Shown: piece after piece, positions 1 to 64,000 of the stretch
Numbering within the stretch: position 1 is the first letter of the stretch
How the letters are laid out: the number at the start of each line of letters is the position of its first letter
From: Comamonas halotolerans
Lineage (GTDB): Bacteria > Pseudomonadota > Gammaproteobacteria > Burkholderiales > Burkholderiaceae_C
NCBI RefSeq assembly: GCF_030162935.1
Contig: NZ_JASAUZ010000067.1
Coordinates: 62,001-126,000 of the forward strand
DNA length: 64,000 bases
Direction of reading: 5' to 3'
Notes under the pieces: generated by a model
What the model was told of the DNA's origin: nothing
Database searches by the model: none
Seen by the model: the letters and a program-made list of their open reading frames with translations, nothing else
Position numbers and translations under genes: made by a program

Positions 1-347
1 CCTGGGGGAATCCAGAACTGCTTGTGGTTGTCTTCGGTCAGTGTCTCGGCCACCCATTGACCAAAAGTGGGCGAATTTTTGCGGATATCCACTGCAACAT
101 CCCACACCGCGCCACGCACCACGCGCACCAATTTGCCTTGTGCATGCGGCGGCAGCTGATAGTGCAAGCCGCGCAGCACACCCTTGGACGAGCGGCTGTG
201 GTTGTCTTGTACAAACTCAAAGCTGGTGCCTGTAGCTGCATTGAATACCTGCTGGTTGAAGCTTTCCAGAAAAAAGCCACGCGCATCACCAAAAACCTTG
301 GGCTCAACAACCATCACGTCCGCAATCGCGGTAGGCGTCACCTTCAT
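1..347 (-). CDS. rfbC: dTDP-4-dehydrorhamnose 3,5-epimerase, partial (C-terminus outside window)
   Basis: The product epimerises C3 and C5 of dTDP-4-keto-6-deoxyglucose in the cytoplasm, the third step of dTDP-L-rhamnose synthesis. About 116 N-terminal residues of an expected ~180 are present. Visible family features are GFFLESF (24-30), DNHSRS (49-54) and LRGLHYQ with the catalytic-base His62, followed by substrate-binding Lys72. The ATG at 347 overlaps the rfbA stop by 4 bp (ATGA), so translation is probably coupled. It is the last visible gene of the minus-strand rfbBDA operon and runs off the left edge. Identification is secure; only the 3' end is unknown. Confidence 0.95.
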
Positions 348-1231
348 CGCTTCACACCTTTGAGGCATTGCATCAAATACTTGCCGTAGCCGTTCTTAAG
401 CAGAGGCTGCGCCAGCTTTTCCAGTTGCACAGCATCAATCCAGCCAGCCCGGAAAGCAATCTCTTCCGGGCACGCCACTTTCAGACCTTGGCGCTGCTCC
501 AGCGTGGCAATGAACTGCCCTGCTTCCAGCAAGCTTTCATGTGTACCCGTATCCAGCCAGGCGTAGCCGCGCCCCATCAGCTTCACATTGAGCTGCTGCT
601 GTTCCAGGTACAGCTTGTTCAAGTCCGTGATTTCCAGCTCACCACGTGCCGAAGGCTTCAGCGACTTGGCCAGATCAACCACTTGGTTATCGTAGAAATA
701 CAAGCCGGTGACCGCGTAGTTCGACTTGGGGCTGCTTGGCTTTTCCTCCAGAGACAGTACCTTGCCTTGCTGGTCAAACTCGGCCACGCCATACCGCTCG
801 GGGTCTTGAACATGATAGGCAAACACGGTCGACCCGGTGGTTTGCTTATCGGCACCTTCCAGCAATTTTGGAAAGTCATGCCCATAAAAAATGTTGTCAC
901 CCAGCACCAGCGCACTGGGCGCACCTGCCAGGAACTCCTCGCCAATCAGAAACGCCTGCGCCAGCCCATCAGGACTTGGCTGCACGGCGTACTGCAAATT
1001 CAGGCCCCACTGGCTTCCATCACCCAGCAATTGTTCAAAGCGCGGAGTATCCTGAGGCGTGCTGATGATCAAAATTTCGCGAATCCCTGCCAGCATCAGC
1101 GTGCTCAGCGGGTAGTAAATCATCGGCTTGTCATACACGGGCAGCAATTGTTTGCTGATGGCCAGTGTTGCAGGGTGCAGCCGTGTACCGGAGCCCCCCG
1201 CCAAGATGATGCCTTTGCGTGCTTGTGTCAT
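344..1231 (-). CDS. rfbA: glucose-1-phosphate thymidylyltransferase
   Basis: This enzyme makes dTDP-glucose from dTTP and glucose-1-phosphate, the entry step of dTDP-rhamnose synthesis. The N-terminal nucleotide-binding signature GGSGTRLHP (12-20) and [15 protein letters not shown] (27-41) are intact, and the 295-aa length matches the family. The ATG at 1231 was chosen because it puts the [11 protein letters not shown] strand at its usual distance from the start; a longer reading from 1285 would run into rfbD. It lies 11 bp downstream of the rfbD stop and overlaps rfbC by 4 bp. RmlA is normally feedback-inhibited by dTDP-rhamnose. Confidence 0.97.
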
Positions 1232-1242
1232 GGGTGTGTTTC

Positions 1243-2133
1243 TCACAAAATTTCTTGCAGCATGCGCTTGACGCCATGCTGCCAATGGGGCAACTGCAAA
1301 CCAAAATTGCTTTGCAGCTTGGCGGTATTCAAGCGCGAATTTTGAGGGCGCTGCGCCGGAGTGGGGAACGCACTGGTAGGCACTGGCTCAATGGTCTGCA
1401 CTTTCAATGCCAAATCAGGCCGCAGCTGACGCACTGTTTCGATCACAAACTGCGCATAAGCATGCCAGTTGGTTTCTCCAGCCGCCACGCAGTGATACAG
1501 CCCCAGATGCTCCGGGTGCAGGAGCACATGGCGAATCGCATGCGCGGTCACATCGGCCAGCAGATCTGCACCTGTCGGCGCGCCATACTGATCATTGATC
1601 ACCGTCAGTTTTTCGCGCTCTTGCGCCAGACGCAGCATGGTCTTGGCAAAGTTGCCACCGCGGGCGGCATACACCCAGCTGGTACGAAAAATCAGATGGC
1701 GGCAGCCACTGGCCTGAATGTGTTGTTCCCCCTCCAGCTTGGTCTGACCATATGCCGACAGAGGCGCCACCGCAGCCTGCTCATCGCGCGGCGCATCACC
1801 GTTGCCATCAAACACATAGTCGGTACTGTAGTGCACCAGCAGTGCGTTCAACGCCAATGCTTCACGCGCCAGCACAGCCGGTGTGGCGGCGTTCAGCAAA
1901 CGTGCAAGCTCTGGCTCGCTCTCTGCCTTGTCAACCGCTGTATGCGCGGCTGCATTGACGATGACATCCGGCCGCACAGCGCGCACGCTGCGTGCCACGC
2001 CTTCAGGATCTGCAAAGTCACCGCACAAATCTTGTCGGTCATGACCCAGGGTCACGACTTCGCCCAGCACGGACAGGCTGCGCTGTAATTCCCAGCCCAC
2101 CTGACCGCTGGGCCCCAGGAGCAAAATCCTCAT
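1243..2133 (-). CDS. rfbD: dTDP-4-dehydrorhamnose reductase
   Basis: This reductase uses NAD(P)H for the last step to dTDP-L-rhamnose. The 296-aa protein has a Rossmann motif GPSGQVG (7-13), the STDYVFDG strand (103-110) and the catalytic YxxxK pair Tyr128/Lys132, all typical of RmlD. It overlaps the upstream rfbB by 4 bp and is followed after 11 bp by rfbA, the classic rmlBDAC order. The rhamnose made here would feed lipopolysaccharide O-antigen or another surface glycan. No glycosyltransferase is visible in this window. Confidence 0.97.
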
Positions 2134-3200
2134 ATTGCCGCCTGTGCGCTGTACTGTTTCTGCACCCAGTCACGGTAACTACCAGACTGCACATTGGCCA
2201 CCCACTCAGGATTGTCCAAATACCATTGGACCGTCTTGCGAATACCTGTTTCAAAGGTTTCCGCAGGTTTCCAGCCCAACTCACGCTCGAGCTTGCGCGC
2301 ATCGATGGCATAGCGCCGGTCATGGCCAGGACGATCCGTCACAAAGGTGATCTGCTGCGCATAGGACTGACCGTCGGCACGTGGGCGCAGCTGGTCAAGC
2401 AGAGCGCAGACCGTTTTAACGATGTCGATATTGGCCTTCTCGTTCCAGCCGCCCACGTTATAGGTTTCTCCCAGCTTTCCAGCCTCCAGCACACGACGGA
2501 TCGCACTGCAATGATCTCGCACGTAGAGCCAATCACGGATTTGCTGCCCATCACCGTAGATGGGCAAAGGCTTGCCTGCCAAGGCATTCACAATCATCAA
2601 CGGAATGAGCTTCTCCGGGAAGTGCAAAGGTCCGTAGTTATTGCTGCAGTTTGTGGTCAGCACTGGCAGACCATAGGTGTGATGCCAGGCCCGCACCAGA
2701 TGATCTGATGCTGCTTTGCTGGCCGAGTACGGGCTGTTGGGCTCGTAGTTGTTGTCTTCTGTGAAAGCCGGATCGCTGGAACTCAATGTCCCATAGACCT
2801 CATCGGTGGACACATGCAAAAAACGAAAGTTGGTTTTGGCGTCAGAAGGCAGTTCATTCCAATAAGCACGCACTGCTTCCAGCAAACGAAAGGTGCCCAC
2901 CACATTGGTCTGGATGAAATCCTCGGGACCGTGAATGGAGCGATCAACGTGACTTTCCGCCGCGAAGTTCAACACCGCTCGCACCTGGTGTTCACGCAGC
3001 AACCTCCCGATGACTGCGCTGTCACCAATGTCCGCCTGCACAAACACATGGCGTGCGTCGCCTTGTAGCCTCGCCAAGTTTTCCAGGTTGCCTGCATAGG
3101 TCAGCTTGTCAACATTGACCACAGGCTCAGCAGAAGCCGCGAGCCAATCCAGAACGAAATTGGCGCCAATAAAACCTGCGCCACCGGTAACAAGGATCAT
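2130..3200 (-). CDS. rfbB: dTDP-glucose 4,6-dehydratase
   Basis: This extended short-chain dehydrogenase converts dTDP-glucose to dTDP-4-keto-6-deoxyglucose using bound NAD+. GGAGFIG (6-12) binds NAD, STDEVYG (131-137) carries the Asp-Glu acid pair, and Tyr158-x3-Lys162 is the catalytic pair. The length of 356 aa is normal. It is the first gene of the minus-strand rhamnose operon, so the operon promoter should lie in the 89-bp gap at 3201-3289 or further upstream. It overlaps rfbD by 4 bp. Confidence 0.98.
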
Positions 3201-3289
3201 GGGTATGAAGTCTTAGAAAGATGATCAATTATGGACTGCCCATGCACAGACCCTGCAGCAGACCGTTTCAGTCTGTTGTTTGGTGCTTG

Positions 3290-4063
3290 TTATTTCCAGC
3301 GTTGTTCAGCCATCACCAGCAAACCCTCGAAGATCAAGTTATCCACCAGTTCGAACGGCCGTGTCATGCTGGGCACCATCTTCCAGCCAGCGCCGCCAGC
3401 CATCACGCAGGCAGGTTCCATGCTGCAGTGCAGGTACAGATGCTGGTACATGCGCTCCACGGCTCCGGCAATTGCATAAGTGCCCCCGCTGGTCAATGCA
3501 TCACTGGTGTTTTTGGGGAACGGCGTCACAGACCCCGTTGGCACATGCAAGCCAGCCGTACCGCTTTCCAGCGCGCGCAGCATGATGCCGTGGCCCGGCA
3601 AGATCAATCCACCTAGAAAATTACCATGGGTATCCAGCGCATCAACGGTCACGGCTGTGCCCACCATCACCACAATCAGAGGACGCTCATTGCCACGCTG
3701 CAGGATATGGTTGCGCGCACCAATCATGGCCACCCAGCGGTCTGCTCCCAAACGCAGGGGATGGTCATAGCCATTGGTGACTCCAGCCTCTTGAAAGGAC
3801 GGTACCACCCACTTGGGTTCAATATCCCATCCGACCATCAGCTCCATCTGATCGTTCACTCGGCGGCGTGCAGTCTCTCCCGCAACCACGCATCCGAGCA
3901 TATGGGTTGGGGTTGGCAGCTTGCTCCACGGGCCTTCTGCCAAGCGCTCAATATGCTCCAGGAACTCTGCGCCATGGGCCAGCAAAGCGGCACCAGGGCG
4001 TGGAGCGTCATACATCGCCCACTTCAAGCGGGTGTTGCCGATATCTATGGCCAAGAATGTCAT
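3290..4063 (-). CDS. coaX: type III pantothenate kinase
   Basis: This kinase phosphorylates pantothenate with ATP in the first committed step of coenzyme A synthesis. The 257-aa protein begins with the ASKHA-fold phosphate motif [12 protein letters not shown] (5-16). It also carries LRLGADRW and GTAVTVDAL, all hallmarks of the type III enzyme, which is not inhibited by CoA. The ATG at 4063 is preferred over the in-frame ATG at 4078 because the DIGNT motif normally starts within ten residues of the N-terminus. In many betaproteobacteria coaX follows birA; no birA is seen here. It is divergent from the BON-LysM gene. Confidence 0.95.
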
Positions 4064-4247
4064 GGGCGGCATTATCAAGATTTTTTACAGTCGTATCCGT
4101 GTGCTTTGCGACACGAATACCGGTTCAGTGCACCATTTCGGCACAAATTGTCAATAAATTTGCTCGTAGGAAGTGTCTGGCCTCACACCCGAATCATTTG
4201 GTATTACATTGAGCCTTCTCCCCAACTATTTTTTCAGGAGTGAATGT

Positions 4248-4727
4248 ATGGGCCTGTTTAGTTTCATCAAAGAAGCCGGTGAGAAGCTGTTTGGCGGCAA
4301 AGACGCGCAAGCGGAGACCCCTACAGCATCGCAAGACGATCTCAACGCGAAAGCCGCTGCAGCGATCGAGACATACATCAACACCCAGAAACTTGGTGTG
4401 AGCAACCTCAAAGTCAGCTATGACGCCAGCCAGGGCAAGGTCACTGTGACGGGTGAAGCCCCTACCCAGGCGGACAAGGAAAAAGTCACCTTGTGCTGCG
4501 GCAATGTGGCCAGCGTGACTTCGGTTGACAACCAGATGACGGTGACCAACCCCGAACCAGAAGCGCAATACCACGACGTGGTGCGCGGCGACACGCTGTC
4601 GGCCATTGCCAAGAAATACTACGGTGATGCCAACAAGTACCCGGCAATCTTTGAAGCCAACAAGCCTATGTTGTCCCATCCAGACAAGATCTACCCCGGC
4701 CAGAAGCTGCGTATCCCCGCGCTGTAA
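4248..4727 (+). CDS. kbp: BON and LysM domain protein, Kbp/YgaU-like
   Basis: The 159-aa protein resembles E. coli Kbp (YgaU, 149 aa), a cytoplasmic potassium-binding stress protein. Residues about 30-100 form a BON domain and 108-157 a LysM domain beginning YHDVVRGDTLSAIAKKYYG. There is no signal peptide, which fits Kbp rather than a secreted LysM protein. The start at 4248 is set by AGGAG at 4236-4240, 7 bp upstream; the upstream reading from 4173 has no such site. A strong terminator follows at 4739. Potassium binding is inferred from homology. Confidence 0.88.
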   Translation: MGLFSFIKEAGEKLFGGKDAQAETPTASQDDLNAKAAAAIETYINTQKLGVSNLKVSYDASQGKVTVTGEAPTQADKEKVTLCCGNVASVTSVDNQMTVTNPEPEAQYHDVVRGDTLSAIAKKYYGDANKYPAIFEANKPMLSHPDKIYPGQKLRIPAL

Positions 4728-4738
4728 TAAACTGCCGC

Positions 4739-4766
4739 AAAAAAGAGCTCTCAAGAGCTCTTTTTT
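4739..4766 (+). terminator. Rho-independent terminator after kbp-like gene
   Basis: A perfect 12-bp stem pairs 4739-4750 with 4755-4766 around the loop TCAA. It has A-rich and T-rich outer arms, so it could work in both directions, but only the plus-strand gene ends here. It separates kbp from galE. Confidence 0.9.
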
Positions 4767-4815
4767 GTATTTACTCCATCTACCGGTACTCACTTATCTT
4801 TGTAGACTTGACTGG

Positions 4816-5835
4816 ATGAAAATCTTGCTCACAGGCGGTGCCGGCTATATCGGCTCTCATACTGCTGTCGAACTTCTCAACGCTGGGCACGAGGTTGTCA
4901 TCTACGACAACTTCAGCAATAGCCGCCCCGAAGCCATTGATCGTGTTGAACAGATCACCGGGGGCAAGCTGACTTGGGTTGAAGGTGACGTTCGCGACCA
5001 AACGCTGGTCGAGAAAACCCTGAACACATACGCTATTGACAGCGTGATTCATTTCGCGGGCAAAAAAGCCGTAGGCGAATCCGTTGCACAACCCCTTGAC
5101 TATTTTGACAACAACGTCAACGGCACCTTGGTGCTGCTGAGGGCCATGCAAACAGCTGGTGTCAAGAATCTGGTCTTCAGCTCATCTGCCACCGTTTACG
5201 GTTCACCCCGATACCTGCCACTGGATGAAAAGCATCCAACCTCGGTCACCAATCCCTATGGGCGCACCAAGCTTTTTGTCGAAGAAATCTTGGCCGACCT
5301 GTTCCATGCAGACCCCAGCTGGTCCATCATCGTTCTGCGCTATTTCAATCCTATTGGAGCGCACCCCAGCGGACTGATTGGCGAAGACCCCTCCGACATT
5401 CCCAACAACTTGCTGCCCTATATTGCTCAAGTAGCGGTTGGACGACGCGCAAGCATTCAGGTGTTTGGCAATGACTATCCAACCCCTGATGGCACAGGCG
5501 TGCGTGACTACATCCATGTGACGGATCTGGCTGTTGGTCACCTCAGAGCACTAGAAAAAATCCACACACTCCAGCACCCGGAACTGCTGACTATCAATCT
5601 CGGCACAGGGCGTGGTTACAGCGTCTTGGAAGTGATTCATGCCTTCGAGCAAGCCTGCGGCAAAACACTACCACACACATCGGTAGCACGTCGCCCTGGA
5701 GATATTGCAAGCTGCTATGCCAACCCAGAACATGCAAAAACCATGCTCAATTGGCAAGCTCAGCATGATTTATTCACCATGTGTGTAGATACCTGGCGCT
5801 GGCAAAGCCAAAACCCCAACGGCTACAACACCTGA
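4816..5835 (+). CDS. galE: UDP-glucose 4-epimerase
   Basis: The product interconverts UDP-glucose and UDP-galactose using tightly bound NAD+, supplying galactose for LPS or exopolysaccharide. GGAGYIGSH (7-15) binds NAD; SSSATVYG and a YGRTK Tyr-x3-Lys pair form the active site. The 339-aa length equals E. coli GalE. The ATG at 4816 gives the standard MKILLTGGAGYIG start; the open frame extends upstream through the previous terminator and is not coding there. The gene is monocistronic, between terminators at 4739 and 5836. Confidence 0.97.
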   Translation: MKILLTGGAGYIGSHTAVELLNAGHEVVIYDNFSNSRPEAIDRVEQITGGKLTWVEGDVRDQTLVEKTLNTYAIDSVIHFAGKKAVGESVAQPLDYFDNNVNGTLVLLRAMQTAGVKNLVFSSSATVYGSPRYLPLDEKHPTSVTNPYGRTKLFVEEILADLFHADPSWSIIVLRYFNPIGAHPSGLIGEDPSDIPNNLLPYIAQVAVGRRASIQVFGNDYPTPDGTGVRDYIHVTDLAVGHLRALEKIHTLQHPELLTINLGTGRGYSVLEVIHAFEQACGKTLPHTSVARRPGDIASCYANPEHAKTMLNWQAQHDLFTMCVDTWRWQSQNPNGYNT

Positions 5836-5867
5836 AAATAAAGCGCCACAAGGCGCTTTATTTTTTT
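5836..5867 (+). terminator. Rho-independent terminator after galE
   Basis: A 12-bp perfect stem pairs 5836-5847 (AAATAAAGCGCC) with 5852-5863 around loop ACAA and runs into a T tract to 5867. It begins directly after the galE stop codon. Confidence 0.92.
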
Positions 5868-5969
5868 ATGCTCTCTGCCCGTTCGAAAAATCTCTGAGCC
5901 AATCAATAGCTTGCATTGGGTACTTGGCAAAGCGATGACGTGCAGAGGCGCGACGTTGGCAAGCCTTAG

Positions 5970-6392
5970 TCATTGCCTCCAGGGCAAGCCCTGCTTGCGC
6001 CATCCGCCGATATTGCCTCGGTGCCCGTTGGCATCAGCATCACCTTCAAATCCTTCCAGAATGTTGTACGCCTCAATTCCTAGCTGTGCAGCACGGGTTG
6101 CAGCAGCTACGGAGCGAACTCCGCTACGACACAACAATACTGCCTTGCACCCCGCTGGCACGGCGGCTTTCAACTGCGTATCAAATTCAGTGTTTGGCGC
6201 CATTGCAGGCCATATTTTCCACTGCACGGCAACAGCTCCCGGCACCTGCCCCACCCAGGCACGCTCTGCATCAGTGCGCACGTCAATCAGCACCGCCTCT
6301 CCTGCCTGTACCCACTGCCATGCCAAAGGAGCAGGTATATCACCCGCATAGCCAGCAGCCGGGGTTATTTGAAGCGTTTGGTGAGTCGTCAT
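5970..6392 (-). CDS. rhodanese-like sulfurtransferase
   Basis: This is a single-domain rhodanese of 140 aa. It has the VLIDVRTDAE strand (34-43), the PGAVAVQW turn (51-58) and an active-site loop LLCRSGVRS with Cys88. Such proteins carry persulfide sulfur, but the acceptor here is unknown. The start at 6392 is the only ATG in frame near the N-terminus; the open frame before it begins with TTG. No strong Shine-Dalgarno sequence is visible. It stands alone between galE (convergent) and the YgjP-type peptidase. Confidence 0.88.
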   Translation of the reverse strand: MTTHQTLQITPAAGYAGDIPAPLAWQWVQAGEAVLIDVRTDAERAWVGQVPGAVAVQWKIWPAMAPNTEFDTQLKAAVPAGCKAVLLCRSGVRSVAAATRAAQLGIEAYNILEGFEGDADANGHRGNIGGWRKQGLPWRQ

Positions 6393-6550
6393 ATGCAATC
6401 CATGAAAAGAACCAGTACTGCGCAAAGTGTCTCACACGCCTTGCAGATGGACCAAGGGCATGCTTAAGGAAACCCATAGTTGCACAGTGCCGTACAACCT
6501 CGGCTGCAACAACTCATGCACCTGATGCTTCGGCGCACCAAACGAATACG

Positions 6551-7303
6551 TTACAACCCCCAGTCAGGAACAGGCTGCTGACGCAGCTCCGCACGCAGAG
6601 ACGGATAGTCGGGGCAAGCAGAGGCAACCACTGCCCAAAAACGCGGACTGTGATCCATCACGCGAAGATGCGAAAGCTCGTGGATCACCACGTAATCCAG
6701 CACCGGCAGGCGAAAGTGCAGCAAACGCCAGTTCAGCATGATGCTGCCATCCGCCTTCGCGCTGCCCCAACGGGTACGTGCATTGGACAAGCGCAGACTT
6801 TGCCATCGCACACCCAGGTCTGGCGAAAAACGTTGCAGCCGCTGCGTAAACAGCGTGCGCGCATGGCGCAGCCACCAAGCGTTAACCAAAGCGCGGACAT
6901 TCGCAGGCGTAGCGTCCACAGGTAACCTCAGGTGAAGCACCCAGCGGTTTTCAGCCACCGTAAAAAGCTCTCCACCACGCGCTGCTGCAGGATTCAGCTG
7001 CAATTGCAGTTGGCCGCCCAAGTAGGGCAGGCTCGCGCCATGACGCCACTCAACACACGGTGTTTGCAGGCTGCGGACTTCTCGCTCATTCAGCTTCGCC
7101 AAGACCCATCGCGCCTTATCCTGCAGGGCAGATTCAATATGGTTCATGCTGACGCGCAAAGGTGCACGTACTGTCAGGCCGCTGTCGCTGACTTCCAGGC
7201 CGATGCTGCGCCGGCTGCTGCGCACCAACAAATAAGCCACGCGGACAGGCCCCAAAGGGGTACTGTGCGTGGCTTGTGGATGAGAAAACGCTGGCGTATT
7301 CAA
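6551..7303 (-). CDS. YgjP/DUF45-type M48-like metallopeptidase
   Basis: The 250-aa cytoplasmic protein has the zinc-peptidase signature HELSH (208-212) followed by VMDHSPRFW (215-223), and upstream TRWGSAKADGSIMLNWRLL. This arrangement defines the YgjP/COG1451 family related to SprT and WSS1. Substrates are unknown in most bacteria. It overlaps plsC by 4 bp and so is co-transcribed with it, a common arrangement in this bacterial group. No signal peptide or membrane segment is seen. Confidence 0.88.
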   Translation of the reverse strand: MNTPAFSHPQATHSTPLGPVRVAYLLVRSSRRSIGLEVSDSGLTVRAPLRVSMNHIESALQDKARWVLAKLNEREVRSLQTPCVEWRHGASLPYLGGQLQLQLNPAAARGGELFTVAENRWVLHLRLPVDATPANVRALVNAWWLRHARTLFTQRLQRFSPDLGVRWQSLRLSNARTRWGSAKADGSIMLNWRLLHFRLPVLDYVVIHELSHLRVMDHSPRFWAVVASACPDYPSLRAELRQQPVPDWGL

Positions 7304-8088
7304 GCTTCGGGACTACGCTGTGTGATGGCCGCTGCAGGGGCTGCAGGGGCTGCAGGATATGCATCAGGATCCAAACGGTGCATTTCACTTTCGATCCAGT
7401 TTTGGACTTCCACCATCAGTTCCTCATGTTTGCGGCCCGTACTGGCAATCATGGGACCAATCGAGACATCGACCACGCCTGGAGTCTTCACAAAAGACTT
7501 TCGAGGCCAGCACTTGGCAGACGTCACGGCAATCGGCACCACAGGCACGCCCGTCATGATGGCAAGGCGCGTGGCGCCGGTCTTGTACTCACCGACTTCG
7601 CCACGTCCCACACGAGTGCCCTCCGGGAACATGATGACCCAGATACCCTGTGCCAATAGGCGCTTGCCTTGCTCTACCACCTTGTGAAAAGCACGCGAAC
7701 CATGTTTGCGGTCAATATGAATCATGTCCAGACTGCCGATCGACCATCCAAAGAAAGGAATGCTGAGCAACTCTTTCTTGAAGACATAAGCCAGTGCGCG
7801 CGGCATGATGGCAGGCATCAGAAAAGTTTCGTATGTGGACTGATGCTTGCAGAGCAACACCACGCCCTGCTGACTATCAGTAGGCAGGTTTTCCATGCCT
7901 TGAACACGATATTTCACACCACAGAACCAGCCAGCGCTATCCACACTCAGCTTCAGCCAGGCGCGTGCAATCTTCCAGCGTAACGCTGGAGAGGCGCCAA
8001 ACACTCGCACCAGCAAAATCAGCAAGGTGTAGGGAATAACAGTGATGCCCATCCACAGCATGTGGATCAAAGAGCGAATAAAAGACAT
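7300..8088 (-). CDS. plsC: 1-acyl-sn-glycerol-3-phosphate acyltransferase
   Basis: This membrane enzyme acylates lysophosphatidic acid to phosphatidic acid in phospholipid synthesis. An N-terminal hydrophobic segment (about 8-30) anchors it. The acyltransferase motif is KHQSTYE, an HX4E version (His82, Glu87) of the usual HX4D, and FPEGTR (154-159) binds glycerol phosphate. The HX4E form with KHQS context is, to my knowledge, usual in betaproteobacterial PlsC, so activity is expected. It follows the gmhB-like gene by 54 bp on the same strand and overlaps the YgjP-type gene by 4 bp. Confidence 0.93.
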   Translation of the reverse strand: MSFIRSLIHMLWMGITVIPYTLLILLVRVFGASPALRWKIARAWLKLSVDSAGWFCGVKYRVQGMENLPTDSQQGVVLLCKHQSTYETFLMPAIMPRALAYVFKKELLSIPFFGWSIGSLDMIHIDRKHGSRAFHKVVEQGKRLLAQGIWVIMFPEGTRVGRGEVGEYKTGATRLAIMTGVPVVPIAVTSAKCWPRKSFVKTPGVVDVSIGPMIASTGRKHEELMVEVQNWIESEMHRLDPDAYPAAPAAPAAAITQRSPEA

Positions 8089-8142
8089 GAAAACAGTCCT
8101 AAAAATGGGCTGGTGTTGCCCCAGAAATCTGAAAGGGCCTTG

Positions 8143-8700
8143 TCACGGTCTCGGAGCTGCTGGAGGCGTTTGTACATCTGGTGCCAGCGCGTCAGCCAAC
8201 GCTTTCCAACTGACGTATCGAGGTACATCCTGAAAGACTCCGTTCAATGGAGCGGTTTCTCCCAGTTGTAGCCATACAACGTGCGCACCTATCGCTTCGC
8301 CAGCTTCGAGGTGCTTCGTGTCTTGCCCAACCACCCAGATCTCATCTGGCTCGGCACCATAGCGCGCTGCAATTTGCTGCAACAATCCCGGTGCGGGTTT
8401 GCGACAGCTGCAACCTTCTTCCGGTGTATGCGGGCAGAAGAAAACCGCTTCAATGCGCGCGCCCACCGCAGCCAATTCACGCTGCATTCGCAAGTGAATG
8501 GCATTGAGGTCATTCAGATCAAAACTGCCGCGCCCCAAGCCCGGCTGGTTGGTTGCCAGCGTTACATGCCAGCCACCACGATTGAGCTGCGCCACCGCAT
8601 CCAGCACGCCCTCCTGAAGCACCCAATCCTTCAGCGCCACGATGGAGTCCTCACCCTCGATATTGAGGGTGCCGATACGATCCAGGATGGCAAGCTTCAT
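8143..8700 (-). CDS. GmhB-like HAD-IIIA protein with altered catalytic residues
   Basis: Length (185 aa) and layout match D-glycero-beta-D-manno-heptose-1,7-bisphosphate 7-phosphatase (GmhB), which acts in LPS inner-core heptose synthesis. The zinc site Cys89, His91, Cys97, Cys99, motif II ATNQPG (49-54) and motif III Lys101 are kept. However, motif I reads LDRIGT: the nucleophile Asp7 is present but the acid/base Asp two residues on is Ile9 (codon ATC). Motif IV reads VGQDTKHLEAG where GmhB has VGDxxxDLxA, so Gln126 and His130 replace the acidic metal ligands. Phosphatase activity is doubtful; it may be a regulatory or non-catalytic descendant. It sits upstream of plsC. Confidence 0.82.
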   Translation of the reverse strand: MKLAILDRIGTLNIEGEDSIVALKDWVLQEGVLDAVAQLNRGGWHVTLATNQPGLGRGSFDLNDLNAIHLRMQRELAAVGARIEAVFFCPHTPEEGCSCRKPAPGLLQQIAARYGAEPDEIWVVGQDTKHLEAGEAIGAHVVWLQLGETAPLNGVFQDVPRYVSWKALADALAPDVQTPPAAPRP

Positions 8701-8802
8701 AGGTCAGAGGCGATGTACGCAGCAAATTGTCCAACGAGAAAAGCGGCGCCACCAGGGTATTTATGCCCAGGCAACAACCGCTCTTGAGAGGATGCAAGCG
8801 CT

Positions 8803-10023
8803 TTACGCACCCATCCAGCGACGCAAGGCCACCGATGCGTTGGTGCCACCAAAGCCAAAGCTGTTGGAGAGCACGGTATTGAGCGCAGCATCACAGGTCT
8901 TGGTCACCAAAGGCATGGTACCCAAAGCTTCATCTGGAGTTTCCACATTCACCGATCCGGCAATGAATTGCTTGTCCAGCATGATCAGGCAATAGATCGC
9001 TTCTTGCACGCCTGTAGCACCCAAGGAGTGGCCCGTCAACGACTTGGTTGAAGAGAAAGGAGGCACCTTCTCTCCAAACAGCGTCTGCATGGCACGCACT
9101 TCCTGCATATCACCCACGGGGGTCGATGTGCCATGCGTGTTGATGTAGTCGATCGTCCCGTCCACGGTTTCCATGGCTTGCTTCATGCAGGCTACAGCTC
9201 CATCGCCCGAGGGCGCCACCATGTCTTCACCATCGGAAGTAGCACCGAAGCCCACAATTTCAGCCAGAATGTTGGCGCCGCGCGCCTGCGCGTGCTCCAG
9301 ACTTTCCAGCACCAGAGCGCCGCCACCGCCAGCAATCACAAAACCATCGCGGTTGGCGTCATAGGCACGTGCAGCTTTTTCGGGCGTTTCGTTGTACTTG
9401 CTGGACATGGCACCCATGCCATCAAACAGCAACGACATGCCCCAGGACAGTTCTTCACCGCCTCCAGCAAACATCACATCCTGCATACCCCAGGCAATTT
9501 GCTGGGCCGCGGCGCCAATGCAATGCGCAGAAGTCGAGCACGCAGAGGTAATGGAGTAATTGATGCCCTTGACCTTGAAATTCGTGGCCAGGCACGCCGA
9601 AACAGTCGAGCTCATGCAACGCGTGACCTGATAAGGCCCCACACGGCGGATACCTTTTTCACGCAAGGTGTCAGCAGCTTCAATCTGGTTGGCTGGCGAG
9701 CCCCCACCAGAGCCCATGATCAGGCCGGTGCGCGGATGGCTCACCATCTCAGGAGTCAACCCCGCCTGGGCAATCGCGTCTTCCAAAGCGATTTGAGCAA
9801 AAGCGGCTGCATCGCCCATAAAACGCAACTGCTTGCGGTCAATACGCGCTTCAACGTCGATCTCGGGAATGCCAGCCACTTGACTGCGCATACCCAGCTC
9901 TTTGAACTGAGGCATGGCTTTGATGCCGGAGCGGCCTTCCCGCAGGGAGGTCTCCACAGTTGCCAAGTCGTTACCAATGCACGAGACAATGCCCGCACCC
10001 GTGATCACTACGCGTTTTTTCAT
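8803..10023 (-). CDS. fabB: 3-oxoacyl-ACP synthase I (beta-ketoacyl-ACP synthase)
   Basis: FabB condenses malonyl-ACP with acyl-ACP and is needed for unsaturated fatty acid synthesis. The 406-aa thiolase-fold protein has the nucleophile in SACSTSAHC (about Cys162) and two catalytic histidines, in [11 protein letters not shown] and [12 protein letters not shown]. It starts inside the fabA stop (4-bp overlap), the classical fabA-fabB operon that commits the cell to anaerobic-type unsaturated fatty acid synthesis. No regulator gene is adjacent. Confidence 0.97.
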
Positions 10024-10544
10024 GCCGCAGTCCCTTGACCATCACCTTCGCGCAGGAACAGACCCACGCGCAGATCGTTGGCCACATAAATTTCTTTGCC
10101 GTCTGCAAACAAACGTGCATCACCAATCGCCATATTCAGCTTGCGCTTGATCACGCGCTTGATATCGATCTCATAGCGCACCAGCTTCACATCTGGGCCG
10201 ACTTCACCAGTGAACTTCACTTCTCCAGCACCCAAAGCACGGCCACGACCCGGCAATTGCAGCCAAGTCAGGTAAAAACCGATCAGCTGCCACATGGCAT
10301 CCAGACCCAGGCAACCGGGCATGACAGGATCGCCTTGAAAATGGCACTTGAAGAACCACAGATCCGGGTTGACATCCAATTCAGCCACGATCTTGCCCAG
10401 GCCATGCTCTCCGCCATCTTCGGAAATATGGGTGATGCGGTCAAACATCAACATGGGTGGCAGGGGCAAACGTCCGCTATCGGGCTTAAACAACTTGCCT
10501 TCACCAGAAGCGATCAGTTGTTCATAGGAAAAAGATTCAGCCAT
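10020..10544 (-). CDS. fabA: 3-hydroxydecanoyl-ACP dehydratase/isomerase
   Basis: FabA dehydrates 3-hydroxydecanoyl-ACP and isomerises the product to the cis-3 isomer, starting unsaturated fatty acid synthesis. The 174-aa hot-dog protein has the active-site pair His68 (in [13 protein letters not shown]) and Asp82 (in LGLDAMWQL). The ATG at 10544 gives the usual [10 protein letters not shown] start; the open frame continues upstream to 10628 without a family match. It overlaps fabB by 4 bp. A small inverted repeat lies in its leader at 10563-10577. Confidence 0.97.
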
Positions 10545-10562
10545 TTTTCTAACTTGCTCCGC

Positions 10563-10577
10563 AGCGGCTAGGCCGCT
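10563..10577 (-). promoter_or_regulatory. Short inverted repeat in fabA leader
   Basis: AGCGGC and GCCGCT flank a 3-base centre, about 20-35 bases upstream of the fabA ATG. It could be a small hairpin or an operator half-pair. There is no T tract, so it is not a terminator. Its role is unknown. Confidence 0.3.
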
Positions 10578-10715
10578 ACTTGGTTTCTCGTGTATGTAAT
10601 CGCGACAGTTTATACATGTGCTGCGCACAGCCGCACATTATGAAAGTTCAGAAGAGACTTGTAGGCAGAAAGCCCCAGCAAACTTCACATAACGTATCAA
10701 TCACACCTAGTTTTC

Positions 10716-12272
10716 TCAAATTTTCTTGCGTAACTTGGCACACCAAGCTACGACAGCTACGCAAAACATCCACAAAGGCCAAAGCCCCCATCGCGACACC
10801 CATAAAGCAAAAGGTGTCACACCATCACGCCCATGCACCTGCGCCAACAGCACGTCGCGGGTCGCGGAAGGCAAAGCTGCCGCAACAGAGCCACGGTGAT
10901 CAATCACCGCTGTAGCCCCCGTATTGGTGGCGCGCAGCATGGGACGCTCAAACTCCAAGGCACGCATGCGACTGATCTGCAAATGTTGATCAATCGCGAT
11001 ACTGTCGCCAAACCAGGCAATATTGCTGACATTCACGAATACCGTGGGAGCTTTGGAAGCGTCCGCAAAGCGTGCCCCCAGCTCCTCACCAAACAAGTCT
11101 TCGTAGCAAATATTGGGAGCCCATCGCTCGCCGCGCCACAGCAGAGGCGCCTGCCCCACGCTGCCACGCGCAAAGTCGCCCAAGGGAATGTTCATCATAC
11201 GAACAAACCAATGAAACAACGGGGGAATGAACTCACCAAAGGGCACCAAATGGTGTTTGTCGTACCTATATTCTGGCATTTCCCCAGGAATCCAGCCCAC
11301 CACTGCATTGCTATAGCCCTGCACTTCATTCCCCAAAGGCATGCCAACCAGAGCCGCCGACTGGCTTTCGGGTTGCCGGTAAGGCGCCGACACCGCTTCC
11401 AGATAGCCTTTTGGCAATTGCTGTGGCAGCAGTGGCAAAGCCGTCTCAGGCAGTACCACCAGTTCGGCTTGCGGCTGCAGCAAATGCTCACCATACCATT
11501 GCAGAGCTTCTGCAATGCCGCCGCCCGGAATGAATTTTTCATCCTGCGCAATATTTCCCTGCAGCAAAGCCACGGAAACCGGTGTGCGCCCGTCTGGCTG
11601 CAAAGCCTGTTTCTGACCCAGCCAGGCTAAAGCCCAAACTATGGCTGCAGACAACACCCACATTGCCGTCCATTGGGGACGCAGCGCCAAATGCTTGGCT
11701 TGAACCATGAGCATGGACAATCCCGCCGCAATCAGACCCGTTCCGTACACACCCAACCACCTAGGCCACACTGATAAAGGTCCATCCACATGGGCGTAGC
11801 CAATCGCCCCCCAGGGAAAGCCTGTCCACAAGGTTCCACGTGCAAGTTCAGCGAATGTCCAGCACGCAGCAAACAAAAACACGGCTTGCCAGCCACGTTG
11901 TGCCCATCGCTTCCACACCCACAGCATCAGTGCATAGTAGCTACCCAGAAAAGCTGCCAGCGCCAGCACAGCCAATCCCGCCAAAGGGCCTGGCAAACCG
12001 CCGTAGGTGTGCATGGAGATAAACAGCCACCAGAATGTGGCTGCCAGCCAGGTAGTGGCAAATATGCCCCCTAACCAGGCGGCTTGTTTACAGGAGGGGG
12101 CTTTGTGAAGCCCCAGGCACAGAACGCTCAGAGAAAGTATTTGCAACCACCAAAGTGGTTGCCCGCCTACCGGCCAAGCCAGCGATGCTGCCTGCAAAGC
12201 TCCAGCCAGCGGCATGACCACCATCCAGCTCCATGGGCGAACATGGTGCACCGCACTGTTCACAACACTCAT
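10716..12272 (-). CDS. lnt: apolipoprotein N-acyltransferase
   Basis: Lnt adds the third acyl chain to the N-terminal cysteine of lipoproteins in the inner membrane. The 518-aa protein has about seven N-terminal hydrophobic segments and then a periplasmic nitrilase-like domain. The catalytic triad is Glu276 (VLPETALP), Lys339 (YDKHHLVPFGEF) and Cys389 (ICYEDLFG). It overlaps corC by 4 bp; this pairing is very common in proteobacteria. A gap of 171 bp separates its stop from fabA. Several putative lipoproteins in this window are possible substrates. Confidence 0.96.
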   Translation of the reverse strand: MSVVNSAVHHVRPWSWMVVMPLAGALQAASLAWPVGGQPLWWLQILSLSVLCLGLHKAPSCKQAAWLGGIFATTWLAATFWWLFISMHTYGGLPGPLAGLAVLALAAFLGSYYALMLWVWKRWAQRGWQAVFLFAACWTFAELARGTLWTGFPWGAIGYAHVDGPLSVWPRWLGVYGTGLIAAGLSMLMVQAKHLALRPQWTAMWVLSAAIVWALAWLGQKQALQPDGRTPVSVALLQGNIAQDEKFIPGGGIAEALQWYGEHLLQPQAELVVLPETALPLLPQQLPKGYLEAVSAPYRQPESQSAALVGMPLGNEVQGYSNAVVGWIPGEMPEYRYDKHHLVPFGEFIPPLFHWFVRMMNIPLGDFARGSVGQAPLLWRGERWAPNICYEDLFGEELGARFADASKAPTVFVNVSNIAWFGDSIAIDQHLQISRMRALEFERPMLRATNTGATAVIDHRGSVAAALPSATRDVLLAQVHGRDGVTPFALWVSRWGLWPLWMFCVAVVAWCAKLRKKI

Positions 12273-13153
12273 TCAGCCTTGCCTTCCAGCCACCCATCGT
12301 TCGTGCGTGTTACTTGAAACCAGCGCACTGCCCCGCCCTTGGCGTGCAAAACAGTAAAGCTCAGACCGGCTGCTTCCAAGGTTTCTCCGCGCTTGGGCAA
12401 TCGCCCCATGGCATGGCTTACCCAGCCACCAATGGTGTCAAACTCGTCCAAGCCTTCTTCTTGTGGAAATACAACATTGAAAGCCTCTTCCACCCGCTCC
12501 AGAGGGGTATGCCCTGCGACTCGGTAGGTGTTATCGGCCAGGGCAAAAATGTCGCCATCTTCCTCTGGCACATCAAACTCGTCCTCAATTTCGCCGACGA
12601 TTTCTTCCAGCACGTCTTCCATCGTCACCAATCCGGCCACATTGCCAAACTCATCAATCAAGATGCTCATGTGGTTGCGGTTCACGCGGAATTCACGCAA
12701 CAGGTCATAAAGACCCTTGGTTTCTGGCACGTAAGTGACTGGGCGAAGCAAAGCACGCACACTCATCGTGGGAGAGCGTTGTAGCTTGAGCAAGTCTTTG
12801 GCCATCAAGATGCCGATGATGTTGTCGCGCCCTCCTTCATAGACCGGAAAGCGTGAGTGCGCAGTACGAATCACTTGCACCAGCAGTTCATCGTATGGGG
12901 CATCAATATCCAGCACATCCATGCGCGGGGCTGCAACCATGATGTCCGAGGCCGTTCGATCAGCCATGCGTATCACGCCTTCAAGCATGACACGAGCCTC
13001 GGTGCCTATGACTTCGTTGTCTTCGGCTTCAGCCAGCGTCTCAATGAGTTCATCCTTGGAATCAAGCCCCGGATGAATGAATTCGACAATTTTTTGCAGG
13101 AAGGTGCGCTTGTCTTCGCGCTCAGCATGGCGCGCAGGATGCGGGTCTGACAC
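12269..13153 (-). CDS. corC: CorC/HlyC family CBS-domain protein
   Basis: The 294-aa cytoplasmic protein has tandem CBS domains (about 70-190; HSRFPVYEGGRDNIIGILMAKD is one core) and a C-terminal CorC_HlyC domain. It lacks the DUF21 membrane domain, as in E. coli CorC/YbeX, linked to Mg2+/Co2+ efflux and ribosome-related stress. The start appears to be GTG at 13153, giving MSDPHPARHAERED; no better ATG lies nearby. It is translationally coupled to lnt by a 4-bp overlap. Confidence 0.93.
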   Translation of the reverse strand: MSDPHPARHAEREDKRTFLQKIVEFIHPGLDSKDELIETLAEAEDNEVIGTEARVMLEGVIRMADRTASDIMVAAPRMDVLDIDAPYDELLVQVIRTAHSRFPVYEGGRDNIIGILMAKDLLKLQRSPTMSVRALLRPVTYVPETKGLYDLLREFRVNRNHMSILIDEFGNVAGLVTMEDVLEEIVGEIEDEFDVPEEDGDIFALADNTYRVAGHTPLERVEEAFNVVFPQEEGLDEFDTIGGWVSHAMGRLPKRGETLEAAGLSFTVLHAKGGAVRWFQVTRTNDGWLEGKAE

Positions 13154-13256
13154 AGACTTTCAGTGCAGGACGTGCGGTAGTGAAGAGGACGACAAGGATA
13201 GCTGATTCCGCTGTTCAGGCAATGGGGTTAGCTTCGTAACCCCGCCTCGAGCACAT

Positions 13257-13967
13257 TTATGGCGAGGATTTATGACGCCCTTCACGCATACCCTGCCGGA
13301 TTTCCTGCACATCAGCCAGGATGGTCCAGAACTGCTTGGCCTGTTTTTTAAGCTGGTAGTCCACCTCGCCTACCTGACTGTCCCAGATTTCTGAAACCTG
13401 GCTCTCCAGGCCTGCTGCAGGCAATTGCAAATACGCTTCGGACTCGCTGCCATCGCGCTTGACCCGAGCCCCCGCATTACGTGCAATCTTGAGCATGGCT
13501 GTGTTTTCACTCAAGGCGTGAATGAACATCATCTCCACACCTTGGTTGCGAGAGCGCAACACTGCCCGAGCAAACAAGCGTGTTCCCAAACCCAGACCAC
13601 GTGCGGTCTTCAACACCGACACGCCAAACTCAGCGCAGTTGCTGTGTTCGGCCAGATCCACATAGGCCACATGGGCCATCGCAATCAGATCCAGACGACG
13701 GTTGAAGATGCCAAAGATGTCATCGCGCTCAAAATCCAGATTGTCTGCATACCGTATCACCTGCTCATCGTTGGCTGCGTAACCAAACCGAAGATACCGG
13801 TCTCCCTCATCCAGCTTGAGCAAATGCGCACGAATACGGCTACGGTGCCGTGCAGACAGCTCGCGAATCGGCACCATGCTGGGCACGCTTCGCTTGGCCG
13901 AAGACCGGCGCAACCATTGCTTGCTGGCTTTCCAGGGGGAAGTAATCCAACGAAGGGGCTCAGTCAT
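13257..13967 (-). CDS. GNAT family N-acetyltransferase
   Basis: The 236-aa protein carries a GNAT fold in its middle. The acetyl-CoA-binding segment is ARGLGLGTRLFARAVLRSRNQG, which matches the R/Q-x-x-G-x-G/A signature, preceded by an acidic beta-4 strand (AEFGVSVL). The C-terminal 40 residues are charged and probably helical. The ATG at 13967 is preferred over an upstream start at 13997 by analogy, not by a clear ribosome site. The substrate is unknown. It stands alone, with a 335-bp noncoding stretch upstream. Confidence 0.8.
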   Translation of the reverse strand: MTEPLRWITSPWKASKQWLRRSSAKRSVPSMVPIRELSARHRSRIRAHLLKLDEGDRYLRFGYAANDEQVIRYADNLDFERDDIFGIFNRRLDLIAMAHVAYVDLAEHSNCAEFGVSVLKTARGLGLGTRLFARAVLRSRNQGVEMMFIHALSENTAMLKIARNAGARVKRDGSESEAYLQLPAAGLESQVSEIWDSQVGEVDYQLKKQAKQFWTILADVQEIRQGMREGRHKSSP

Positions 13968-14302
13968 GGTCAAAGTCCTGTGCGGGAGGCAGTGCACATT
14001 GTTTCAGTCAATGCGCCACACTGCCAGAGGCTATTTACGCACTGTCCAAACCTAGGGTTTACGTTAATTTATTGCATTGCAACATAAAACCCGGAGACTC
14101 GGTGTCCGCATGGTCAAACTCGTGACATGGCTGCTGCACTACGCTGTTTTTTCGCCACATTCACTCGGCTAGAACGCCAGCAGAAATATGCCGTTAACCA
14201 TAAATCCAGAATGGTGATAGGCGGTTACTGCACTTCTAGCCCTGAAGCCACAGCAAAAAACTTTTTAAGTCTCGCCCCACCCGAACAGCAATTGCCGTGT
14301 AT
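13968..14302. other. Noncoding stretch between GNAT gene and Lrp gene
   Basis: No credible gene is seen here. The part nearest the GNAT gene is AT-rich and should hold its minus-strand promoter. It contains the inverted repeat TTGCA-T-TGCAA at 14072-14082, flanked by GGGTTT (14055-14060) and AAACCC (14087-14092). No terminator for the Lrp gene was recognised. Confidence 0.5.
14072..14082. promoter_or_regulatory. Palindrome TTGCA-N1-TGCAA, candidate operator
   Basis: Perfect 5-bp arms around one base, in an AT-rich block about 105 bp upstream of the GNAT gene start. A repressor or activator site is plausible by position; no regulator can be named. Confidence 0.3.
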
Positions 14303-14785
14303 TTACAAAGGAACTGAAGTGGTGGCCTTCACGCGGTCCAGGACAAAGCTGGTTTTGCAATCGGAGACGCTGGGGTGTTTGAGCAGTGTTTCCATGATGA
14401 AGCGGCTGTAATGCTGCATGTCTGCCACCACCACACGCAGCAGATAGTCCATCTCTCCTGTCAGCGAAGCGCACTCCACCACTTCAGGCCAGTTCTGCAC
14501 GCTTTGCTTGAACGCATCCATCGGATTTCGCTTGTGGGTTTCGGAGCTTTTTTCCAGACGCACGTTCAGATATGCCGTCAGACCCAGACCCACTTTCTCG
14601 GGAGGCACCAGCGCCACATAGCGTTCGATTACACCCGCTTCTTCCAGACGCTTGACACGCCGCAGCACTGCGCTGGGCGAGAGGCCTACCTGCTCGCCAA
14701 TAACGTCATAGGTTTCACGACCATTCTCTTGCAAGCGACGCAAGATGGAACGGTCCAGTTTATCGAGGGTGTGTTCTGCTGTCAT
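14303..14785 (-). CDS. Lrp/AsnC family transcriptional regulator
   Basis: The 160-aa protein has an N-terminal AsnC-type winged helix-turn-helix (about 5-65: LDKLDRSILRRLQENGR, then LSPSAVLRRVKRLEEAGVI). A C-terminal RAM/ligand domain follows (about 70-150: GEMDYLLRVVVADMQHY). Such regulators form octamers and respond to amino acids. The N-terminal LDKLDRSILRRLQ is canonical. Two direct copies of TTTATGCAA lie just upstream, which suggests autoregulation. It is divergent from fadD. Confidence 0.9.
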   Translation of the reverse strand: MTAEHTLDKLDRSILRRLQENGRETYDVIGEQVGLSPSAVLRRVKRLEEAGVIERYVALVPPEKVGLGLTAYLNVRLEKSSETHKRNPMDAFKQSVQNWPEVVECASLTGEMDYLLRVVVADMQHYSRFIMETLLKHPSVSDCKTSFVLDRVKATTSVPL

Positions 14786-14795
14786 GAGCAGATAT

Positions 14796-14845
14796 TTTAT
14801 GCAAGCTACAACTCATATATAAGAGTGAAGCCATGATTTATGCAA
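14796..14845. promoter_or_regulatory. Direct repeats TTTATGCAA x2, candidate Lrp-type operators
   Basis: TTTATGCAA occurs at 14796-14804 and again at 14837-14845, 41 bp apart (close to four DNA turns), 11 to 60 bp upstream of the Lrp/AsnC start and in the shared region with fadD. Same-face spacing near an Lrp gene suits cooperative binding. This is inference from position and repetition only. Confidence 0.35.
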
Positions 14846-15015
14846 ACAAACATCGATAGACGCAATTTTCTTGACACTTGGCACACCTGCTCCCGCCCAA
14901 ACTCTTGCCCAGGCTTTCCTAGGAAAACCCCCCTCCCTGTTAGCCCTCGCTAGCTTCAAGAATGCCTGATGAGCAACGCATTGGCCAGTTGCCGCTATCC
15001 AGGAAAGGCGCCGAA

Positions 15016-16725
15016 ATGAACCGCTTGTGGCTAAACAACTACCCGGCAGGAGTTCCTTACGAAATTGACCCCGCAGCGTATTCCTCGGTGGCGGATTTGC
15101 TGGAGGCTTCATTCAAAAAAAATGCCGCCCAGCCTGTCACCGTCTGCATGGACGTCTGGATGAAGTACGGCGAGCTGGACAAGCTCTCTGAACAACTTGG
15201 CGCCTGGCTGCAAAGCTTGCATCTGGAGTCCGATGCACGCGTGGCCATCATGCTGCCCAATATTCCGCAATTTGCCGTCACCATGGCTGGCGTGCTGCGT
15301 GCAGGTTATACCTGCGTCAACGTGAACCCGCTGTACACCGCGCGCGAGCTGGAACACCAACTCAGGGACTCTGGTGCCACCTGCATCGTCATTCTGGAAA
15401 ATTTCGCGCACACCCTGTCTGAAGTGATTGCAAGCACACGCATTCAACACGTTTGCCTGACATCCATGGGGGATTTGCTGGGCACAGCCTATGGCGCCTG
15501 GATTACGTTTGCCGTGCGCCACCTGGCAAAAATGGTGCCCAAATATGCAATACCGCTCAACGGACGCACCGTCACGCCTTTCAAGAAAGCGCTTTCCATA
15601 GGGGCTGGTCAAAAACTGCGCAAGCCTGAACTCAACCACGACAGCATTGCTTTTCTCCAATATACGGGAGGCACTACTGGCCTGTCCAAAGGTGCAGTGC
15701 TGACACACCGCAACATCATCGCGGCCACATTACAGGCCGAGGCCTGGTTTGCGCCTGCATACGAGGGCCGCACTGACCTGCGCAAACTGCACGGCATTGC
15801 AGCGCTTCCGCTCTACCATATCTTTGCGCTGACCTTGTTGCTGCTAACCCTGCGTCAAGGCTCTAGTCTCAGCCTGATCCCCAACCCACGCGACATCCCC
15901 AAATTTGTCGAAGTGCTGCGCAAGCGGCCTTTTCACACGCTGCCTGCGGTGAACACTTTGTTCAACGCACTGCTTCAAAATGAGAAGTTCCGCGCGCTGG
16001 ACTTCTCGGAGCTGGCTGTTTCGCAAGCAGGTGGCATGGCGGCATCGGAAGGCACAGCCAAACAATGGAAAAAAGTCACCGGAAAAACCATGATTGAAGG
16101 CTGGGGCATGAGCGAGACCTGTGCGATCGGCACCAACAACCCGGTGAATGCCGTGAATTTCAGCGGCACGATTGGATTGCCCTTGCCAAGCATTGATATC
16201 GCCATCAAGGACGATGAGGGCAACAATGTCCCCTTGGGCGAGACAGGCGAGATCTGCATCAAAGGCCCCAACGTCATGCGCGGCTACTACAACCAGCCCG
16301 ATGAAACCGCCAAGGCATTCACCACCGACGGATTCATGCGTACCGGCGATATTGGCGTAATGGATGAACGCGGTTTCACCAGAATCATTGATCGCAAGAA
16401 AGACATGATCCTGGTCAGCGGCTTCAACGTCTTTCCGAACGAACTGGAAAACGTCATTTCACTGTGCCCAGGCGTGGTGGAATGCGCCGCCGTAGGCATC
16501 CCGGACGAGCATGCGGGCGAGGCCATCAAGGTTTTCGTCATCAAAAACGATCCCACTTTGACAGAAGAGCGTCTGATGCGCTACTGCCACGACAACCTGA
16601 CGGGTTACAAACGACCGAAATACATCGAGTTCCGCGAAGAGCTGCCCAAAACCAATGTGGGAAAGATCTTGCGCCGCGAGCTGCGTAGCCAACCTTCGGC
16701 CAGCAAGGAAACCGCGATCCACTGA
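15016..16725 (+). CDS. fadD: long-chain fatty acid--CoA ligase
   Basis: This AMP-forming ligase activates fatty acids to acyl-CoA at the inner membrane for beta-oxidation or lipid reuse. The 569-aa length is near E. coli FadD (561). The ATP motif YTGGTTGLSKG starts at residue 216, the adenylate motif GWGMSET at 362, and a YKRPKYIEF hinge with C-terminal Lys in TNVGKILRRELR is present. The start at 15016 follows a GGAAAGG stretch; an upstream in-frame ATG at 14962 has no family match. It is followed after 2 bp by a metallo-beta-lactamase-fold gene, so the two are co-transcribed. Confidence 0.92.
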   Translation: MNRLWLNNYPAGVPYEIDPAAYSSVADLLEASFKKNAAQPVTVCMDVWMKYGELDKLSEQLGAWLQSLHLESDARVAIMLPNIPQFAVTMAGVLRAGYTCVNVNPLYTARELEHQLRDSGATCIVILENFAHTLSEVIASTRIQHVCLTSMGDLLGTAYGAWITFAVRHLAKMVPKYAIPLNGRTVTPFKKALSIGAGQKLRKPELNHDSIAFLQYTGGTTGLSKGAVLTHRNIIAATLQAEAWFAPAYEGRTDLRKLHGIAALPLYHIFALTLLLLTLRQGSSLSLIPNPRDIPKFVEVLRKRPFHTLPAVNTLFNALLQNEKFRALDFSELAVSQAGGMAASEGTAKQWKKVTGKTMIEGWGMSETCAIGTNNPVNAVNFSGTIGLPLPSIDIAIKDDEGNNVPLGETGEICIKGPNVMRGYYNQPDETAKAFTTDGFMRTGDIGVMDERGFTRIIDRKKDMILVSGFNVFPNELENVISLCPGVVECAAVGIPDEHAGEAIKVFVIKNDPTLTEERLMRYCHDNLTGYKRPKYIEFREELPKTNVGKILRRELRSQPSASKETAIH

Positions 16726-16727
16726 CT

Positions 16728-17672
16728 ATGAGCGTCTCTCACACAGCGCCGGGCCTGTGGCCCGGTATGTTATTTCTCGAGCGTGGCTGGCTGTCCGCCA
16801 ACAATGTGGTGTTTGTGGATGGGGACTGCGCCACCATTGTCGACACAGGCTACTGCGCCCATGCCACACAGACACTGGCCTTACTGCAAGCCACCATTGG
16901 CACACGCTCCCTCGGGCGCATTCTGAACACCCATTTGCACAGCGACCACTGCGGTGGCAACGCCTTGCTGCAAGCTACATGGCCTGACGTTCAGACCTGG
17001 ATTGCACCAGGCCAGGCGCAGCATGTTCACGATTGGAACCCCGAAGCGCTCAGTTACATCCCGACCGGCCAGGATTGCCCCCGCTTTCAAGCCACGCAGC
17101 TGCTACGCCCCGGAACGGAGATGGTACTGGGGCAGCATGAATGGCAGATACACGCCGCGCCTGGGCATGATCCGCATTCCATCATCCTGTTCGAGCCGCA
17201 ACGGCGCATTCTTATTTCTGCCGATGCGCTCTGGGAAAACGGTTTTGGCGTGGTTTTCCCAGAAATTGAAGGTCAAGAGGCCTTCGCTGAAGTGGCTGCC
17301 ACCCTGGATGTGATTGAGGCACTGCAACCAACCTTGGTACTCCCCGGCCACGGCCCTATGTTCAGCGATGTGCAAGCCGCACTCACGGTTGCGCGCCAGC
17401 GTTTGCGCAACTTCGTGCAGCAGCCTGTACGCCACGCGCGCTACGCAGCCAAAGTGCTGCTCAAGTACAAACTACTGGAGTGGCAGCAATTGCCGCTGCA
17501 GGACGTCAAAAACTGGAGCCAGCAAACGCCTTATCTAAGCATGTTGCACACTCAGTATTTTGCCGATAAAGCTTTCCAGGAATGGCTGCAAGCTCTCGTC
17601 CAGGAACTGGTCGCCAGCGGCGCAGCATCAGTGGAGCATAAAGACGGCACGCCTGTGCTGTGCAACCGCTGA
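16728..17672 (+). CDS. metallo-beta-lactamase-fold hydrolase
   Basis: The 314-aa protein has the MBL metal motif HLHSDH (69-74, HxHxDH), a later metal His in PGHDPHS, the bridging Asp in ISADALWE and a further His in LVLPGHGP. There is no signal peptide, so it is cytoplasmic. Glyoxalase II-like thioester hydrolase or lactonase activity is possible. Its position 2 bp behind fadD suggests an acyl-thioester or acyl-lactone substrate, but this is guesswork. It is convergent with slt. Confidence 0.87.
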   Translation: MSVSHTAPGLWPGMLFLERGWLSANNVVFVDGDCATIVDTGYCAHATQTLALLQATIGTRSLGRILNTHLHSDHCGGNALLQATWPDVQTWIAPGQAQHVHDWNPEALSYIPTGQDCPRFQATQLLRPGTEMVLGQHEWQIHAAPGHDPHSIILFEPQRRILISADALWENGFGVVFPEIEGQEAFAEVAATLDVIEALQPTLVLPGHGPMFSDVQAALTVARQRLRNFVQQPVRHARYAAKVLLKYKLLEWQQLPLQDVKNWSQQTPYLSMLHTQYFADKAFQEWLQALVQELVASGAASVEHKDGTPVLCNR

Positions 17673-17695
17673 ATGTGACTTGGATGCACTGTCCC

Positions 17696-19678
17696 TCAAG
17701 GTAAGTCGCGGTTGTACTCGGCAGTGGTCACCTTGGGACCCACGGTACCCAGGCGGGCTTTGAGGGATTGGGGCTGCCCCGTAATCAAGGCTGCATAGTT
17801 GGTAGTGTTGGACAGCACCTTTTTGACGTAATCACGCGTTTCCGTAAAAGGCACGTTTTCCGCCCATATCGCACCATCGAGCACCGGCCCATTGCGCCAG
17901 TTGCGTGGTCGGCCTGGCCCGGCGTTGTAGCCCGCTGCAGCCATGGCCATGGAACCATCGAAGTCATCCAGTGCCAGCTTCAGATAGGAGGTGCCGATCA
18001 CGATGTTCACGTCCCGGTCATTGATCATGCTGGGCTTGAAATCCGTCATGCCAATTTTCTTGGCAGTCCATCGAGCCGTAGCGGGCATTACCTGCATCAG
18101 ACCTGATGCCCCGACGTGAGAGCGTGCGTCCATGATGAAGCGGCTCTCCTGGCGGATCAGTCCATACACATAGGCTGGATCCAGACCAATGCTGTTGGAT
18201 TGCGCAATCACCGCATCATGAAATGGCATGGGGAAGCGCTGGCTCCAGTTGATCACATCACGGGTACGCTCGCTGGTGTTGATGCACCGGTCCCAGATTT
18301 GCTGTTTGCACGCCAAGTCTGCTGCAGCCAGCAACTCCCGGTCATTCATGCCCCCAGGGCTGTGCAATGCCACGGCGTAATTCCATTCACGCACACCTTC
18401 ACTGCGCAATCCCATATTGATCGCATAGATGGCACGCTGCAAGCTGGGGTTGTTCGCGGCAGCCGCTTGCTCCTGGGGCGTCGGCGGTTGTGGCTCCGCA
18501 GGCATGGAAACCACCTGCCCCAGATCTTCCAGCGCGAGCTTTTCGTAGAAGCCCTTCACACTGGCAATGCTCTGCAACAAACGCTGTGCTTCGGCCTGAT
18601 CGGCATCACTGACGCGACGGTCATTGAGCAAGGCACGCGCCTTCCAATACACCCAGGTACTGTCCGCCTGCATGGATGGAGGCATGGCATCAATCGTTTT
18701 GCGTACCGCGCTCCAGTTACCCGCGCGCAAATTGGCGCGAACCATCCACTCCTGTGCTTCTTCAGACATGCGCGAGGATTTGCCTGCATTGGCAAAGTAG
18801 GCCGGCGCATCATTGGACAGGCGGCGTGCGCTGACCTTGCCAATCACGCCCCAGACCCAATCCCGCTCCTCTGCACGCAACTGGCTGTTCCAGCGCGACT
18901 CCATCAAGCTGGCCGCTTGCAGCGGATCATTGCTGGCCAGACGAATCAGCGCCAGCGCCGCCAGTTCACGACGAGTTTCACCACGCACCTTGCTGGTGCC
19001 CGACAAATATTTCACAGGAGAGGCAAACACCTCTGCCACATGCTGCAAGGCATCCGGCGCCACAATGCCCACCGCACGCCGTGTCGCAGTCTGGCGATTG
19101 AGTTCCGCTGACAAGCGGGCACGCTTCCACACATCGTTGTCATCGATTTGCTGGATCGCATACAGCTCACTGGCTGCATGCGTGCACCCGTCATCCGCAT
19201 CACGCTGTCCATGCCAAAGGCGCACCACTTCCTGCGCTGCACTCTCAGGTTGGCGGCGCTCTATGGTCTGCACGGCCAGGTCGTAGCAACGCACCTCCTT
19301 GTCATCGTTCATGCGATAGCCCGGCAAGAGGCGCTGGAATTCCGACCATTCCCGCCGTTGTCCCAGCAATAGCAGCCAGTCGTTTCGCAAGCGGTCCTCA
19401 TGATAGGTGCCACGCCAGCGTTGTAAAAAAGCATCGACCTCAGAGGCGTCCGCTGTGTTCAGACGCGCCTTCAACTCCCAATATGCAGCCCAGGGTTCCA
19501 ACGGATGGCCCGCAGCCTGAGGCAAAAGCATAGAAAGCCGTGCTTTGTCGCCTTTGCGGGCGGCTTCCTGCATCTGCAGCAAAACATTGTCGCCCGCTGT
19601 TTGGGCGCTTGCCCATGAAGCAGGGACACTTAAAAAAGCTGCCGCGCAAAGCGGTGTCAAAATCTTGTGCAATTGCAT
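17696..19678 (-). CDS. slt: soluble lytic murein transglycosylase
   Basis: The 660-aa periplasmic enzyme cleaves peptidoglycan between MurNAc and GlcNAc, forming anhydro-MurNAc. A signal peptide covers about 1-25 (ending SWASAQ). A long alpha-superhelical U/L-type domain of paired helices follows, then the C-terminal SLT domain with the catalytic Glu in GLIRQESRF (about residue 512) and GASGLMQVMPATA. The size and order match Slt70. It is divergent from the 5-formyl-THF cyclo-ligase gene, with only 14 bp between starts, so each promoter must lie inside the other gene. Confidence 0.93.
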   Translation of the reverse strand: MQLHKILTPLCAAAFLSVPASWASAQTAGDNVLLQMQEAARKGDKARLSMLLPQAAGHPLEPWAAYWELKARLNTADASEVDAFLQRWRGTYHEDRLRNDWLLLLGQRREWSEFQRLLPGYRMNDDKEVRCYDLAVQTIERRQPESAAQEVVRLWHGQRDADDGCTHAASELYAIQQIDDNDVWKRARLSAELNRQTATRRAVGIVAPDALQHVAEVFASPVKYLSGTSKVRGETRRELAALALIRLASNDPLQAASLMESRWNSQLRAEERDWVWGVIGKVSARRLSNDAPAYFANAGKSSRMSEEAQEWMVRANLRAGNWSAVRKTIDAMPPSMQADSTWVYWKARALLNDRRVSDADQAEAQRLLQSIASVKGFYEKLALEDLGQVVSMPAEPQPPTPQEQAAAANNPSLQRAIYAINMGLRSEGVREWNYAVALHSPGGMNDRELLAAADLACKQQIWDRCINTSERTRDVINWSQRFPMPFHDAVIAQSNSIGLDPAYVYGLIRQESRFIMDARSHVGASGLMQVMPATARWTAKKIGMTDFKPSMINDRDVNIVIGTSYLKLALDDFDGSMAMAAAGYNAGPGRPRNWRNGPVLDGAIWAENVPFTETRDYVKKVLSNTTNYAALITGQPQSLKARLGTVGPKVTTAEYNRDLP

Positions 19679-19692
19679 GGGGGAATTATGTG

Positions 19693-20265
19693 ATGGACAA
19701 AACGGCTCTTCGACGGACTTTGGTACAGCAACGCCTGAATATGGCTGACCGCCTACAGCGGGCAGATGATTTACAACGCGTGATGCGCATCTGGCTGGTG
19801 GATCGCCCGGACCAGGTCATCGGTGCCTACTGGCCGATCAAAGGTGAGTTTGATCCCTTGCCCGTATTGCACCGCTGGAAAGAGGACGGCGAATTACTGG
19901 ATAAACCCCAGCGCCGTCGCATCGGCCTGCCTGTGATCGACAAGGTCACCAAAACCATGCGTTTTCACGCTTGGCACCCTGGTTGCCCCATGGAGGAAGA
20001 CGCCTACGGCATCCCCAAGCCCAAAGACACTGAGGTGCTTACCCCGACTTTACTATTTGTGCCCTGTGTGGGCTACGCCCCGGGCGGATACCGCCTGGGT
20101 TATGGGGGTGGTTTTTATGACCGCACGCTGGCCGAGCTCAGGCCCAGCCCTTTCACTGTAGGCCTTGGATTCACCCAAGGTTTTATCGAGGATTTCCTGC
20201 CAGAGCCCCATGACTTGCCATTAGATGCCATCCTCAACGACAACGGCGTCGTTTGGCCGGTTTGA
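19693..20265 (+). CDS. 5-formyltetrahydrofolate cyclo-ligase
   Basis: This enzyme (MTHFS, YgfA family) converts 5-formyl-THF to 5,10-methenyl-THF with ATP. The 190-aa protein starts with the ATP-contacting MDKTALRRTLVQQR and ends with the family signature VPCVGYAPGGYRLGYGGGFYDRTL. The ATG at 19693 was chosen; a GTG codon lies directly before it at 19690. It is divergent from slt. In many proteobacteria the ssrS 6S RNA precedes this gene, but the 14-bp gap here rules that out. Confidence 0.93.
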   Translation: MDKTALRRTLVQQRLNMADRLQRADDLQRVMRIWLVDRPDQVIGAYWPIKGEFDPLPVLHRWKEDGELLDKPQRRRIGLPVIDKVTKTMRFHAWHPGCPMEEDAYGIPKPKDTEVLTPTLLFVPCVGYAPGGYRLGYGGGFYDRTLAELRPSPFTVGLGFTQGFIEDFLPEPHDLPLDAILNDNGVVWPV

Positions 20266-20273
20266 TTGTTTGT

Positions 20274-20549
20274 ATGCCTGTTCGCAAAAAGAAATCTGTT
20301 CCCCAGCGCCTGATTCAGCAGCGCCCACCGCTCACTCCCATGCATGAGCCGCTCAACCGCGCTGAGGTACAGCGCCTGCAAGCCCATATGCGCAAGCACG
20401 GCCCACGCAGCCTGACGCCGCGCCAGCACGACGCCGTCTGGGACTTTTTATTTGATGTACCCGAAAGCCAGGCATGGCTGGCTGACATGGCGACACAAAC
20501 CCAGGCAGCGCAAGCAGGTTTGCGCCCCCGGGCCAAGACACAAGCATGA
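20274..20549 (+). CDS. small hypothetical protein
   Basis: A 91-aa basic, helix-rich protein not recognised from any characterised family. It starts MPVRKKKSVPQR, 8 bp after the cyclo-ligase stop and on the same strand, so it is probably co-transcribed. Codon use is like its neighbours and no other frame is better here, so it is likely real. There is no signal peptide or membrane segment. Confidence 0.6.
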   Translation: MPVRKKKSVPQRLIQQRPPLTPMHEPLNRAEVQRLQAHMRKHGPRSLTPRQHDAVWDFLFDVPESQAWLADMATQTQAAQAGLRPRAKTQA

Positions 20550-20614
20550 GTACTGGGCTCACAAAGAGCTGAAAACAAAACGGCCTGCGCTACTTTTCCA
20601 GCAAGGAGACTGCG

Positions 20615-21298
20615 ATGTTGCAACTGTATATCGGTAACAAAAACTACTCCTCCTGGTCAATGCGACCCTGGGTGGCCATGCGCCAGCTTGATATTCCATT
20701 TAAGGAAATTCTGGTGCGCTTCGACGGCTTCGGCCCCTCGTCCCAGTTCAAGCAGACCATGCTGGCCCTCACGCCCACGGGCAATGTGCCGCTGCTGGTA
20801 CATGACGGTCTGGCCATCTGGGACACTTTGGCCATTGCCGAATACCTGGCAGAAGAATTCCCTGACGCGGGCATCTGGCCCCGCGCCTTTGCAGACCGAG
20901 CCCGGGCACGCAGCATCTGCGCTGAAATGCACAGCGGCTTTGCTGCGCTGCGCCGCCATTGCCCCATGAATATTGAAGCAGCCCTGCCAGAGATCGGTGC
21001 CCGAATATGGAGTGAGCAAGCGGGCGTGCGTGCCGATGTGCAGCGCCTGAGCGCCATGTGGACCACCTTGCTGCAAAGCCATGGCGGACCGATGTTGTTT
21101 GGTCATTTCAGCATGGCCGATGCCTTTTTTGCGCCCGTATGCATGCGCTTGCACAACTATGCGCTGCCTGTGACGCCTGCTGTCGAGGCCTATATCGAAC
21201 GTGTGCTTGCCCTGCCTGCGGTACAGGCCTGGATCACTGACGCTCTGGCCGAGCATGACTTTGTGCAGGAAGACGAACCGTACCGCACGCAGCGATGA
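20615..21298 (+). CDS. glutathione S-transferase family protein
   Basis: The 227-aa protein has an N-terminal thioredoxin-like GST domain (about 1-80: LYIGNKNYSSWSMRPWVAM) and a helical C-terminal domain. The NKNYSSWS segment, with its serine-rich catalytic turn, is typical of a bacterial GST subgroup. The start at 20615 follows AAGGAG. The substrate is unknown. It is convergent with queC. Confidence 0.88.
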   Translation: MLQLYIGNKNYSSWSMRPWVAMRQLDIPFKEILVRFDGFGPSSQFKQTMLALTPTGNVPLLVHDGLAIWDTLAIAEYLAEEFPDAGIWPRAFADRARARSICAEMHSGFAALRRHCPMNIEAALPEIGARIWSEQAGVRADVQRLSAMWTTLLQSHGGPMLFGHFSMADAFFAPVCMRLHNYALPVTPAVEAYIERVLALPAVQAWITDALAEHDFVQEDEPYRTQR

Positions 21299-21337
21299 TG
21301 CAGGCAACGTAAGAGTTGCTGCATCAGCCAGAAAGCA

Positions 21338-22048
21338 TCAAGCTGGCAAGGCCTGACTTGCTCTCCAATGCTTCCATCCATTGGCTCGCAACGCACACGC
21401 CGGACAGTTGCCACAGCCATAGCCCCAGTCGTGCAACACGTCCCTTGTGCCCTGGTAGCAGGTATGGGTGTCGTTGACGATCAGCTCCACCAGCGGCTCT
21501 CCACCCAAGTCTTGCGCCATCTGCCAAGTCTGCGCCTTGTCTATCCACATCAGCGGCGTGGCAATGCGCAAGCGCCGTTCCAGCCCCAGATTCAAGGCCA
21601 GCTGCATGGCCTTCATGGTGTCATCGCGACAATCCGGATAGCCTGAAAAATCGGTTTCACACACGCCCGTCACAATCACCTGAATGCCACGGCGATAGGC
21701 CAGCGCACCTGCCACCGTCAAGAACATCAGATTGCGGCCTGGCACAAAAGTGTTGGGCAATCCGTCGGCCTGCATGGCAAACGCGACCTCGTCGGTCAAA
21801 GAAGAGCCACCAATTTCCTGGAGCACATCCAGCGAAAGCACATGGTCCTCACCCAGCTTGTGTGCCCATTGGGGGAAGCTTGCACGGATTTTTTCAAGAA
21901 CCTGCAGGCGTGCCTGCATTTCCACGCTATGGCGTTGACCGTAGTTGAAGCCCAAGGTTTCCACACGCTCGTACCGGGACAGAGCGTGGGCCAGACAAGT
22001 GGTGGAGTCTTGTCCACCCGAAAACATGACAAGCGCAGAGGTATGCAT
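21338..22048 (-). CDS. queC: 7-cyano-7-deazaguanine synthase
   Basis: QueC converts 7-carboxy-7-deazaguanine to preQ0 with ATP and ammonia, in the queuosine pathway for tRNA. The 236-aa protein has the PP-loop [13 protein letters not shown] (8-20) and a C-terminal zinc site with four cysteines, in CYQG and GCGNCPAC. queD and queE are not in this window. No preQ1-type riboswitch is obvious in the 71 bp upstream. It is convergent with the GST gene. Confidence 0.96.
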
Positions 22049-22119
22049 GGATCGAAATTACAGCACAGCTCCAGGCCACAGTTGCTGCAGCCACTGCCCA
22101 GACCTCATCGCAGCGCCAC

Positions 22120-22575
22120 TTATTTGTACTGTTTGCGCAAGAATGGCTTGTGACGCGCAATATGCTCCAGCTGTGCTGGGGCCAAGGACCCACCGAGGTC
22201 TTCATCTTCAATATTGAGCACATCGTTGGCGTAGTTCAGCGCGCGCTTGACCACATCTTCCTCGCTCACGCCATGCTTGGCCGCCAAGTCCATGGCAGCC
22301 CGGCGCATGGCTCGCTGGCCTAGCATCCACATTGCGGCGTACGCGTCCCAGGCAGCCGCATTTTTCTTCAGTTGCTCATGCTCGGCCAGGATGTCTTTCA
22401 GGGGCTTGGCCAGAATTTCCTGCATCTCCTTCATCTGAGCCTGCATGGCCTCGAACTGCGCTTCGCGCTCCAGGGCCGCTGCAGCTGCCTTGGCCTGGGC
22501 ATCCGGTGCCTGCGGCACGGGCACACTGCCATCTGGGTTGAGTTGGGCAATGGTCAAGTCTGAAAGCATCGACAT
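22120..22575 (-). CDS. conserved hypothetical protein with central coiled coil
   Basis: A 151-aa soluble protein of unknown function. Residues about 25-75 are rich in Ala, Gln, Glu and Met and probably form a coiled coil (REAQFEAMQAQMKEMQ). A C-terminal part follows with LAPAQLEHIARHKPFLRKQYK. In-frame ATGs at 22590, 22575 and 22569 are possible starts; 22575 is a compromise with no clear ribosome site. It lies upstream of queC on the same strand (71-bp gap) and is divergent from cca. Confidence 0.6.
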   Translation of the reverse strand: MSMLSDLTIAQLNPDGSVPVPQAPDAQAKAAAAALEREAQFEAMQAQMKEMQEILAKPLKDILAEHEQLKKNAAAWDAYAAMWMLGQRAMRRAAMDLAAKHGVSEEDVVKRALNYANDVLNIEDEDLGGSLAPAQLEHIARHKPFLRKQYK

Positions 22576-22681
22576 ACAACATGCATCCATAGCAAGAAGA
22601 GAGCAGCGACTCTATCAACAAAACTTGCCCTTTTCACGCATCGAAAAACTTGCCCGGCTAAGCCCGCCTACACTTGCAGGC

Positions 22682-23920
22682 ATGAAGATTTACAAGGTTG
22701 GCGGCGCGGTACGCGATCGCTTGTTGCAGCGCCCTGTTCATGACACCGACTGGGTGGTGGTGGGCGCGACCCCCGACGAAATGACGGCGCAGGGCTACAC
22801 CCCTGTGGGCCGCGACTTTCCCGTTTTCCTGCACCCCAAAACACATGAAGAATATGCGCTGGCCCGCACCGAGCGCAAAAGTGGCATGGGATATCGCGGT
22901 TTTGTGGTGCACACCTCGCCAGACGTCACACTGGAAGAAGACTTGGCGCGCCGTGACCTGACCATCAACGCCATGGCAGCTCCGGCAGACTGGACCGGCA
23001 CCGAAGCCGTGATTGACCCCTACCACGGCCAGGCAGATCTGCAGGCCAAAGTGCTGCGCCATGTCACCGATGCCTTCCGCGAAGACCCCGTGCGCATCTT
23101 GCGTGTGGCGCGCTTTGCCGCGCGCTTTGAAGACTTCAGCGTGCATCCAGACACGCTTGCGCTGATGCGCGAAATGGTGGAGGCTGGCGAGGTTGACCAT
23201 CTGGTGCCAGAGCGTGTATGGCAGGAAATCAGCCGCGGGCTGATGGAAGGCAAGCCTTCGCGCATGTTCGAGGTACTGCGCACCTGCGGCGCTTTGAAAG
23301 CGCTGCTGCCCGAGCTGGACCGCCTCTGGGGAGTGCCTCAACGGCCCGAATACCATCCAGAGGTCGACAGCGGCGTGCACGCCATGCTGGTGCTGGATAT
23401 GGCTGCACGGTTGCAAGCCCCTCTCACCGTGCGTTTTGCCTGCCTGTGTCATGACTTTGGCAAAGGCACCACACCCAGGGATATGCTGCCCCGCCACATT
23501 GGCCATGAACAGCGCAGCGCTCGCTTGCTCAAGGAGGTGTGCGAGCGCTGGCGTGTTCCCAACGACTGCAAGGAGCTTGCCGATTTGGTGGCCCGAGAGC
23601 ACGGCAATATTCACCGCAGTCAAGACCTCAACGCAGCGGCTTTGATGCGCCTGTACGAGCGCTGCGATGCCATCCGCAAGCCTGAGCGCTTTGCGCATGC
23701 CCTATGTGCCTGCGAATGTGATGCGCGTGGACGCACGGGTTTCGAAGAGCGCCCCTACCCCCAGCGTGAACGGCTATGGAGCGGCTTGCAGGCCGCGCTC
23801 ACTGTGGATACGGCAAGCGCCGCCAAAAAGGCCACAGAGCAAGGGCTCAAAGGCAAAGCCATTGGCGATGCGGTCACCGCCGTGCGCGTCGCGGCCGTGC
23901 AGCAGTGGCTGCAGGCCTGA
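22682..23920 (+). CDS. cca: multifunctional CCA-adding tRNA nucleotidyltransferase
   Basis: This enzyme adds or repairs the 3' CCA of tRNA. The 412-aa protein has the class II nucleotidyltransferase core KVGGAVRDRLL (about 4-14), the metal motif HDTDWVV and RRDLTINAMA. A C-terminal HD domain (LCHDFGKGTT) gives phosphatase and phosphodiesterase activity, as in E. coli Cca (also 412 aa). The ATG at 22682 gives the canonical MKIYKVGGAVRD start. It is monocistronic. Confidence 0.97.
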   Translation: MKIYKVGGAVRDRLLQRPVHDTDWVVVGATPDEMTAQGYTPVGRDFPVFLHPKTHEEYALARTERKSGMGYRGFVVHTSPDVTLEEDLARRDLTINAMAAPADWTGTEAVIDPYHGQADLQAKVLRHVTDAFREDPVRILRVARFAARFEDFSVHPDTLALMREMVEAGEVDHLVPERVWQEISRGLMEGKPSRMFEVLRTCGALKALLPELDRLWGVPQRPEYHPEVDSGVHAMLVLDMAARLQAPLTVRFACLCHDFGKGTTPRDMLPRHIGHEQRSARLLKEVCERWRVPNDCKELADLVAREHGNIHRSQDLNAAALMRLYERCDAIRKPERFAHALCACECDARGRTGFEERPYPQRERLWSGLQAALTVDTASAAKKATEQGLKGKAIGDAVTAVRVAAVQQWLQA

Positions 23921-24039
23921 AACAAGAATATTGAGATAACTCACCGACCTTCAAGGGAATTCCAGCAAGGACAAACATCACAAGGCGTAGGAACATAGGG
24001 CAGTCCGTTCCCTGTCCAACCCTTTTCAGGAGTGATGCG

Positions 24040-25560
24040 ATGCCTTACGTTCTTCCCGGCCAAACTGGAGCCCTGCACCAATACCAGACCAAGTACGACC
24101 ACTACATTGGAGGTCAGTGGGTTGCTCCCACCAATGGTGAGTACTTCGATGTCACCACACCCATCAACGGCAGCGTCTACACCCAGGCGGCACGCGGCAC
24201 CGCCGCCGATATCGAAAAGGCGCTGGATGCCGCCCACGCTGCTGCCGATGCCTGGGGGCAGACCTCGCCCACCGAGCGCAGCGCAATATTGCTGCAGATC
24301 GCCGACCGCATTGATGCCAACCGGGAATTGCTGGCCTATGTGGAAACCATTGACAACGGCAAAGCCATTCGCGAGACCCTGGCCGCAGACATTCCGCTGT
24401 CTGCCGACCACTTCCGCTACTTCGCCGGCGCCATTCGCACCCAGGAAGGCGGTATCAGCCAGATCGACAACGACACTGTGGCCTACCATTTTCACGAGCC
24501 ACTGGGCGTGGTCGGGCAAATCATTCCTTGGAATTTTCCCATCTTGATGGCGGCCTGGAAGCTGGCTCCTGCTCTGGCGGCTGGCAATTGCGTGGTACTC
24601 AAACCGGCCGAGCAAACGCCCATCAGCATTTTGGTGCTGGCTGGCTTGATTGGCGACTTGCTGCCACCTGGGGTGCTCAACATCGTCAACGGGTTTGGCC
24701 GCGAAGCCGGCATGCCGCTGGCACAAAGCAAACGCATCGCCAAGATTGCCTTCACCGGCTCCACCAGTACCGGCCGTGTGATTGCACAGGCTGCAGCCAA
24801 CAGCCTGATACCGGCCACCCTGGAGCTGGGCGGCAAGTCCCCCAACATCTTCTTCGCAGATGTGATGGACAAGGACGACAGCTTCCTCGACAAGGCCATT
24901 GAGGGTCTGGTGCTGTTTGCCTTCAATCAGGGCGAAGTCTGCACCTGCCCCAGCCGGGCACTGATCCATGCCTCCATCTATGACAGATTCATGGAACGTG
25001 TCTTGCAGCGGGTGGCCGCCATCAAGCACGGTGACCCGCTGGACCCGAACTCCATGATGGGGGCGCAAGCCAGCAAGGAGCAGCTGACCAAAATCCTGTC
25101 GTATCTGGATCTGGGCAAGCAAGAAGGCGCACAGGTGTTGATCGGGGGCGCACAGGCCCAGCTGGGCGGCGCCCTGGATGGCGGTTATTACGTGCAGCCC
25201 ACCATCTTCAAAGGCCACAACAAGATGCGCATCTTCCAGGAAGAAATCTTTGGCCCGGTACTGGCCGTCACCACGTTCCAAACTGAAGCCGAAGCACTGG
25301 AGATTGCCAACGACACGCTCTATGGCTTGGGCGCTGGCGTGTGGAGCCGCAATGGCAACGTAGCCTACCGCATGGGCCGTGGCATCAAAGCCGGACGCGT
25401 GTGGACCAACTGCTACCACCACTATCCGGCACACGCGGCGTTTGGTGGCTACAAGGAATCAGGTGTGGGACGCGAAAACCACAAGATGATGCTCAATCAC
25501 TACCAACAAACCAAGAACCTGTTGGTCAGCTACTCCGAATCCAAACTCGGATTCTTCTAA
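24040..25560 (+). CDS. NAD(P)-dependent aldehyde dehydrogenase (AldB/ExaC type)
   Basis: The 506-aa protein oxidises aldehydes, probably acetaldehyde or other short alcohol-derived aldehydes, to acids. The catalytic general base is Glu264 in LELGGKSPN and the nucleophile Cys301 in [11 protein letters not shown]; this CTCPSR context marks the AldB/AcoD/ExaC subgroup. AGGAG at 24028-24032 supports the start. It is followed 127 bp later by a DUF779 gene, a partner repeatedly found with this subgroup, which suggests roles in ethanol or acetoin use. Confidence 0.92.
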
Positions 25561-25687
25561 GCGGTTGAAGGAGAGCGCCGAATGCAGCCTTGCCTACGGT
25601 GCTCTCAAAGTGTTGAAAAGAACTTTTCAGCTCACCCCATTGCTGCGCACACACAGCACTTCATGTCTCGATACAAAGGAGCACCCC

Positions 25688-26074
25688 ATGGTTGATCGCG
25701 TCATTGCCACGCCAGCTACTTTGGCCTTGATTGAGGTGCTCAAGGCCAAGTACGGGCCGCATCTGTTCTTTCACCAATCAGGGGGCTGCTGCGACAACAG
25801 CGCCGCCAACTGCTATATCGAAGGCGAACTAACGATCGGTCCAGGCGATGTCAAGCTTGGTGACATCGGCGGGTTGCCGTTTTATATGAGCACCTCACAA
25901 TTTGAATACTGGAAGCACACCCAGCTCATCATCGATGTGATTGACGGCCACGGGGGAGGCACCCTCTCCCTGGAGGGCCCAGAAGGCAAAGCCTTTCTCA
26001 CGCGCTCGCGCGTTTTTACCGACGAAGAGCTGGCCTTGCTCAATCGCGAAGAGACTGCACGCCGCATGTCTTAG
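25688..26074 (+). CDS. DUF779 domain protein
   Basis: A 128-aa soluble protein of the DUF779 family, recognised by HQSGGCCDNSAANCY with Cys34, Cys35 and Cys42, and by a conserved FYMSTSQFEYW segment. Its molecular role is not established. The cysteine cluster suggests metal or thiol chemistry, and its regular position next to AldB-type dehydrogenases suggests it supports that enzyme. The ATG at 25688 follows AAGGAG at 25676-25681 and lies 127 bp after the dehydrogenase stop. Confidence 0.85.
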   Translation: MVDRVIATPATLALIEVLKAKYGPHLFFHQSGGCCDNSAANCYIEGELTIGPGDVKLGDIGGLPFYMSTSQFEYWKHTQLIIDVIDGHGGGTLSLEGPEGKAFLTRSRVFTDEELALLNREETARRMS

Positions 26075-26121
26075 GCTCTCGGCAAGCGCTAGCATGGTGC
26101 CCCCACACGCAGGAATGCACC

Positions 26122-27266
26122 ATGATTTTTCTGAACCATGCCGCCAACGGACTGATGCCCAACAGCACCGTGCAGGCGATCACCGACTATCTGCACGCCG
26201 AGCAGCAACGCAGCCCCCATCTGGCAGAGTTGGATGCTGCACCGCAGTTGCAACAGCTCTACCCTTTGCTGGCTGAACTACTGGGCAGTCAACCCCAGGA
26301 CATTGCATTGACCAGCGGCAACAGCCATGGCTGGACAGCGGTTGTCGGCGCCATGCCCTGGCAGGCTGGAGATAAGGTGCTGATTGCGCCCGGTGAATGG
26401 GGCGGCAATGTGAGCATGCTGCAGCATCTGCAAAGCCGCCATGGCATCAGCGTGCAGACAATGCCATGCTTGGCAGATGGCAGTCTGGATCTGCCCACGC
26501 TCGAGCTGCTGCTGCAAACCGACCAGCAGATCAAATTGCTGGCGCTGACTTGGGTGCCCGCCAACGGTGCCATCATCTACTCTGCCGAAGCAGTGGGTGC
26601 ATTGTGCAGCCAGTACAAGGTGACATTTGTTGTGGATGCAGCCCAGGCGCTGGGCCATTTTCCCGTTGATGTGCAGCGCTTGCAGTGTGACGCGCTCACC
26701 GCACCAGGGCGCAAATGGATCAATGCTCCACGCGGCACCGGCTTGCTCTATGTGCACCCTCGTTTATTGCCCAAGCTGCAACCCTTGGTGGTCGACCACC
26801 AGTCCCGCCCGATCACTGCAGAAGGTGCGCAGCTGCGCTCAGACGCACGTCGGTTTGAGCTGTCGGAAAGCGCCATCTCACTCAAGCTGGGTTCAAGGCC
26901 GCGCTGGAACATGCCCGCGCCATGGGCTGGGACACGCGCTATGCTGCCATCGCCCGCAGGGCTGTTGAGCTACGCCAGGCCCTGCGCACCTTGCCCCACG
27001 TCACGCTGCAAGAGCACCCAGGCAATCCTGCAGAAAACGCGTTGGTCGCATTTTCGGTACAGGGCTTCAGCGCCCAGGAGGTGCAGCAGGCACTGCTGGA
27101 GCAAGGCATCTCTGTTGCCGTAAGTGGCATGGGCTACACCCCTCTGGACATGCAGGCTCGTGGCCTGGAAAGCGTGGTGCGCGCCTCGGTCAGCTGGCAG
27201 ACCACATCGCATGAGATTGCAGCGCTGGCTGCCGCACTGCAAACCGTGCGCAAAACCAAGGCTTAG
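26122..27266 (+). pseudogene. class V aminotransferase-fold PLP enzyme, frameshifted
   Basis: Two overlapping frames together encode one ~380-aa class V PLP protein. The first (from ATG 26122) carries HAANGLMP, VDAAQALGHFPVDV and the PLP lysine in APGRKWINAPRGTGLLYV (Lys198), then loses family similarity after SAISLKLG. From about 26889 similarity continues in the -1 frame (GFKAALEHARAMGWDTRYAAI) to the stop at 27266. The junction reads CTGGGTTC, consistent with loss of one base in a glycine codon. Isocysteine lyase/EgtE-like or cysteine desulfurase-like enzymes share this layout; the substrate is unknown. It is a recent pseudogene or a sequencing error. Confidence 0.82.
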
Positions 27267-27288
27267 CCCCTCAGCAGATCCTGCGCTG

Positions 27289-27732
27289 TTACAGCACTTG
27301 CGCCCGAACCCAGCGCACAATCTCCCCTGCGGGCAAAGCACCTGAGATGCGGGCCACCTCGTTGCCATCTTCAAAAATGATCATGGTAGGGATGCTGCGC
27401 ACGTTATAAGGGGCTGCCACATGCGGATAGGCCTCGGTATCGAGCTTTGCGAAACGTACTTGCGGCTCCAGCTGCTGTGCGGCCTGTGCAAAGGCTGGCG
27501 CCATCATGCGACACGGGCCACACCACGGCGCCCAGAAATCCACCACCACAGGCAAATGGCTGCGACCAACATGCTTGGCAAAGCTGTCCGCGTCCAGTTG
27601 CAACGGCTCACCTGTGAACAACGGCTGATGACAGCTGCCGCAGTTGGGCTCAGCGTTCAGATGTAGCTGCGCCACACGATTGGTTTTGTGACAGTGGGGG
27701 CAGACAACGTGCAGAGGTTCTTGGATGGTCAT
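27289..27732 (-). CDS. trxC: thioredoxin 2
   Basis: The 147-aa cytoplasmic disulfide reductase has an N-terminal zinc ribbon (CPHC 11-14, CGSC 31-34) and then a thioredoxin domain with WCGPC (70-74) and the cis-Pro loop RSIPTM. This is the TrxC architecture; E. coli TrxC is induced by OxyR under peroxide stress. No OxyR site could be identified by eye. It is convergent with the frameshifted aminotransferase gene. Confidence 0.95.
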   Translation of the reverse strand: MTIQEPLHVVCPHCHKTNRVAQLHLNAEPNCGSCHQPLFTGEPLQLDADSFAKHVGRSHLPVVVDFWAPWCGPCRMMAPAFAQAAQQLEPQVRFAKLDTEAYPHVAAPYNVRSIPTMIIFEDGNEVARISGALPAGEIVRWVRAQVL

Positions 27733-27875
27733 ATGCGCAGCTTAAATACGATGTTTCAAGGTATGTGGCACCTAGGGGCGACATTGCAAGTCAGACAAAC
27801 CCAATGTCCAAAGAATTCGCCACTGCTCGCGCAATCACGGAGCCCTGTTTCCAGCATTCACCATGGCAGCAACTG

Positions 27876-28082
27876 CTACAACAGCCATGCCACCAGCTTG
27901 ATGCAACTGAACAGCAGCACCGTCACCAGCACCGCGCTGGCAAAAGGAATGAAAACCTCTCGCCCTAGCAGCCTGAAAGTGAAATCGCCCGGCAAACGGC
28001 CCAGTCCGATCTTGCGCAAGACTCCCGTGGTGCTGTTGATGAGCACCAGCAGGATAAAAATCAAGAACATCCAGCGAATCAT
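27876..28082 (-). CDS. DUF2905 small membrane protein
   Basis: The 68-aa protein has two hydrophobic helices (about 3-20 and 47-67) separated by GLGRLPGDFTFRLLGREVFIP, the DUF2905 signature. It is an inner membrane protein of unknown function, widely conserved as a single small gene. It lies 24 bp after the upstream membrane protein gene on the same strand, probably in one transcript, with 143 bp to trxC. Confidence 0.85.
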   Translation of the reverse strand: MIRWMFLIFILLVLINSTTGVLRKIGLGRLPGDFTFRLLGREVFIPFASAVLVTVLLFSCIKLVAWLL

Positions 28083-28106
28083 GGGCGAGCAATAGAAAGT
28101 GCGAAG

Positions 28107-28526
28107 CTAAGAGGTAAAAGCGCTGCGCATCAACAGCGCCTGAATCATCAATGCCGCCATGCCATAGGCGGTGGCCAAGGCCCATTGCTGGGTCCACAAC
28201 AAGGTCGCCGCAATCAGCACATCACCCAAGATGCTGACACAGCGATAGGTCCAGGGCCAGACACCCGGCTGCAAATGCCGGATGGAATCACCAAAGACAC
28301 GCCGCACCTGCCATTGCAGCCAAAGCCTGCGCAAGAGGTGCGCCCAGGCGTTGACGGTGAATAGCAGTGTCAGCAAGCTGCCAAGCGCAAACGCTGTATC
28401 ACGCGGCCAGAGGTACTCCGCCCACAATAAGAGCAGCAACAGCGAGTCCATCCCCACCGCCCAGGCCCATCGCGCAGCAGAAACTTTCAGCGTCACAGCG
28501 TTGGTGCTTGCGGCAGATTCCGACAT
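28107..28526 (-). CDS. hypothetical membrane protein
   Basis: A 139-aa protein with four likely transmembrane segments (about 20-40, 45-63, 95-110 and 113-133) and a basic loop RRLWLQWQVRRVFGD between the second and third. No characterised family is recognised. It is downstream of the MidA-type methyltransferase on the same strand (22-bp gap) and upstream of DUF2905, so the three may form an operon. Confidence 0.65.
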   Translation of the reverse strand: MSESAASTNAVTLKVSAARWAWAVGMDSLLLLLLWAEYLWPRDTAFALGSLLTLLFTVNAWAHLLRRLWLQWQVRRVFGDSIRHLQPGVWPWTYRCVSILGDVLIAATLLWTQQWALATAYGMAALMIQALLMRSAFTS

Positions 28527-28548
28527 AGGGCGAATGCAGGCTTACGGC

Positions 28549-29652
28549 TTACAGACGGTGGGTGCGATCACCCTGTGCAAAACCCAGTGCGTCCCAAGGC
28601 TCCACGCCCTTGCTCAGCCCAATCACCTTGAACAGCTCGCCCATCTCGTGTTCCAGCATGAGTTTCAGCGCCATGGCACGATCTGCGGCCCCCATGGCAT
28701 CCAGCTTGGCCTGCAGACCACAGTTGATGAGAAAGTGCGCCTGCGTGGTGTAGCCCAGCACGTCCATGCCCGCATCCTGCGCGGCCACGGCGGTGCCGGT
28801 GAAATTGACGTGGGCGGTAATGTCTTTCAGCCCCACTTTGTCCAGCGGATTGCTGTCCACCTTGTGCTGGTAGTGGCAGACCATGGTTCCCATGTGGCGC
28901 TGCGGATGGTAGTACTCGGACTCGCCAAAGCCATAGTCGATCAGAAACACCGCGCCGCGCGTCAGATGTTCGCCCAGCGTACGCACAAAGGCTTCGCCTT
29001 GCTGATGGATCTCGGTTTCGTAGTCGTGCTCGCCTTCGATCTCCAGGGGGGGGCGCAAATCCGTGGGGCGATTGGCCCAGACCAGTTCACTCCCTTCCAG
29101 GGCTACACCACGCTCATGCCAGACACCTTGAACACGGGCCAGGATCTGCACCGGCATGGCGTCCAGAACCTCATTGCCCACAATCACGCCCTGCATTTGC
29201 GCAGGTAGTTCGTTAGCCCAGAAGACTTTCGGCGCGTGCGCCACCAGCTTCGCCTGCTGGCGCGCACGCAGCGTGCCAGAGAGGTCCACAATGGTGTAGC
29301 GTTCGATCTGCACACCAAGGCGCTGCAGCTCATCCAGAATTTGCAGGGCCAGGGCACCGGTTCCCGCGCCAAATTCCCAGACTTCCTGGGTGCCCGTCTT
29401 GGCCAGCGCCTCCGCAATCTGGACTGCCACGAGTTGACCGAAAGCCGGAGAAATCTCGGGCGCGGTCACAAAGTCACTGCCGGAATCAGGCAATGCGCCG
29501 AACTTGGCCGTGTCATTGGCGTAGTAGCCCAGCCCTGGCGTATACAGGGCCATGGCCATGAATTGGTCAAAACCAAGCCATCCACCTGCTTGGGCAATGG
29601 CCTTGTCGATGTGCGAACGCAATGCGCCCGTTAAAATTGTGGGTTCTGTCAT
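28549..29652 (-). CDS. MidA/NDUFAF7-family SAM-dependent methyltransferase
   Basis: The 367-aa protein belongs to COG1565 (DUF185). It shows the N-terminal FMAMALYTPGLGYY segment, the SAM motif EFGAGTGALALQIL and a YGFGESEYYHPQR stretch. The mitochondrial homologue NDUFAF7 methylates an arginine of complex I; the bacterial substrate is not known. The ATG at 29652 follows an in-frame GTG. It is divergent from folB, and the intergenic 29653-29805 probably holds both promoters. Confidence 0.87.
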   Translation of the reverse strand: MTEPTILTGALRSHIDKAIAQAGGWLGFDQFMAMALYTPGLGYYANDTAKFGALPDSGSDFVTAPEISPAFGQLVAVQIAEALAKTGTQEVWEFGAGTGALALQILDELQRLGVQIERYTIVDLSGTLRARQQAKLVAHAPKVFWANELPAQMQGVIVGNEVLDAMPVQILARVQGVWHERGVALEGSELVWANRPTDLRPPLEIEGEHDYETEIHQQGEAFVRTLGEHLTRGAVFLIDYGFGESEYYHPQRHMGTMVCHYQHKVDSNPLDKVGLKDITAHVNFTGTAVAAQDAGMDVLGYTTQAHFLINCGLQAKLDAMGAADRAMALKLMLEHEMGELFKVIGLSKGVEPWDALGFAQGDRTHRL

Positions 29653-29805
29653 CACCCCTGCATTGTCGTCGCTTGTGCAAGCCTGGTCCGAAAATTGGTC
29701 ATGCTGGATTGAGCACCTTCAGGATGTGAACGACAAAACGCCTACCCAACGATACGCCGAAACCCGCGAGTACAGGCCACCAGCCCGTAGCACGCTCCTC
29801 TTTTT

Positions 29806-30180
29806 ATGTCGTCTATTGCCTCTGGCCTCCGTACCATCGCACTGACAGGACTGCGCCTGAACGCACGTCTGGGCATTCTTGCCCACGAGCGCGAAGCGGC
29901 GCAGCCCATCCGGGTAGATGCCGAGCTGAACATGGGCTCCCAGCCCCTGCTCCCAGCCAGCGACGACATTGCCGAGGTTCTCGACTATCGGCTGGCGCGC
30001 AACGCCATTTTGGAAGTCTGCACCGCACGGCACACCGACTTGCTGGAACGTCTGACGGGCGAAGTGGCGCAACAGCTGCAAGCCTTGCCCGGCGTACTGG
30101 GTGTGCGGGTGAAGATTACAAAGCTAGAGATTTTTGACGACTGCGAAATAGCCATTCGCGTCGAAACTGGACAATGGTGA
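29806..30180 (+). CDS. folB: dihydroneopterin aldolase
   Basis: FolB cleaves 7,8-dihydroneopterin to 6-hydroxymethyl-dihydropterin in folate synthesis. The 124-aa protein has the usual start [23 protein letters not shown], in which the Glu of HERE binds pterin, and a compact C-terminal beta strand pair. The length is typical. Its end overlaps or abuts the ttcA start, so the two genes are co-transcribed; folB-ttcA is a common pair in betaproteobacteria. Confidence 0.9.
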
Positions 30181-30185
30181 ACCCC

Positions 30186-31160
30186 ATGAACGCTGTGACT
30201 GAAAACCCCTGGATTGCCGAAGAAGCTGCCGATGCAGCACCCCAAGGCGAAGCATCCGCTGCCGAAGCCAAGCCCGGCAAGATCAAGATTGAGCGCGAAC
30301 AGATCAAGCTCGAAAAGCGCCTGTGCCGCGAAGTGGGCCGTGCCATCATGGACTTCAACATGATTGAGGATGGCGACAAGATCATGGTCTGCATGTCGGG
30401 CGGCAAGGACAGCTACACCCTGCTGGATATCCTGCGCAAGCTGCAAAAGCGCGCGCCCGTGAAGTTCGAGATCGTGGCCGTCAATCTGGACCAGAAGCAG
30501 CCGGGCTTCCCCGACCATATCCTGCCCGAGTACTTCCAATCAATTGGCGTGGACTACCACATCGAAACACAGGACACCTACTCGGTGGTCAAACGCGTGA
30601 TCCCCGAAGGCAAGACCACCTGTGGCCTGTGCTCGCGCCTGCGCCGCGCCATCCTGTATTCGGTGGCAGACCGCCTGGGTTGCACCAAGGTGGCACTGGG
30701 CCATCACCGCGACGACATCGTGCAGACGCTGATGCTCAACATGTTCTACGGTGGCCGCATGAAGGGCATGCCTCCCAAACTGGTATCCGACGATGGCAAG
30801 CATGTGGTGATCCGCCCCCTGTGCTACGTGCCCGAGAAAGATACGGCACGCTGGGCACAGTATCAGCAGTTCCCCATCATTCCCTGCAACCTGTGCGGCA
30901 GCCAGGATGGCTTGCAGCGCGTGGCGGTGGGCGACATGCTGCGCGAATGGGACAAGAAGTTCCCCGGACGCATCGAAAGCATGTTCCGCGCCATGGGCAA
31001 CATCGTGACCACACACATGATGGATCCCCAACTGCACAACTTCAAGGACGCCAAGGCCACCGGCATTGCCGACCCCAATGGCGACATGGCGTTTGACCAC
31101 GAAGAGCTGCCCACCGCGCCCACCCTGCCCGGTGGCGTTCAAGTGGTGCAAATCGGCTAA
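30186..31160 (+). CDS. ttcA: tRNA 2-thiocytidine biosynthesis protein
   Basis: TtcA thiolates C32 of some tRNAs using ATP and an iron-sulfur cluster. The 324-aa protein has the PP-loop [12 protein letters not shown], two cysteine pairs (CGLC, PCNLCG) and the RLRRAILY and GHHRDDI motifs. The ATG at 30186 is preferred because GGTGA lies 5-9 bp upstream; an in-frame ATG at 30174 overlapping the folB stop is also possible. A terminator follows at 31179. Confidence 0.95.
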
Positions 31161-31178
31161 GCGCAAGACATTCCATTC

Positions 31179-31201
31179 AGCCCCGCCACGCGGGGCTTTT
31201 T
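31179..31201 (+). terminator. Rho-independent terminator after ttcA
   Basis: The stem AGCCCCG (31179-31185) pairs with CGGGGCT (31191-31197) around a 5-base loop, followed by a run of T. It is 18 bp after the ttcA stop. Confidence 0.85.
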
Positions 31202-31353
31202 ACATTGGGCGACACGTGGTTGCTGTAGCCTCCTGCAAGCATTTGGAACTTGCTTGCCCTATGCTGTGTCTTACCGCCATTGCTGCCATGCTTGCCTTGT
31301 CAGCCCCAAGGGCTTGGTCTGCGTTCAACTAACAAAGCACTAGGAGTTTTCGC

Positions 31354-32061
31354 ATGCAAACCCTCGCCACTTCCCGCCGCTGCATCATGGCGGCTCTGAT
31401 TGGCACAGCTGCCGTTCTCGCAGGCTGCGCCAGCGGCCCGCGTGAAATCGCCAGCAATGTGCAAACCTACTCCAGCATGGCTGGCGTGCAGCTGCCCTCC
31501 AGTTACCGCATGGAAATTCTGCCTTCGCAGAGTCAGCAGCAAAGCTTTGCACGCATTGAGCAAGCTGCAGAAAAAGCGCTGCAACGCGTTGGTCTGACAC
31601 GCGATCCGCGTCCTGATCTGGCGCGCTTGGTGGTGCAGGTTAGTGCCAGCGCCACGCAAGGCCGTGCCTACCACCCTGCCTATGACGACTGGTTCTACGG
31701 CCCGCGCTTTGGATGGGGCATGGGCTGGGGTGGACCACGCATGGGCTTTGGCATGCACTGGATGGATGCACCACCCATGGTCTATTACCGCGGTGTGAAA
31801 CTGGTCATGCGCGACCAGAAAACGCAAAAAATCGTCTACGAAACCTCTGCCGCCTATGACGAAGTCTGGATGGATGACAACGTGATCTGGAACATCTTGT
31901 TTGATGCCGCTTTGACAGATTTTCCCAACCCCACCCAAGGCAACCGCACAGTGCGCACCACGCTCACTCCCCTGCCGAAGCAAACGACGCCGCCCCCTGC
32001 TGCGGCAAGCACTGCTTCCAGCGCCACGCCGGTCACGTCTACTGCCCCGGCACCCCGTTAA
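31354..32061 (+). CDS. DUF4136 domain lipoprotein
   Basis: A 235-aa predicted lipoprotein. The signal peptide ends in the lipobox VLAGC (Cys25), after which a DUF4136-type domain runs to about residue 195. It contains a Gly/Trp/Met-rich loop (GWGMGWGGPRMGFGMHW) and ends in a low-complexity Ala/Thr/Pro tail. A TAGGAG site at 31341-31346 supports the start. Function is unknown; members are usually outer membrane or periplasmic lipoproteins. Confidence 0.83.
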   Translation: MQTLATSRRCIMAALIGTAAVLAGCASGPREIASNVQTYSSMAGVQLPSSYRMEILPSQSQQQSFARIEQAAEKALQRVGLTRDPRPDLARLVVQVSASATQGRAYHPAYDDWFYGPRFGWGMGWGGPRMGFGMHWMDAPPMVYYRGVKLVMRDQKTQKIVYETSAAYDEVWMDDNVIWNILFDAALTDFPNPTQGNRTVRTTLTPLPKQTTPPPAAASTASSATPVTSTAPAPR

Positions 32062-32166
32062 GCACATTCGCTGGGAGAAGATACGGCCCAGGTGTTTTCA
32101 AATCGCTACATTTTTGCGTCTGCTACAGGCCTATGCTGGCGCATGTCCACGACATACTCTGTGCAT

Positions 32167-32643
32167 ATGAAAAAACATACTTCTTGGCTGTGCGCCATGC
32201 TCCTTGGCTCCGCCCTTGCTCTGGCAGGCTGCGTGACCCAGCCTACACAAACCAGCGCAAGCAATGCTGCGTCCACCAGCACCACCACTGCTGCCAATGG
32301 CTCATTGGCTAGTGCCGCAGGCAGTCTGATGTCTTCGCTGGGCGTTCCAGCCGCAGGTACTGCCAGCAATGCAGCGGGAGTATTGACCTACTGCGCCAAA
32401 AACAATCTGCTCAATCCCGACAAAGCCACGCAGATGGCAGACCAGTTGCTTGGCAGTCTGGGCTTGCCAACCACCCAGGGCAGCACGGCTGCTGCGCCCA
32501 CGCAGGATCAGGGCTACTTGAACGGTATAGCCGGCATGGTGGTCTCTCCAAACGGAGAACTCTTCAGCCTGGACCAGATCAAGGGCAACGTCAAAGACAA
32601 GGCCTGTGACTTTATTCTGAACAACGCCAAGTCCTTCCTCTGA
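32167..32643 (+). CDS. DUF2501 family putative lipoprotein, copy 1
   Basis: The 158-aa protein has a signal peptide ending in the lipobox ALAGC (Cys22), a low-complexity Ser/Thr/Ala linker, and the DUF2501 core SLGVPAAGTASNAAGVLTYC, ending KDKACDFILNNAKSFL. The two core cysteines are conserved with copy 2 and probably form a disulfide. E. coli YjjA is a relative of unknown function. The ATG at 32167 is preferred because it starts a normal signal peptide; 32143 is also in frame. A paralogue follows after a terminator. Confidence 0.83.
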   Translation: MKKHTSWLCAMLLGSALALAGCVTQPTQTSASNAASTSTTTAANGSLASAAGSLMSSLGVPAAGTASNAAGVLTYCAKNNLLNPDKATQMADQLLGSLGLPTTQGSTAAAPTQDQGYLNGIAGMVVSPNGELFSLDQIKGNVKDKACDFILNNAKSFL

Positions 32644-32676
32644 CGGCAAGCGGCTTCGCCGCAGCTCCACCCCGTC

Positions 32677-32710
32677 AAGGCCTGCCACACCCGCTGTGGC
32701 GGGCCTTTTT
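32677..32710 (+). terminator. Rho-independent terminator between DUF2501 copies
   Basis: AAGGCCTGCCACA (32677-32689) pairs with TGTGGCGGGCCTT (32695-32707) with one wobble, followed by T residues. It means the two paralogues have separate transcripts. Confidence 0.85.
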
Positions 32711-32803
32711 GTTACTCCAGCTTTGCAAATCCCTACATTTGCCCACGTCCACCATGGCGGCTGACATGCTAAGTTGCAGCCCATGTCCAAACAAGGAGAG
32801 CGC

Positions 32804-33307
32804 ATGAGACATTGGATCAACATCGCCGTGCTGGCGGCCACCGTGAGCAGCATCAGCTGGAGCGCCCATGCCAGTAGCTGGGGTGATGCTTTGCGCGAGC
32901 AAGCATCACAACTGAGTGGCAACCATAGCGCAAGCGACAGTGGCAGCACTGCATTGGGCAGTCTGCTGGGTGGCGGTAGCGGCAGCACCTCTGCTGGAGG
33001 GCTACTGTCTTCGCTGGGCGTACCTGCTTCAGGCACTGCCAGCAATGCAGCCGGTGTCCTCACATACTGCATGAAGAACAACTATCTGAACGCCAACAAG
33101 GCGGAAGCGGTGAAAGAACAGTTGCTGGGCAAGCTGGGCGTGGGCACGCAAAAACAAGAGGCTTCCCAAGACCAAGGCTATCTCAGCGGCCTTGCAGGCA
33201 TGATCACCGGCAGCAACGGCCAAAGTTTCAGCATGGACAAACTCAAGGGCGACCTGAAGGAAAAGGCCTGCGACTTTGTGCTGGACAACGCCAAATCCCT
33301 GCTCTGA
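32804..33307 (+). CDS. DUF2501 family secreted protein, copy 2
   Basis: A 167-aa paralogue of the previous gene with a cleavable signal peptide (about 1-23, ending SAHAS) but no lipobox cysteine, a Ser/Gly-rich linker, and a near-identical core SLGVPASGTASNAAGVLTYC ending KACDFVLDNAKSLL. AAGGAGAG at 32793-32800 fixes the ATG at 32804. It is probably free in the periplasm whereas copy 1 is membrane-anchored. Function is unknown. Confidence 0.85.
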   Translation: MRHWINIAVLAATVSSISWSAHASSWGDALREQASQLSGNHSASDSGSTALGSLLGGGSGSTSAGGLLSSLGVPASGTASNAAGVLTYCMKNNYLNANKAEAVKEQLLGKLGVGTQKQEASQDQGYLSGLAGMITGSNGQSFSMDKLKGDLKEKACDFVLDNAKSLL

Positions 33308-33339
33308 AATCGCTGAGTCTTGAATCGCTGCACCACGCC

Positions 33340-33630
33340 ATGCCACGATCACGTTCGCCGCTAGAAATTGCCGCAGGCAAGCTGATCGGCGCGATTCAAA
33401 AAGAATGGGTGGCGCAAGCTGGTGAGCCCGAAGCGCCACACAGCGAGCAAGTGATGGACCTCGCCCACGAGCTGCTGCAAGTGGCCTGCCGTGAGGGCAA
33501 CCTCACTGCGGTACTGCGTGGTCAAAACCTTGCGGACTATCTAGGCGCTGCCTGGGTGCAGGACCACCCGGCAGTGCTCCCCCATATCGCCCGGCTGCAA
33601 GCCCTGTGCCAGCCAAGCACGCATTGCTAA
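33340..33630 (+). CDS. small hypothetical protein
   Basis: A 96-aa, largely helical soluble protein, not recognised from a named family. It starts MPRSRSPLEIAAGKLIGAIQ. The gene begins 32 bp after DUF2501 copy 2 and is convergent with the phosphoribosyltransferase gene. Its composition is ordinary for this genome and no competing frame is better, so it is probably real. Confidence 0.55.
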   Translation: MPRSRSPLEIAAGKLIGAIQKEWVAQAGEPEAPHSEQVMDLAHELLQVACREGNLTAVLRGQNLADYLGAAWVQDHPAVLPHIARLQALCQPSTHC

Positions 33631-33642
33631 GACGCTGACAGA

Positions 33643-34383
33643 CTAGGCATCTGCAGCGACCTCAGGCCACCACGCACCATCTTTGCGCTGCATGCGCGGG
33701 CAGTCCAGAGCGCCAACGACCGCAATGGCGCTGCCATCACTGCGCAGCAGTTGCTGGCGCCACTGCGTGCCTTGTCGCATGGCCACAGCAATGGCGCTGA
33801 TGTGTGCGCCACAACGCTGCAGCAGCTTCAGCCCAGAGACCATGGTCGTGCCGGAGCTGACTGCATCGTCCACCACCAAAACACGCTTTCCCGCCAGCAA
33901 TGCCAGTTGGTTGGGATCCACATAAAGCAGCTTGCCTTTGCCTGGCGTGGTGATGGAGCTGACTGGCTCAGACAATGCCTCGCGGTACCAGTACTTGCGC
34001 GAATAGCCCAGCGGCACATAGCGGCTGTGGCCCAAGGCTTTGGCCACCAGCGGCGCAAATGCCAAACCGAGCGTGGGCAGGCCCACCACCACATCAAAGT
34101 CATAGGCCTTGGCTGCTTGGGCCATGTGCAGCGCCAAGGTATCAACCACCTCCATGGATGCCTGATTGGCAATCAGCGAAGCCACACAGCGCTCGGGCTG
34201 CGCAGGCATGCCGCGCAGCGGCAGCACCAGATAACGGCCATCAGGCAGGCGTGCCGGATAGCTGCGCGCATAGGGAGGCTGGGTGGACTGAGTGAGTTCG
34301 GCTTCGGTAACGATGCGCTGCCAGTAGTCGGTCGTGGCATCAAAGCCGGGCAGGTTCTGCCCGGAAAGGTCAATAGCAGTCAT
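33643..34383 (-). CDS. phosphoribosyltransferase family protein
   Basis: The 246-aa protein has a type I PRTase core: DVVVGLPTLGLAFAP, then the PRPP loop RVLVVDDAVSSGTTM. The substrate base is not identifiable from the sequence; purine or pyrimidine salvage is likely, or a regulatory PRPP-binding role. About 70 N-terminal residues precede the core, longer than simple salvage enzymes. It is convergent with a small hypothetical gene and sits 45 bp after the amidohydrolase stop on the same strand. Confidence 0.82.
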   Translation of the reverse strand: MTAIDLSGQNLPGFDATTDYWQRIVTEAELTQSTQPPYARSYPARLPDGRYLVLPLRGMPAQPERCVASLIANQASMEVVDTLALHMAQAAKAYDFDVVVGLPTLGLAFAPLVAKALGHSRYVPLGYSRKYWYREALSEPVSSITTPGKGKLLYVDPNQLALLAGKRVLVVDDAVSSGTTMVSGLKLLQRCGAHISAIAVAMRQGTQWRQQLLRSDGSAIAVVGALDCPRMQRKDGAWWPEVAADA

Positions 34384-34428
34384 GCAATAGGGTTCACTGT
34401 GTCAGGCAGCGTGCGCTGCCTCGTGCCT

Positions 34429-35640
34429 TCAAATCTTCAGATAACTTTGGGCCAGCTTGACCCAGTAGCTGGCTGTCACAGGCAACAGATTGTCGTTGAA
34501 ATCATAGGCCGCGTTGTGCACCATGCAGCCACCTTCGCCCATGCCGTTGCCCACAATAAAGTAATTGCCGGGCACCTCATTGAGCATGATGGCGAAGTCG
34601 TCACTGGCTTGCAAAGGCTGCAAATCGGGAATCATCCACGCATCACCTAAAAACTCGCGGGCCACACCGACAGCAAACTCCGTCGCAGCCGGGTCGTTCA
34701 TCACTGGCGGGTAGCGCCAGATGTAGTTGACTTGTGCAGTCGCGCGATGCACGGCCGCCTGCGCATGGGCCATGGCCGTGATGCGTTCGCGCAGCAGTTC
34801 ACGCACCTGAGGGCAGCGTGCCCGGATGGTCAGACGCAGCTCGCAGGTCTCAGGAATCACATTGGGCGCGTCACCGGCATGGATGGCGCCGATGGTGACC
34901 ACTGCCATGTCATTGGGGTCCACCTCTCGTGAACGAATGGTTTGCAGCGCCAGCACCAGATGAGAGGCCACAACAATGGGGTCTACCGCCACATGTGGCA
35001 TGGCGCCATGGCCGCCCTTGCCCCGAATGGTGATGATGGCCGTGTCGGAGCTGGAATACATTACCCCGGAGCGAAAGCCAAAGTGGCCTGCGGGGTAGCC
35101 TGGCTCATTGTGAAAGGCGTAGAGTGCATCGCAGGGAAACAGCTTGAACAAGCCCTGCTCCACCATCTTCTGGGCGCCACCATGACCTTCTTCGGCTGGC
35201 TGAAAAATCAGATGCAGCGTGCCCTGCAACTGCGCTTTGTGCTGTACCAGCGCCTTGGCAGCCGCCAGCAACGTGGCAGTGTGGCCGTCATGCCCGCAAG
35301 CGTGCATCTTCCCCACGTGCTGGCTGGCATAAGGCAGACCTGTGGTTTCATGGATGGGCAATGCATCCATATCGGCCCGCAAGCCCAGGCGAGGCCCTTC
35401 GCCGCAGCGCAGGGTTCCCACCACACCGGTGTCGCCCAGCCCACGGTGCACCTCATAGCCCCACTCCTGCAGCTTGCGCGCCACGATGTCACCGGTACGG
35501 TGCTCTTCATAGGCCAGTTCCGGATGGGCATGCAAATCGTGGCGGATGGACAGCATCTCCGCAGCCAGGGCCGCCACCTCAGGCAATACAGGTGGATCAA
35601 TCAAGGCATGAACGGGGTTCAGCGGTGCGGGCAAGGCCAT
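34429..35640 (-). CDS. M20 family amidohydrolase (hippurate hydrolase-like)
   Basis: The 403-aa zinc hydrolase has IRHDLHAHPELAYEE, the metal-binding MHACGHDGHTA, the catalytic FQPAEEGHGGA and the dimerisation-domain motif GGHGAMPH. It belongs to the M20D amidase group (hippurate, N-acyl amino acid or IAA-amide hydrolases). The ATG at 35640 has AGGAG about 10 bp upstream; an in-frame GTG at 35649 is too close to that site. It directly follows a Bug receptor gene (5-bp gap), which suggests that the receptor's ligand is the amide substrate. Confidence 0.9.
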   Translation of the reverse strand: MALPAPLNPVHALIDPPVLPEVAALAAEMLSIRHDLHAHPELAYEEHRTGDIVARKLQEWGYEVHRGLGDTGVVGTLRCGEGPRLGLRADMDALPIHETTGLPYASQHVGKMHACGHDGHTATLLAAAKALVQHKAQLQGTLHLIFQPAEEGHGGAQKMVEQGLFKLFPCDALYAFHNEPGYPAGHFGFRSGVMYSSSDTAIITIRGKGGHGAMPHVAVDPIVVASHLVLALQTIRSREVDPNDMAVVTIGAIHAGDAPNVIPETCELRLTIRARCPQVRELLRERITAMAHAQAAVHRATAQVNYIWRYPPVMNDPAATEFAVGVAREFLGDAWMIPDLQPLQASDDFAIMLNEVPGNYFIVGNGMGEGGCMVHNAAYDFNDNLLPVTASYWVKLAQSYLKI

Positions 35641-35645
35641 GGAAC

Positions 35646-36635
35646 TCACTCCTGCTCAATCTTGGCGGATTGCACAATCGCAGCGTAGCTGGCTTTTTCT
35701 TTCTTCAGGAATTGCGCAAAATCACCCAGCGTAATCTGGCCGGGCGTAGCGCCACCGTCTTTGAGACGCTGCTGCACCTCGGGCTGCTGCAACACCGCGC
35801 CCAACTCTGTTGCCAGACGTTGCACCACAGCTGTGGGTGTGCCTTTGGGCGCAAAAAGTCCCGTCCAGGTGTTGATTTCCAGACCCTTCAGAACGTGGGT
35901 TTCCGAGAAAGTTGGCACCTTGGCGATCGAGTCAATACGCTGCGCAGAAGTCACGCCCAAAGCATGCAGCTTGCCCTGATTGACCAAGGGCGTCGCACTG
36001 GTCGTGACCATATAGCCGGTATCCACCTGGCCGCCCATCACATCGTTGGTGATTTGCGCACCGCCTCTGTAAGGCACGTGCACCATCTTCACTCCAGCAC
36101 GTTCTTGCACCATTTCCATGGCCAGGTGCAGCACCGTGCCCACGCCCGATGAGCCATAGGTGATCTTTCCGGGTTGTGCCTTGGCCAGATCAATCAACTC
36201 CTGCATGTTTTGCGCAGGCAGGCCTGGGCGCGCCATGAGCACCACAGGAGCAACACTGACCAGCCCAATAGGCATCAAATCCTTTTCGGCATCGTATTTG
36301 ACCGCTTTGTTGACCAACTGCGCCACACTCACCGGACCATCAAAACCCATCACCAGGGTATAGCCATCAGGTTTGGCTGCAATCGCCTTGCTCACGCCGA
36401 GCACACCGCCTGCGCCAGGTGCGTTATCAATCACCACGGTCTGACCCAGACGCTCCGACAGCTTCTGCCCAATCAGGCGCGACTGAAAGTCCACATTCCC
36501 CCCTGCGCTGAATGGAACAATCAGCGTGATGGGCTTGAGCTGGGGCCATGCTCCGCCTGCAGCCCAAGCGGTGGAGGTTGCAGCAACAGAAGCGAGGGCC
36601 ACCACAGCGGTGGAAATCAAGGTGCGTCGAAGCAT
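35646..36635 (-). CDS. Bug/TctC-family periplasmic substrate-binding protein
   Basis: The 329-aa periplasmic receptor has a signal peptide (about 1-26, ending AWAAG) and the Bug family features KPITLIVPFSAGGNVD, GAGGVLGV and TYGSSGVGT. Bug proteins bind carboxylates and aromatic or amidated acids and are greatly expanded in Burkholderiales, most without their own transporter. No TctAB membrane genes are nearby. It is co-transcribed with the M20 amidohydrolase gene. Confidence 0.92.
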   Translation of the reverse strand: MLRRTLISTAVVALASVAATSTAWAAGGAWPQLKPITLIVPFSAGGNVDFQSRLIGQKLSERLGQTVVIDNAPGAGGVLGVSKAIAAKPDGYTLVMGFDGPVSVAQLVNKAVKYDAEKDLMPIGLVSVAPVVLMARPGLPAQNMQELIDLAKAQPGKITYGSSGVGTVLHLAMEMVQERAGVKMVHVPYRGGAQITNDVMGGQVDTGYMVTTSATPLVNQGKLHALGVTSAQRIDSIAKVPTFSETHVLKGLEINTWTGLFAPKGTPTAVVQRLATELGAVLQQPEVQQRLKDGGATPGQITLGDFAQFLKKEKASYAAIVQSAKIEQE

Positions 36636-37129
36636 GGTGAAAAGCAGTATGTGAGCAAAAAATCACAGGCCGCTACATGCAACCTGCACGGGGAAAACCC
36701 TTGGATTGTGGCATGCAGCCGCACGGACAGACTGCGCAGAAACCACATCGCAACACCTGCGCAACAAAGCGGCCTCCACATTCATCACTGACTTGAAGGT
36801 CAAGACTTTTATCAGCCCAAACCATACTGTTAACTCTCCGGTGCACTGCTACGGCTTTTAGTGACACCGCTGTATTTCGCATAAAACGCCATGCCCCTCT
36901 CTGGGCTTGCTGCCTTGGCAACGCCAGATAGCAGGTATCTGTGATCTGTGACCACCTGGCCCGCACACGTCAATGTCCTTCTTGGCTTTCCCCATTACTG
37001 GATCTGTCTCCGCTAATAAGTCATTGGTAAATACCCAACAGAAAAAATGACTGTTGCAGGCGCAAGCTCAGTCCACTCAACACCCTTGTCCCACGAGGCC
37101 TACCAACAGCAGCGTTACATTCACGCTCT
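36636..37129. other. 494-bp noncoding stretch between Bug and RhtA-like genes
   Basis: No frame gives a convincing protein. The stretch must hold the divergent promoters for the Bug-amidohydrolase operon and the exporter. The middle (about 36800-36900) is more AT-rich than the coding DNA around it. No hairpin terminator, repeat or riboswitch was recognised. Confidence 0.5.
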
Positions 37130-38047
37130 ATGTCTGCGCCTCGCTCCTCCTCATTCGTTCCGGTACTGGCCCTTCTGGGCTCCATCGCATTTTTATGTAC
37201 CGGCACGTCATGGGCCAAGCATGAACTGTTTCCCACCATCGGCGCGCAAGGCACCACGGCTTTGCGCATCGGTTTTTCCGCCATGCTCATGTCCCTGTTC
37301 TGGCGCCCTTGGAATGCACAACTGATAAGATCCGACTGGCGCTCCATTACACTGTACGGTGGCACGCTGGGCGTGATGTGCCTGTTTTTTTATATGTCAC
37401 TGCGCACGCTGCCATTCGGCATTGCTGTTGCGATTGAATTTACCGGACCGCTCACCGTGGCCATTTGGTCCTCACGCCGCTCACTGGACTATCTGTGGAT
37501 TGCCTTGGCCATGACCGGTCTGGGCCTGCTGCTGCCCTTGGGGCACGATCTACACACACTCGATCCTGTCGGAATTGCCTGGGCCGCATTAGGTGGAACC
37601 GGATGGGGGTGCTACATCATTTTTGGTAAACGCATGGGACATTTGCCCATCAGTGTCTCCGCCCCGCTGGGTGCTGCCATGGCGGCCTTGGTCGTTGCTC
37701 CAGTCGGTATTGCCCATGCTGGCAGCGCGCTGCTCTCCCCGTCCGTTCTGCTCACTGGTCTGGGTGTAGCCCTGGTGTCGAGCGCCATCCCCATCTCTTT
37801 GGAGCTATTTGCACTCAAACATCTGCCCAAAAACGTCTTTGGCACCATGACCAGCATGGAGCCTGCTGTTGCCGCATTGTTGGCTTTGCTGCTGTTGGGA
37901 GAGGTATTAAGCTTCACCCAGTGCGTGGCAATTGCACTCATCATGTCGGCATCCATCGGCTGTGCGATCACGGCACAGGCGCGGCGGATAAAGCCTGTGC
38001 CAATTGCTTCAGGATCTGAAGGAAAAAGCGTAGCTGGAGGCGTTTGA
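37130..38047 (+). CDS. EamA/DMT family exporter, RhtA-like
   Basis: The 305-aa inner membrane protein has ten predicted hydrophobic segments in two EamA repeats, the second ending with the family-typical SMEPAVAALLALLLLGE. Similarity to E. coli RhtA (threonine/homoserine exporter) is seen in the central AIEFTGPLTVAI and C-terminal parts. The substrate is probably an amino acid but not proven. It is followed by the hairpin element at 38065. Confidence 0.85.
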   Translation: MSAPRSSSFVPVLALLGSIAFLCTGTSWAKHELFPTIGAQGTTALRIGFSAMLMSLFWRPWNAQLIRSDWRSITLYGGTLGVMCLFFYMSLRTLPFGIAVAIEFTGPLTVAIWSSRRSLDYLWIALAMTGLGLLLPLGHDLHTLDPVGIAWAALGGTGWGCYIIFGKRMGHLPISVSAPLGAAMAALVVAPVGIAHAGSALLSPSVLLTGLGVALVSSAIPISLELFALKHLPKNVFGTMTSMEPAVAALLALLLLGEVLSFTQCVAIALIMSASIGCAITAQARRIKPVPIASGSEGKSVAGGV

Positions 38048-38064
38048 TACGTCTACCCTAAAGG

Positions 38065-38110
38065 CAGAAAAGGCCTGGATCCTCTTTGTGGGTTTCAAGC
38101 CTTTTTTCTT
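38065..38110. repeat. Hairpin element, copy 1 (terminator-like)
   Basis: AAAAGGCCTG and CAAGCCTTTT can pair with one mismatch around a long loop, giving a weak terminator for the RhtA-like gene. On the minus strand it shares its order and the block CAGGCCTTTTCTG with the hairpin at 39386-39421, so it may be a dispersed intergenic element. Confidence 0.45.
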
Positions 38111-38372
38111 GGGCAGCCTGTTGGAGTTGCAGCTGGCTTCTGTCAACCAGACCTTCACAGCAATGACAGCGTCGCTGCTGACAAACACCAAACAAGCGTC
38201 CCAAGCACCTGGAAAACAAAAAAGACTCATGATCTAGACCGTGAGCCTTGCAATAAATCAAAGATTTGGAGCTGGCTTTTTAAAAGCAGCGCAACCCAAG
38301 CAGCCAAACAACTACCCGGCATCGTCATCAGATCACGACGGCGGAACGGATCGCAGATATTGGAACAGTGCC
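38111..38372. other. Noncoding stretch before the degenerate locus
   Basis: About 260 bp with only short, low-quality frames. No family match, repeat or RNA was recognised. It is downstream of the broken zinc-ribbon gene and of the RhtA-like gene. Confidence 0.4.
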
Positions 38373-38615
38373 TCACTGGCTGCCTGTGAACATGAAATAC
38401 GCCAATACACACGCTGCCAGTGCCACGATCAGTTTGGCAATCCATGGTGTGACCAGCCAAGCTCCCAGCGCCGTAACCACACGCCCCCAGACATGGGGAG
38501 ACTGCAAAGCGGACTATGTTGGCGGCTGCGACTGCAAGGGATAGCCGCAGCCAGGGCAAGAGCTGGCATATGTGGAGACTTCGCGACCACATTCCGGGTA
38601 TTGCACCAAAGCCAT
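38373..38615 (-). pseudogene. zinc-ribbon membrane protein gene with internal amber stop
   Basis: From ATG 38615 the frame encodes MALVQYPECGREVS, then CPGCGYPLQ, a short zinc ribbon, and stops at TAG 38514-38516. Reading through that TAG in the same frame gives 45 more residues with one clear transmembrane helix (WIAKLIVALAACVLAYFMF) and a TGA at 38373-38375. The usual family member is a zinc ribbon followed by a membrane helix, so the TAG has probably split a gene. The first ribbon cysteine is also changed to Tyr (family form IKCPECG). Both changes point to decay. Confidence 0.75.
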
Positions 38616-38643
38616 CTCAGCACCTCTCGCGTTCGTTTCTGCC

Positions 38644-38831
38644 TCACTGCGGCCCAGGCAAGCCAATGAGAATCTGCACACGCCGGTTCTGCTGGCGCCC
38701 CTCCGGGTTGACCTGCCCGTCAGGCATGGTGTGGGGTGCAATCGGCTGGTGCTTGCCCAAACCTTCGGTCTTCACCAATCTGCCCGTTTTGCTTTGCAGC
38801 ACCTGTGCAACCGCTTGCGCAGGGCGCAGGG
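38644..38831 (-). pseudogene. 3' remnant of an OmpA-family gene
   Basis: The minus strand encodes the last ~60 residues of an OmpA peptidoglycan-binding domain: RPAQAVAQVL, TEGLGKHQPIAP and NPEGRQQNRRVQILI, ending with TGA 38644-38646. These match the family's RRAQAV, GxGxxxPxAxN and NxGRxxNRRVEI signatures. The fragment stops abruptly at about 38830, where the IS5-like inverted repeat starts, with an in-frame TAA a little further. The N-terminal part is absent from the other side of the element. The stub is 28 bp upstream of the broken zinc-ribbon gene. Confidence 0.8.
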
Positions 38832-39259
38832 CGTTGTTGCATGAAAACTGGCCCGTCCGTTATAGGCTTGCTACATGAGTCAGCTCTGTCAGCGCCGTTA
38901 TCGCATCACGAACTGGAAACAGTACAACGCCTGCCTCAAAGCCGGTGGCTTGTTGACGGTGTGGCTGGATAAGCGCATATGCCGGGTTGCTGCATGCAAG
39001 CACTTAGGACGAAGCATCTGTAAACGCAGGATTGGTTACCACCGGGGATGTTTGGTGGAAACCCAAATGAGCTGCATCAAACTATTGGGCAAGCGCGTGA
39101 TGACTCGAACCTTTGAAGGCCGAGTCAACGAACTGCATATCCAGGCAGCCCTATTGAATTGTTTTACTGAACTAGGCCGCCCTCAGACAGCTTCCGAGGC
39201 ATAGTCATGGCCTGGGTTTGGGGTCGCTCGCCACAAACTCGCTTGATGCAACAACTCCC
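38829..39259 (+). mobile_element. IS5-family remnant with inverted repeats
   Basis: A 431-bp element bounded by GGGCGTTGTTGCATG (38829-38843) and GATGCAACAACTCCC (39245-39259), inverted repeats matching at 13 of 15 positions. It contains a transposase frame with the middle missing. No clear target-site duplication was found. It truncates the OmpA-family gene. The small size with intact ends resembles a MITE-like deletion derivative, potentially mobile if a related transposase is present elsewhere. Confidence 0.8.
38875..39204 (+). pseudogene. IS5-family transposase, internally deleted
   Basis: The 109-codon frame joins a transposase N-terminus (RRYRITNWKQYNACLKAGG, LLTVWLDK) to a C-terminus (GYHRGCLVETQMSCIKLLG, RTFEGRVNELHIQAALLN). 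A full enzyme has over 300 residues, so the DDE core with both catalytic Asp residues is lost. The Y-(2)-R-(3)-E-(6)-K signature is kept except that R is Gly. It cannot be an active transposase. Confidence 0.82.
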
Positions 39260-39385
39260 TTCCAGACAAAAAAAAACCCTTGGCTAGCCAGGTGGCGGGT
39301 GCGTAATGCGGGGCAATGGCGCTTTGACTGACTTGCGAAATACCAGCCTTGGCCAAAACAAATACCCCTGTGCCCAGCCCACATA

Positions 39386-39421
39386 CAGAAAAGGCCTGAA
39401 ACCTCACACGATTTCAGACCT
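39386..39421 (-). terminator. Hairpin element, copy 2; terminator of the dpp operon
   Basis: On the minus strand AGGTCTGAAA (39421-39412) pairs with TTTCAGGCCT (39401-39392) with one mismatch, followed by TTTCTG. It lies about 30 bp after the stop of the ATPase gene and resembles the element at 38065. Confidence 0.7.
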
Positions 39422-39452
39422 TTCTTTTGCATCCCAAATGCATTAAATGCAT

Positions 39453-41204
39453 TCAATGCACGTGCGCTATATCTGGAATTGCTGCCATCAAGTCCTTGGT
39501 GTATGGATGCTGCGGATCATCCAGCACACCCTGCGCTTCGCCCACTTCCACCAGCCTGCCACGCTGCATCACACCAATGTCGTCACACATATGGCGGATC
39601 ACCGCGAGGTTGTGGCTGATGAGCAGATAGGTCAGGCCAAACTCGTCCTGCAAATCCCGCATCAAATTCAACACCTGGGCCTGCACGGACACGTCCAGGG
39701 CCGACGTGGGCTCGTCACAGATGATGAACTCGGGCTTGCTGGCCAAAGCACGCGCTACGGCTATGCGCTGACGCTGGCCGCCCGAAAATTGGTGCGGGTA
39801 CTTTTTGGCATCGTCGGGCTTCATGCGCACACGGCGCAAGGCTTCCTGCACACGCTCGGCGGTTTCGGCTGCCCCAGAGGTCAGGCCCAGCACCACCAAG
39901 GGCTCCGCAATCAGCTGCTCCACCGTCCATCGCGGATTCAAACTGGCATACGGGTCCTGGAAAATCATCTGAAAACGACGCCGCATGGCCACGGTCTGAG
40001 CCGCAGGACTCCACTTGTCCACACCATCGAACAAGATCGAGCCACTCGTGGGGGGCGTCAAGCCAGCCACCATGCGCGCCACAGTAGATTTGCCCGAGCC
40101 AGACTCGCCCACCAGGCCAAAGGTCGTCCCTTTGCGGATGTCGAAGCTCACATGGTCAGCCGCCTTGAGGATTTTCTTTTCCTCACGCGCCAGCACACGG
40201 GCCAGCCATCCGCTGGAAAGATCGTAGTCCTTGCACAGGTCTTTGACTTCCAGCAGCGGACGTGCCTGCGCAGCCTCCGGCGAAGTTGGCTTGGCCGTCC
40301 ATGGCACAGCCTTGGCAACCGGGCCACCGCCGACCTCTGGAACCGGCAGGCGCTCCACACGAAGGTGCACGCTGGGAATGGCGGCCATCAGGACTTGTGT
40401 GTAGGGGTCACGCGGTGCATCCAGCACCTGGCGCACCGCGCCGGTTTCCAGTACCCGCCCTTGGTACATCACCATGACGCGGTCGGCCGTCTCCGCAATC
40501 ACGCCCATGTCGTGCGTGATCAGCATGGCTGCAGCCCCCCGCTCCTTGCAGACCTTGCGCAGCAAGGCAATGATCTGCGCCTGCACTGAAACATCCAGCG
40601 CCGTGGTGGGCTCATCGGCAATGATGAGCTCCGGCTCCGCACACAGCGCCAGGGCAATGGCCACGCGCTGACGCATGCCGCCCGAAAACTGGTGCGGATA
40701 CTGGCTCATGCGCTCCTTGGCGTGTGGAATCTCCACCTCTTCCAGCAGCGCCAGGGCGCGGGCTTCGGCATGTTTTTCACTCACCGTCAAGTGCGTGCGA
40801 ATGGTTTCCACCAAATGATCGCCCACGGTGTAAACCGGGTTCAAGCTGGTGAGCGGGTCCTGAAAGATGGTGCCAATGCGCTTGCCGCGAATGCGGCGCA
40901 GATCCTCACCCTGCAGTTGATCGATGCGCTCGCCGCGCAATTCCACGGTGCCACTGGAGATGCGGCCGGGTGCTTCAATCAATCCGGTGACGGCAGAACC
41001 GGTCATGGATTTGCCTGCCCCCGACTCTCCCACTACACCCAGAATTTCGCCCGGGTAGATGTCGAAGGACACGTTGTGCAGCACGTGCACCGGGCCTTTG
41101 TAGGTATCGAACGTGACGCTGAGGTCTCGCACGCGCAAAACGGGTACTGCTGCAGGTGCATCACCGGCAGGCACGGTAGAAAGTGTGTCTGTGGTCATGT
41201 TCAT
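39453..41204 (-). CDS. dipeptide/oligopeptide ABC transporter, fused double ATPase
   Basis: The 583-aa cytoplasmic protein joins the DppD and DppF functions in one chain. It carries two nucleotide-binding domains, each with Walker A (GESGAGKS, GESGSGKS), signature (QFSGGMRQR, QFSGGQRQR) and Walker B (LIIADEPTTALD, FIICDEPTSALD). The start at 41204 (MNMTTDTL) overlaps the permease stop by 4 bp; an in-frame ATG at 41198 is also possible. Fused ATPases of this GsiA-like type are common in Burkholderiales. Confidence 0.93.
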   Translation of the reverse strand: MNMTTDTLSTVPAGDAPAAVPVLRVRDLSVTFDTYKGPVHVLHNVSFDIYPGEILGVVGESGAGKSMTGSAVTGLIEAPGRISSGTVELRGERIDQLQGEDLRRIRGKRIGTIFQDPLTSLNPVYTVGDHLVETIRTHLTVSEKHAEARALALLEEVEIPHAKERMSQYPHQFSGGMRQRVAIALALCAEPELIIADEPTTALDVSVQAQIIALLRKVCKERGAAAMLITHDMGVIAETADRVMVMYQGRVLETGAVRQVLDAPRDPYTQVLMAAIPSVHLRVERLPVPEVGGGPVAKAVPWTAKPTSPEAAQARPLLEVKDLCKDYDLSSGWLARVLAREEKKILKAADHVSFDIRKGTTFGLVGESGSGKSTVARMVAGLTPPTSGSILFDGVDKWSPAAQTVAMRRRFQMIFQDPYASLNPRWTVEQLIAEPLVVLGLTSGAAETAERVQEALRRVRMKPDDAKKYPHQFSGGQRQRIAVARALASKPEFIICDEPTSALDVSVQAQVLNLMRDLQDEFGLTYLLISHNLAVIRHMCDDIGVMQRGRLVEVGEAQGVLDDPQHPYTKDLMAAIPDIAHVH

Positions 41205-42142
41205 TGCAGCTTGGGGTTCAAAGCGTCGCGCAACCAGTCGCCGACGAGGTTCACGGACAGTGCCAGTGCCAGCAGCACCAGCGAAGGGAAAAGCAAGATC
41301 CACCACTCGCCCGAGAACAGGAAACTCTGGCCAATGCGGATCAAGGTACCCAGCGATGGCGCAGTGGGCGGCAAGCCCACACCCAGGTACGACAGCGTCG
41401 ATTCAGCCACGATGGCATGCGCAAAGCTGATAGTGGCAATCACCAGAATGGGCGCCAACATATTGGGCAGGATGTGCTTGGTGAGAATGGCAGTTTTGCT
41501 GCGGCCAATGAGCTGGGCTGCCAGCACGTAGTCTTTTTGCTTTTCCACCATGACGGCACCGCGCACCGTGCGTGCATATTGCACCCAGTCGGACAGACCA
41601 ATGGCCACGATGATGACGAACACCGCCATATCATCCCGGTAGCCCTCAGGCAACACGCCGCGCGCAATGCCGAAGATCAGCAATGCCACCAGAATCACCG
41701 GGAAAGTCAGTTGCACGTCGGCAATGCGCATGAGCAGCGTGTCGAACCAGCCGCCGGCATAACCCGCAATCAGACCCAGCGGCACACCGATGATGAGCGA
41801 CAGCGCCACGGCGGCCACCCCCACGAACACCGACATGCGCAGGCCATAGAGGATGGCAGAGTACACATCGCGGCCTTGGTCGTCTGCGCCCAGGGGGTAG
41901 AACATTTCGCCCATGCCCTGGCTCCAGGGCGGGGTGAATGCATCCATCAAGTCCAGATTGCCCGGATCGAAGGGATTGTGCAGCGCCAGCAAGGGCGCAA
42001 AGATGGTGGCCAGCACCAGCAGGGCCAGTACCGCTGTCGCCACTTGCACCAGGCGCGATTTGGCAAACGCCCGTTTGACAGGGGAATCGCTGGCCTTCCA
42101 GCCAGTCGGCAGTGGTGCCGAAGGTTTCACAGCATCAGTCAT
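41201..42142 (-). CDS. dipeptide-type ABC transporter permease, DppC-like
   Basis: The 313-aa inner membrane permease has an N-terminal helix, a periplasmic loop ending in HPLGADDQGRDVYSAI-type sequence, and five further helices. The cytoplasmic EAA loop is YVLAAQLIGRSKTAILTKHILPN. The start at 42142 avoids overlap with dppB, whose stop is 10 bp upstream. It pairs with the DppB-like permease. Confidence 0.93.
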   Translation of the reverse strand: MTDAVKPSAPLPTGWKASDSPVKRAFAKSRLVQVATAVLALLVLATIFAPLLALHNPFDPGNLDLMDAFTPPWSQGMGEMFYPLGADDQGRDVYSAILYGLRMSVFVGVAAVALSLIIGVPLGLIAGYAGGWFDTLLMRIADVQLTFPVILVALLIFGIARGVLPEGYRDDMAVFVIIVAIGLSDWVQYARTVRGAVMVEKQKDYVLAAQLIGRSKTAILTKHILPNMLAPILVIATISFAHAIVAESTLSYLGVGLPPTAPSLGTLIRIGQSFLFSGEWWILLFPSLVLLALALSVNLVGDWLRDALNPKLQ

Positions 42143-42152
42143 TGCAGCCCCC

Positions 42153-43118
42153 TTATTTCTTTCGCAGGCGGGGGTCCACCAGCACATACAAAAAGTCCAC
42201 CAGCAGGTTGATCACCACGTACAGCAACGCAATGAACATCAGGTAGGCTGCAATCAAAGGCACGTCCACCCCCTGCACCGAGGAGATGAACAACAATCCG
42301 ACACCGGGCCACTGGAACACGGTTTCCGTGACGATGGCAAAAGCAATCAGTGAGCCAATTTGCAGGCCTGCGATGGTGATGACAGGAATCAGCGTGTTGC
42401 GCAGTGCATGCCCGAAATACAGGCTTTTCTCATGCAGGCCACGGGCACGGCCAAAGCGGATGTAGTCCGAGCGCAGCACTTCCAGCATCTCGGCACGCAC
42501 CAGGCGCATGATCAGCGTCATGTTGTAAAAACCCAGGGTGATGGCCGGCATGATCAGCGCTGCCCAGCCAGAGGTTGTGAGAAAGCCGGTTTCCCAGCCA
42601 CCGACAGTCACGGTTTCTCCCCGACCAAACGATGGCAGCCAGCGCAGCTCCACCGCAAACAGATAAATCAGGCCAATGCCAATCAGAAAGGTAGGCAGCG
42701 ACACGCCGACCAGAGACACCGTCATGATGGCGCGGCTGAGCCATCCGTCCTTGCGGATGGCCGTGTAAACACCCAGCACCACGCCTATCAGCAATGCCAG
42801 CACAGCGGCCGTCATGGCCAGCTCCAGTGTGGCCGGCAAACGCTCGGCGATCACATCGGCCACAGGGCGTTTGAGGCGGTAGGAGATACCCAGATCCCCC
42901 TGCAACACCTTGCCCACATAGGACAGGTATTGCAGCGGCACGGGTTTGTTAAAGCCCAGCTCTTCCACCAGCGCTGTGCGCTCCTCCAGCGTGGCGTCTT
43001 CGCCTAACAAACTGATGGTGGGATCACCGATATGGCGAAACACCATAAACGAAACAAGCGAGACGGCCAGCAGCACCAGGACTGACTGGCCCAGTCTGCG
43101 CAGCAGATGGACCAGCAT
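42153..43118 (-). CDS. dipeptide-type ABC transporter permease, DppB-like
   Basis: The 321-aa inner membrane permease begins with the typical helix MLVHLLRRLGQSVLVLLAVSL and has six membrane segments. The EAA loop is YIRFGRARGLHEKSLYFGHALRN and the C-terminal DPRLR is typical of DppB. It begins 4 bp after the binding-protein stop, so the four genes form a tight operon. Confidence 0.93.
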   Translation of the reverse strand: MLVHLLRRLGQSVLVLLAVSLVSFMVFRHIGDPTISLLGEDATLEERTALVEELGFNKPVPLQYLSYVGKVLQGDLGISYRLKRPVADVIAERLPATLELAMTAAVLALLIGVVLGVYTAIRKDGWLSRAIMTVSLVGVSLPTFLIGIGLIYLFAVELRWLPSFGRGETVTVGGWETGFLTTSGWAALIMPAITLGFYNMTLIMRLVRAEMLEVLRSDYIRFGRARGLHEKSLYFGHALRNTLIPVITIAGLQIGSLIAFAIVTETVFQWPGVGLLFISSVQGVDVPLIAAYLMFIALLYVVINLLVDFLYVLVDPRLRKK

Positions 43119-43122
43119 GGTT

Positions 43123-44724
43123 TTACTTCGCGTTCTTGTTGATCTTCACGTCCTTGAAATGCACCACGTTATCGGGGTGCACAGGAACGTTGATGGATTT
43201 GACCGAAGCGAAGTGAATCACCTGGTCGTGCAGCGGAATGTAGAAACGCTCTTTTTGCACCACCTGCCAGATGTCCTTGATCGTGGCGTTGCGCTTGGAC
43301 ACATCGCTTTCGGACGAAAGCGAGATGATCTTTGCATCCAGGTCTGGGTTGCTGTAGTGCGTGGCGTTCTGCGCGCCGCGCCCTTCCTTGCCACGTGTGG
43401 CCACCAGGAAGTCAAAGATATAAGCGGAATCGTAGGTTGGCACGCCCCAGCCATACAGGTAGAAGTCACTGTCGGCATTCACGATGGACACGCTGTGCTG
43501 CGCAATGGGGCGCGAGGACACTTCGGTCTTGATGCCAATGCGGCCCAGGAAGCCTGCAATCGCGGTGCTGATCGCTTCGTCGTTCACATAACGGTCATTG
43601 GGTGTGTGCAAGGTAATGGTGAAGCCGTCAGCATAGCCCGCTTCCTTGAGCAAGGCTTTTGCCTTGTTCACATCCGCCTTTTTGTACACCCCCATCTCTT
43701 TGGCATAGCCGTTCACAAAAGACGGTGCCATCACACCCGAAGGGTTGGACAGCCCGCGCATGACCGAGCGCTTGATGGCATCGCGGTCAATCGCCAGCTC
43801 GATCGCTTCACGCACCTTGGGATCGGCCAGCGGATTCTTGCCCTTGATGTTGGAAGACTTGAGTTCGGCGGCACCAACATTCAGGCCCAGGAAGATGGAG
43901 CGGTTTTCTGGCCCTTCATTGATGCGCAGCTTGCTGTCTTGCTTCAGGCGCGCCACGTCTTGTGCTGGAATGTCCTGAGCAAAATCCACTTCACCGGACA
44001 GCAGCGCAGCCACACGCGTAGCGGGTGACTTGATGGGCAGATACACCAGCTCGGTCACCTGACCTGCCACCTTGCCCTTGCCCCAATAGTTGGGGTTTTG
44101 CTTCATCACGGTCCTGCTGTCCACTTCACGTGTCGCCAGCGTGAACGCGCCCGTGCCATTCACTGCGCGTGTAGCACCGTTTTCGGTCTTGCTGGTGGCG
44201 TCCTGTGTTTCCAGCGCGCCATTGGCCTTGGCCCACTCTTCATTCATGATGAAGATGTTGGTCAGGTTGTTCGGAAAAATCGGATTCGGACCTTTGGTCT
44301 TGACATGCACGGTCAGGTCATCAACCGCTTTGATCGTATCCACCGATGCCAGCAGTGACTTCACCTGCGCATTGGGGCCCTTGGCACGGTTGAGCGAAAA
44401 CACCACATCCTTGGCGGTCAGCGCCTTGCCATCGTGAAACTTCACATCAGGCCGGATCTTGAAAACCCACACGGTGGGGTCGCCCTCCAGCAGCTTCCAT
44501 TCGGTGGCCAGCAGGGGCACCAGCTTGCCATCGTTGGTACGGTTCACCAAGGTTTCATACATCTGGTGCATCAACACAAAGTTGGTGCCAGTGTTGAATA
44601 CGTGCGGATCCAGCGTGGTCACATCAGCAGAACGTGCCCAGCGCACGGTTTCGGCTTGTGCCAGTGCGGCGGAAGTCAAAAGGCCTGCGGCCAGCATGGC
44701 GGTGCCAATGGTTTTCAAGATCAT
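43123..44724 (-). CDS. dipeptide-type ABC transporter substrate-binding protein (SBP family 5)
   Basis: The 533-aa periplasmic receptor has a signal peptide (about 1-24, ending ALAQAET) and family 5 features TLDPHVFNTG, KFHDGKALTAKDVVFS and NPNYWGKG. Ligands of family 5 include peptides, nickel and glutathione; this one cannot be told from sequence. GGAGAC upstream of ATG 44724 supports the start and removes the extra 30 codons upstream. It is the first gene of the operon. Confidence 0.92.
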   Translation of the reverse strand: MILKTIGTAMLAAGLLTSAALAQAETVRWARSADVTTLDPHVFNTGTNFVLMHQMYETLVNRTNDGKLVPLLATEWKLLEGDPTVWVFKIRPDVKFHDGKALTAKDVVFSLNRAKGPNAQVKSLLASVDTIKAVDDLTVHVKTKGPNPIFPNNLTNIFIMNEEWAKANGALETQDATSKTENGATRAVNGTGAFTLATREVDSRTVMKQNPNYWGKGKVAGQVTELVYLPIKSPATRVAALLSGEVDFAQDIPAQDVARLKQDSKLRINEGPENRSIFLGLNVGAAELKSSNIKGKNPLADPKVREAIELAIDRDAIKRSVMRGLSNPSGVMAPSFVNGYAKEMGVYKKADVNKAKALLKEAGYADGFTITLHTPNDRYVNDEAISTAIAGFLGRIGIKTEVSSRPIAQHSVSIVNADSDFYLYGWGVPTYDSAYIFDFLVATRGKEGRGAQNATHYSNPDLDAKIISLSSESDVSKRNATIKDIWQVVQKERFYIPLHDQVIHFASVKSINVPVHPDNVVHFKDVKINKNAK

Positions 44725-45057
44725 GTTGTCTCCAGAAATGAGGTTAGATTGACGGTATGCCATGAGCTGCCAGTGGGCAGCTCTAGGGTTAGGCCTAGGA
44801 AGCAAAAAATGCACCTGTAATCACCTACCGTCTGTCGCTTTTTTTGTAATACGCTCATCTTTATAGCGAAACACTCCCAACGTCACGCAATAAGCTTATG
44901 GGTTTCTGTGTTTTCACGCCAAAAATCTTGTGCAACGGCTTCAGGCAAGGTATGTGCAGATGTCCGACAATGGAGGGCTTGCTGCTGCGCTGCCATACAT
45001 GCGCGCAACCTGCTTGCTTTGTTTTGACTCTGGGCGCTGACCCCGCCCGTTTGCCGC
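44725..45057. other. 333-bp divergent intergenic region upstream of the dpp-type operon
   Basis: No gene is credible. The stretch must contain the minus-strand promoter of the peptide transporter and the plus-strand promoter of the phosphatase. It holds the perfect hairpin at 44764-44783 and an AT-rich block around 44840-44880. Confidence 0.5.
44764..44783 (-). promoter_or_regulatory. Perfect hairpin in the binding-protein leader
   Basis: GAGCTGCC-AGTG-GGCAGCTC forms an 8-bp perfect stem with a 4-base loop, 40-59 bp upstream of the SBP start. It could be an operator or an mRNA leader structure. No T run follows on either strand, so termination is unlikely. Confidence 0.45.
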
Positions 45058-45699
45058 ATGCTCGCTACACGCATCGTCGCCATCCGTCATGGCGAAACCT
45101 CATGGAATGTTGACGCCCGTATCCAGGGCCACCTGGATATTCCGCTCAATGACATTGGCTTATGGCAGGCACAGCGCGCCAGCGCAGCTTTGGCCGACGA
45201 GCACTTTGACGCCATCTACAGCAGCGACCTTCAGCGCGCACTGCACACCGCACAAGCACTAGGCAGCGCCACAGGATGCACCGTACAACCCGACGCTGGC
45301 TTGCGCGAACGCTGCTTTGGCAGCTTTGAAGGCCGCACCTTCAAAGAAATTGAGGCAGAGCAGCCCGAGCAGGCACTGCGCTGGCGCAAGCGCGACCCCG
45401 ATTTTGTGCCCGATGACGGAGGCGAGTCCCTTCATATGCTGCGTGGCCGCATCCAGCACACCGTAGACCGCCTGGCTTCGAAGCATGTCGGTGGACAGAT
45501 TGCGCTGGTGGCACACGGCGGCGTGATGGACATCTTGTACCGCTTGGCCACGCACCAAGACTTGCAGGCTGCTCGCACCTGGGAGCTGGGCAATGCTGCC
45601 ATCAACCGTCTGCTCTGGACCCCTGATGGCCTGTCCTTGGTGGGCTGGGGTGACGTGGCGCACCTGCAAGCACCGACACGCGACGAATTTGTGAGCTAG
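45058..45699 (+). CDS. histidine phosphatase family protein (GpmB/CobC-like)
   Basis: The 213-aa cytoplasmic protein has the catalytic RHGETSWN with His11, a second catalytic His in LVAHGGVMDIL, and the proton-donor Glu in LRERCFGSFEG. Members act on phosphosugars, alpha-ribazole phosphate or phosphoserine; the substrate here is open. Cobalamin genes are absent nearby. It is divergent from the peptide-transporter operon. Confidence 0.88.
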   Translation: MLATRIVAIRHGETSWNVDARIQGHLDIPLNDIGLWQAQRASAALADEHFDAIYSSDLQRALHTAQALGSATGCTVQPDAGLRERCFGSFEGRTFKEIEAEQPEQALRWRKRDPDFVPDDGGESLHMLRGRIQHTVDRLASKHVGGQIALVAHGGVMDILYRLATHQDLQAARTWELGNAAINRLLWTPDGLSLVGWGDVAHLQAPTRDEFVS

Positions 45700-45750
45700 C
45701 TGCAAAACACCATCACAAGAATGCACCTTTCTGGCTACAGAGCACCAGCC

Positions 45751-45767
45751 ATGCAATTGACTTGCAT
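45751..45767. promoter_or_regulatory. Palindrome ATGCAA-N5-TTGCAT, candidate operator
   Basis: A perfect 17-bp palindrome about 105 bp upstream of the TauD-type gene, nested between TCTGGCTAC (45730-45738) and its inverse GTAGCCAGA (45804-45812). The layout fits a dimeric regulator of the dioxygenase-transporter cluster. No regulator gene is adjacent. Confidence 0.4.
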
Positions 45768-45871
45768 CATGCGTTTTTCGTGTATCGATCTGCGAAAAGC
45801 TTCGTAGCCAGAGACTGCCTGAGTTTTTAGCATGACCTCCAACCAGCCCCTCAACTGTTTGGAGACATGCC

Positions 45872-46798
45872 ATGACTGCTACCGCAATTGCTTCTGCAAC
45901 CACCACTCACGTCCACCTGGACATTACCCCACTTGCAGGGCGCATTGGCGCTCGTATTGATGGTGTTCGCTTGGGAGGTGACCTGGACCATGCCACCTTC
46001 ACCGCCATTCACCAGGCCTTGCTCCAACACCGCGTGCTGTTCTTTCGCAATCAGCAGCATTTAGACGACGCCAGTCACCAAGCCTTTGGTCGTTTGTTTG
46101 GCGAAATTGAGGCGCACCCCACAGTGCCCGCTCCTGAAGGCACTGCATTCCTGGAACTGAACTCCCAGCACGGCGGGCGTGCTGACTCCTGGCACACCGA
46201 CGTCACGTTCAAAGCTGCCTTTCCCAAGGCCTGTGTTTTGCGCGCCATCACGCTTCCCTCTTATGGGGGAGACACGGTGTGGTCCAGCACAGTGGCCGGC
46301 TATGAAAGCCTGCCAGGCTCGCTCAAGCTCTTAGCAGAGCAGTTGTGGGCTGTACACGGCAACGACTACGACTATGCGGAAAGCTTCCGCCATGCACACG
46401 CCAGCAACCAAGAAATCACTGGACGTGAGGCATACCGAAAAACCTTCACCCGCCAGTTGATCGAGGCAGAGCACCCTCTGGTGCATATTCATCCCGAAAC
46501 GGGTGAGAAGGCGCTACTGCTGGGGCACTTTGCCAAACACATAAAAGGTCTGCGCACCCAAGAGGCTGCCGCCCTGCTGCAAATTTTCAACGACCGCATC
46601 AACCGGTTGGAAAACACGGTGCGCTGGCAATGGCAAGAAGGCGATGTCGCACTATGGGACAACCGCAGCACCCAACACTACGCCATCAATGATTATGGCG
46701 ATGCCCATCGCGTCATGCGTCGCGTCACCATCTCGGGGGACCGCGCTGTTGCCGTAGATGGACGCCGCAGTGTAGAGCGCACAACACAAGCTGCTTGA
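45872..46798 (+). CDS. TauD/TfdA-family Fe(II)/2-oxoglutarate dioxygenase
   Basis: The 308-aa cytoplasmic enzyme uses O2 and 2-oxoglutarate to hydroxylate a substrate, in TauD-like cases releasing sulfite or a phenol. The iron triad is His108-x-Asp110 (SWHTDVTF) and a distal His near 269 (TQHYAINDYG), followed by the 2-oxoglutarate Arg in HRVMRRVT. GGAGAC precedes the ATG. It is the first gene before a CUT1-type importer, 117 bp away. The taurine ABC genes are not here, so taurine is not necessarily the substrate. Confidence 0.9.
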   Translation: MTATAIASATTTHVHLDITPLAGRIGARIDGVRLGGDLDHATFTAIHQALLQHRVLFFRNQQHLDDASHQAFGRLFGEIEAHPTVPAPEGTAFLELNSQHGGRADSWHTDVTFKAAFPKACVLRAITLPSYGGDTVWSSTVAGYESLPGSLKLLAEQLWAVHGNDYDYAESFRHAHASNQEITGREAYRKTFTRQLIEAEHPLVHIHPETGEKALLLGHFAKHIKGLRTQEAAALLQIFNDRINRLENTVRWQWQEGDVALWDNRSTQHYAINDYGDAHRVMRRVTISGDRAVAVDGRRSVERTTQAA

Positions 46799-46915
46799 AG
46801 CGCCCTCACCTCACTGCATGGTCAGCCATATGCGTTGGTCACGCCCGCCCTATTTGCAGGTCCCCGAGCATTTTTCTTCTTTCACTTTCCCATCGTGCGC
46901 AGCCCAGCGCTTCCT

Positions 46916-48274
46916 ATGACAAAAACAACATACACCCTCGAAAACGGCGTGCTGCTGCCCCGACGTCGCTTACTCACCAGTGTGCTGGGACTGGGCGCTG
47001 CCAGCCTCGGATTTCCGGCGCTGGCACTGTCCAAGCCCCTGAAAGGCATCACGCTCAACACCTCGTTGTTCACCACCGCCTATTCCAAACTTCTACGCCC
47101 CTGGATTAGCGAGTTTGAAGAAGCCACTGGGGCCACCATCAATTTTGATACGCCCTCATTTGCGGTTTACAACCAGCGCACGGACCTGGAGTTGTCTACC
47201 CATGGCGCATCCCTGGATGCAGTGAATGTGACATTCATCTATTCCAGCCGCTGGATCAACTCGGGCTGGCTACAGCCGCTCGATGACTTCATCAGCGCCC
47301 CCCAGCTCACGCCCACTGACTACGACATCAACGACTTCTTGCCCGGCGCACTGGCCCCTGAGCGGGGCTCCGACGGCAAGCTCTACGGCATTCCATGGAC
47401 GGCAGAAACCACTCTTACCGCAGCCAGCCGCTTTGATGTTCTGCGCGAACAAGGTTTGAGCTTTCCAGACACCACCGATGCGTTACTGCAAGCCGCACAG
47501 CAGCTTAATCGCAAAGAACGTGCTTCAGGCTTTGTGACCGACAACCACTACGGCTGGTCCTTCCCGCCGTTTCTGCACGCTTTTGGGGGTGACATCTTCC
47601 GCAATGCCCCGCATGACCTATACCCCACGTTAGACACCCCTGAAGCAATTGCCGCGGCCGACTATTTTGCACACTTGCTGCGTGAATTCGGGCCGGACGG
47701 CGTAGTCTCTTTCACCCCAGACCAATCGTTGCAATCCCTCAAGGCTGGGCGCAGCCACTTGGGTGTACAAGGGCAGATTTATCTGTCTCAGCTGGCCGAC
47801 CGTACTTCCAGCAAAGTGGCCGGCACAGCCGCCTGGGGCCTGATTCCCAAAGGACCTGCCGGACGCTTTCCCGGAGTGGCTGTTCATGGCTGGGGCATTC
47901 CCGTGGGCAGCAAAAACAAAGAAGCCGCATGGCAATTCATACGCTGGGCCACCTCCAAAGCCACGCTGCAACGCGCCGTGGCCGCCGGTTATGGATCGCC
48001 TACCCGCCGCTCTGACATCGCTTCACAGGCATACGCCCAACGCCAGCGTGCCAATGGTTTCGACATTGGCAAACTGGTGTCCCAATCCATTGACCTGGCG
48101 GGCAGGCAAGGCCATATGAAATACCGCACCGTGGCCGTATATCCGCAGGTGGATCAGCAAATCAACAAGGCGATTGAACTGATTGCCACCGGTCAGCGCA
48201 CTGCAGAACAGGCCATGAAGCAAGCCCAGATCGCCAGCATTGCCGAGCTGAAACGTGCAGGTATCAAGCTCTAA
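46916..48274 (+). CDS. ABC transporter extracellular solute-binding protein (family 1)
   Basis: The 452-aa receptor has a twin-arginine-like signal (PRRRLLTSVLGLGAASLG, about 15-32) and a family 1 periplasmic fold with EFEEATGATINFD and RPWISEF. Family 1 receptors bind sugars, glycerol phosphate and similar polar solutes. The ATG at 46916 places the twin-Arg motif near residue 17; an upstream start at 46835 would bury it. It begins 117 bp after the dioxygenase gene and 21 bp before the permease. Confidence 0.88.
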   Translation: MTKTTYTLENGVLLPRRRLLTSVLGLGAASLGFPALALSKPLKGITLNTSLFTTAYSKLLRPWISEFEEATGATINFDTPSFAVYNQRTDLELSTHGASLDAVNVTFIYSSRWINSGWLQPLDDFISAPQLTPTDYDINDFLPGALAPERGSDGKLYGIPWTAETTLTAASRFDVLREQGLSFPDTTDALLQAAQQLNRKERASGFVTDNHYGWSFPPFLHAFGGDIFRNAPHDLYPTLDTPEAIAAADYFAHLLREFGPDGVVSFTPDQSLQSLKAGRSHLGVQGQIYLSQLADRTSSKVAGTAAWGLIPKGPAGRFPGVAVHGWGIPVGSKNKEAAWQFIRWATSKATLQRAVAAGYGSPTRRSDIASQAYAQRQRANGFDIGKLVSQSIDLAGRQGHMKYRTVAVYPQVDQQINKAIELIATGQRTAEQAMKQAQIASIAELKRAGIKL

Positions 48275-48295
48275 GCACCAGCAGGAGACCGCCGC

Positions 48296-49285
48296 ATGCC
48301 GCCAACCGCCTCGCTGTCCGTCAGCACCTGGAGCACCCCTGGCACGACAGCCTCCGCTGGGCAGCCTGCGCCATCGCCCATCACGCCACATAGGCTGAGT
48401 TGGCAAGCACGCAAAGCGCGGGCATGGTGCTGTGGCCTCACACCCGCACTGCTGGTGCTGGGTGCCATCACCTTATTGCCCCTGCTGACACTGCTGAGCG
48501 TCAGTCTGACGCCGCTGAGTCTAACCAGCCCAAAAGAGAGTTTTCATTTCTCAGAACCCCTGGGCAACTTCATCCATTTGCTGCGCGATGACCGCTTTCT
48601 CAACTCTCTGCTGGTGCAAGCCAAGTTGTCCATCTCAGGGGTAAGCATGCAATTGCTCATCGGCTTGGGACTGGCTTTGCTGCTCAACACATCCACTCAT
48701 ACCTCTCACAGCGTGCGCACGGCATTGCTGATACCCATGGTGCTACCGCCGATTGTGGTGGCGCTGGTGTGGAAAATCATCTATACGCCAGACATCAGCC
48801 CAGTCCACGCATTACTTGAACAATGGGGCTGGCCACTGCGCTCGCTCATCACCAACCCTGACACAGCCTTGTGGGCGCTGGTGGTGGCAGACACCTGGCA
48901 ATGGTTTCCCTTCACCATGTTGATGGTGCTGGCACAGCTTCAAATGGTTCCGCGTGACCCACTGGATGCCGCTCGCATGGATGGTGCCAGCCGCTGGCAG
49001 GTGTTCCGTTTCATTGTGCTGCCCTATCTGCAGCAAACACTGGTGGTGTGCGCGCTGTTCCGCCTGATTGACAGCTTCAAGGCCTTCCCGCTGCTGTACA
49101 TCCTCACTCAGGGTGGTCCAGGCACAGTCACCGAAGTCACCAACTACTACGGCTTCATCCAAGCTTTCAACTTCTCATACTGGGGCTATGGCAGTGCCAT
49201 TGCTGTGGTGATGCTGATGGGCGTGCTAGCTCTGAGCTGGTTGATCACCCGTTGGAGCATCCAGGGAGAAAGTCATGCTCGCTAA
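48296..49285 (+). CDS. CUT1-type ABC transporter permease, MalF/UgpA-like
   Basis: The 329-aa inner membrane protein has six main hydrophobic segments. The cytoplasmic EAA loop reads DAARMDGASRWQVFRFIVLPYL, typical of sugar-type permeases. The first 45 residues are proline- and serine-rich and lie in the cytoplasm. AGGAG precedes the start. It overlaps the next permease by 11 bp. Confidence 0.9.
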   Translation: MPPTASLSVSTWSTPGTTASAGQPAPSPITPHRLSWQARKARAWCCGLTPALLVLGAITLLPLLTLLSVSLTPLSLTSPKESFHFSEPLGNFIHLLRDDRFLNSLLVQAKLSISGVSMQLLIGLGLALLLNTSTHTSHSVRTALLIPMVLPPIVVALVWKIIYTPDISPVHALLEQWGWPLRSLITNPDTALWALVVADTWQWFPFTMLMVLAQLQMVPRDPLDAARMDGASRWQVFRFIVLPYLQQTLVVCALFRLIDSFKAFPLLYILTQGGPGTVTEVTNYYGFIQAFNFSYWGYGSAIAVVMLMGVLALSWLITRWSIQGESHAR

Positions 49286-50096
49286 GTCCTTGCTCCTGCC
49301 CTTGTCTATCCGAGATACGGCCGCTTGGCTGGTCTTGGTGGTGGTGTTGCTACCTTTCGCGTGGATGGTGCTGATGGCCTTTCGCCCAACCGAATCAGCA
49401 TTGGACGTGACCCTCACGTTCACCCCCACCTTTGATGCATTTGTCAGTCTATGGCGTGAGGGTTTCTGGAAACCACTGAGCAACAGCTTGCTGACCAGCG
49501 TGTTGTCTACCACCTTGTCGCTGTTAATTGGTGTTCCAGCCGCCTATGCGCTCTCACGCTGGCGCTTCAAAGCCCGCAAGCACATTGCTTTGTGGATTTT
49601 ATGCACCCGCATGGCCCCGCCCATTGCCTTCACCATTCCCTTCTTTCTCGCGTTTCGCTGGGTAGGCCTACTCGATACCGTCACAGGTTTGGTGCTGGTC
49701 TATCTCACATTCAACTTGGCCATCGTGATCTGGATGATGCAAGGCTTCTTCGATGCAATCCCCACCGCTTTGGAAGAAGCTGCCTGGCTGGACGGTTGCA
49801 GCATCTGGCAAGCGTTTTGGCATATCACCCTGCCACTCACAAGACCGGGCTTGGTGGCTACCGCTGTGCTGTGCTTCATCTTCTCGTGGAGCGACTTTTT
49901 CTACGCACTGATTCTCACGCGCACCCAGGCCATCACGGCACCTGTGGCCATCGTCAACTTCCTGCAATACGACGGCTGGGAGTGGACCAAGATTGCAGCT
50001 GCCGGCACCTTGGTCACGCTGCCCGTTGTAGGGTTCACCATTGTGGTTCGCAAATACTTGGTCCACGGCCTGACCGCCGGGGGCGTGAAGGACTAA
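49275..50096 (+). CDS. CUT1-type ABC transporter permease, MalG/UgpE-like
   Basis: The 273-aa inner membrane permease has six hydrophobic segments and the EAA loop EEAAWLDGCSIWQAFWHITLP. A start at 49275 uses GGGAGAA just upstream, inside the previous gene. It forms the translocation channel with the UgpA-like partner and is followed 4 bp later by the ATPase gene. Confidence 0.91.
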   Translation: MLAKSLLLPLSIRDTAAWLVLVVVLLPFAWMVLMAFRPTESALDVTLTFTPTFDAFVSLWREGFWKPLSNSLLTSVLSTTLSLLIGVPAAYALSRWRFKARKHIALWILCTRMAPPIAFTIPFFLAFRWVGLLDTVTGLVLVYLTFNLAIVIWMMQGFFDAIPTALEEAAWLDGCSIWQAFWHITLPLTRPGLVATAVLCFIFSWSDFFYALILTRTQAITAPVAIVNFLQYDGWEWTKIAAAGTLVTLPVVGFTIVVRKYLVHGLTAGGVKD

Positions 50097-50100
50097 CGCC

Positions 50101-51177
50101 ATGGCATCTATTTCCTTGCACCATATTCACAAAAGCTACCAAGGCCACGCGGTGTTGCACGGCGTTACGCTTGACATTCAAGATGGAGAATTCATCGCCT
50201 TGGTCGGACCTTCTGGCTGCGGCAAGTCCACCTTGCTGCGTGTTTTGGCGGGGTTGGAAGAGATTGACAGCGGCCAGCTCCATGTGGGCACGCACAACAT
50301 CACGCATGAGCCACCTCAGTCACGCAATATGTCCATGGTGTTTCAAAACTACGCGCTCTATCCCCACATGAGCGTTGCCAGCAACTTGGGCTTTGCGCTC
50401 CAATTGCAAAAAGTAGCATCTGCCGATATTGCACAACGTGTGCAAGAAGTAGCGAACATCCTGGGCTTGCAAGACTTGCTGCAGCGCCGCCCGGCCCAGC
50501 TTTCGGGTGGGCAGCGCCAGCGCGTAGCCATGGGTCGCGCCATCATCCGCCAGCCTCAGGCTTTTTTGTTTGATGAGCCTCTATCCAATCTGGATGCACA
50601 GTTGCGCGTGGAAATGCGTGCCGAAATCAAGGCCCTGCACCAGCGCTTGGGCACCACCACGATCTACGTCACCCACGACCAAATTGAGGCCATGACCATG
50701 GCGGATCGCATCGTAGTGCTGCGCGATGGTCACATTGAACAGGTCGGGACACCGTTAGAGTTGTACGACCGCCCTGCCAATGCCTTTGTGGCGCAGTTCA
50801 TTGGTTCACCGTCCATGAACCTGATTGCTGCACGCGTGCACAATCGCACGCACCAGGTCCGTACTGACGATGGGCTGGAGCTGGCCCTGCCTGTCAGCCT
50901 GGAATTACCCTCCGGCCAAGACCTGCTGCTGGGCATACGCCCTGAGCACATTCAGCTGCGCCCCTCGGCCGCCGACAGCGCAGTCCTGCAATCCGAAGCA
51001 CTGGTGGTGGAGCCCACCGGAACTGACACACAGATCATTGCGCAATGTGGGCTCCTGCGCCTGACAACCTTATCGCATGAGCGCTTGCCCATCACTCCCG
51101 GTAACCCGCTCAAGCTGCATGTACCTACCGAGCATCTGCACGTTTTTGATGCCCGCAGCGGAGCACGGTTGCACTAA
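50101..51177 (+). CDS. CUT1-type ABC transporter ATPase, MalK/UgpC-like
   Basis: The 358-aa ATPase has Walker A GPSGCGKST (36-44), signature LSGGQRQR (from about 135), Walker B FLFDEPLSNLD and the switch HDQ. A C-terminal OB-fold regulatory domain (GIRPEHIQL) is typical of MalK/UgpC. It is the last gene of the dioxygenase-importer cluster. No clear terminator follows. Confidence 0.93.
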   Translation: MASISLHHIHKSYQGHAVLHGVTLDIQDGEFIALVGPSGCGKSTLLRVLAGLEEIDSGQLHVGTHNITHEPPQSRNMSMVFQNYALYPHMSVASNLGFALQLQKVASADIAQRVQEVANILGLQDLLQRRPAQLSGGQRQRVAMGRAIIRQPQAFLFDEPLSNLDAQLRVEMRAEIKALHQRLGTTTIYVTHDQIEAMTMADRIVVLRDGHIEQVGTPLELYDRPANAFVAQFIGSPSMNLIAARVHNRTHQVRTDDGLELALPVSLELPSGQDLLLGIRPEHIQLRPSAADSAVLQSEALVVEPTGTDTQIIAQCGLLRLTTLSHERLPITPGNPLKLHVPTEHLHVFDARSGARLH

Positions 51178-51254
51178 TCGCCATCAGCAAAAAAAGCGGA
51201 CAGCACCTTTTAGCCATACCTTTTGATAAGGCAGGCTCGGCAATGGTTTCACGC

Positions 51255-51752
51255 TTAACTGCGTGCGTAAGTCGCTGTAAACGAAGCCTTTGCAATGGTA
51301 TTGGCATTGATCATGAATCCGCCAATCGCCGTGGTAGCGTCATCCGGTATATCCAGCTTGGGGACCGATAGCGCATGCACTGTGAAGATGTAGCGGTGTG
51401 GTTTGTCGCCGGGTGGTGGGCACATGCCACCCCAGGCAAAAATACCGTAGTCATTGCGCATCTGGCGCGCACCCGCAGGCAGATTGGCATTGCCTTTGGC
51501 GCCAGCATCGGCTGCCAGCTCCGTGATATGGGCTGGCAAATCAATCACCATCCAGTGCCACCAGCCCGAGCCTGTGGGCGCATCGGGGTCGTACACGGTC
51601 ACGGCAAAGCTTTGCGTGCCTTCAGGGGCACCGCTCCATTGCAGCACTGGTGAGGCATTGGCACCACCGCAGCCAAACATATCAGACTCAAACACGGAAG
51701 CAATGCTGCTGTCCGCAGCAATATCAGGGCTGTGTAAACGGAATGCGGTCAT
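51255..51752 (-). CDS. YbhB/YbcL family (PEBP, Raf kinase inhibitor-like) protein
   Basis: The 165-aa soluble protein has the PEBP ligand site DPDAPTGSGWWHW (55-67) and the later GYxGxxPP-type segment GGMCPPPGDKPHRY. There is no signal peptide, as in E. coli YbhB. Its biochemical role is not known. It is convergent with the transporter ATPase gene and divergent from the esterase gene. Confidence 0.92.
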   Translation of the reverse strand: MTAFRLHSPDIAADSSIASVFESDMFGCGGANASPVLQWSGAPEGTQSFAVTVYDPDAPTGSGWWHWMVIDLPAHITELAADAGAKGNANLPAGARQMRNDYGIFAWGGMCPPPGDKPHRYIFTVHALSVPKLDIPDDATTAIGGFMINANTIAKASFTATYARS

Positions 51753-51903
51753 GGCGAGGACTCCTTCTCAATAACAAGCGATCAAGTATGCCTTCTGCGC
51801 TGCCTGATAGCCAACTGCACCAGACTCCAATAGATAGATTTCAACCCAATATTGAGAATGGATCGCATTTAAACTAATCCGCTTCGATGTTTCTGGATCT
51901 GCC

Positions 51904-52944
51904 ATGCCTGCCCCAATATCCTCCGTTTGCCTATCGACCGCCCGACGCCACTGGATGATCAGTGCCTTGGCCGCTCCCAGCCTTGGCTTGCTGGGATGCA
52001 GCACCGCAGCGCTGACACTGCAGGAACGCGCAAGCACACTGAGGCACCCCTGGCAGATGCCCGGAGTACACAGTTTTGATATGCCGGCAACCCCGCTACC
52101 TGGATCCTCCAGCACACGCCAGCACCGCGTGATGGTGTACGTCCCCCAGGGGCCTGCCCCTCAAACGGGCTGGCCTGTGATCTATGTGCTTGACGGCAAC
52201 CTCATGTTTGCACCACTGGCTCAACTGATCCACAACCGGGGTGCACGCGGAGTGGAAACACGTGGCCCCAGTGCCATTGTGGTAGGCCTCGGTCATGCAC
52301 TGCCTGTGGACAGCGTTGAAGTGCATGATCGCGCAGCACGCACCTATGACTACACCCCGCCTTTTGATGGAGTGGCGCCCGACAGCCAGGGGCGCGCACA
52401 AGGAGGTGCCGATGCGTTTCTGGATTGGATGTCCGGGCAGTTGCAGCCCCGGCTTCAAGCCCAGCTTCCCATCAATCCCCAACAACGAACCCTGGTAGGC
52501 CACTCCTATGGCGGCTTGTGCACCTTGCACACGCTGTTCACGCGCCCAGCCATGTTCCAGCGTTATGTAGCTGCCAGTCCATCTCTGTGGTGGGGCAATG
52601 GCATGCTGCTGGACGAAGCCGTGCAGTTCATGCGCCGCCATCATGCCTCCCCCTTGCCTCACAAAGTCAACGTCTATGTCAGCCAGGGGAGCCTGGAGAT
52701 GGGGCAACCCAGAGGCCCGCAACCACGTGCAGCGGTGCAGGCAGAGCGAGAGGCTTCCGCCCGAAAAGCACAGCAGCGTGCGCAACAACACGGGCTGCAC
52801 TCGCTCGCAGAGTTGTCTCAGGCTTTGAACAGCATGGACCAGCTCAGCAGCCAGCACGATGTATGGCCTGGCGCCAACCATGGCGGCACCCAGATGTTTG
52901 CCTGCATGCAAGCAGCGCGGATAGGCATTTTCTCGGAGCTCTGA
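51904..52944 (+). CDS. alpha/beta-hydrolase esterase, putative lipoprotein
   Basis: The 346-aa protein has an N-terminal signal (MISALAAPSLGLLGC, possible lipobox Cys) and an esterase D/Fes-like fold. The nucleophile is Ser201 in GHSYGG, after a VIYVLDGN strand, and a catalytic His follows in GANHGG. Siderophore esterases such as IroE share this layout, but no siderophore genes are nearby. An Ala/Gln-rich helix insert lies at about 270-310. Confidence 0.82.
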   Translation: MPAPISSVCLSTARRHWMISALAAPSLGLLGCSTAALTLQERASTLRHPWQMPGVHSFDMPATPLPGSSSTRQHRVMVYVPQGPAPQTGWPVIYVLDGNLMFAPLAQLIHNRGARGVETRGPSAIVVGLGHALPVDSVEVHDRAARTYDYTPPFDGVAPDSQGRAQGGADAFLDWMSGQLQPRLQAQLPINPQQRTLVGHSYGGLCTLHTLFTRPAMFQRYVAASPSLWWGNGMLLDEAVQFMRRHHASPLPHKVNVYVSQGSLEMGQPRGPQPRAAVQAEREASARKAQQRAQQHGLHSLAELSQALNSMDQLSSQHDVWPGANHGGTQMFACMQAARIGIFSEL

Positions 52945-53066
52945 GCCGACACCCTCCAGCGCTGAAGATCCGAGGAAGCCACGCCAGCAAACAACCTTTG
53001 CGTCCCAGCATGTTTGCAGTCTTTTTGTTCGAGCCTTGCTACGCTTGAAGCCTGTTTACCCGCGTG

Positions 53067-54260
53067 ATGTCTGCCATGCCCTCTGCTTCATCCTCCTTGC
53101 TGGCTCTGATCGGCCAGCCGGTACAAGCCATTGAAACGCCTGCGCTGGTCATTGACCTGGACGCCATGCAAAGCAACATGACCCGCATGGCCCAGCATGT
53201 GCGGCAGCACCGCGTGCGCTGGCGGCCCCATGCCAAGCTGCACAAAAGCGTACAGATTGCCCGGTGGCTTGAGCAAGCCGGTGCATGCGGCCACTGCGTG
53301 CAAAAACTAGAAGAAGCCGAGATTCTGGCCGCTGGCGGCATTCGTGACCTCTACATCAGCAATCAGGTCATCGCCCCCAGCAAGCTGGCACGTGTAGCAC
53401 AACTGGCACTGCGCCTGCATGCAGCAGGCGGAAGGCTGGCACTGGCTGTCGATCAACTTGAGGGCGTCCACCGTCTGGCTCAGGCCATGCAGGCCGCAGG
53501 CGCTCGTCACGCAGTCATTGATGTGCTGGTGGAAATCAATGTGGGGCAAAACCGCTGCGGGGTCGCACCCGGTCATGCCGCTGTTCCACTGGTACAAGCC
53601 ATCCTAAAACAGCCTTGTCTGCGCTATGCAGGTCTGCAGGCCTACCATGGCGGCGCGCAACACTTGCGCAGTGCAAAGCAGCGCAAGGCAGCTATCGATG
53701 AGGTGCTGAACCATGTCCACGCCACACTGCAGGCCTTGGAGGCTGCTGACATTGCAACCCCACTGGTCACAGGCGCAGGAACGGGCACCTTCATCCACGA
53801 AGCCGCAAGCGGTGTGTATGGTGAGCTGCAAACCGGCTCTTTTTTGTTCATGGATGCAGACTATGCGGTGAATGAACCTGACCCTAGCCAGCCAGCGTTT
53901 GAGCACGCTCTATTTGTCAAAACCCAGGTGATTTCGGTCTGTGCCAGCCATGCAGTTTGTGATGCAGGGCACAAGGCCCATGCCATTGATTCAGGCATGC
54001 CCACAGTTCATAGACTCCTGCCCAGACACGCTTTGCGTTTTGCCAATGGAGGTGATGAACATGGCGTCTTGCATGCAGACAGCGCTGCAGGCAATGCCAG
54101 CGGCTGGTTACCCGCCTGGGGCAATACGCTGTGGCTCATTCCCGGCCACTGCGACCCTACGGTCAATCTGCACAACCACATGATCGGTGTGCGCGGCGGC
54201 CTGCAATCCGGCACCGTGGAATCCATCATCACCGTGGACGCGCGCGGCGCTTTGCGTTGA
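53067..54260 (+). CDS. D-threonine aldolase/D-serine dehydratase-like PLP protein
   Basis: The 397-aa enzyme has an alanine-racemase-type N-terminal barrel with the PLP lysine in RPHAKLHK (Lys57) and a C-terminal domain with the metal site GHCD (His361, Asp363). This layout is found in D-threonine aldolase and 3-hydroxy-D-aspartate aldolase (DSD1 family). It would cleave D-3-hydroxy amino acids to glycine or related products. The ATG at 53067 directly follows a GTG. A terminator shared with ccsB follows. Confidence 0.88.
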   Translation: MSAMPSASSSLLALIGQPVQAIETPALVIDLDAMQSNMTRMAQHVRQHRVRWRPHAKLHKSVQIARWLEQAGACGHCVQKLEEAEILAAGGIRDLYISNQVIAPSKLARVAQLALRLHAAGGRLALAVDQLEGVHRLAQAMQAAGARHAVIDVLVEINVGQNRCGVAPGHAAVPLVQAILKQPCLRYAGLQAYHGGAQHLRSAKQRKAAIDEVLNHVHATLQALEAADIATPLVTGAGTGTFIHEAASGVYGELQTGSFLFMDADYAVNEPDPSQPAFEHALFVKTQVISVCASHAVCDAGHKAHAIDSGMPTVHRLLPRHALRFANGGDEHGVLHADSAAGNASGWLPAWGNTLWLIPGHCDPTVNLHNHMIGVRGGLQSGTVESIITVDARGALR

Positions 54261-54280
54261 AATGCACGATGCCCATGAGA

Positions 54281-54317
54281 AAAAAGCCTGCGCAGATCAT
54301 CTCTGCGCAGGCTTTTT
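54281..54317. terminator. Bidirectional terminator between aldolase and ccsB genes
   Basis: A perfect 16-bp stem (54281-54296 with 54302-54317) around TCATC, with A-rich left and T-rich right arms, between two convergent genes. Each arm gives a T tract on its own strand. Confidence 0.93.
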
Positions 54318-54334
54318 TGTAGGTGCTGTGAGGC

Positions 54335-55672
54335 TTACAACTCGCCGTAGCTATGCAGGCCAGACAGGAACATATTCACACCCAGGAAAGCAAAGGTGGT
54401 GATAGCCAGACCCACCAGTGCCCACCAGGCAGATACGGTGCCTCGCAGGCCCTTCATCAGGCGCATATGCAGCCAGGCTGCATAGTTCAGCCAGACAATC
54501 AGCGCCCAGGTTTCCTTGGGGTCCCAGCTCCAGTAGCCACCCCACGCCTCTGCTGCCCACAACGCGCCCAGTACAGTAGCGATGGTGAAGAACGCAAAGC
54601 CCACCGCAATGGATTTGTACATCACGTCATCCAGAATTTCATAGCTGGGCAGACGTGCTGCAATGGCCTTGCGCCCTGCAAGAATGGCAGCCACGATCAG
54701 GGAAGAAATGCCAAAGTAAATTATCCAGTAGCTGCTGCCTGACTCCGTGCTCTGACGAAATGCCAGGGGCTCAAAACACAGCGCCACACCCAGCAGCCAC
54801 AAAGGTGCCAGCTTGTACCACTTGGTCTCATTGGCCTGCTGTTTGATCAGATAGGCAAAGGCCACCATGGCCGCCAGAGCAAATGTACCGTAGCCAATAA
54901 AGTTGGCAGGCACATGAACCTTCATCCACCAGCTTTGCAAAGCCGGCACCAAAGGCTGGATCGCATGGGCTTCTCGGACCACGGTGTACCAGAGCAAAAA
55001 ACCAACCGCAGCACTGACCACCAGCATCACAAAGCCACCCAGAGCGCGGGTTTGGTACTGTGCTTCGTAATAGAGATAAAACAGTGCCGTCATCCAGATG
55101 AACATGACGAACACTTCATACAGATTGCTGACCGGGATGTGTCCAATATCTGGCCCCAGCAAATAGCTTTCAAACCAGCGCACCATGGTTCCCACCAATG
55201 CCAAGGTGATGGCTATCCAGGTGATGCGAGAGCCCATCGAGCCGAAGGTGTCACGCTCTCCTTTGGCAAACAGGCTGATCCAGTAGAAGATGGTGGACAT
55301 GAAGCACAGAACACTCATCCACAAAATGGCGGACTGGCTGGACAGAAAATACTTCAGGCCAAACACCGTTTCGGAGCGGTCAATTTGTGCCACACCGTCT
55401 GGGCCCTGGTACAGCCCGATAGCCAGCAGCGACAATCCCGCCACGGCCAGCATCAGCTTTGCCAGCGGACGCCAGAACCACCCCATCCAGATCATGGCAG
55501 GAATGCTGCCCAGCAGAATGCCTTTCTCATAGACATCCATGGCATGGCTGTATTGGCTCAGCGCAAACAGGCCGCCAGCCACCACAAGCGCTGCAAACAA
55601 CCAGTCAAACCAGTTGCGGCGCGCAAGGTAGCCTTCGTTCAAGGTAATGGTGGAAGTAGTCGTGCTACTCAT
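54335..55672 (-). CDS. ccsB: cytochrome c biogenesis protein CcsB/CcsA (system II)
   Basis: The 445-aa inner membrane protein is the haem-handling half of the system II cytochrome c synthetase. It has several membrane helices and the tryptophan-rich haem-binding motif WGGYWSWDPKETWALIVW. It overlaps resB by 4 bp. Symbols differ between species (CcsA, CcsB, ResC). Confidence 0.93.
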   Translation of the reverse strand: MSSTTTSTITLNEGYLARRNWFDWLFAALVVAGGLFALSQYSHAMDVYEKGILLGSIPAMIWMGWFWRPLAKLMLAVAGLSLLAIGLYQGPDGVAQIDRSETVFGLKYFLSSQSAILWMSVLCFMSTIFYWISLFAKGERDTFGSMGSRITWIAITLALVGTMVRWFESYLLGPDIGHIPVSNLYEVFVMFIWMTALFYLYYEAQYQTRALGGFVMLVVSAAVGFLLWYTVVREAHAIQPLVPALQSWWMKVHVPANFIGYGTFALAAMVAFAYLIKQQANETKWYKLAPLWLLGVALCFEPLAFRQSTESGSSYWIIYFGISSLIVAAILAGRKAIAARLPSYEILDDVMYKSIAVGFAFFTIATVLGALWAAEAWGGYWSWDPKETWALIVWLNYAAWLHMRLMKGLRGTVSAWWALVGLAITTFAFLGVNMFLSGLHSYGEL

Positions 55673-57834
55673 ACAGAACGCTCCGTGGGGGTCTGCCCTG
55701 CACCCGATGTGCTCAGCAGTTTCTCAGTCAAATTCTCAAATTCGCGGTCAGTGTCCATGATCTTGCGATTTGACGAAAGCGCCATGGTTGCTCGCGCCGC
55801 ATCACCTTGTGGCGCAACCCAGACCCACAGACGACGATCACGCACATACAACATGGCAAAAACGCCAATGATCAGAAACAGGCAGCCCAGATAAACAATG
55901 TTTTTTCCCGGTGCCCGAGCCACCTGGAAGACACTGGCTTGCACCTGAGTGAAATCATCCATCATGAAAGCCATGGGCGCTGGGTAGAACTGCGCATCAC
56001 TGAGTGCAAACACCGATTGGGTCATGAACGCCAAGGTCTGCTCTCCAGGCTCCAACGCTTTCAGGCCGGCTTTTTCACGGCTGAGCTGGGCCAGATCAAA
56101 CAATACGCCATTCAAGATCCGAATGAGTACCTCGCTGGCACGCTCACGCTCGGCCTCAGGCACATTGGCCTCCATGAACTGGCCAATAGCTTGCAAACCG
56201 CCATCAGGTTTACCCTCGGATTGTCCCGTCCCAGCAAACAGGCCCACCGCCCGCAACGCCGACTGCTCCAGCGCATCACGCAGATCTTCACGATCTTCCG
56301 GAACAGCCTGTTTGGCGTAACGGCGCACCGCTTCTGCCCGCATGGCAGGGTCCATCAATGCGGCACGCATGCGCATGAAACCTTGCATGCTGCCTTCGTC
56401 ATCCGCAGGAATGCGCAGGTAGCGGAAGGGCTCTGACGGATTTTCTCGCACTCCCAGCAGAAACATCGGCACACCATCTCCGAAGTCAACCGGACTCATG
56501 TAGTTCTGATACTCACGCGCCTGACCCGAGGCATCACGCAGCTTGTAACCGATGCTGGGCCCAATATTGCGCAAGTCCTGCGCAGTAGTCGTTTTGTGAC
56601 CACCACCCAAGCGTGACTCGATGGAGCTGCGCAAATCCACCTTGCGCACATCCACAGCAGCTTTGTTGCCCGCCTGGCCGCTGAAGTTCTCCACGTTGAT
56701 CGTGCGCAGTTCGGTGAATTCCAGCGTCAGGCTGTCCTCAGGCCTGGTCGAGCCGCCGCGCATCAGCTGTGTGACACTGCCGATATGGCCCTCCACCTCA
56801 AAAACTTCTCCTCCAGCAGTGAAAGGTACGGCGCGCAGTTTCACGCGTGAGCCACCATCATCAAAGCTGGACTGATAAATCTCGATGCCTTTGTAACTGG
56901 CGGGGTGATTCACCTCGATGCGCTTTTCCACCTGTTCGCCGGTTTCTTTGTCGTGAATGATCACATCACTGGCAAACAGCTTGGGCATCCCCGTGTCGTA
57001 ATACTCCACGATGAACTTTTTCAGCTCCACTGCAAACGGCAGCTCTTGCAGCAGCACACCATCGGACTGGTTCAAAATAGCCGTACCGGCCTGCGTGCCC
57101 TCAGCCACCATCAAGTTGCCGCGGAAAGTGGGGTTGCGCAACGACAGGCGGTGCTCCTCGGGCACATCAGAAATGCGTCCTGCCCCGATGTACGGGGTTT
57201 TCCCCCCTAGCCACATCTGGGCACGCACCACCAGATCACCATCCAGCAGCCCGCCAATGCAGATCAGCACAATCGCTGTGTGCGCCGCGATATAGCCCAG
57301 CTTGTTAGCCGCGCCAGCCTTCGCGGCCAGCATATAGCCCTTGCCTTGCGGGGTTTCACGTTCTTGCAGCTTCACCTTCCAGCCACTGCGCGCCAGGATG
57401 CCGCCTATGCGCTGCGCCGCAACCTGCGGAACCTCTGCCAACACTGAATCGGCTTTGTGGTGGAAGGCCTTGAGGCTTTGCTCGCGAATGTTCTCTTTGT
57501 AATTGCGCAGATCCGCCAGGTATTTGGGCGTATGGCGCAACAAGCACAGCGAAGTGCTGATCACCAGGAATGCCAAGATCAACAGAAACCACCAGGCGCT
57601 ATAGACAGCGTTGAGCTTGAGCGCCAGAAACAGCTCCGCCCAGAACGGACCAAACTGGTTCACATAATTGACATTGGGCTCGTGCTGTTTGAGCACTGTG
57701 CCGATCACCGAAGCGATACAGATGACGGTAAGCAGCGCAATCGCAAAGCGCATGGAAGCCAGCAACTCAAGCAACGCACGCATGCGCTGGGGGCGCTCAA
57801 ATTCAAAAGGCTTGCCAGAAGTGGAATCAGACAT
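55669..57834 (-). CDS. resB: cytochrome c biogenesis protein ResB (system II)
   Basis: The 721-aa membrane protein delivers apocytochrome to the CcsB partner. It has membrane helices near the N-terminus (LLELLASMRFAIALLTVI), a second and third at about 80-100 and 175-195, a large periplasmic domain and a C-terminal helix at about 655-675. The ATG at 57834 is preferred; an in-frame GTG at 57846 is possible. It is the first gene of the resB-ccsB operon, downstream of a cytochrome c4 gene and its terminator. Confidence 0.93.
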   Translation of the reverse strand: MSDSTSGKPFEFERPQRMRALLELLASMRFAIALLTVICIASVIGTVLKQHEPNVNYVNQFGPFWAELFLALKLNAVYSAWWFLLILAFLVISTSLCLLRHTPKYLADLRNYKENIREQSLKAFHHKADSVLAEVPQVAAQRIGGILARSGWKVKLQERETPQGKGYMLAAKAGAANKLGYIAAHTAIVLICIGGLLDGDLVVRAQMWLGGKTPYIGAGRISDVPEEHRLSLRNPTFRGNLMVAEGTQAGTAILNQSDGVLLQELPFAVELKKFIVEYYDTGMPKLFASDVIIHDKETGEQVEKRIEVNHPASYKGIEIYQSSFDDGGSRVKLRAVPFTAGGEVFEVEGHIGSVTQLMRGGSTRPEDSLTLEFTELRTINVENFSGQAGNKAAVDVRKVDLRSSIESRLGGGHKTTTAQDLRNIGPSIGYKLRDASGQAREYQNYMSPVDFGDGVPMFLLGVRENPSEPFRYLRIPADDEGSMQGFMRMRAALMDPAMRAEAVRRYAKQAVPEDREDLRDALEQSALRAVGLFAGTGQSEGKPDGGLQAIGQFMEANVPEAERERASEVLIRILNGVLFDLAQLSREKAGLKALEPGEQTLAFMTQSVFALSDAQFYPAPMAFMMDDFTQVQASVFQVARAPGKNIVYLGCLFLIIGVFAMLYVRDRRLWVWVAPQGDAARATMALSSNRKIMDTDREFENLTEKLLSTSGAGQTPTERSV

Positions 57835-57862
57835 GGGAAGAGACACAGAACCCGAAAGAAAA

Positions 57863-57897
57863 AAGGCGGGGCCATCACATCATGATGGACCCGCCTT
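57863..57897 (-). terminator. Rho-independent terminator after cytochrome c4 gene
   Basis: On the minus strand AAGGCGGG-x-CCATCA pairs with TGATGG-x-CCCGCCTT, followed by a T run (57862 down to about 57857). It ends the cytochrome transcript before the resB promoter. Confidence 0.85.
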
Positions 57898-57951
57898 GAT
57901 TAGGATTTGGTTTGGGCGGCAAGTTCCCGCACTCAACGCGGGAAAATTGAT

Positions 57952-58575
57952 TTAGCGCAAGCCAGCAATATAGTCGGCAACCGCCTTGATTTCGCGGTCG
58001 TTGAGTTTAGCGGCCACATCTGTCATTTGCACATTGTTGGCACGAGATCCATCACGGAAAGCATTCAACTGCTTGACTGTGTATTCAGCGTGCTGGCCCG
58101 ACAAGCGTGGATACTGCGCAGGAATACCAGCACCATTAGGGCTGTGGCAGCTTACACAAGCCGCAATCTTGCGGTCAGGAACACCACCACGGTAAATGCG
58201 TTCGCCAATGGTCACCAGCTCCTTGTCAGTGGCAAAGCCAGGCTTGGCTGGCTGTGTAGACACCCAGGCTGTGACGTTTCTCAATTCTTCTTCCGAAAAC
58301 ATCGTCGCAAAGCCCTTCATGACGGGGTCGATGCGCTTGTCATCGCGGAAGTCATGCAGCTGCTTGAGCAAATACTCTGGATGCTGTTGTGCCAATTTAG
58401 GATTGATGACAATAGTGGAGTTGCCATCGGCAGCGTGACACGCCACGCAAACAGATTCAAAAATGGCCTGGCCTTTCGCCAGGTCTGGCTTAGCCGGTGT
58501 ATCGCCCGCCGCGAAGGCCGGGAGAGCGGGTGCTGCCAGTGCGGCAGCCGTCAGCAAAGAGGCGAGCAACTTCAT
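57952..58575 (-). CDS. dihaem cytochrome c4
   Basis: The 207-aa periplasmic cytochrome has a signal peptide (about 1-23, ending AFAAG) and two haem-binding CxxCH motifs (CVACH 43-47 and CVSCH 140-144), each in a cytochrome c4 domain with a downstream Met ligand (PVMKGFATMF and NVQMTDVA). It carries electrons to terminal oxidases. Its haems need the ResB/CcsB system encoded next to it. Confidence 0.95.
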   Translation of the reverse strand: MKLLASLLTAAALAAPALPAFAAGDTPAKPDLAKGQAIFESVCVACHAADGNSTIVINPKLAQQHPEYLLKQLHDFRDDKRIDPVMKGFATMFSEEELRNVTAWVSTQPAKPGFATDKELVTIGERIYRGGVPDRKIAACVSCHSPNGAGIPAQYPRLSGQHAEYTVKQLNAFRDGSRANNVQMTDVAAKLNDREIKAVADYIAGLR

Positions 58576-58644
58576 ATTGTGGGTCTGGTTATGTGCGCAA
58601 ATCTGCCAGATTCTACAATGAGGCCCTTACGCTTAATACCCCCC

Positions 58645-59391
58645 ATGACGACCAACTCTCCCGCATTTGCTTCGGGTCAAACTTCTGACCTGATTGATCC
58701 CAAGCTGGCCATGGGCTGGATGCACACGGCACGCTTTTTGACTACAGCGGCTCAACTGCACCATTTACCCAAGGTAGACGTCCCGGAAATAGCCTTCGTG
58801 GGCCGCTCCAATGCTGGCAAATCTACTTCCATCAACACGCTGACACAGCAAAAGCAACTGGCTTTTGCATCCAAGAAACCAGGCCGCACTCAGCACATCA
58901 ATTTGTTCTCCTTGGGCAAGCAAGGTGTGACCGATGCCGTTTTGGCTGACTTGCCTGGCTACGGCTATGCCGCAGTATCGCGCTCGGACAAAGAGCGCTG
59001 GCAACGTGTGATGCTCAACTACCTCATGCAGCGCGAGAGCCTGACTGCGGTCGTCTTGCTTTGCGATCCTCGCCTGGGACTGACCGAACTGGATGAAGCG
59101 CTGCTGGACGCCATCCGCCCGCGCGTGGAAAACGGCCTTAAATTCTTGATTTTGCTGACCAAGGCCGACAAACTCACCCGTGCGGAGCAAGCCAAGATCC
59201 TGTCCATCACCAAGCTCAATGCCGGTGGTGGCGAGGTGCGCATGTTCTCCGCACTGAAAAAGCAAGGTGTGGATGCAGTGGCGCAACTGCTGTGGCACTG
59301 GAGCCATCCCGAGGGTTTGCCCCCCGGGAAAACAGAGCCTGTTGCCGTCACCCCAGAGACCCCTGAGTCGCCCGCACCAGCTCAAGATTGA
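58645..59391 (+). CDS. engB: ribosome biogenesis GTP-binding protein EngB/YsxC
   Basis: The 248-aa GTPase helps assemble the 50S subunit. G1 is GRSNAGKST (53-61), G3 is DLPGYGYA and G4 TKAD; the KPGRTQHINLF switch I is typical. It has a Pro/Glu/Thr-rich C-terminal tail of about 25 residues. The ATG at 58645 gives the known length; the open frame continues upstream through the divergent cytochrome gene. Confidence 0.95.
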   Translation: MTTNSPAFASGQTSDLIDPKLAMGWMHTARFLTTAAQLHHLPKVDVPEIAFVGRSNAGKSTSINTLTQQKQLAFASKKPGRTQHINLFSLGKQGVTDAVLADLPGYGYAAVSRSDKERWQRVMLNYLMQRESLTAVVLLCDPRLGLTELDEALLDAIRPRVENGLKFLILLTKADKLTRAEQAKILSITKLNAGGGEVRMFSALKKQGVDAVAQLLWHWSHPEGLPPGKTEPVAVTPETPESPAPAQD

Positions 59392-59433
59392 CTCCCTCGG
59401 CACCGCTGAGGTGCTGTTTTGCGGGAGATCAGC

Positions 59434-60336
59434 ATGGTTCGTACTGGCACTCTTACCTTGCCCCAGGGCATCACGCTGCATTGCCACAGCAGCGGTAGTC
59501 CAGACCGGCCTTTGCTGGTCTTTTTACATGGTTTCCCCGAGGGTGCATTCATCTGGGACGTCCTCATGGAAAACCTGGGTCAGGATTTCTACTGTGTTGC
59601 GCCGAACTTACGCGGCTATGGCGCATCCAGTCAGCCCACAGCCGTTGAAGACTATCGCCCCAAAGTCTTGGTTCACGACTTGGTCACCTTGATTGAACGT
59701 CTCTCGCCAGGGCGCCCCGCGGCTTGCGTGATCGCTCACGATTGGGGCGGCGCACTGGCATGGAATCTGGCCAACCAACATCAGCGCTTGCTGCAGCAAC
59801 TGCTGATCATCAATGCTCCGCATCCAGGCAGTTTTGTACGCGAGCTGCAAAACAATCCCGCTCAGCAAGCCGCCAGCCAGTACATGCACTATTTGCGCCG
59901 TCCCGACGCAGCGCAGCGCTTATTGGCCAACGATGGCGCCCAGCTGTTTTCCTGCTTTCAGACGAAGCACGGGCATTGGCCCTCCTGGCTAACGCAAAAA
60001 TTGCGCACCCAGTATCTGGCCCACTGGAAACTGGGACTGCATGGCGCTTGCGCGTACTACGCGGCCAGTCCCTTGGTTCCACCCCGCGGCGATGACCGCA
60101 GCATCATGGGCGTTGACCTCCCCGAGAGCATGCTTCGTATTGAAGTGCCTACGCGCATTCTTTGGGGAGACCAAGACACAGCGCTGCTGCCTGCGCTCCT
60201 GGATGGGCTGCACAACTGGGTGCACAAGCTGCACATTCAGCGTGTGCCGGATGCAGGCCATTGGCTGGTACATGAAAAGCCGGCGCTGGTGGAGCAAAGC
60301 CTGCGCCACATCCTGCGCAGTCTGGACATGGAATGA
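59434..60336 (+). CDS. alpha/beta hydrolase (epoxide hydrolase/dehalogenase-like)
   Basis: The 300-aa cytoplasmic enzyme has the oxyanion HGFPEG (32-37), an aspartate nucleophile in AHDWGGA (Asp103) and a catalytic His in DAGHWLVHE. An HDWGG nucleophile fits epoxide hydrolases and haloalkane dehalogenases rather than serine esterases. GGGAGA lies 6-11 bp before the ATG at 59434. It starts 42 bp after engB. The substrate is unknown. Confidence 0.87.
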   Translation: MVRTGTLTLPQGITLHCHSSGSPDRPLLVFLHGFPEGAFIWDVLMENLGQDFYCVAPNLRGYGASSQPTAVEDYRPKVLVHDLVTLIERLSPGRPAACVIAHDWGGALAWNLANQHQRLLQQLLIINAPHPGSFVRELQNNPAQQAASQYMHYLRRPDAAQRLLANDGAQLFSCFQTKHGHWPSWLTQKLRTQYLAHWKLGLHGACAYYAASPLVPPRGDDRSIMGVDLPESMLRIEVPTRILWGDQDTALLPALLDGLHNWVHKLHIQRVPDAGHWLVHEKPALVEQSLRHILRSLDME

Positions 60337-60370
60337 GAATTTCCCCTGTACCCAGCCTCTATCGGCCTGG

Positions 60371-61252
60371 CTACTTTTGCGCGTAGAGCGAAGCCTGTCC
60401 CTCTGGGCGTGTCTTGAAGCGTTTGTGCACCCAGTAATACTGAGGAATCATGGTGCGAATGGCGGCTTCAAGCTCGCGATTCATGCGCGCCGTGTCTGCC
60501 ACATGATCTTCCGTCGGAAAATTTTCCCATGCGGGCGTCATCTCTGCCACATAGCCATCGGGTGTCATGCGGTTGTACAAGCCCACCACCTTGGCTTTCC
60601 CCAGGCGCGCAAAGCGCGACAAAGAAGGAATGGTGGCAGTCTCAGGAACCTCAAAAAAAGGCACGAAAACAGAGTCGTTTTTACCGTAATCCATATCAGG
60701 CAAGAGGTACAGCAAACCTCCCTTGCGCAGCACCGAAATGATGGGTTTGACTCCGTCTGCGCGGTTAAGCATGCGAACATTGCCAAAGCGCTGGCGCCCC
60801 GCCATGAACCAGGCATCAAGCACAGGATCAGGATTGGTGGCGAAGATGGATGTGAATTCGCGCTCGGTATTCAGCGGCAGGGCCAAGCCACCAGCGTCCA
60901 TGCTGTAGAAGTGCGGTGCAAACACAATGGTGGGCGTGTCGCCATCGAGCTCATGCACCGCGCCTGTGAGCTTGACACGGCTGCGTACCAGGGCTTCCGA
61001 GCCGAACCACAGCCAGCTGCGATCCAGAAAGGTCTGGCAAAACACCACAATGCTTTCTCTGGCCAGGGCTTTGCGCTGCGCCTCGGTTTTCTCCGGAAAA
61101 CAGAGCTCCAGGTTACGCAAGGCAATCTTGCGCCGCGGGGCTGCCGCCACATACAGCACATTGCCAACCATCCGCCCCATGCCACGCAGCACGGGCAACG
61201 GTAATTTGGCCAGCACATGCATGCAGGCCACTCCGAATTTGCTCCAGCTCAT
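60371..61252 (-). CDS. lysophospholipid/lipid A acyltransferase, LpxL-family (copy B)
   Basis: The 293-aa membrane-bound acyltransferase has an HX4D motif in APHFYSMD, a basic N-terminal anchor and AAAPRRKIALRNLELCFPE, where LpxL proteins place the R-x-N-L segment. It could add a secondary acyl chain to lipid A. It overlaps the other acyltransferase gene by 4 bp. Which of the two is LpxL or LpxM cannot be decided. Confidence 0.88.
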   Translation of the reverse strand: MSWSKFGVACMHVLAKLPLPVLRGMGRMVGNVLYVAAAPRRKIALRNLELCFPEKTEAQRKALARESIVVFCQTFLDRSWLWFGSEALVRSRVKLTGAVHELDGDTPTIVFAPHFYSMDAGGLALPLNTEREFTSIFATNPDPVLDAWFMAGRQRFGNVRMLNRADGVKPIISVLRKGGLLYLLPDMDYGKNDSVFVPFFEVPETATIPSLSRFARLGKAKVVGLYNRMTPDGYVAEMTPAWENFPTEDHVADTARMNRELEAAIRTMIPQYYWVHKRFKTRPEGQASLYAQK

Positions 61253-62106
61253 GCTGCACCACCTTCTGTGCCTGCTGCAGCCTCGTGACGAGGCTGCTTG
61301 TAGCGGCCATATCCCCACAAATACTGGCTGGGGCATTGTCGAATCGTATGTTCCATGGCTTGGTTCAGTTGCACCACTGCTTCATCCAGCTGATCGGACA
61401 GCGGCTCGGACAATGCTTCGAAAAAGAGTTCGTAGCCACGGCCTGCCGCCAGCCGTTCACAGCGCGCCAGCACCACAGTGGCTCCGGTTTGCAATGCCAG
61501 ACGCGCGGCGAGTGTCATGGTGTAGGCATCTTTGCCAAAAAATGGAGCCCACTGCCCCTGACCGTGCGGAGGCACCTGGTCAGGTAGCAAGCCCACCGCC
61601 TCACCTTTGCGCAACGCCTTGATCATCTGGCGCACGCCGGAAAGACTGGTGGGAACGGCCTGGATACCGCTGCGGTTGCGTGCGGTAAGCATCATCTCTG
61701 CCAACCAAGCTTGCTTGGCAGGACGGTACAAAATGGTGATCGGACCATGTTCTGCCGACCACAACTTCGCTGCCCCTTGCACAGACAGCTCGAAACACCC
61801 GAGGTGCGGCGTCAAAAACAAAATGCCCTTCCCTTTGGCCCAGCCCTGTTCCACCACTTGCGCGCCATGCACGGCATTGACCGCCGTTTCCGTCAGCCAT
61901 AGGCGGGGAAGCTCCGCCACCATGCGGCCCGCATGTCCCACCGCATCCTTCACTTGTGCAAAGCGGTAGCCCGCCTGCGCACTATTGGCCGCAAACCGGC
62001 GACGATAAGTAGGGGATAGCGCCCAGGCCAGCCAGCCCATGCACGCCCCCAAGAGGTGCGCCAGGGACAATGGCACTACAGAAAGAAAACGAAAAAGGGT
62101 TGGCAT
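61249..62106 (-). CDS. lysophospholipid/lipid A acyltransferase, LpxL-family (copy A)
   Basis: The 285-aa protein has an N-terminal hydrophobic segment (about 5-28), the motif TPHLGCFE (HX4E) and the LpxL-type LLPDQVPPHGQGQWAPFFG. It is the first gene of the pair and divergent from metK, 127 bp away. The ATG at 62106 gives a normal length; the open frame reaches upstream into the metK leader. Activity on lipid A is inferred from family. Confidence 0.89.
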   Translation of the reverse strand: MPTLFRFLSVVPLSLAHLLGACMGWLAWALSPTYRRRFAANSAQAGYRFAQVKDAVGHAGRMVAELPRLWLTETAVNAVHGAQVVEQGWAKGKGILFLTPHLGCFELSVQGAAKLWSAEHGPITILYRPAKQAWLAEMMLTARNRSGIQAVPTSLSGVRQMIKALRKGEAVGLLPDQVPPHGQGQWAPFFGKDAYTMTLAARLALQTGATVVLARCERLAAGRGYELFFEALSEPLSDQLDEAVVQLNQAMEHTIRQCPSQYLWGYGRYKQPRHEAAAGTEGGAA

Positions 62107-62173
62107 TACAATAAGCGGATGTCGCCGAGTTAACAGAGCAACTTGCAGGGCGACGTAAAACAAAACTGCTAAA

Positions 62174-62227
62174 GCGTTCGCCCGACTCCTGTCAGCCGCG
62201 GCAACGCAATTGCCCAACACAGGAGTT
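62174..62227 (+). promoter_or_regulatory. metK leader with SD-sequestering hairpin/pseudoknot, candidate riboswitch
   Basis: ACTCCTGT (62185-62192) is exactly complementary to ACAGGAGT (62219-62226), which contains the metK ribosome-binding site AGGAG. An inner stem GGCAA (62200-62204) with TTGCC (62210-62214) can form in the loop. GCGTT (62174-62178) is complementary to AACGC (62203-62207) in the loop, so an H-type pseudoknot is an alternative. This is the style of small SAM or SAM/SAH riboswitches. No named class was matched. Confidence 0.5.
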
Positions 62228-62233
62228 TATTCA

Positions 62234-63418
62234 ATGGCGAACGACTTTCTCTTTACGTCGGAATCGGTCTCTGAAGGCCACCCCGACAAAGTAGCCGACC
62301 AAATCTCCGATGCCATCTTGGACGCAATTTTCGCCCAAGACCCACACAGCCGCGTGGCAGCCGAAACGCTGACCAATACCGGCCTGGTGGTATTGGCTGG
62401 TGAGATCACGACTGGCGCAAACGTGGACTACATCCAGGTGGCCCGCGACACCATCAAGCGCATTGGTTACGACAACACCGATTACGGTATCGATTACAAG
62501 GGCTGCGCAGTCCTCGTGGCTTACGACAAGCAAAGCCAGGATATCGCTCAAGGCGTGGACAAGGCCAGCGACGACGAGTTGAACATCGGTGCCGGTGACC
62601 AAGGTTTGATGTTCGGCTACGCATGTGACGAAACACCCGAGCTGATGCCTGCCCCCATTTACTATGCGCACCGCCTGATGGAGCGCCAGGCCCAGTTGCG
62701 CAAGGACGGCCGTCTGCCTTTCCTGCGCCCTGACGCCAAGAGCCAGGTGACCTTCCGCTATGTAGATGGCAAGCCTCACAGCATTGACACCGTGGTGCTC
62801 TCGACCCAGCACAGCCCAGACCAATCCGAGTCGGCTACCAAGATGAAGGCATCGTTTACCGAAGCCATCATTGAAGAAATCATCAAGCCCGTGCTGCCCA
62901 AGGAATGGCTGCTGGATACCCAGTATCTGATCAACCCCACAGGCCGCTTTGTGGTGGGTGGCCCTCAAGGCGACTGCGGTTTGACCGGTCGCAAGATCAT
63001 TGTGGACACCTACGGCGGTGCCTGCCCGCACGGTGGTGGCGCATTCTCTGGCAAAGACCCAACCAAGGTGGACCGCTCCGCCGCTTACGCCGCACGTTAC
63101 GTTGCCAAGAATGTGGTGGCCTCGGGCCTGGCACGCCAATGCCAGGTGCAAGTGGCATACGCTATCGGTGTGGCGCGCCCCATGAACATCACTGTGTACA
63201 CCGAAGGCACAGGCGTGATTCCTGATACGGAAATCTCCAAGCTGGTCGCAGCTCACTTTGATCTGCGACCACGGGGCATCATCGAGATGCTGGACCTGCG
63301 TCGCCCCATCTACAGCAAGACTGCAGCCTACGGCCACTTTGGTCGCGAAGAGCCAGAGTTCACATGGGAAAAGACGGACAAGGCTGCTGCACTGCGCGCT
63401 GCGGCTGGCCTCAAGTAA
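62234..63418 (+). CDS. metK: S-adenosylmethionine synthetase
   Basis: MetK makes SAM from methionine and ATP. The 394-aa tetramer-forming enzyme has [25 protein letters not shown] and the P-loop-like [24 protein letters not shown] at 62221-62225, 8 bp before the ATG, sets the start and lies inside the leader hairpin. It is divergent from the two lpxL-type genes, an arrangement common in betaproteobacteria. A terminator follows. Confidence 0.97.
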
Positions 63419-63442
63419 TCTCAACCATCGTCATACAAACGG

Positions 63443-63472
63443 CCGCTGGAGCTTAGCTTCAGCGGTTTTTTT
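63443..63472 (+). terminator. Rho-independent terminator after metK
   Basis: CCGCTGGAGC (63443-63452) pairs with GCTTCAGCGG (63456-63465) with one G-T wobble around TTA, followed by eight T residues. Confidence 0.9.
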
Positions 63473-63635
63473 ATGCCTTAGCAATATCAGCGCCATCTTC
63501 TTTCGCCAAAAGACATTTTTTGTAGACACATTGGCCCCTTGATAAATATCACCTTTTCCTGCTGTTGCCTTTTTAGACTCTTTCAGTGCACCAAGTTGGA
63601 GCACTCCCATGCAATAAATAGAAGGGGCTTTGCAT

Positions 63636-64000
63636 ATGCAACAGCAAGAAGAGAAGGGGTGGCTCAGCCATGCAGGCTGGATTGCTTTAGCCATCGCAGG
63701 AGCGGGCTGTCTAGGTGTGGTCGCTCTAAGAAGAGGAGAAAGCATCAATGCCATTTGGCTGGTTGCCGCGGCAGTCAGCATTTATTTGGTGGCCTATCGC
63801 TACTACAGCAAATTCATTGCAACCAAAGTGATGGGCCTGGATCCACGTCGGGCCACTCCCGCCGTACTCAACAATGATGGCCTGGACTACGTCCCGACCA
63901 ACAAACACATCCTATTCGGACACCACTTCGCAGCCATCGCGGGCGCAGGCCCTTTGGTGGGTCCAGTTCTCGCCGCGCAGATGGGCTATTTGCCTGGCAC
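63636..64000 (+). CDS. cstA: carbon starvation protein CstA, partial (C-terminus outside window)
   Basis: About 122 N-terminal residues of a peptide/pyruvate transporter of the CstA family (full length near 700). It shows a first helix ([18 protein letters not shown]), then the family blocks [39 protein letters not shown] and [28 protein letters not shown]. The ATG at 63636 follows GAAGGGG at 63621-63627. It runs off the right edge. Confidence 0.93.

Follow-up and report, generated by a model that had tools for sequence, protein, structure and literature searches.

A GmhB-like gene in a gmhB-plsC arrangement

The window, meaning the whole stretch of 64,000 nucleotides of Comamonas halotolerans DNA that was analysed, contains on its minus strand (8143-8700) an open frame with an ATG start that encodes a GmhB-like HAD protein of 185 aa, the N-terminus of which reads MKLAILDRIGTLN. 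A preliminary description of this DNA had reported a full open frame lying in the gmhB-plsC arrangement, and both are present. The genes and residues of interest are listed below in window coordinates.

6551..7303, minus strand: gene with a YgjP-like metallopeptidase domain, overlapping the plsC end (PF01863, E 2.1e-51)
7300..8088, minus strand: plsC-like 1-acylglycerol-3-phosphate acyltransferase, next gene downstream of the gmhB-like gene (TIGR00530, E 6e-29, 100.4 bits, cut-off 102.95)
8143..8700, minus strand: GmhB-like HAD-IIIA protein of 185 aa, three of five catalytic positions replaced, candidate pseudo-GmhB (profiles, alignment, AlphaFold2 model)
8311..8313, minus strand: His130 codon, second motif IV position, Asp in catalytic GmhB (sequence, alignment)
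8323..8325, minus strand: Gln126 codon, first motif IV position, Asp in catalytic GmhB (sequence, alignment)
8398..8400, minus strand: Lys101 codon, HAD motif III, kept in the window protein (alignment)
8404..8436, minus strand: zinc loop C89-x-H91 ... C97-x-C99, invariant in 330/330 aligned loci (alignment)
8674..8676, minus strand: Ile9 codon, the DxD general acid/base Asp in catalytic GmhB (sequence, alignment)
8680..8682, minus strand: Asp7 codon, HAD nucleophile, kept (sequence, alignment)
8803..10023, minus strand: fabB, immediately upstream of the gmhB-like gene (PRK07967, over cut-off)
10020..10628, minus strand: fabA (TIGR01749, over cut-off)
10716..12272, minus strand: lnt, apolipoprotein N-acyltransferase (TIGR00546, over cut-off)

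Family assignment and fold

The window protein is a GmhB homologue. It matches the NCBIfam profile PRK08942 with an E-value of 8.9e-47 and 158.9 bits, and because the curated equivalog cut-off is 178 the NCBI equivalog rule would not name it GmhB. With the HAD-IIIA superfamily profile TIGR01662 it scores 84.8 bits against a cut-off of 44.6. By sequence the best PDB matches are 4pnh and 3l8h, both GmhB according to their entry titles. An AlphaFold2 model (pLDDT 88.9, pTM 0.85), computed from an alignment of 56 sequences with the window protein among them, has the B. bronchiseptica GmhB 3l8h as its closest PDB fold (TM 0.88, rmsd 1.9, Foldseek E 7.1e-17).

The catalytic GmhB proteins of B. bronchiseptica (3l8h), B. 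thailandensis (4pnh) and E. coli (2gmw) share with the window protein the zinc loop, Asp7, Asn51 and Arg100-Lys101; the plsC-adjoining locus is likewise held in common with catalytic GmhB, as is the fold with 3l8h. However, Asp9, Asp126 and Asp130 of the catalytic proteins are replaced in the window protein, which falls under the equivalog cut-off and belongs to a genome with no detected heptose pathway. The N-terminal HAD-IIIA histidinol-phosphatase domain of HisB (2fpr) belongs to the same HAD-IIIA profile family and has the same fold, yet identity to it is about 25%, the catalytic acids are replaced in the window protein, and the HisB dehydratase domain is absent from its 185 aa.

Active-site residues

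HAD phosphatase chemistry uses a general acid/base and the motif IV acids. Asp7, Lys101 and the zinc cysteines are intact in the window protein, as had been noted from the sequence, and the zinc ligands form the expected CxH...CxC (C89, H91, C97, C99). The earlier residue numbers for the replaced acids (Ile9, Gln126 and His130) proved exact in sequence and alignment. According to a passage in PMC8204981, GmhB is defined by DxD in motif I and (G/S)Dxx(N/T)D in motif IV; the window protein has Asp7-x-Ile9 and G125-Q126-D-T-K-H130 at these places. In the alignment, the 65 intact copies from HldD-positive genomes have Asp at position 9. Judged by its residues, the window protein is not expected to carry out HAD phosphatase chemistry as known, and the replacements would imply that phosphatase activity has been lost.

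It had been proposed to look for Ile9 and Gln126 in relatives. Both residues, together with His130, are shared by the window protein and the seven Comamonas relatives nearest to it (L003-L009). A sequencing error at the replaced codons was considered and ruled out, because other named Comamonas strains, of C. avium, C. kerstersii and C. aquatica, carry the same changes. Lys101, which the window protein keeps, is missing from some relatives such as C. kerstersii CRLP.

Heptose pathway genes in Comamonas

The genome of the window strain has 4.05 Mb and is rated 100% complete. With this genome included, 53 Comamonas genomes were searched, 52 of which contain a gmhB homologue; absence of a pathway gene here and below is absence over the HMM threshold. 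HldE domain II was found over cut-off in 0/53 genomes, with weaker matches in four, and HldD likewise in 0/53. Weak matches to the HldD profile occur in all 53 (best score 127.6 bits, cut-off 274.6 bits). Three of them are in the window strain's own genome, one being the epimerase gene at about 4822-5718 of the window. GmhA was not found over its cut-off of 209.45 bits in any of the 53 genomes. Sub-cut-off GmhA matches, present in 52, reach at most 114.4 bits, except for those of G020 and G042 at about 199, and we take the weak matches to be a putative DiaA-like relative. A WaaC search at E 1e-40 gave no match in the own genome.

GmhA, HldE and HldD, with which a GmhB of the heptose pathway would be expected to co-occur, are all without a match over cut-off in this genome, as is WaaC, so that no substrate for GmhB is expected. 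The preliminary description had concluded that heptose synthesis would need another phosphatase. This is not supported: where the pathway genes are not found, synthesis of ADP-heptose is not to be expected, and the need for a substitute phosphatase does not arise. The suggested second, intact gmhB is not found in the own genome either, where the sole other match (L002) has 30% identity over 68 residues (E 7e-4).

In all 48 Comamonas genomes fetched, the main copy lacks one or more of the five catalytic residues (7, 9, 101, 126 and 130). These 48 main copies come from the 52 genomes with a match, leaving out G012 (a fragment), G048, G049 and G052. The commonest pattern is Asp7-Asp9-Lys101-Ser126-His130 (24 copies), while Ile9 with Gln126 is the pattern of the window's clade. 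Eight Comamonas copies (L325-L332) carry Glu7, Ala50, Asp or Ala101, Arg126 and Leu130, so that almost all of the active site is replaced, with all zinc ligands and the reading frame kept. Arg100 and Lys101 are also lost from these eight, and a single ligand common to all copies is therefore not supported.

The only intact copies among those fetched from Comamonas are second copies in G020 and G042, where the intact GmhB lies on the same contig as GmhA-like and HldE-like genes, all within about 17 kb. The two genes score slightly under their cut-offs. These loci (L112, L113, L336, L337, L340, L341) have the appearance of a heptose island, with no HldD over cut-off.

Survey of the family

A set of 49 genomes of named relatives, corresponding to 49 of 80 named loci, gave an HldE match (E 1e-20) in 23. 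The gmhB gene is intact in 33 of the 49, 22 of them with an HldE match, and mutated in 16. Among the mutated, HldE is matched only in Roseateles violae (L065; 160 bits, below the cut-off). The nucleophile is changed to Gly in L062, L063, L065 and L066 (Paucibacter, Burkholderiales bacterium C2, Roseateles and Inhella).

A broader sample of 200 family genomes from 141 genera was searched with the profiles PRK08942, HldE domain II, HldD and WaaC. Matches were obtained for gmhB in 192 genomes (E 1e-12), for HldE in 97 (E 1e-20; 71 over cut-off), for HldD in 75 (E 1e-50; 71 over cut-off) and for WaaC in 95 (E 1e-40; 82 over cut-off). HldE and HldD were both unmatched in 102 genomes, and gmhB is kept in 95 of these; annotation from gmhB alone, which is annotated as a heptose-synthesis gene, can consequently mislead. 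Among the eight genomes without a gmhB match are two pairs (G187/G288 and G196/G296), each pair being all that was sampled of its genus.

Eight genomes (G138, G177, G195, G203, G240, G259, G261 and G295) have WaaC, heptosyltransferase I, over cut-off without HldE or HldD. Either a different sugar is transferred in them or the pathway was missed, and loss of heptose is less certain in these eight of the 102.

Catalytic residues were tallied for one plsC-linked copy per genome in 178 genomes, which omits the 14 of the 200 with no plsC match in the fetched flanks and the eight with no gmhB. All five catalytic positions are intact in 101 linked copies, and 77 are mutated. Where HldE and HldD are both present, 64 are intact and four mutated (4/68), whereas where both are absent 27 are intact and 59 mutated (59/86). 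Genomes with HldE alone have nine intact and 14 mutated copies, and HldD alone accompanies one intact and no mutated copy. When only the acids at 7, 9 and 126 are counted, the ratio of mutated to intact is 54:32 with both absent versus 3:65 with both present. The 27 intact linked copies in genomes without HldE and HldD indicate that loss of heptose is not always accompanied by loss of catalytic residues. All fetched copies are mutated in 65 of the 95 gmhB-keeping genomes without HldE and HldD, which is an upper count because second copies were only partly fetched in these genomes.

Of the HldE-positive genomes, 18 have a mutated linked copy, and every one of them also carries a further copy in which the full catalytic set is present; by comparison, more than one gmhB match occurs in 25 of the 182 other genomes. 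The additional copy exceeds the GmhB cut-off in 13 genomes; in the remaining five (G129, G135, G228, G254 and G268) it is GmhB-like and under cut-off, at 132-158 bits. These exceptions fit a pseudoenzyme reading of the linked copy. In one genome (G229, locus L189) two gmhB genes stand in tandem, one with LGRDG (nucleophile lost) and one with LDRDG (intact), with a plsC match downstream; it was entered as mutated in the linked tally according to the first copy of the pair.

Association, tree and selection

For 64 intact and four mutated versus 27 intact and 59 mutated copies the Fisher test gives p 1.3e-16, a value not corrected for relatedness. An independent-pairs test had no power, with only two supported pairs, in which HldD changed the same way in 0.6, the opposite way in 0.0 and showed no difference in 1.4 on average. 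We also fitted a two-state model of HldD, and likewise of HldE, to the gmhB gene tree, and in 2000 simulated runs this null reached the observed association 3 times for HldD and 9 times for HldE. The minimum numbers of changes on the tree (268 rows, trait columns removed, L060 left out) are 3 at position 7, 4 at position 9, 9 at position 101, 6 at position 126 and 5 at position 130, and the minimum between the intact and mutated states is 10, gain and loss not being told apart. Change counts and null are rough, because the tree was built from the protein itself, which is short, and is weakly supported.

The full alignment comprises 330 loci with 316 distinct proteins, including second copies and loci outside the family. 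C89, H91, C97 and C99 are identical in all 330 and in 13 further copies. The frames are full-length, encoding 162-221 aa; the shortest, L060, is at a contig edge with its start set too far in. The loop N51-x-x-G54-x-G-x-G58 is held across groups in the alignment.

Pairwise dN/dS within the window's clade is 0.09-0.25 for gmhB and 0.03-0.26 for plsC, with dS near saturation in many pairs. Of 55 same-genus pairs, 33 were kept, the others having no linked copy or no clean alignment of plsC. The median gmhB dN/dS is 0.196 (0.076-0.540) in 12 mutated HldD-lacking pairs (in three of these, one or both genomes match HldE), 0.205 (0.046-0.397) in intact HldD-positive pairs (8/9 pairs with finite dS) and 0.145 in eight intact pairs without HldD. 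In the same three groups, dN of gmhB relative to that of plsC has a median of 1.09, 1.01 and 1.43, respectively. The gmhB protein is maintained by purifying selection, with dN/dS around 0.2 as in catalytic GmhB. Single positions outside the catalytic set do vary: Lys21 is present in 65/65 intact HldD-positive copies versus 10/27 intact copies without HldE and HldD, Ser53 in 64/65 versus 13/27, and Lys21 stays in 38 of 41 members of the Gly7 group.

Interpretation and alternatives

Pseudoenzymes such as pseudokinases and pseudophosphatases conserve a fold from which catalytic residues have been lost and are retained by selection. Both features are found here, in that residues are lost in a conserved orthologous group and the group is maintained by selection. 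The likeness to pseudoenzymes in general lies in the conserved fold with lost catalytic residues, and the difference is that in GmhB the loss recurs and accompanies absence of the pathway. The earlier proposal of a conserved but non-catalytic or re-purposed GmhB stands in so far as the residue losses are common to relatives, the frame is full-length in 330 loci and dN/dS is low; the continued heptose synthesis that went with it is not supported. We consider it probable (about 0.7) that the protein is a recurrent pseudo-GmhB which, the pathway having been lost in Comamonas, is kept for a non-phosphatase role, probably one of binding or scaffolding. The ADP-heptose pathway would have gone from the Comamonas lineage and left GmhB without its known substrate, while the protein was retained for a second job of its zinc-braced HAD fold, putatively the binding of a protein partner or small ligand. 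Released from catalysis, active-site residues would have been replaced repeatedly in separate lineages, and the fold, zinc ligands and N51-x-x-G54-x-G-x-G58 loop would have stayed. Selection on the whole protein together with the conserved zinc and Asn51...Gly54-x-Gly-x-Gly58 loops points to a binding role borne by the fold.

A rival reading is that the protein is still catalytic through a changed HAD mechanism, possibly one without Mg2+, and haloacid dehalogenases offer a loose parallel for HAD chemistry without Mg2+. Asp7, Thr50-Asn51 and Lys101 are kept in the window protein, and His130 is a new common residue: His makes up 66 of the 78 non-acidic residues at position 130, and the 57 distinct plsC-linked His130 copies have Asp7 in 57 and Lys101 in 53. 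However, the nucleophile is Gly in 41 distinct linked proteins and Ala or Ser in L087, L093 and L105, Glu7 occurs in two His130 copies without a plsC match (L150 and L282), C. kerstersii lacks Lys101, and eight Comamonas copies have E7, D or A101, R126 and L130. No single chemistry accounts for all these residue sets, and we regard a changed mechanism as unlikely. That heptose is still made, with another phosphatase such as one of HisB type standing in for GmhB, has a precedent in that some gmhB mutants of other bacteria still form heptose products according to a passage in a review (PMC10221265); as GmhA, HldE, HldD and WaaC are likewise not over cut-off in the own genome, we give this explanation next to no weight.

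Two further explanations dispense with a function of the protein. Translation of gmhB might be needed only for expression of plsC or ygjP downstream, and the gmhB-plsC-ygjP order is indeed recurrent, with a plsC match just downstream of gmhB in 279 of the 330 loci. Yet dN/dS near 0.2 and invariant zinc ligands speak for the protein, gmhB runs straight into ygjP without plsC in L062 and L063, no plsC match flanks any of the eight E7-type Comamonas copies, and in the one of these examined (L329) the gene sits between glyS and hemE; such coupling is improbable as the reason for retention. The gene might also be an ordinary relic of recent pathway loss that is drifting to a pseudogene, as the lower conservation of non-catalytic positions such as Lys21 and Ser53 without HldE and HldD would suggest. 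Against this decay, which we hold to be quite improbable, are the full-length frames in 330 loci, a dN/dS like that of catalytic GmhB, and a loss common to the whole genus and to many genera.

Returning to a pseudo-GmhB kept for a second role, the retention of gmhB in 95 of 102 genomes that lack both HldE and HldD raises the prospect that this job predates the loss of heptose, and a second function older than that loss may be the simplest history. The eight genomes in which gmhB is missing imply that the job is dispensable somewhere. More tentatively, and with rather more doubt than confidence, we suggest that the zinc-braced fold encoded by gmhB in the gmhB-plsC locus performs a second, ancestral function that depends on neither phosphatase chemistry nor heptose. 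This function would become visible only in heptose-losing lineages, where catalysis was stripped away several times. If so, the catalytic GmhBs of heptose-making bacteria may share the same hidden job. Lineages in which the active site went several times while the fold stayed would amount to a natural experiment that separates GmhB catalysis from the second role, and that role becomes testable by deleting a gene on which LPS should not depend. Searches of the open-licence literature found no description of a pseudo-GmhB or of GmhB retention after heptose loss, and nothing on heptose loss in this bacterial group. Pseudoenzymes are known as a kind, and a catalytically dead GmhB kept after loss of heptose, as predicted here from residues, appears to be new.

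Gene neighbours

The neighbours of gmhB, which are plsC, ygjP, lnt and corC with fabAB here or glyQS elsewhere, suggest a connection to envelope or lipid metabolism. PlsC is a candidate partner at most, because gmhB persists without plsC in several genomes. The fabA-fabB pair (8803-10628 of the window) lies between lnt and gmhB, and does so likewise in C. avium, C. kerstersii and C. aquatica (L032-L034). In the Paucibacter locus L062, glyQ and glyS occupy the place of fabA-fabB.
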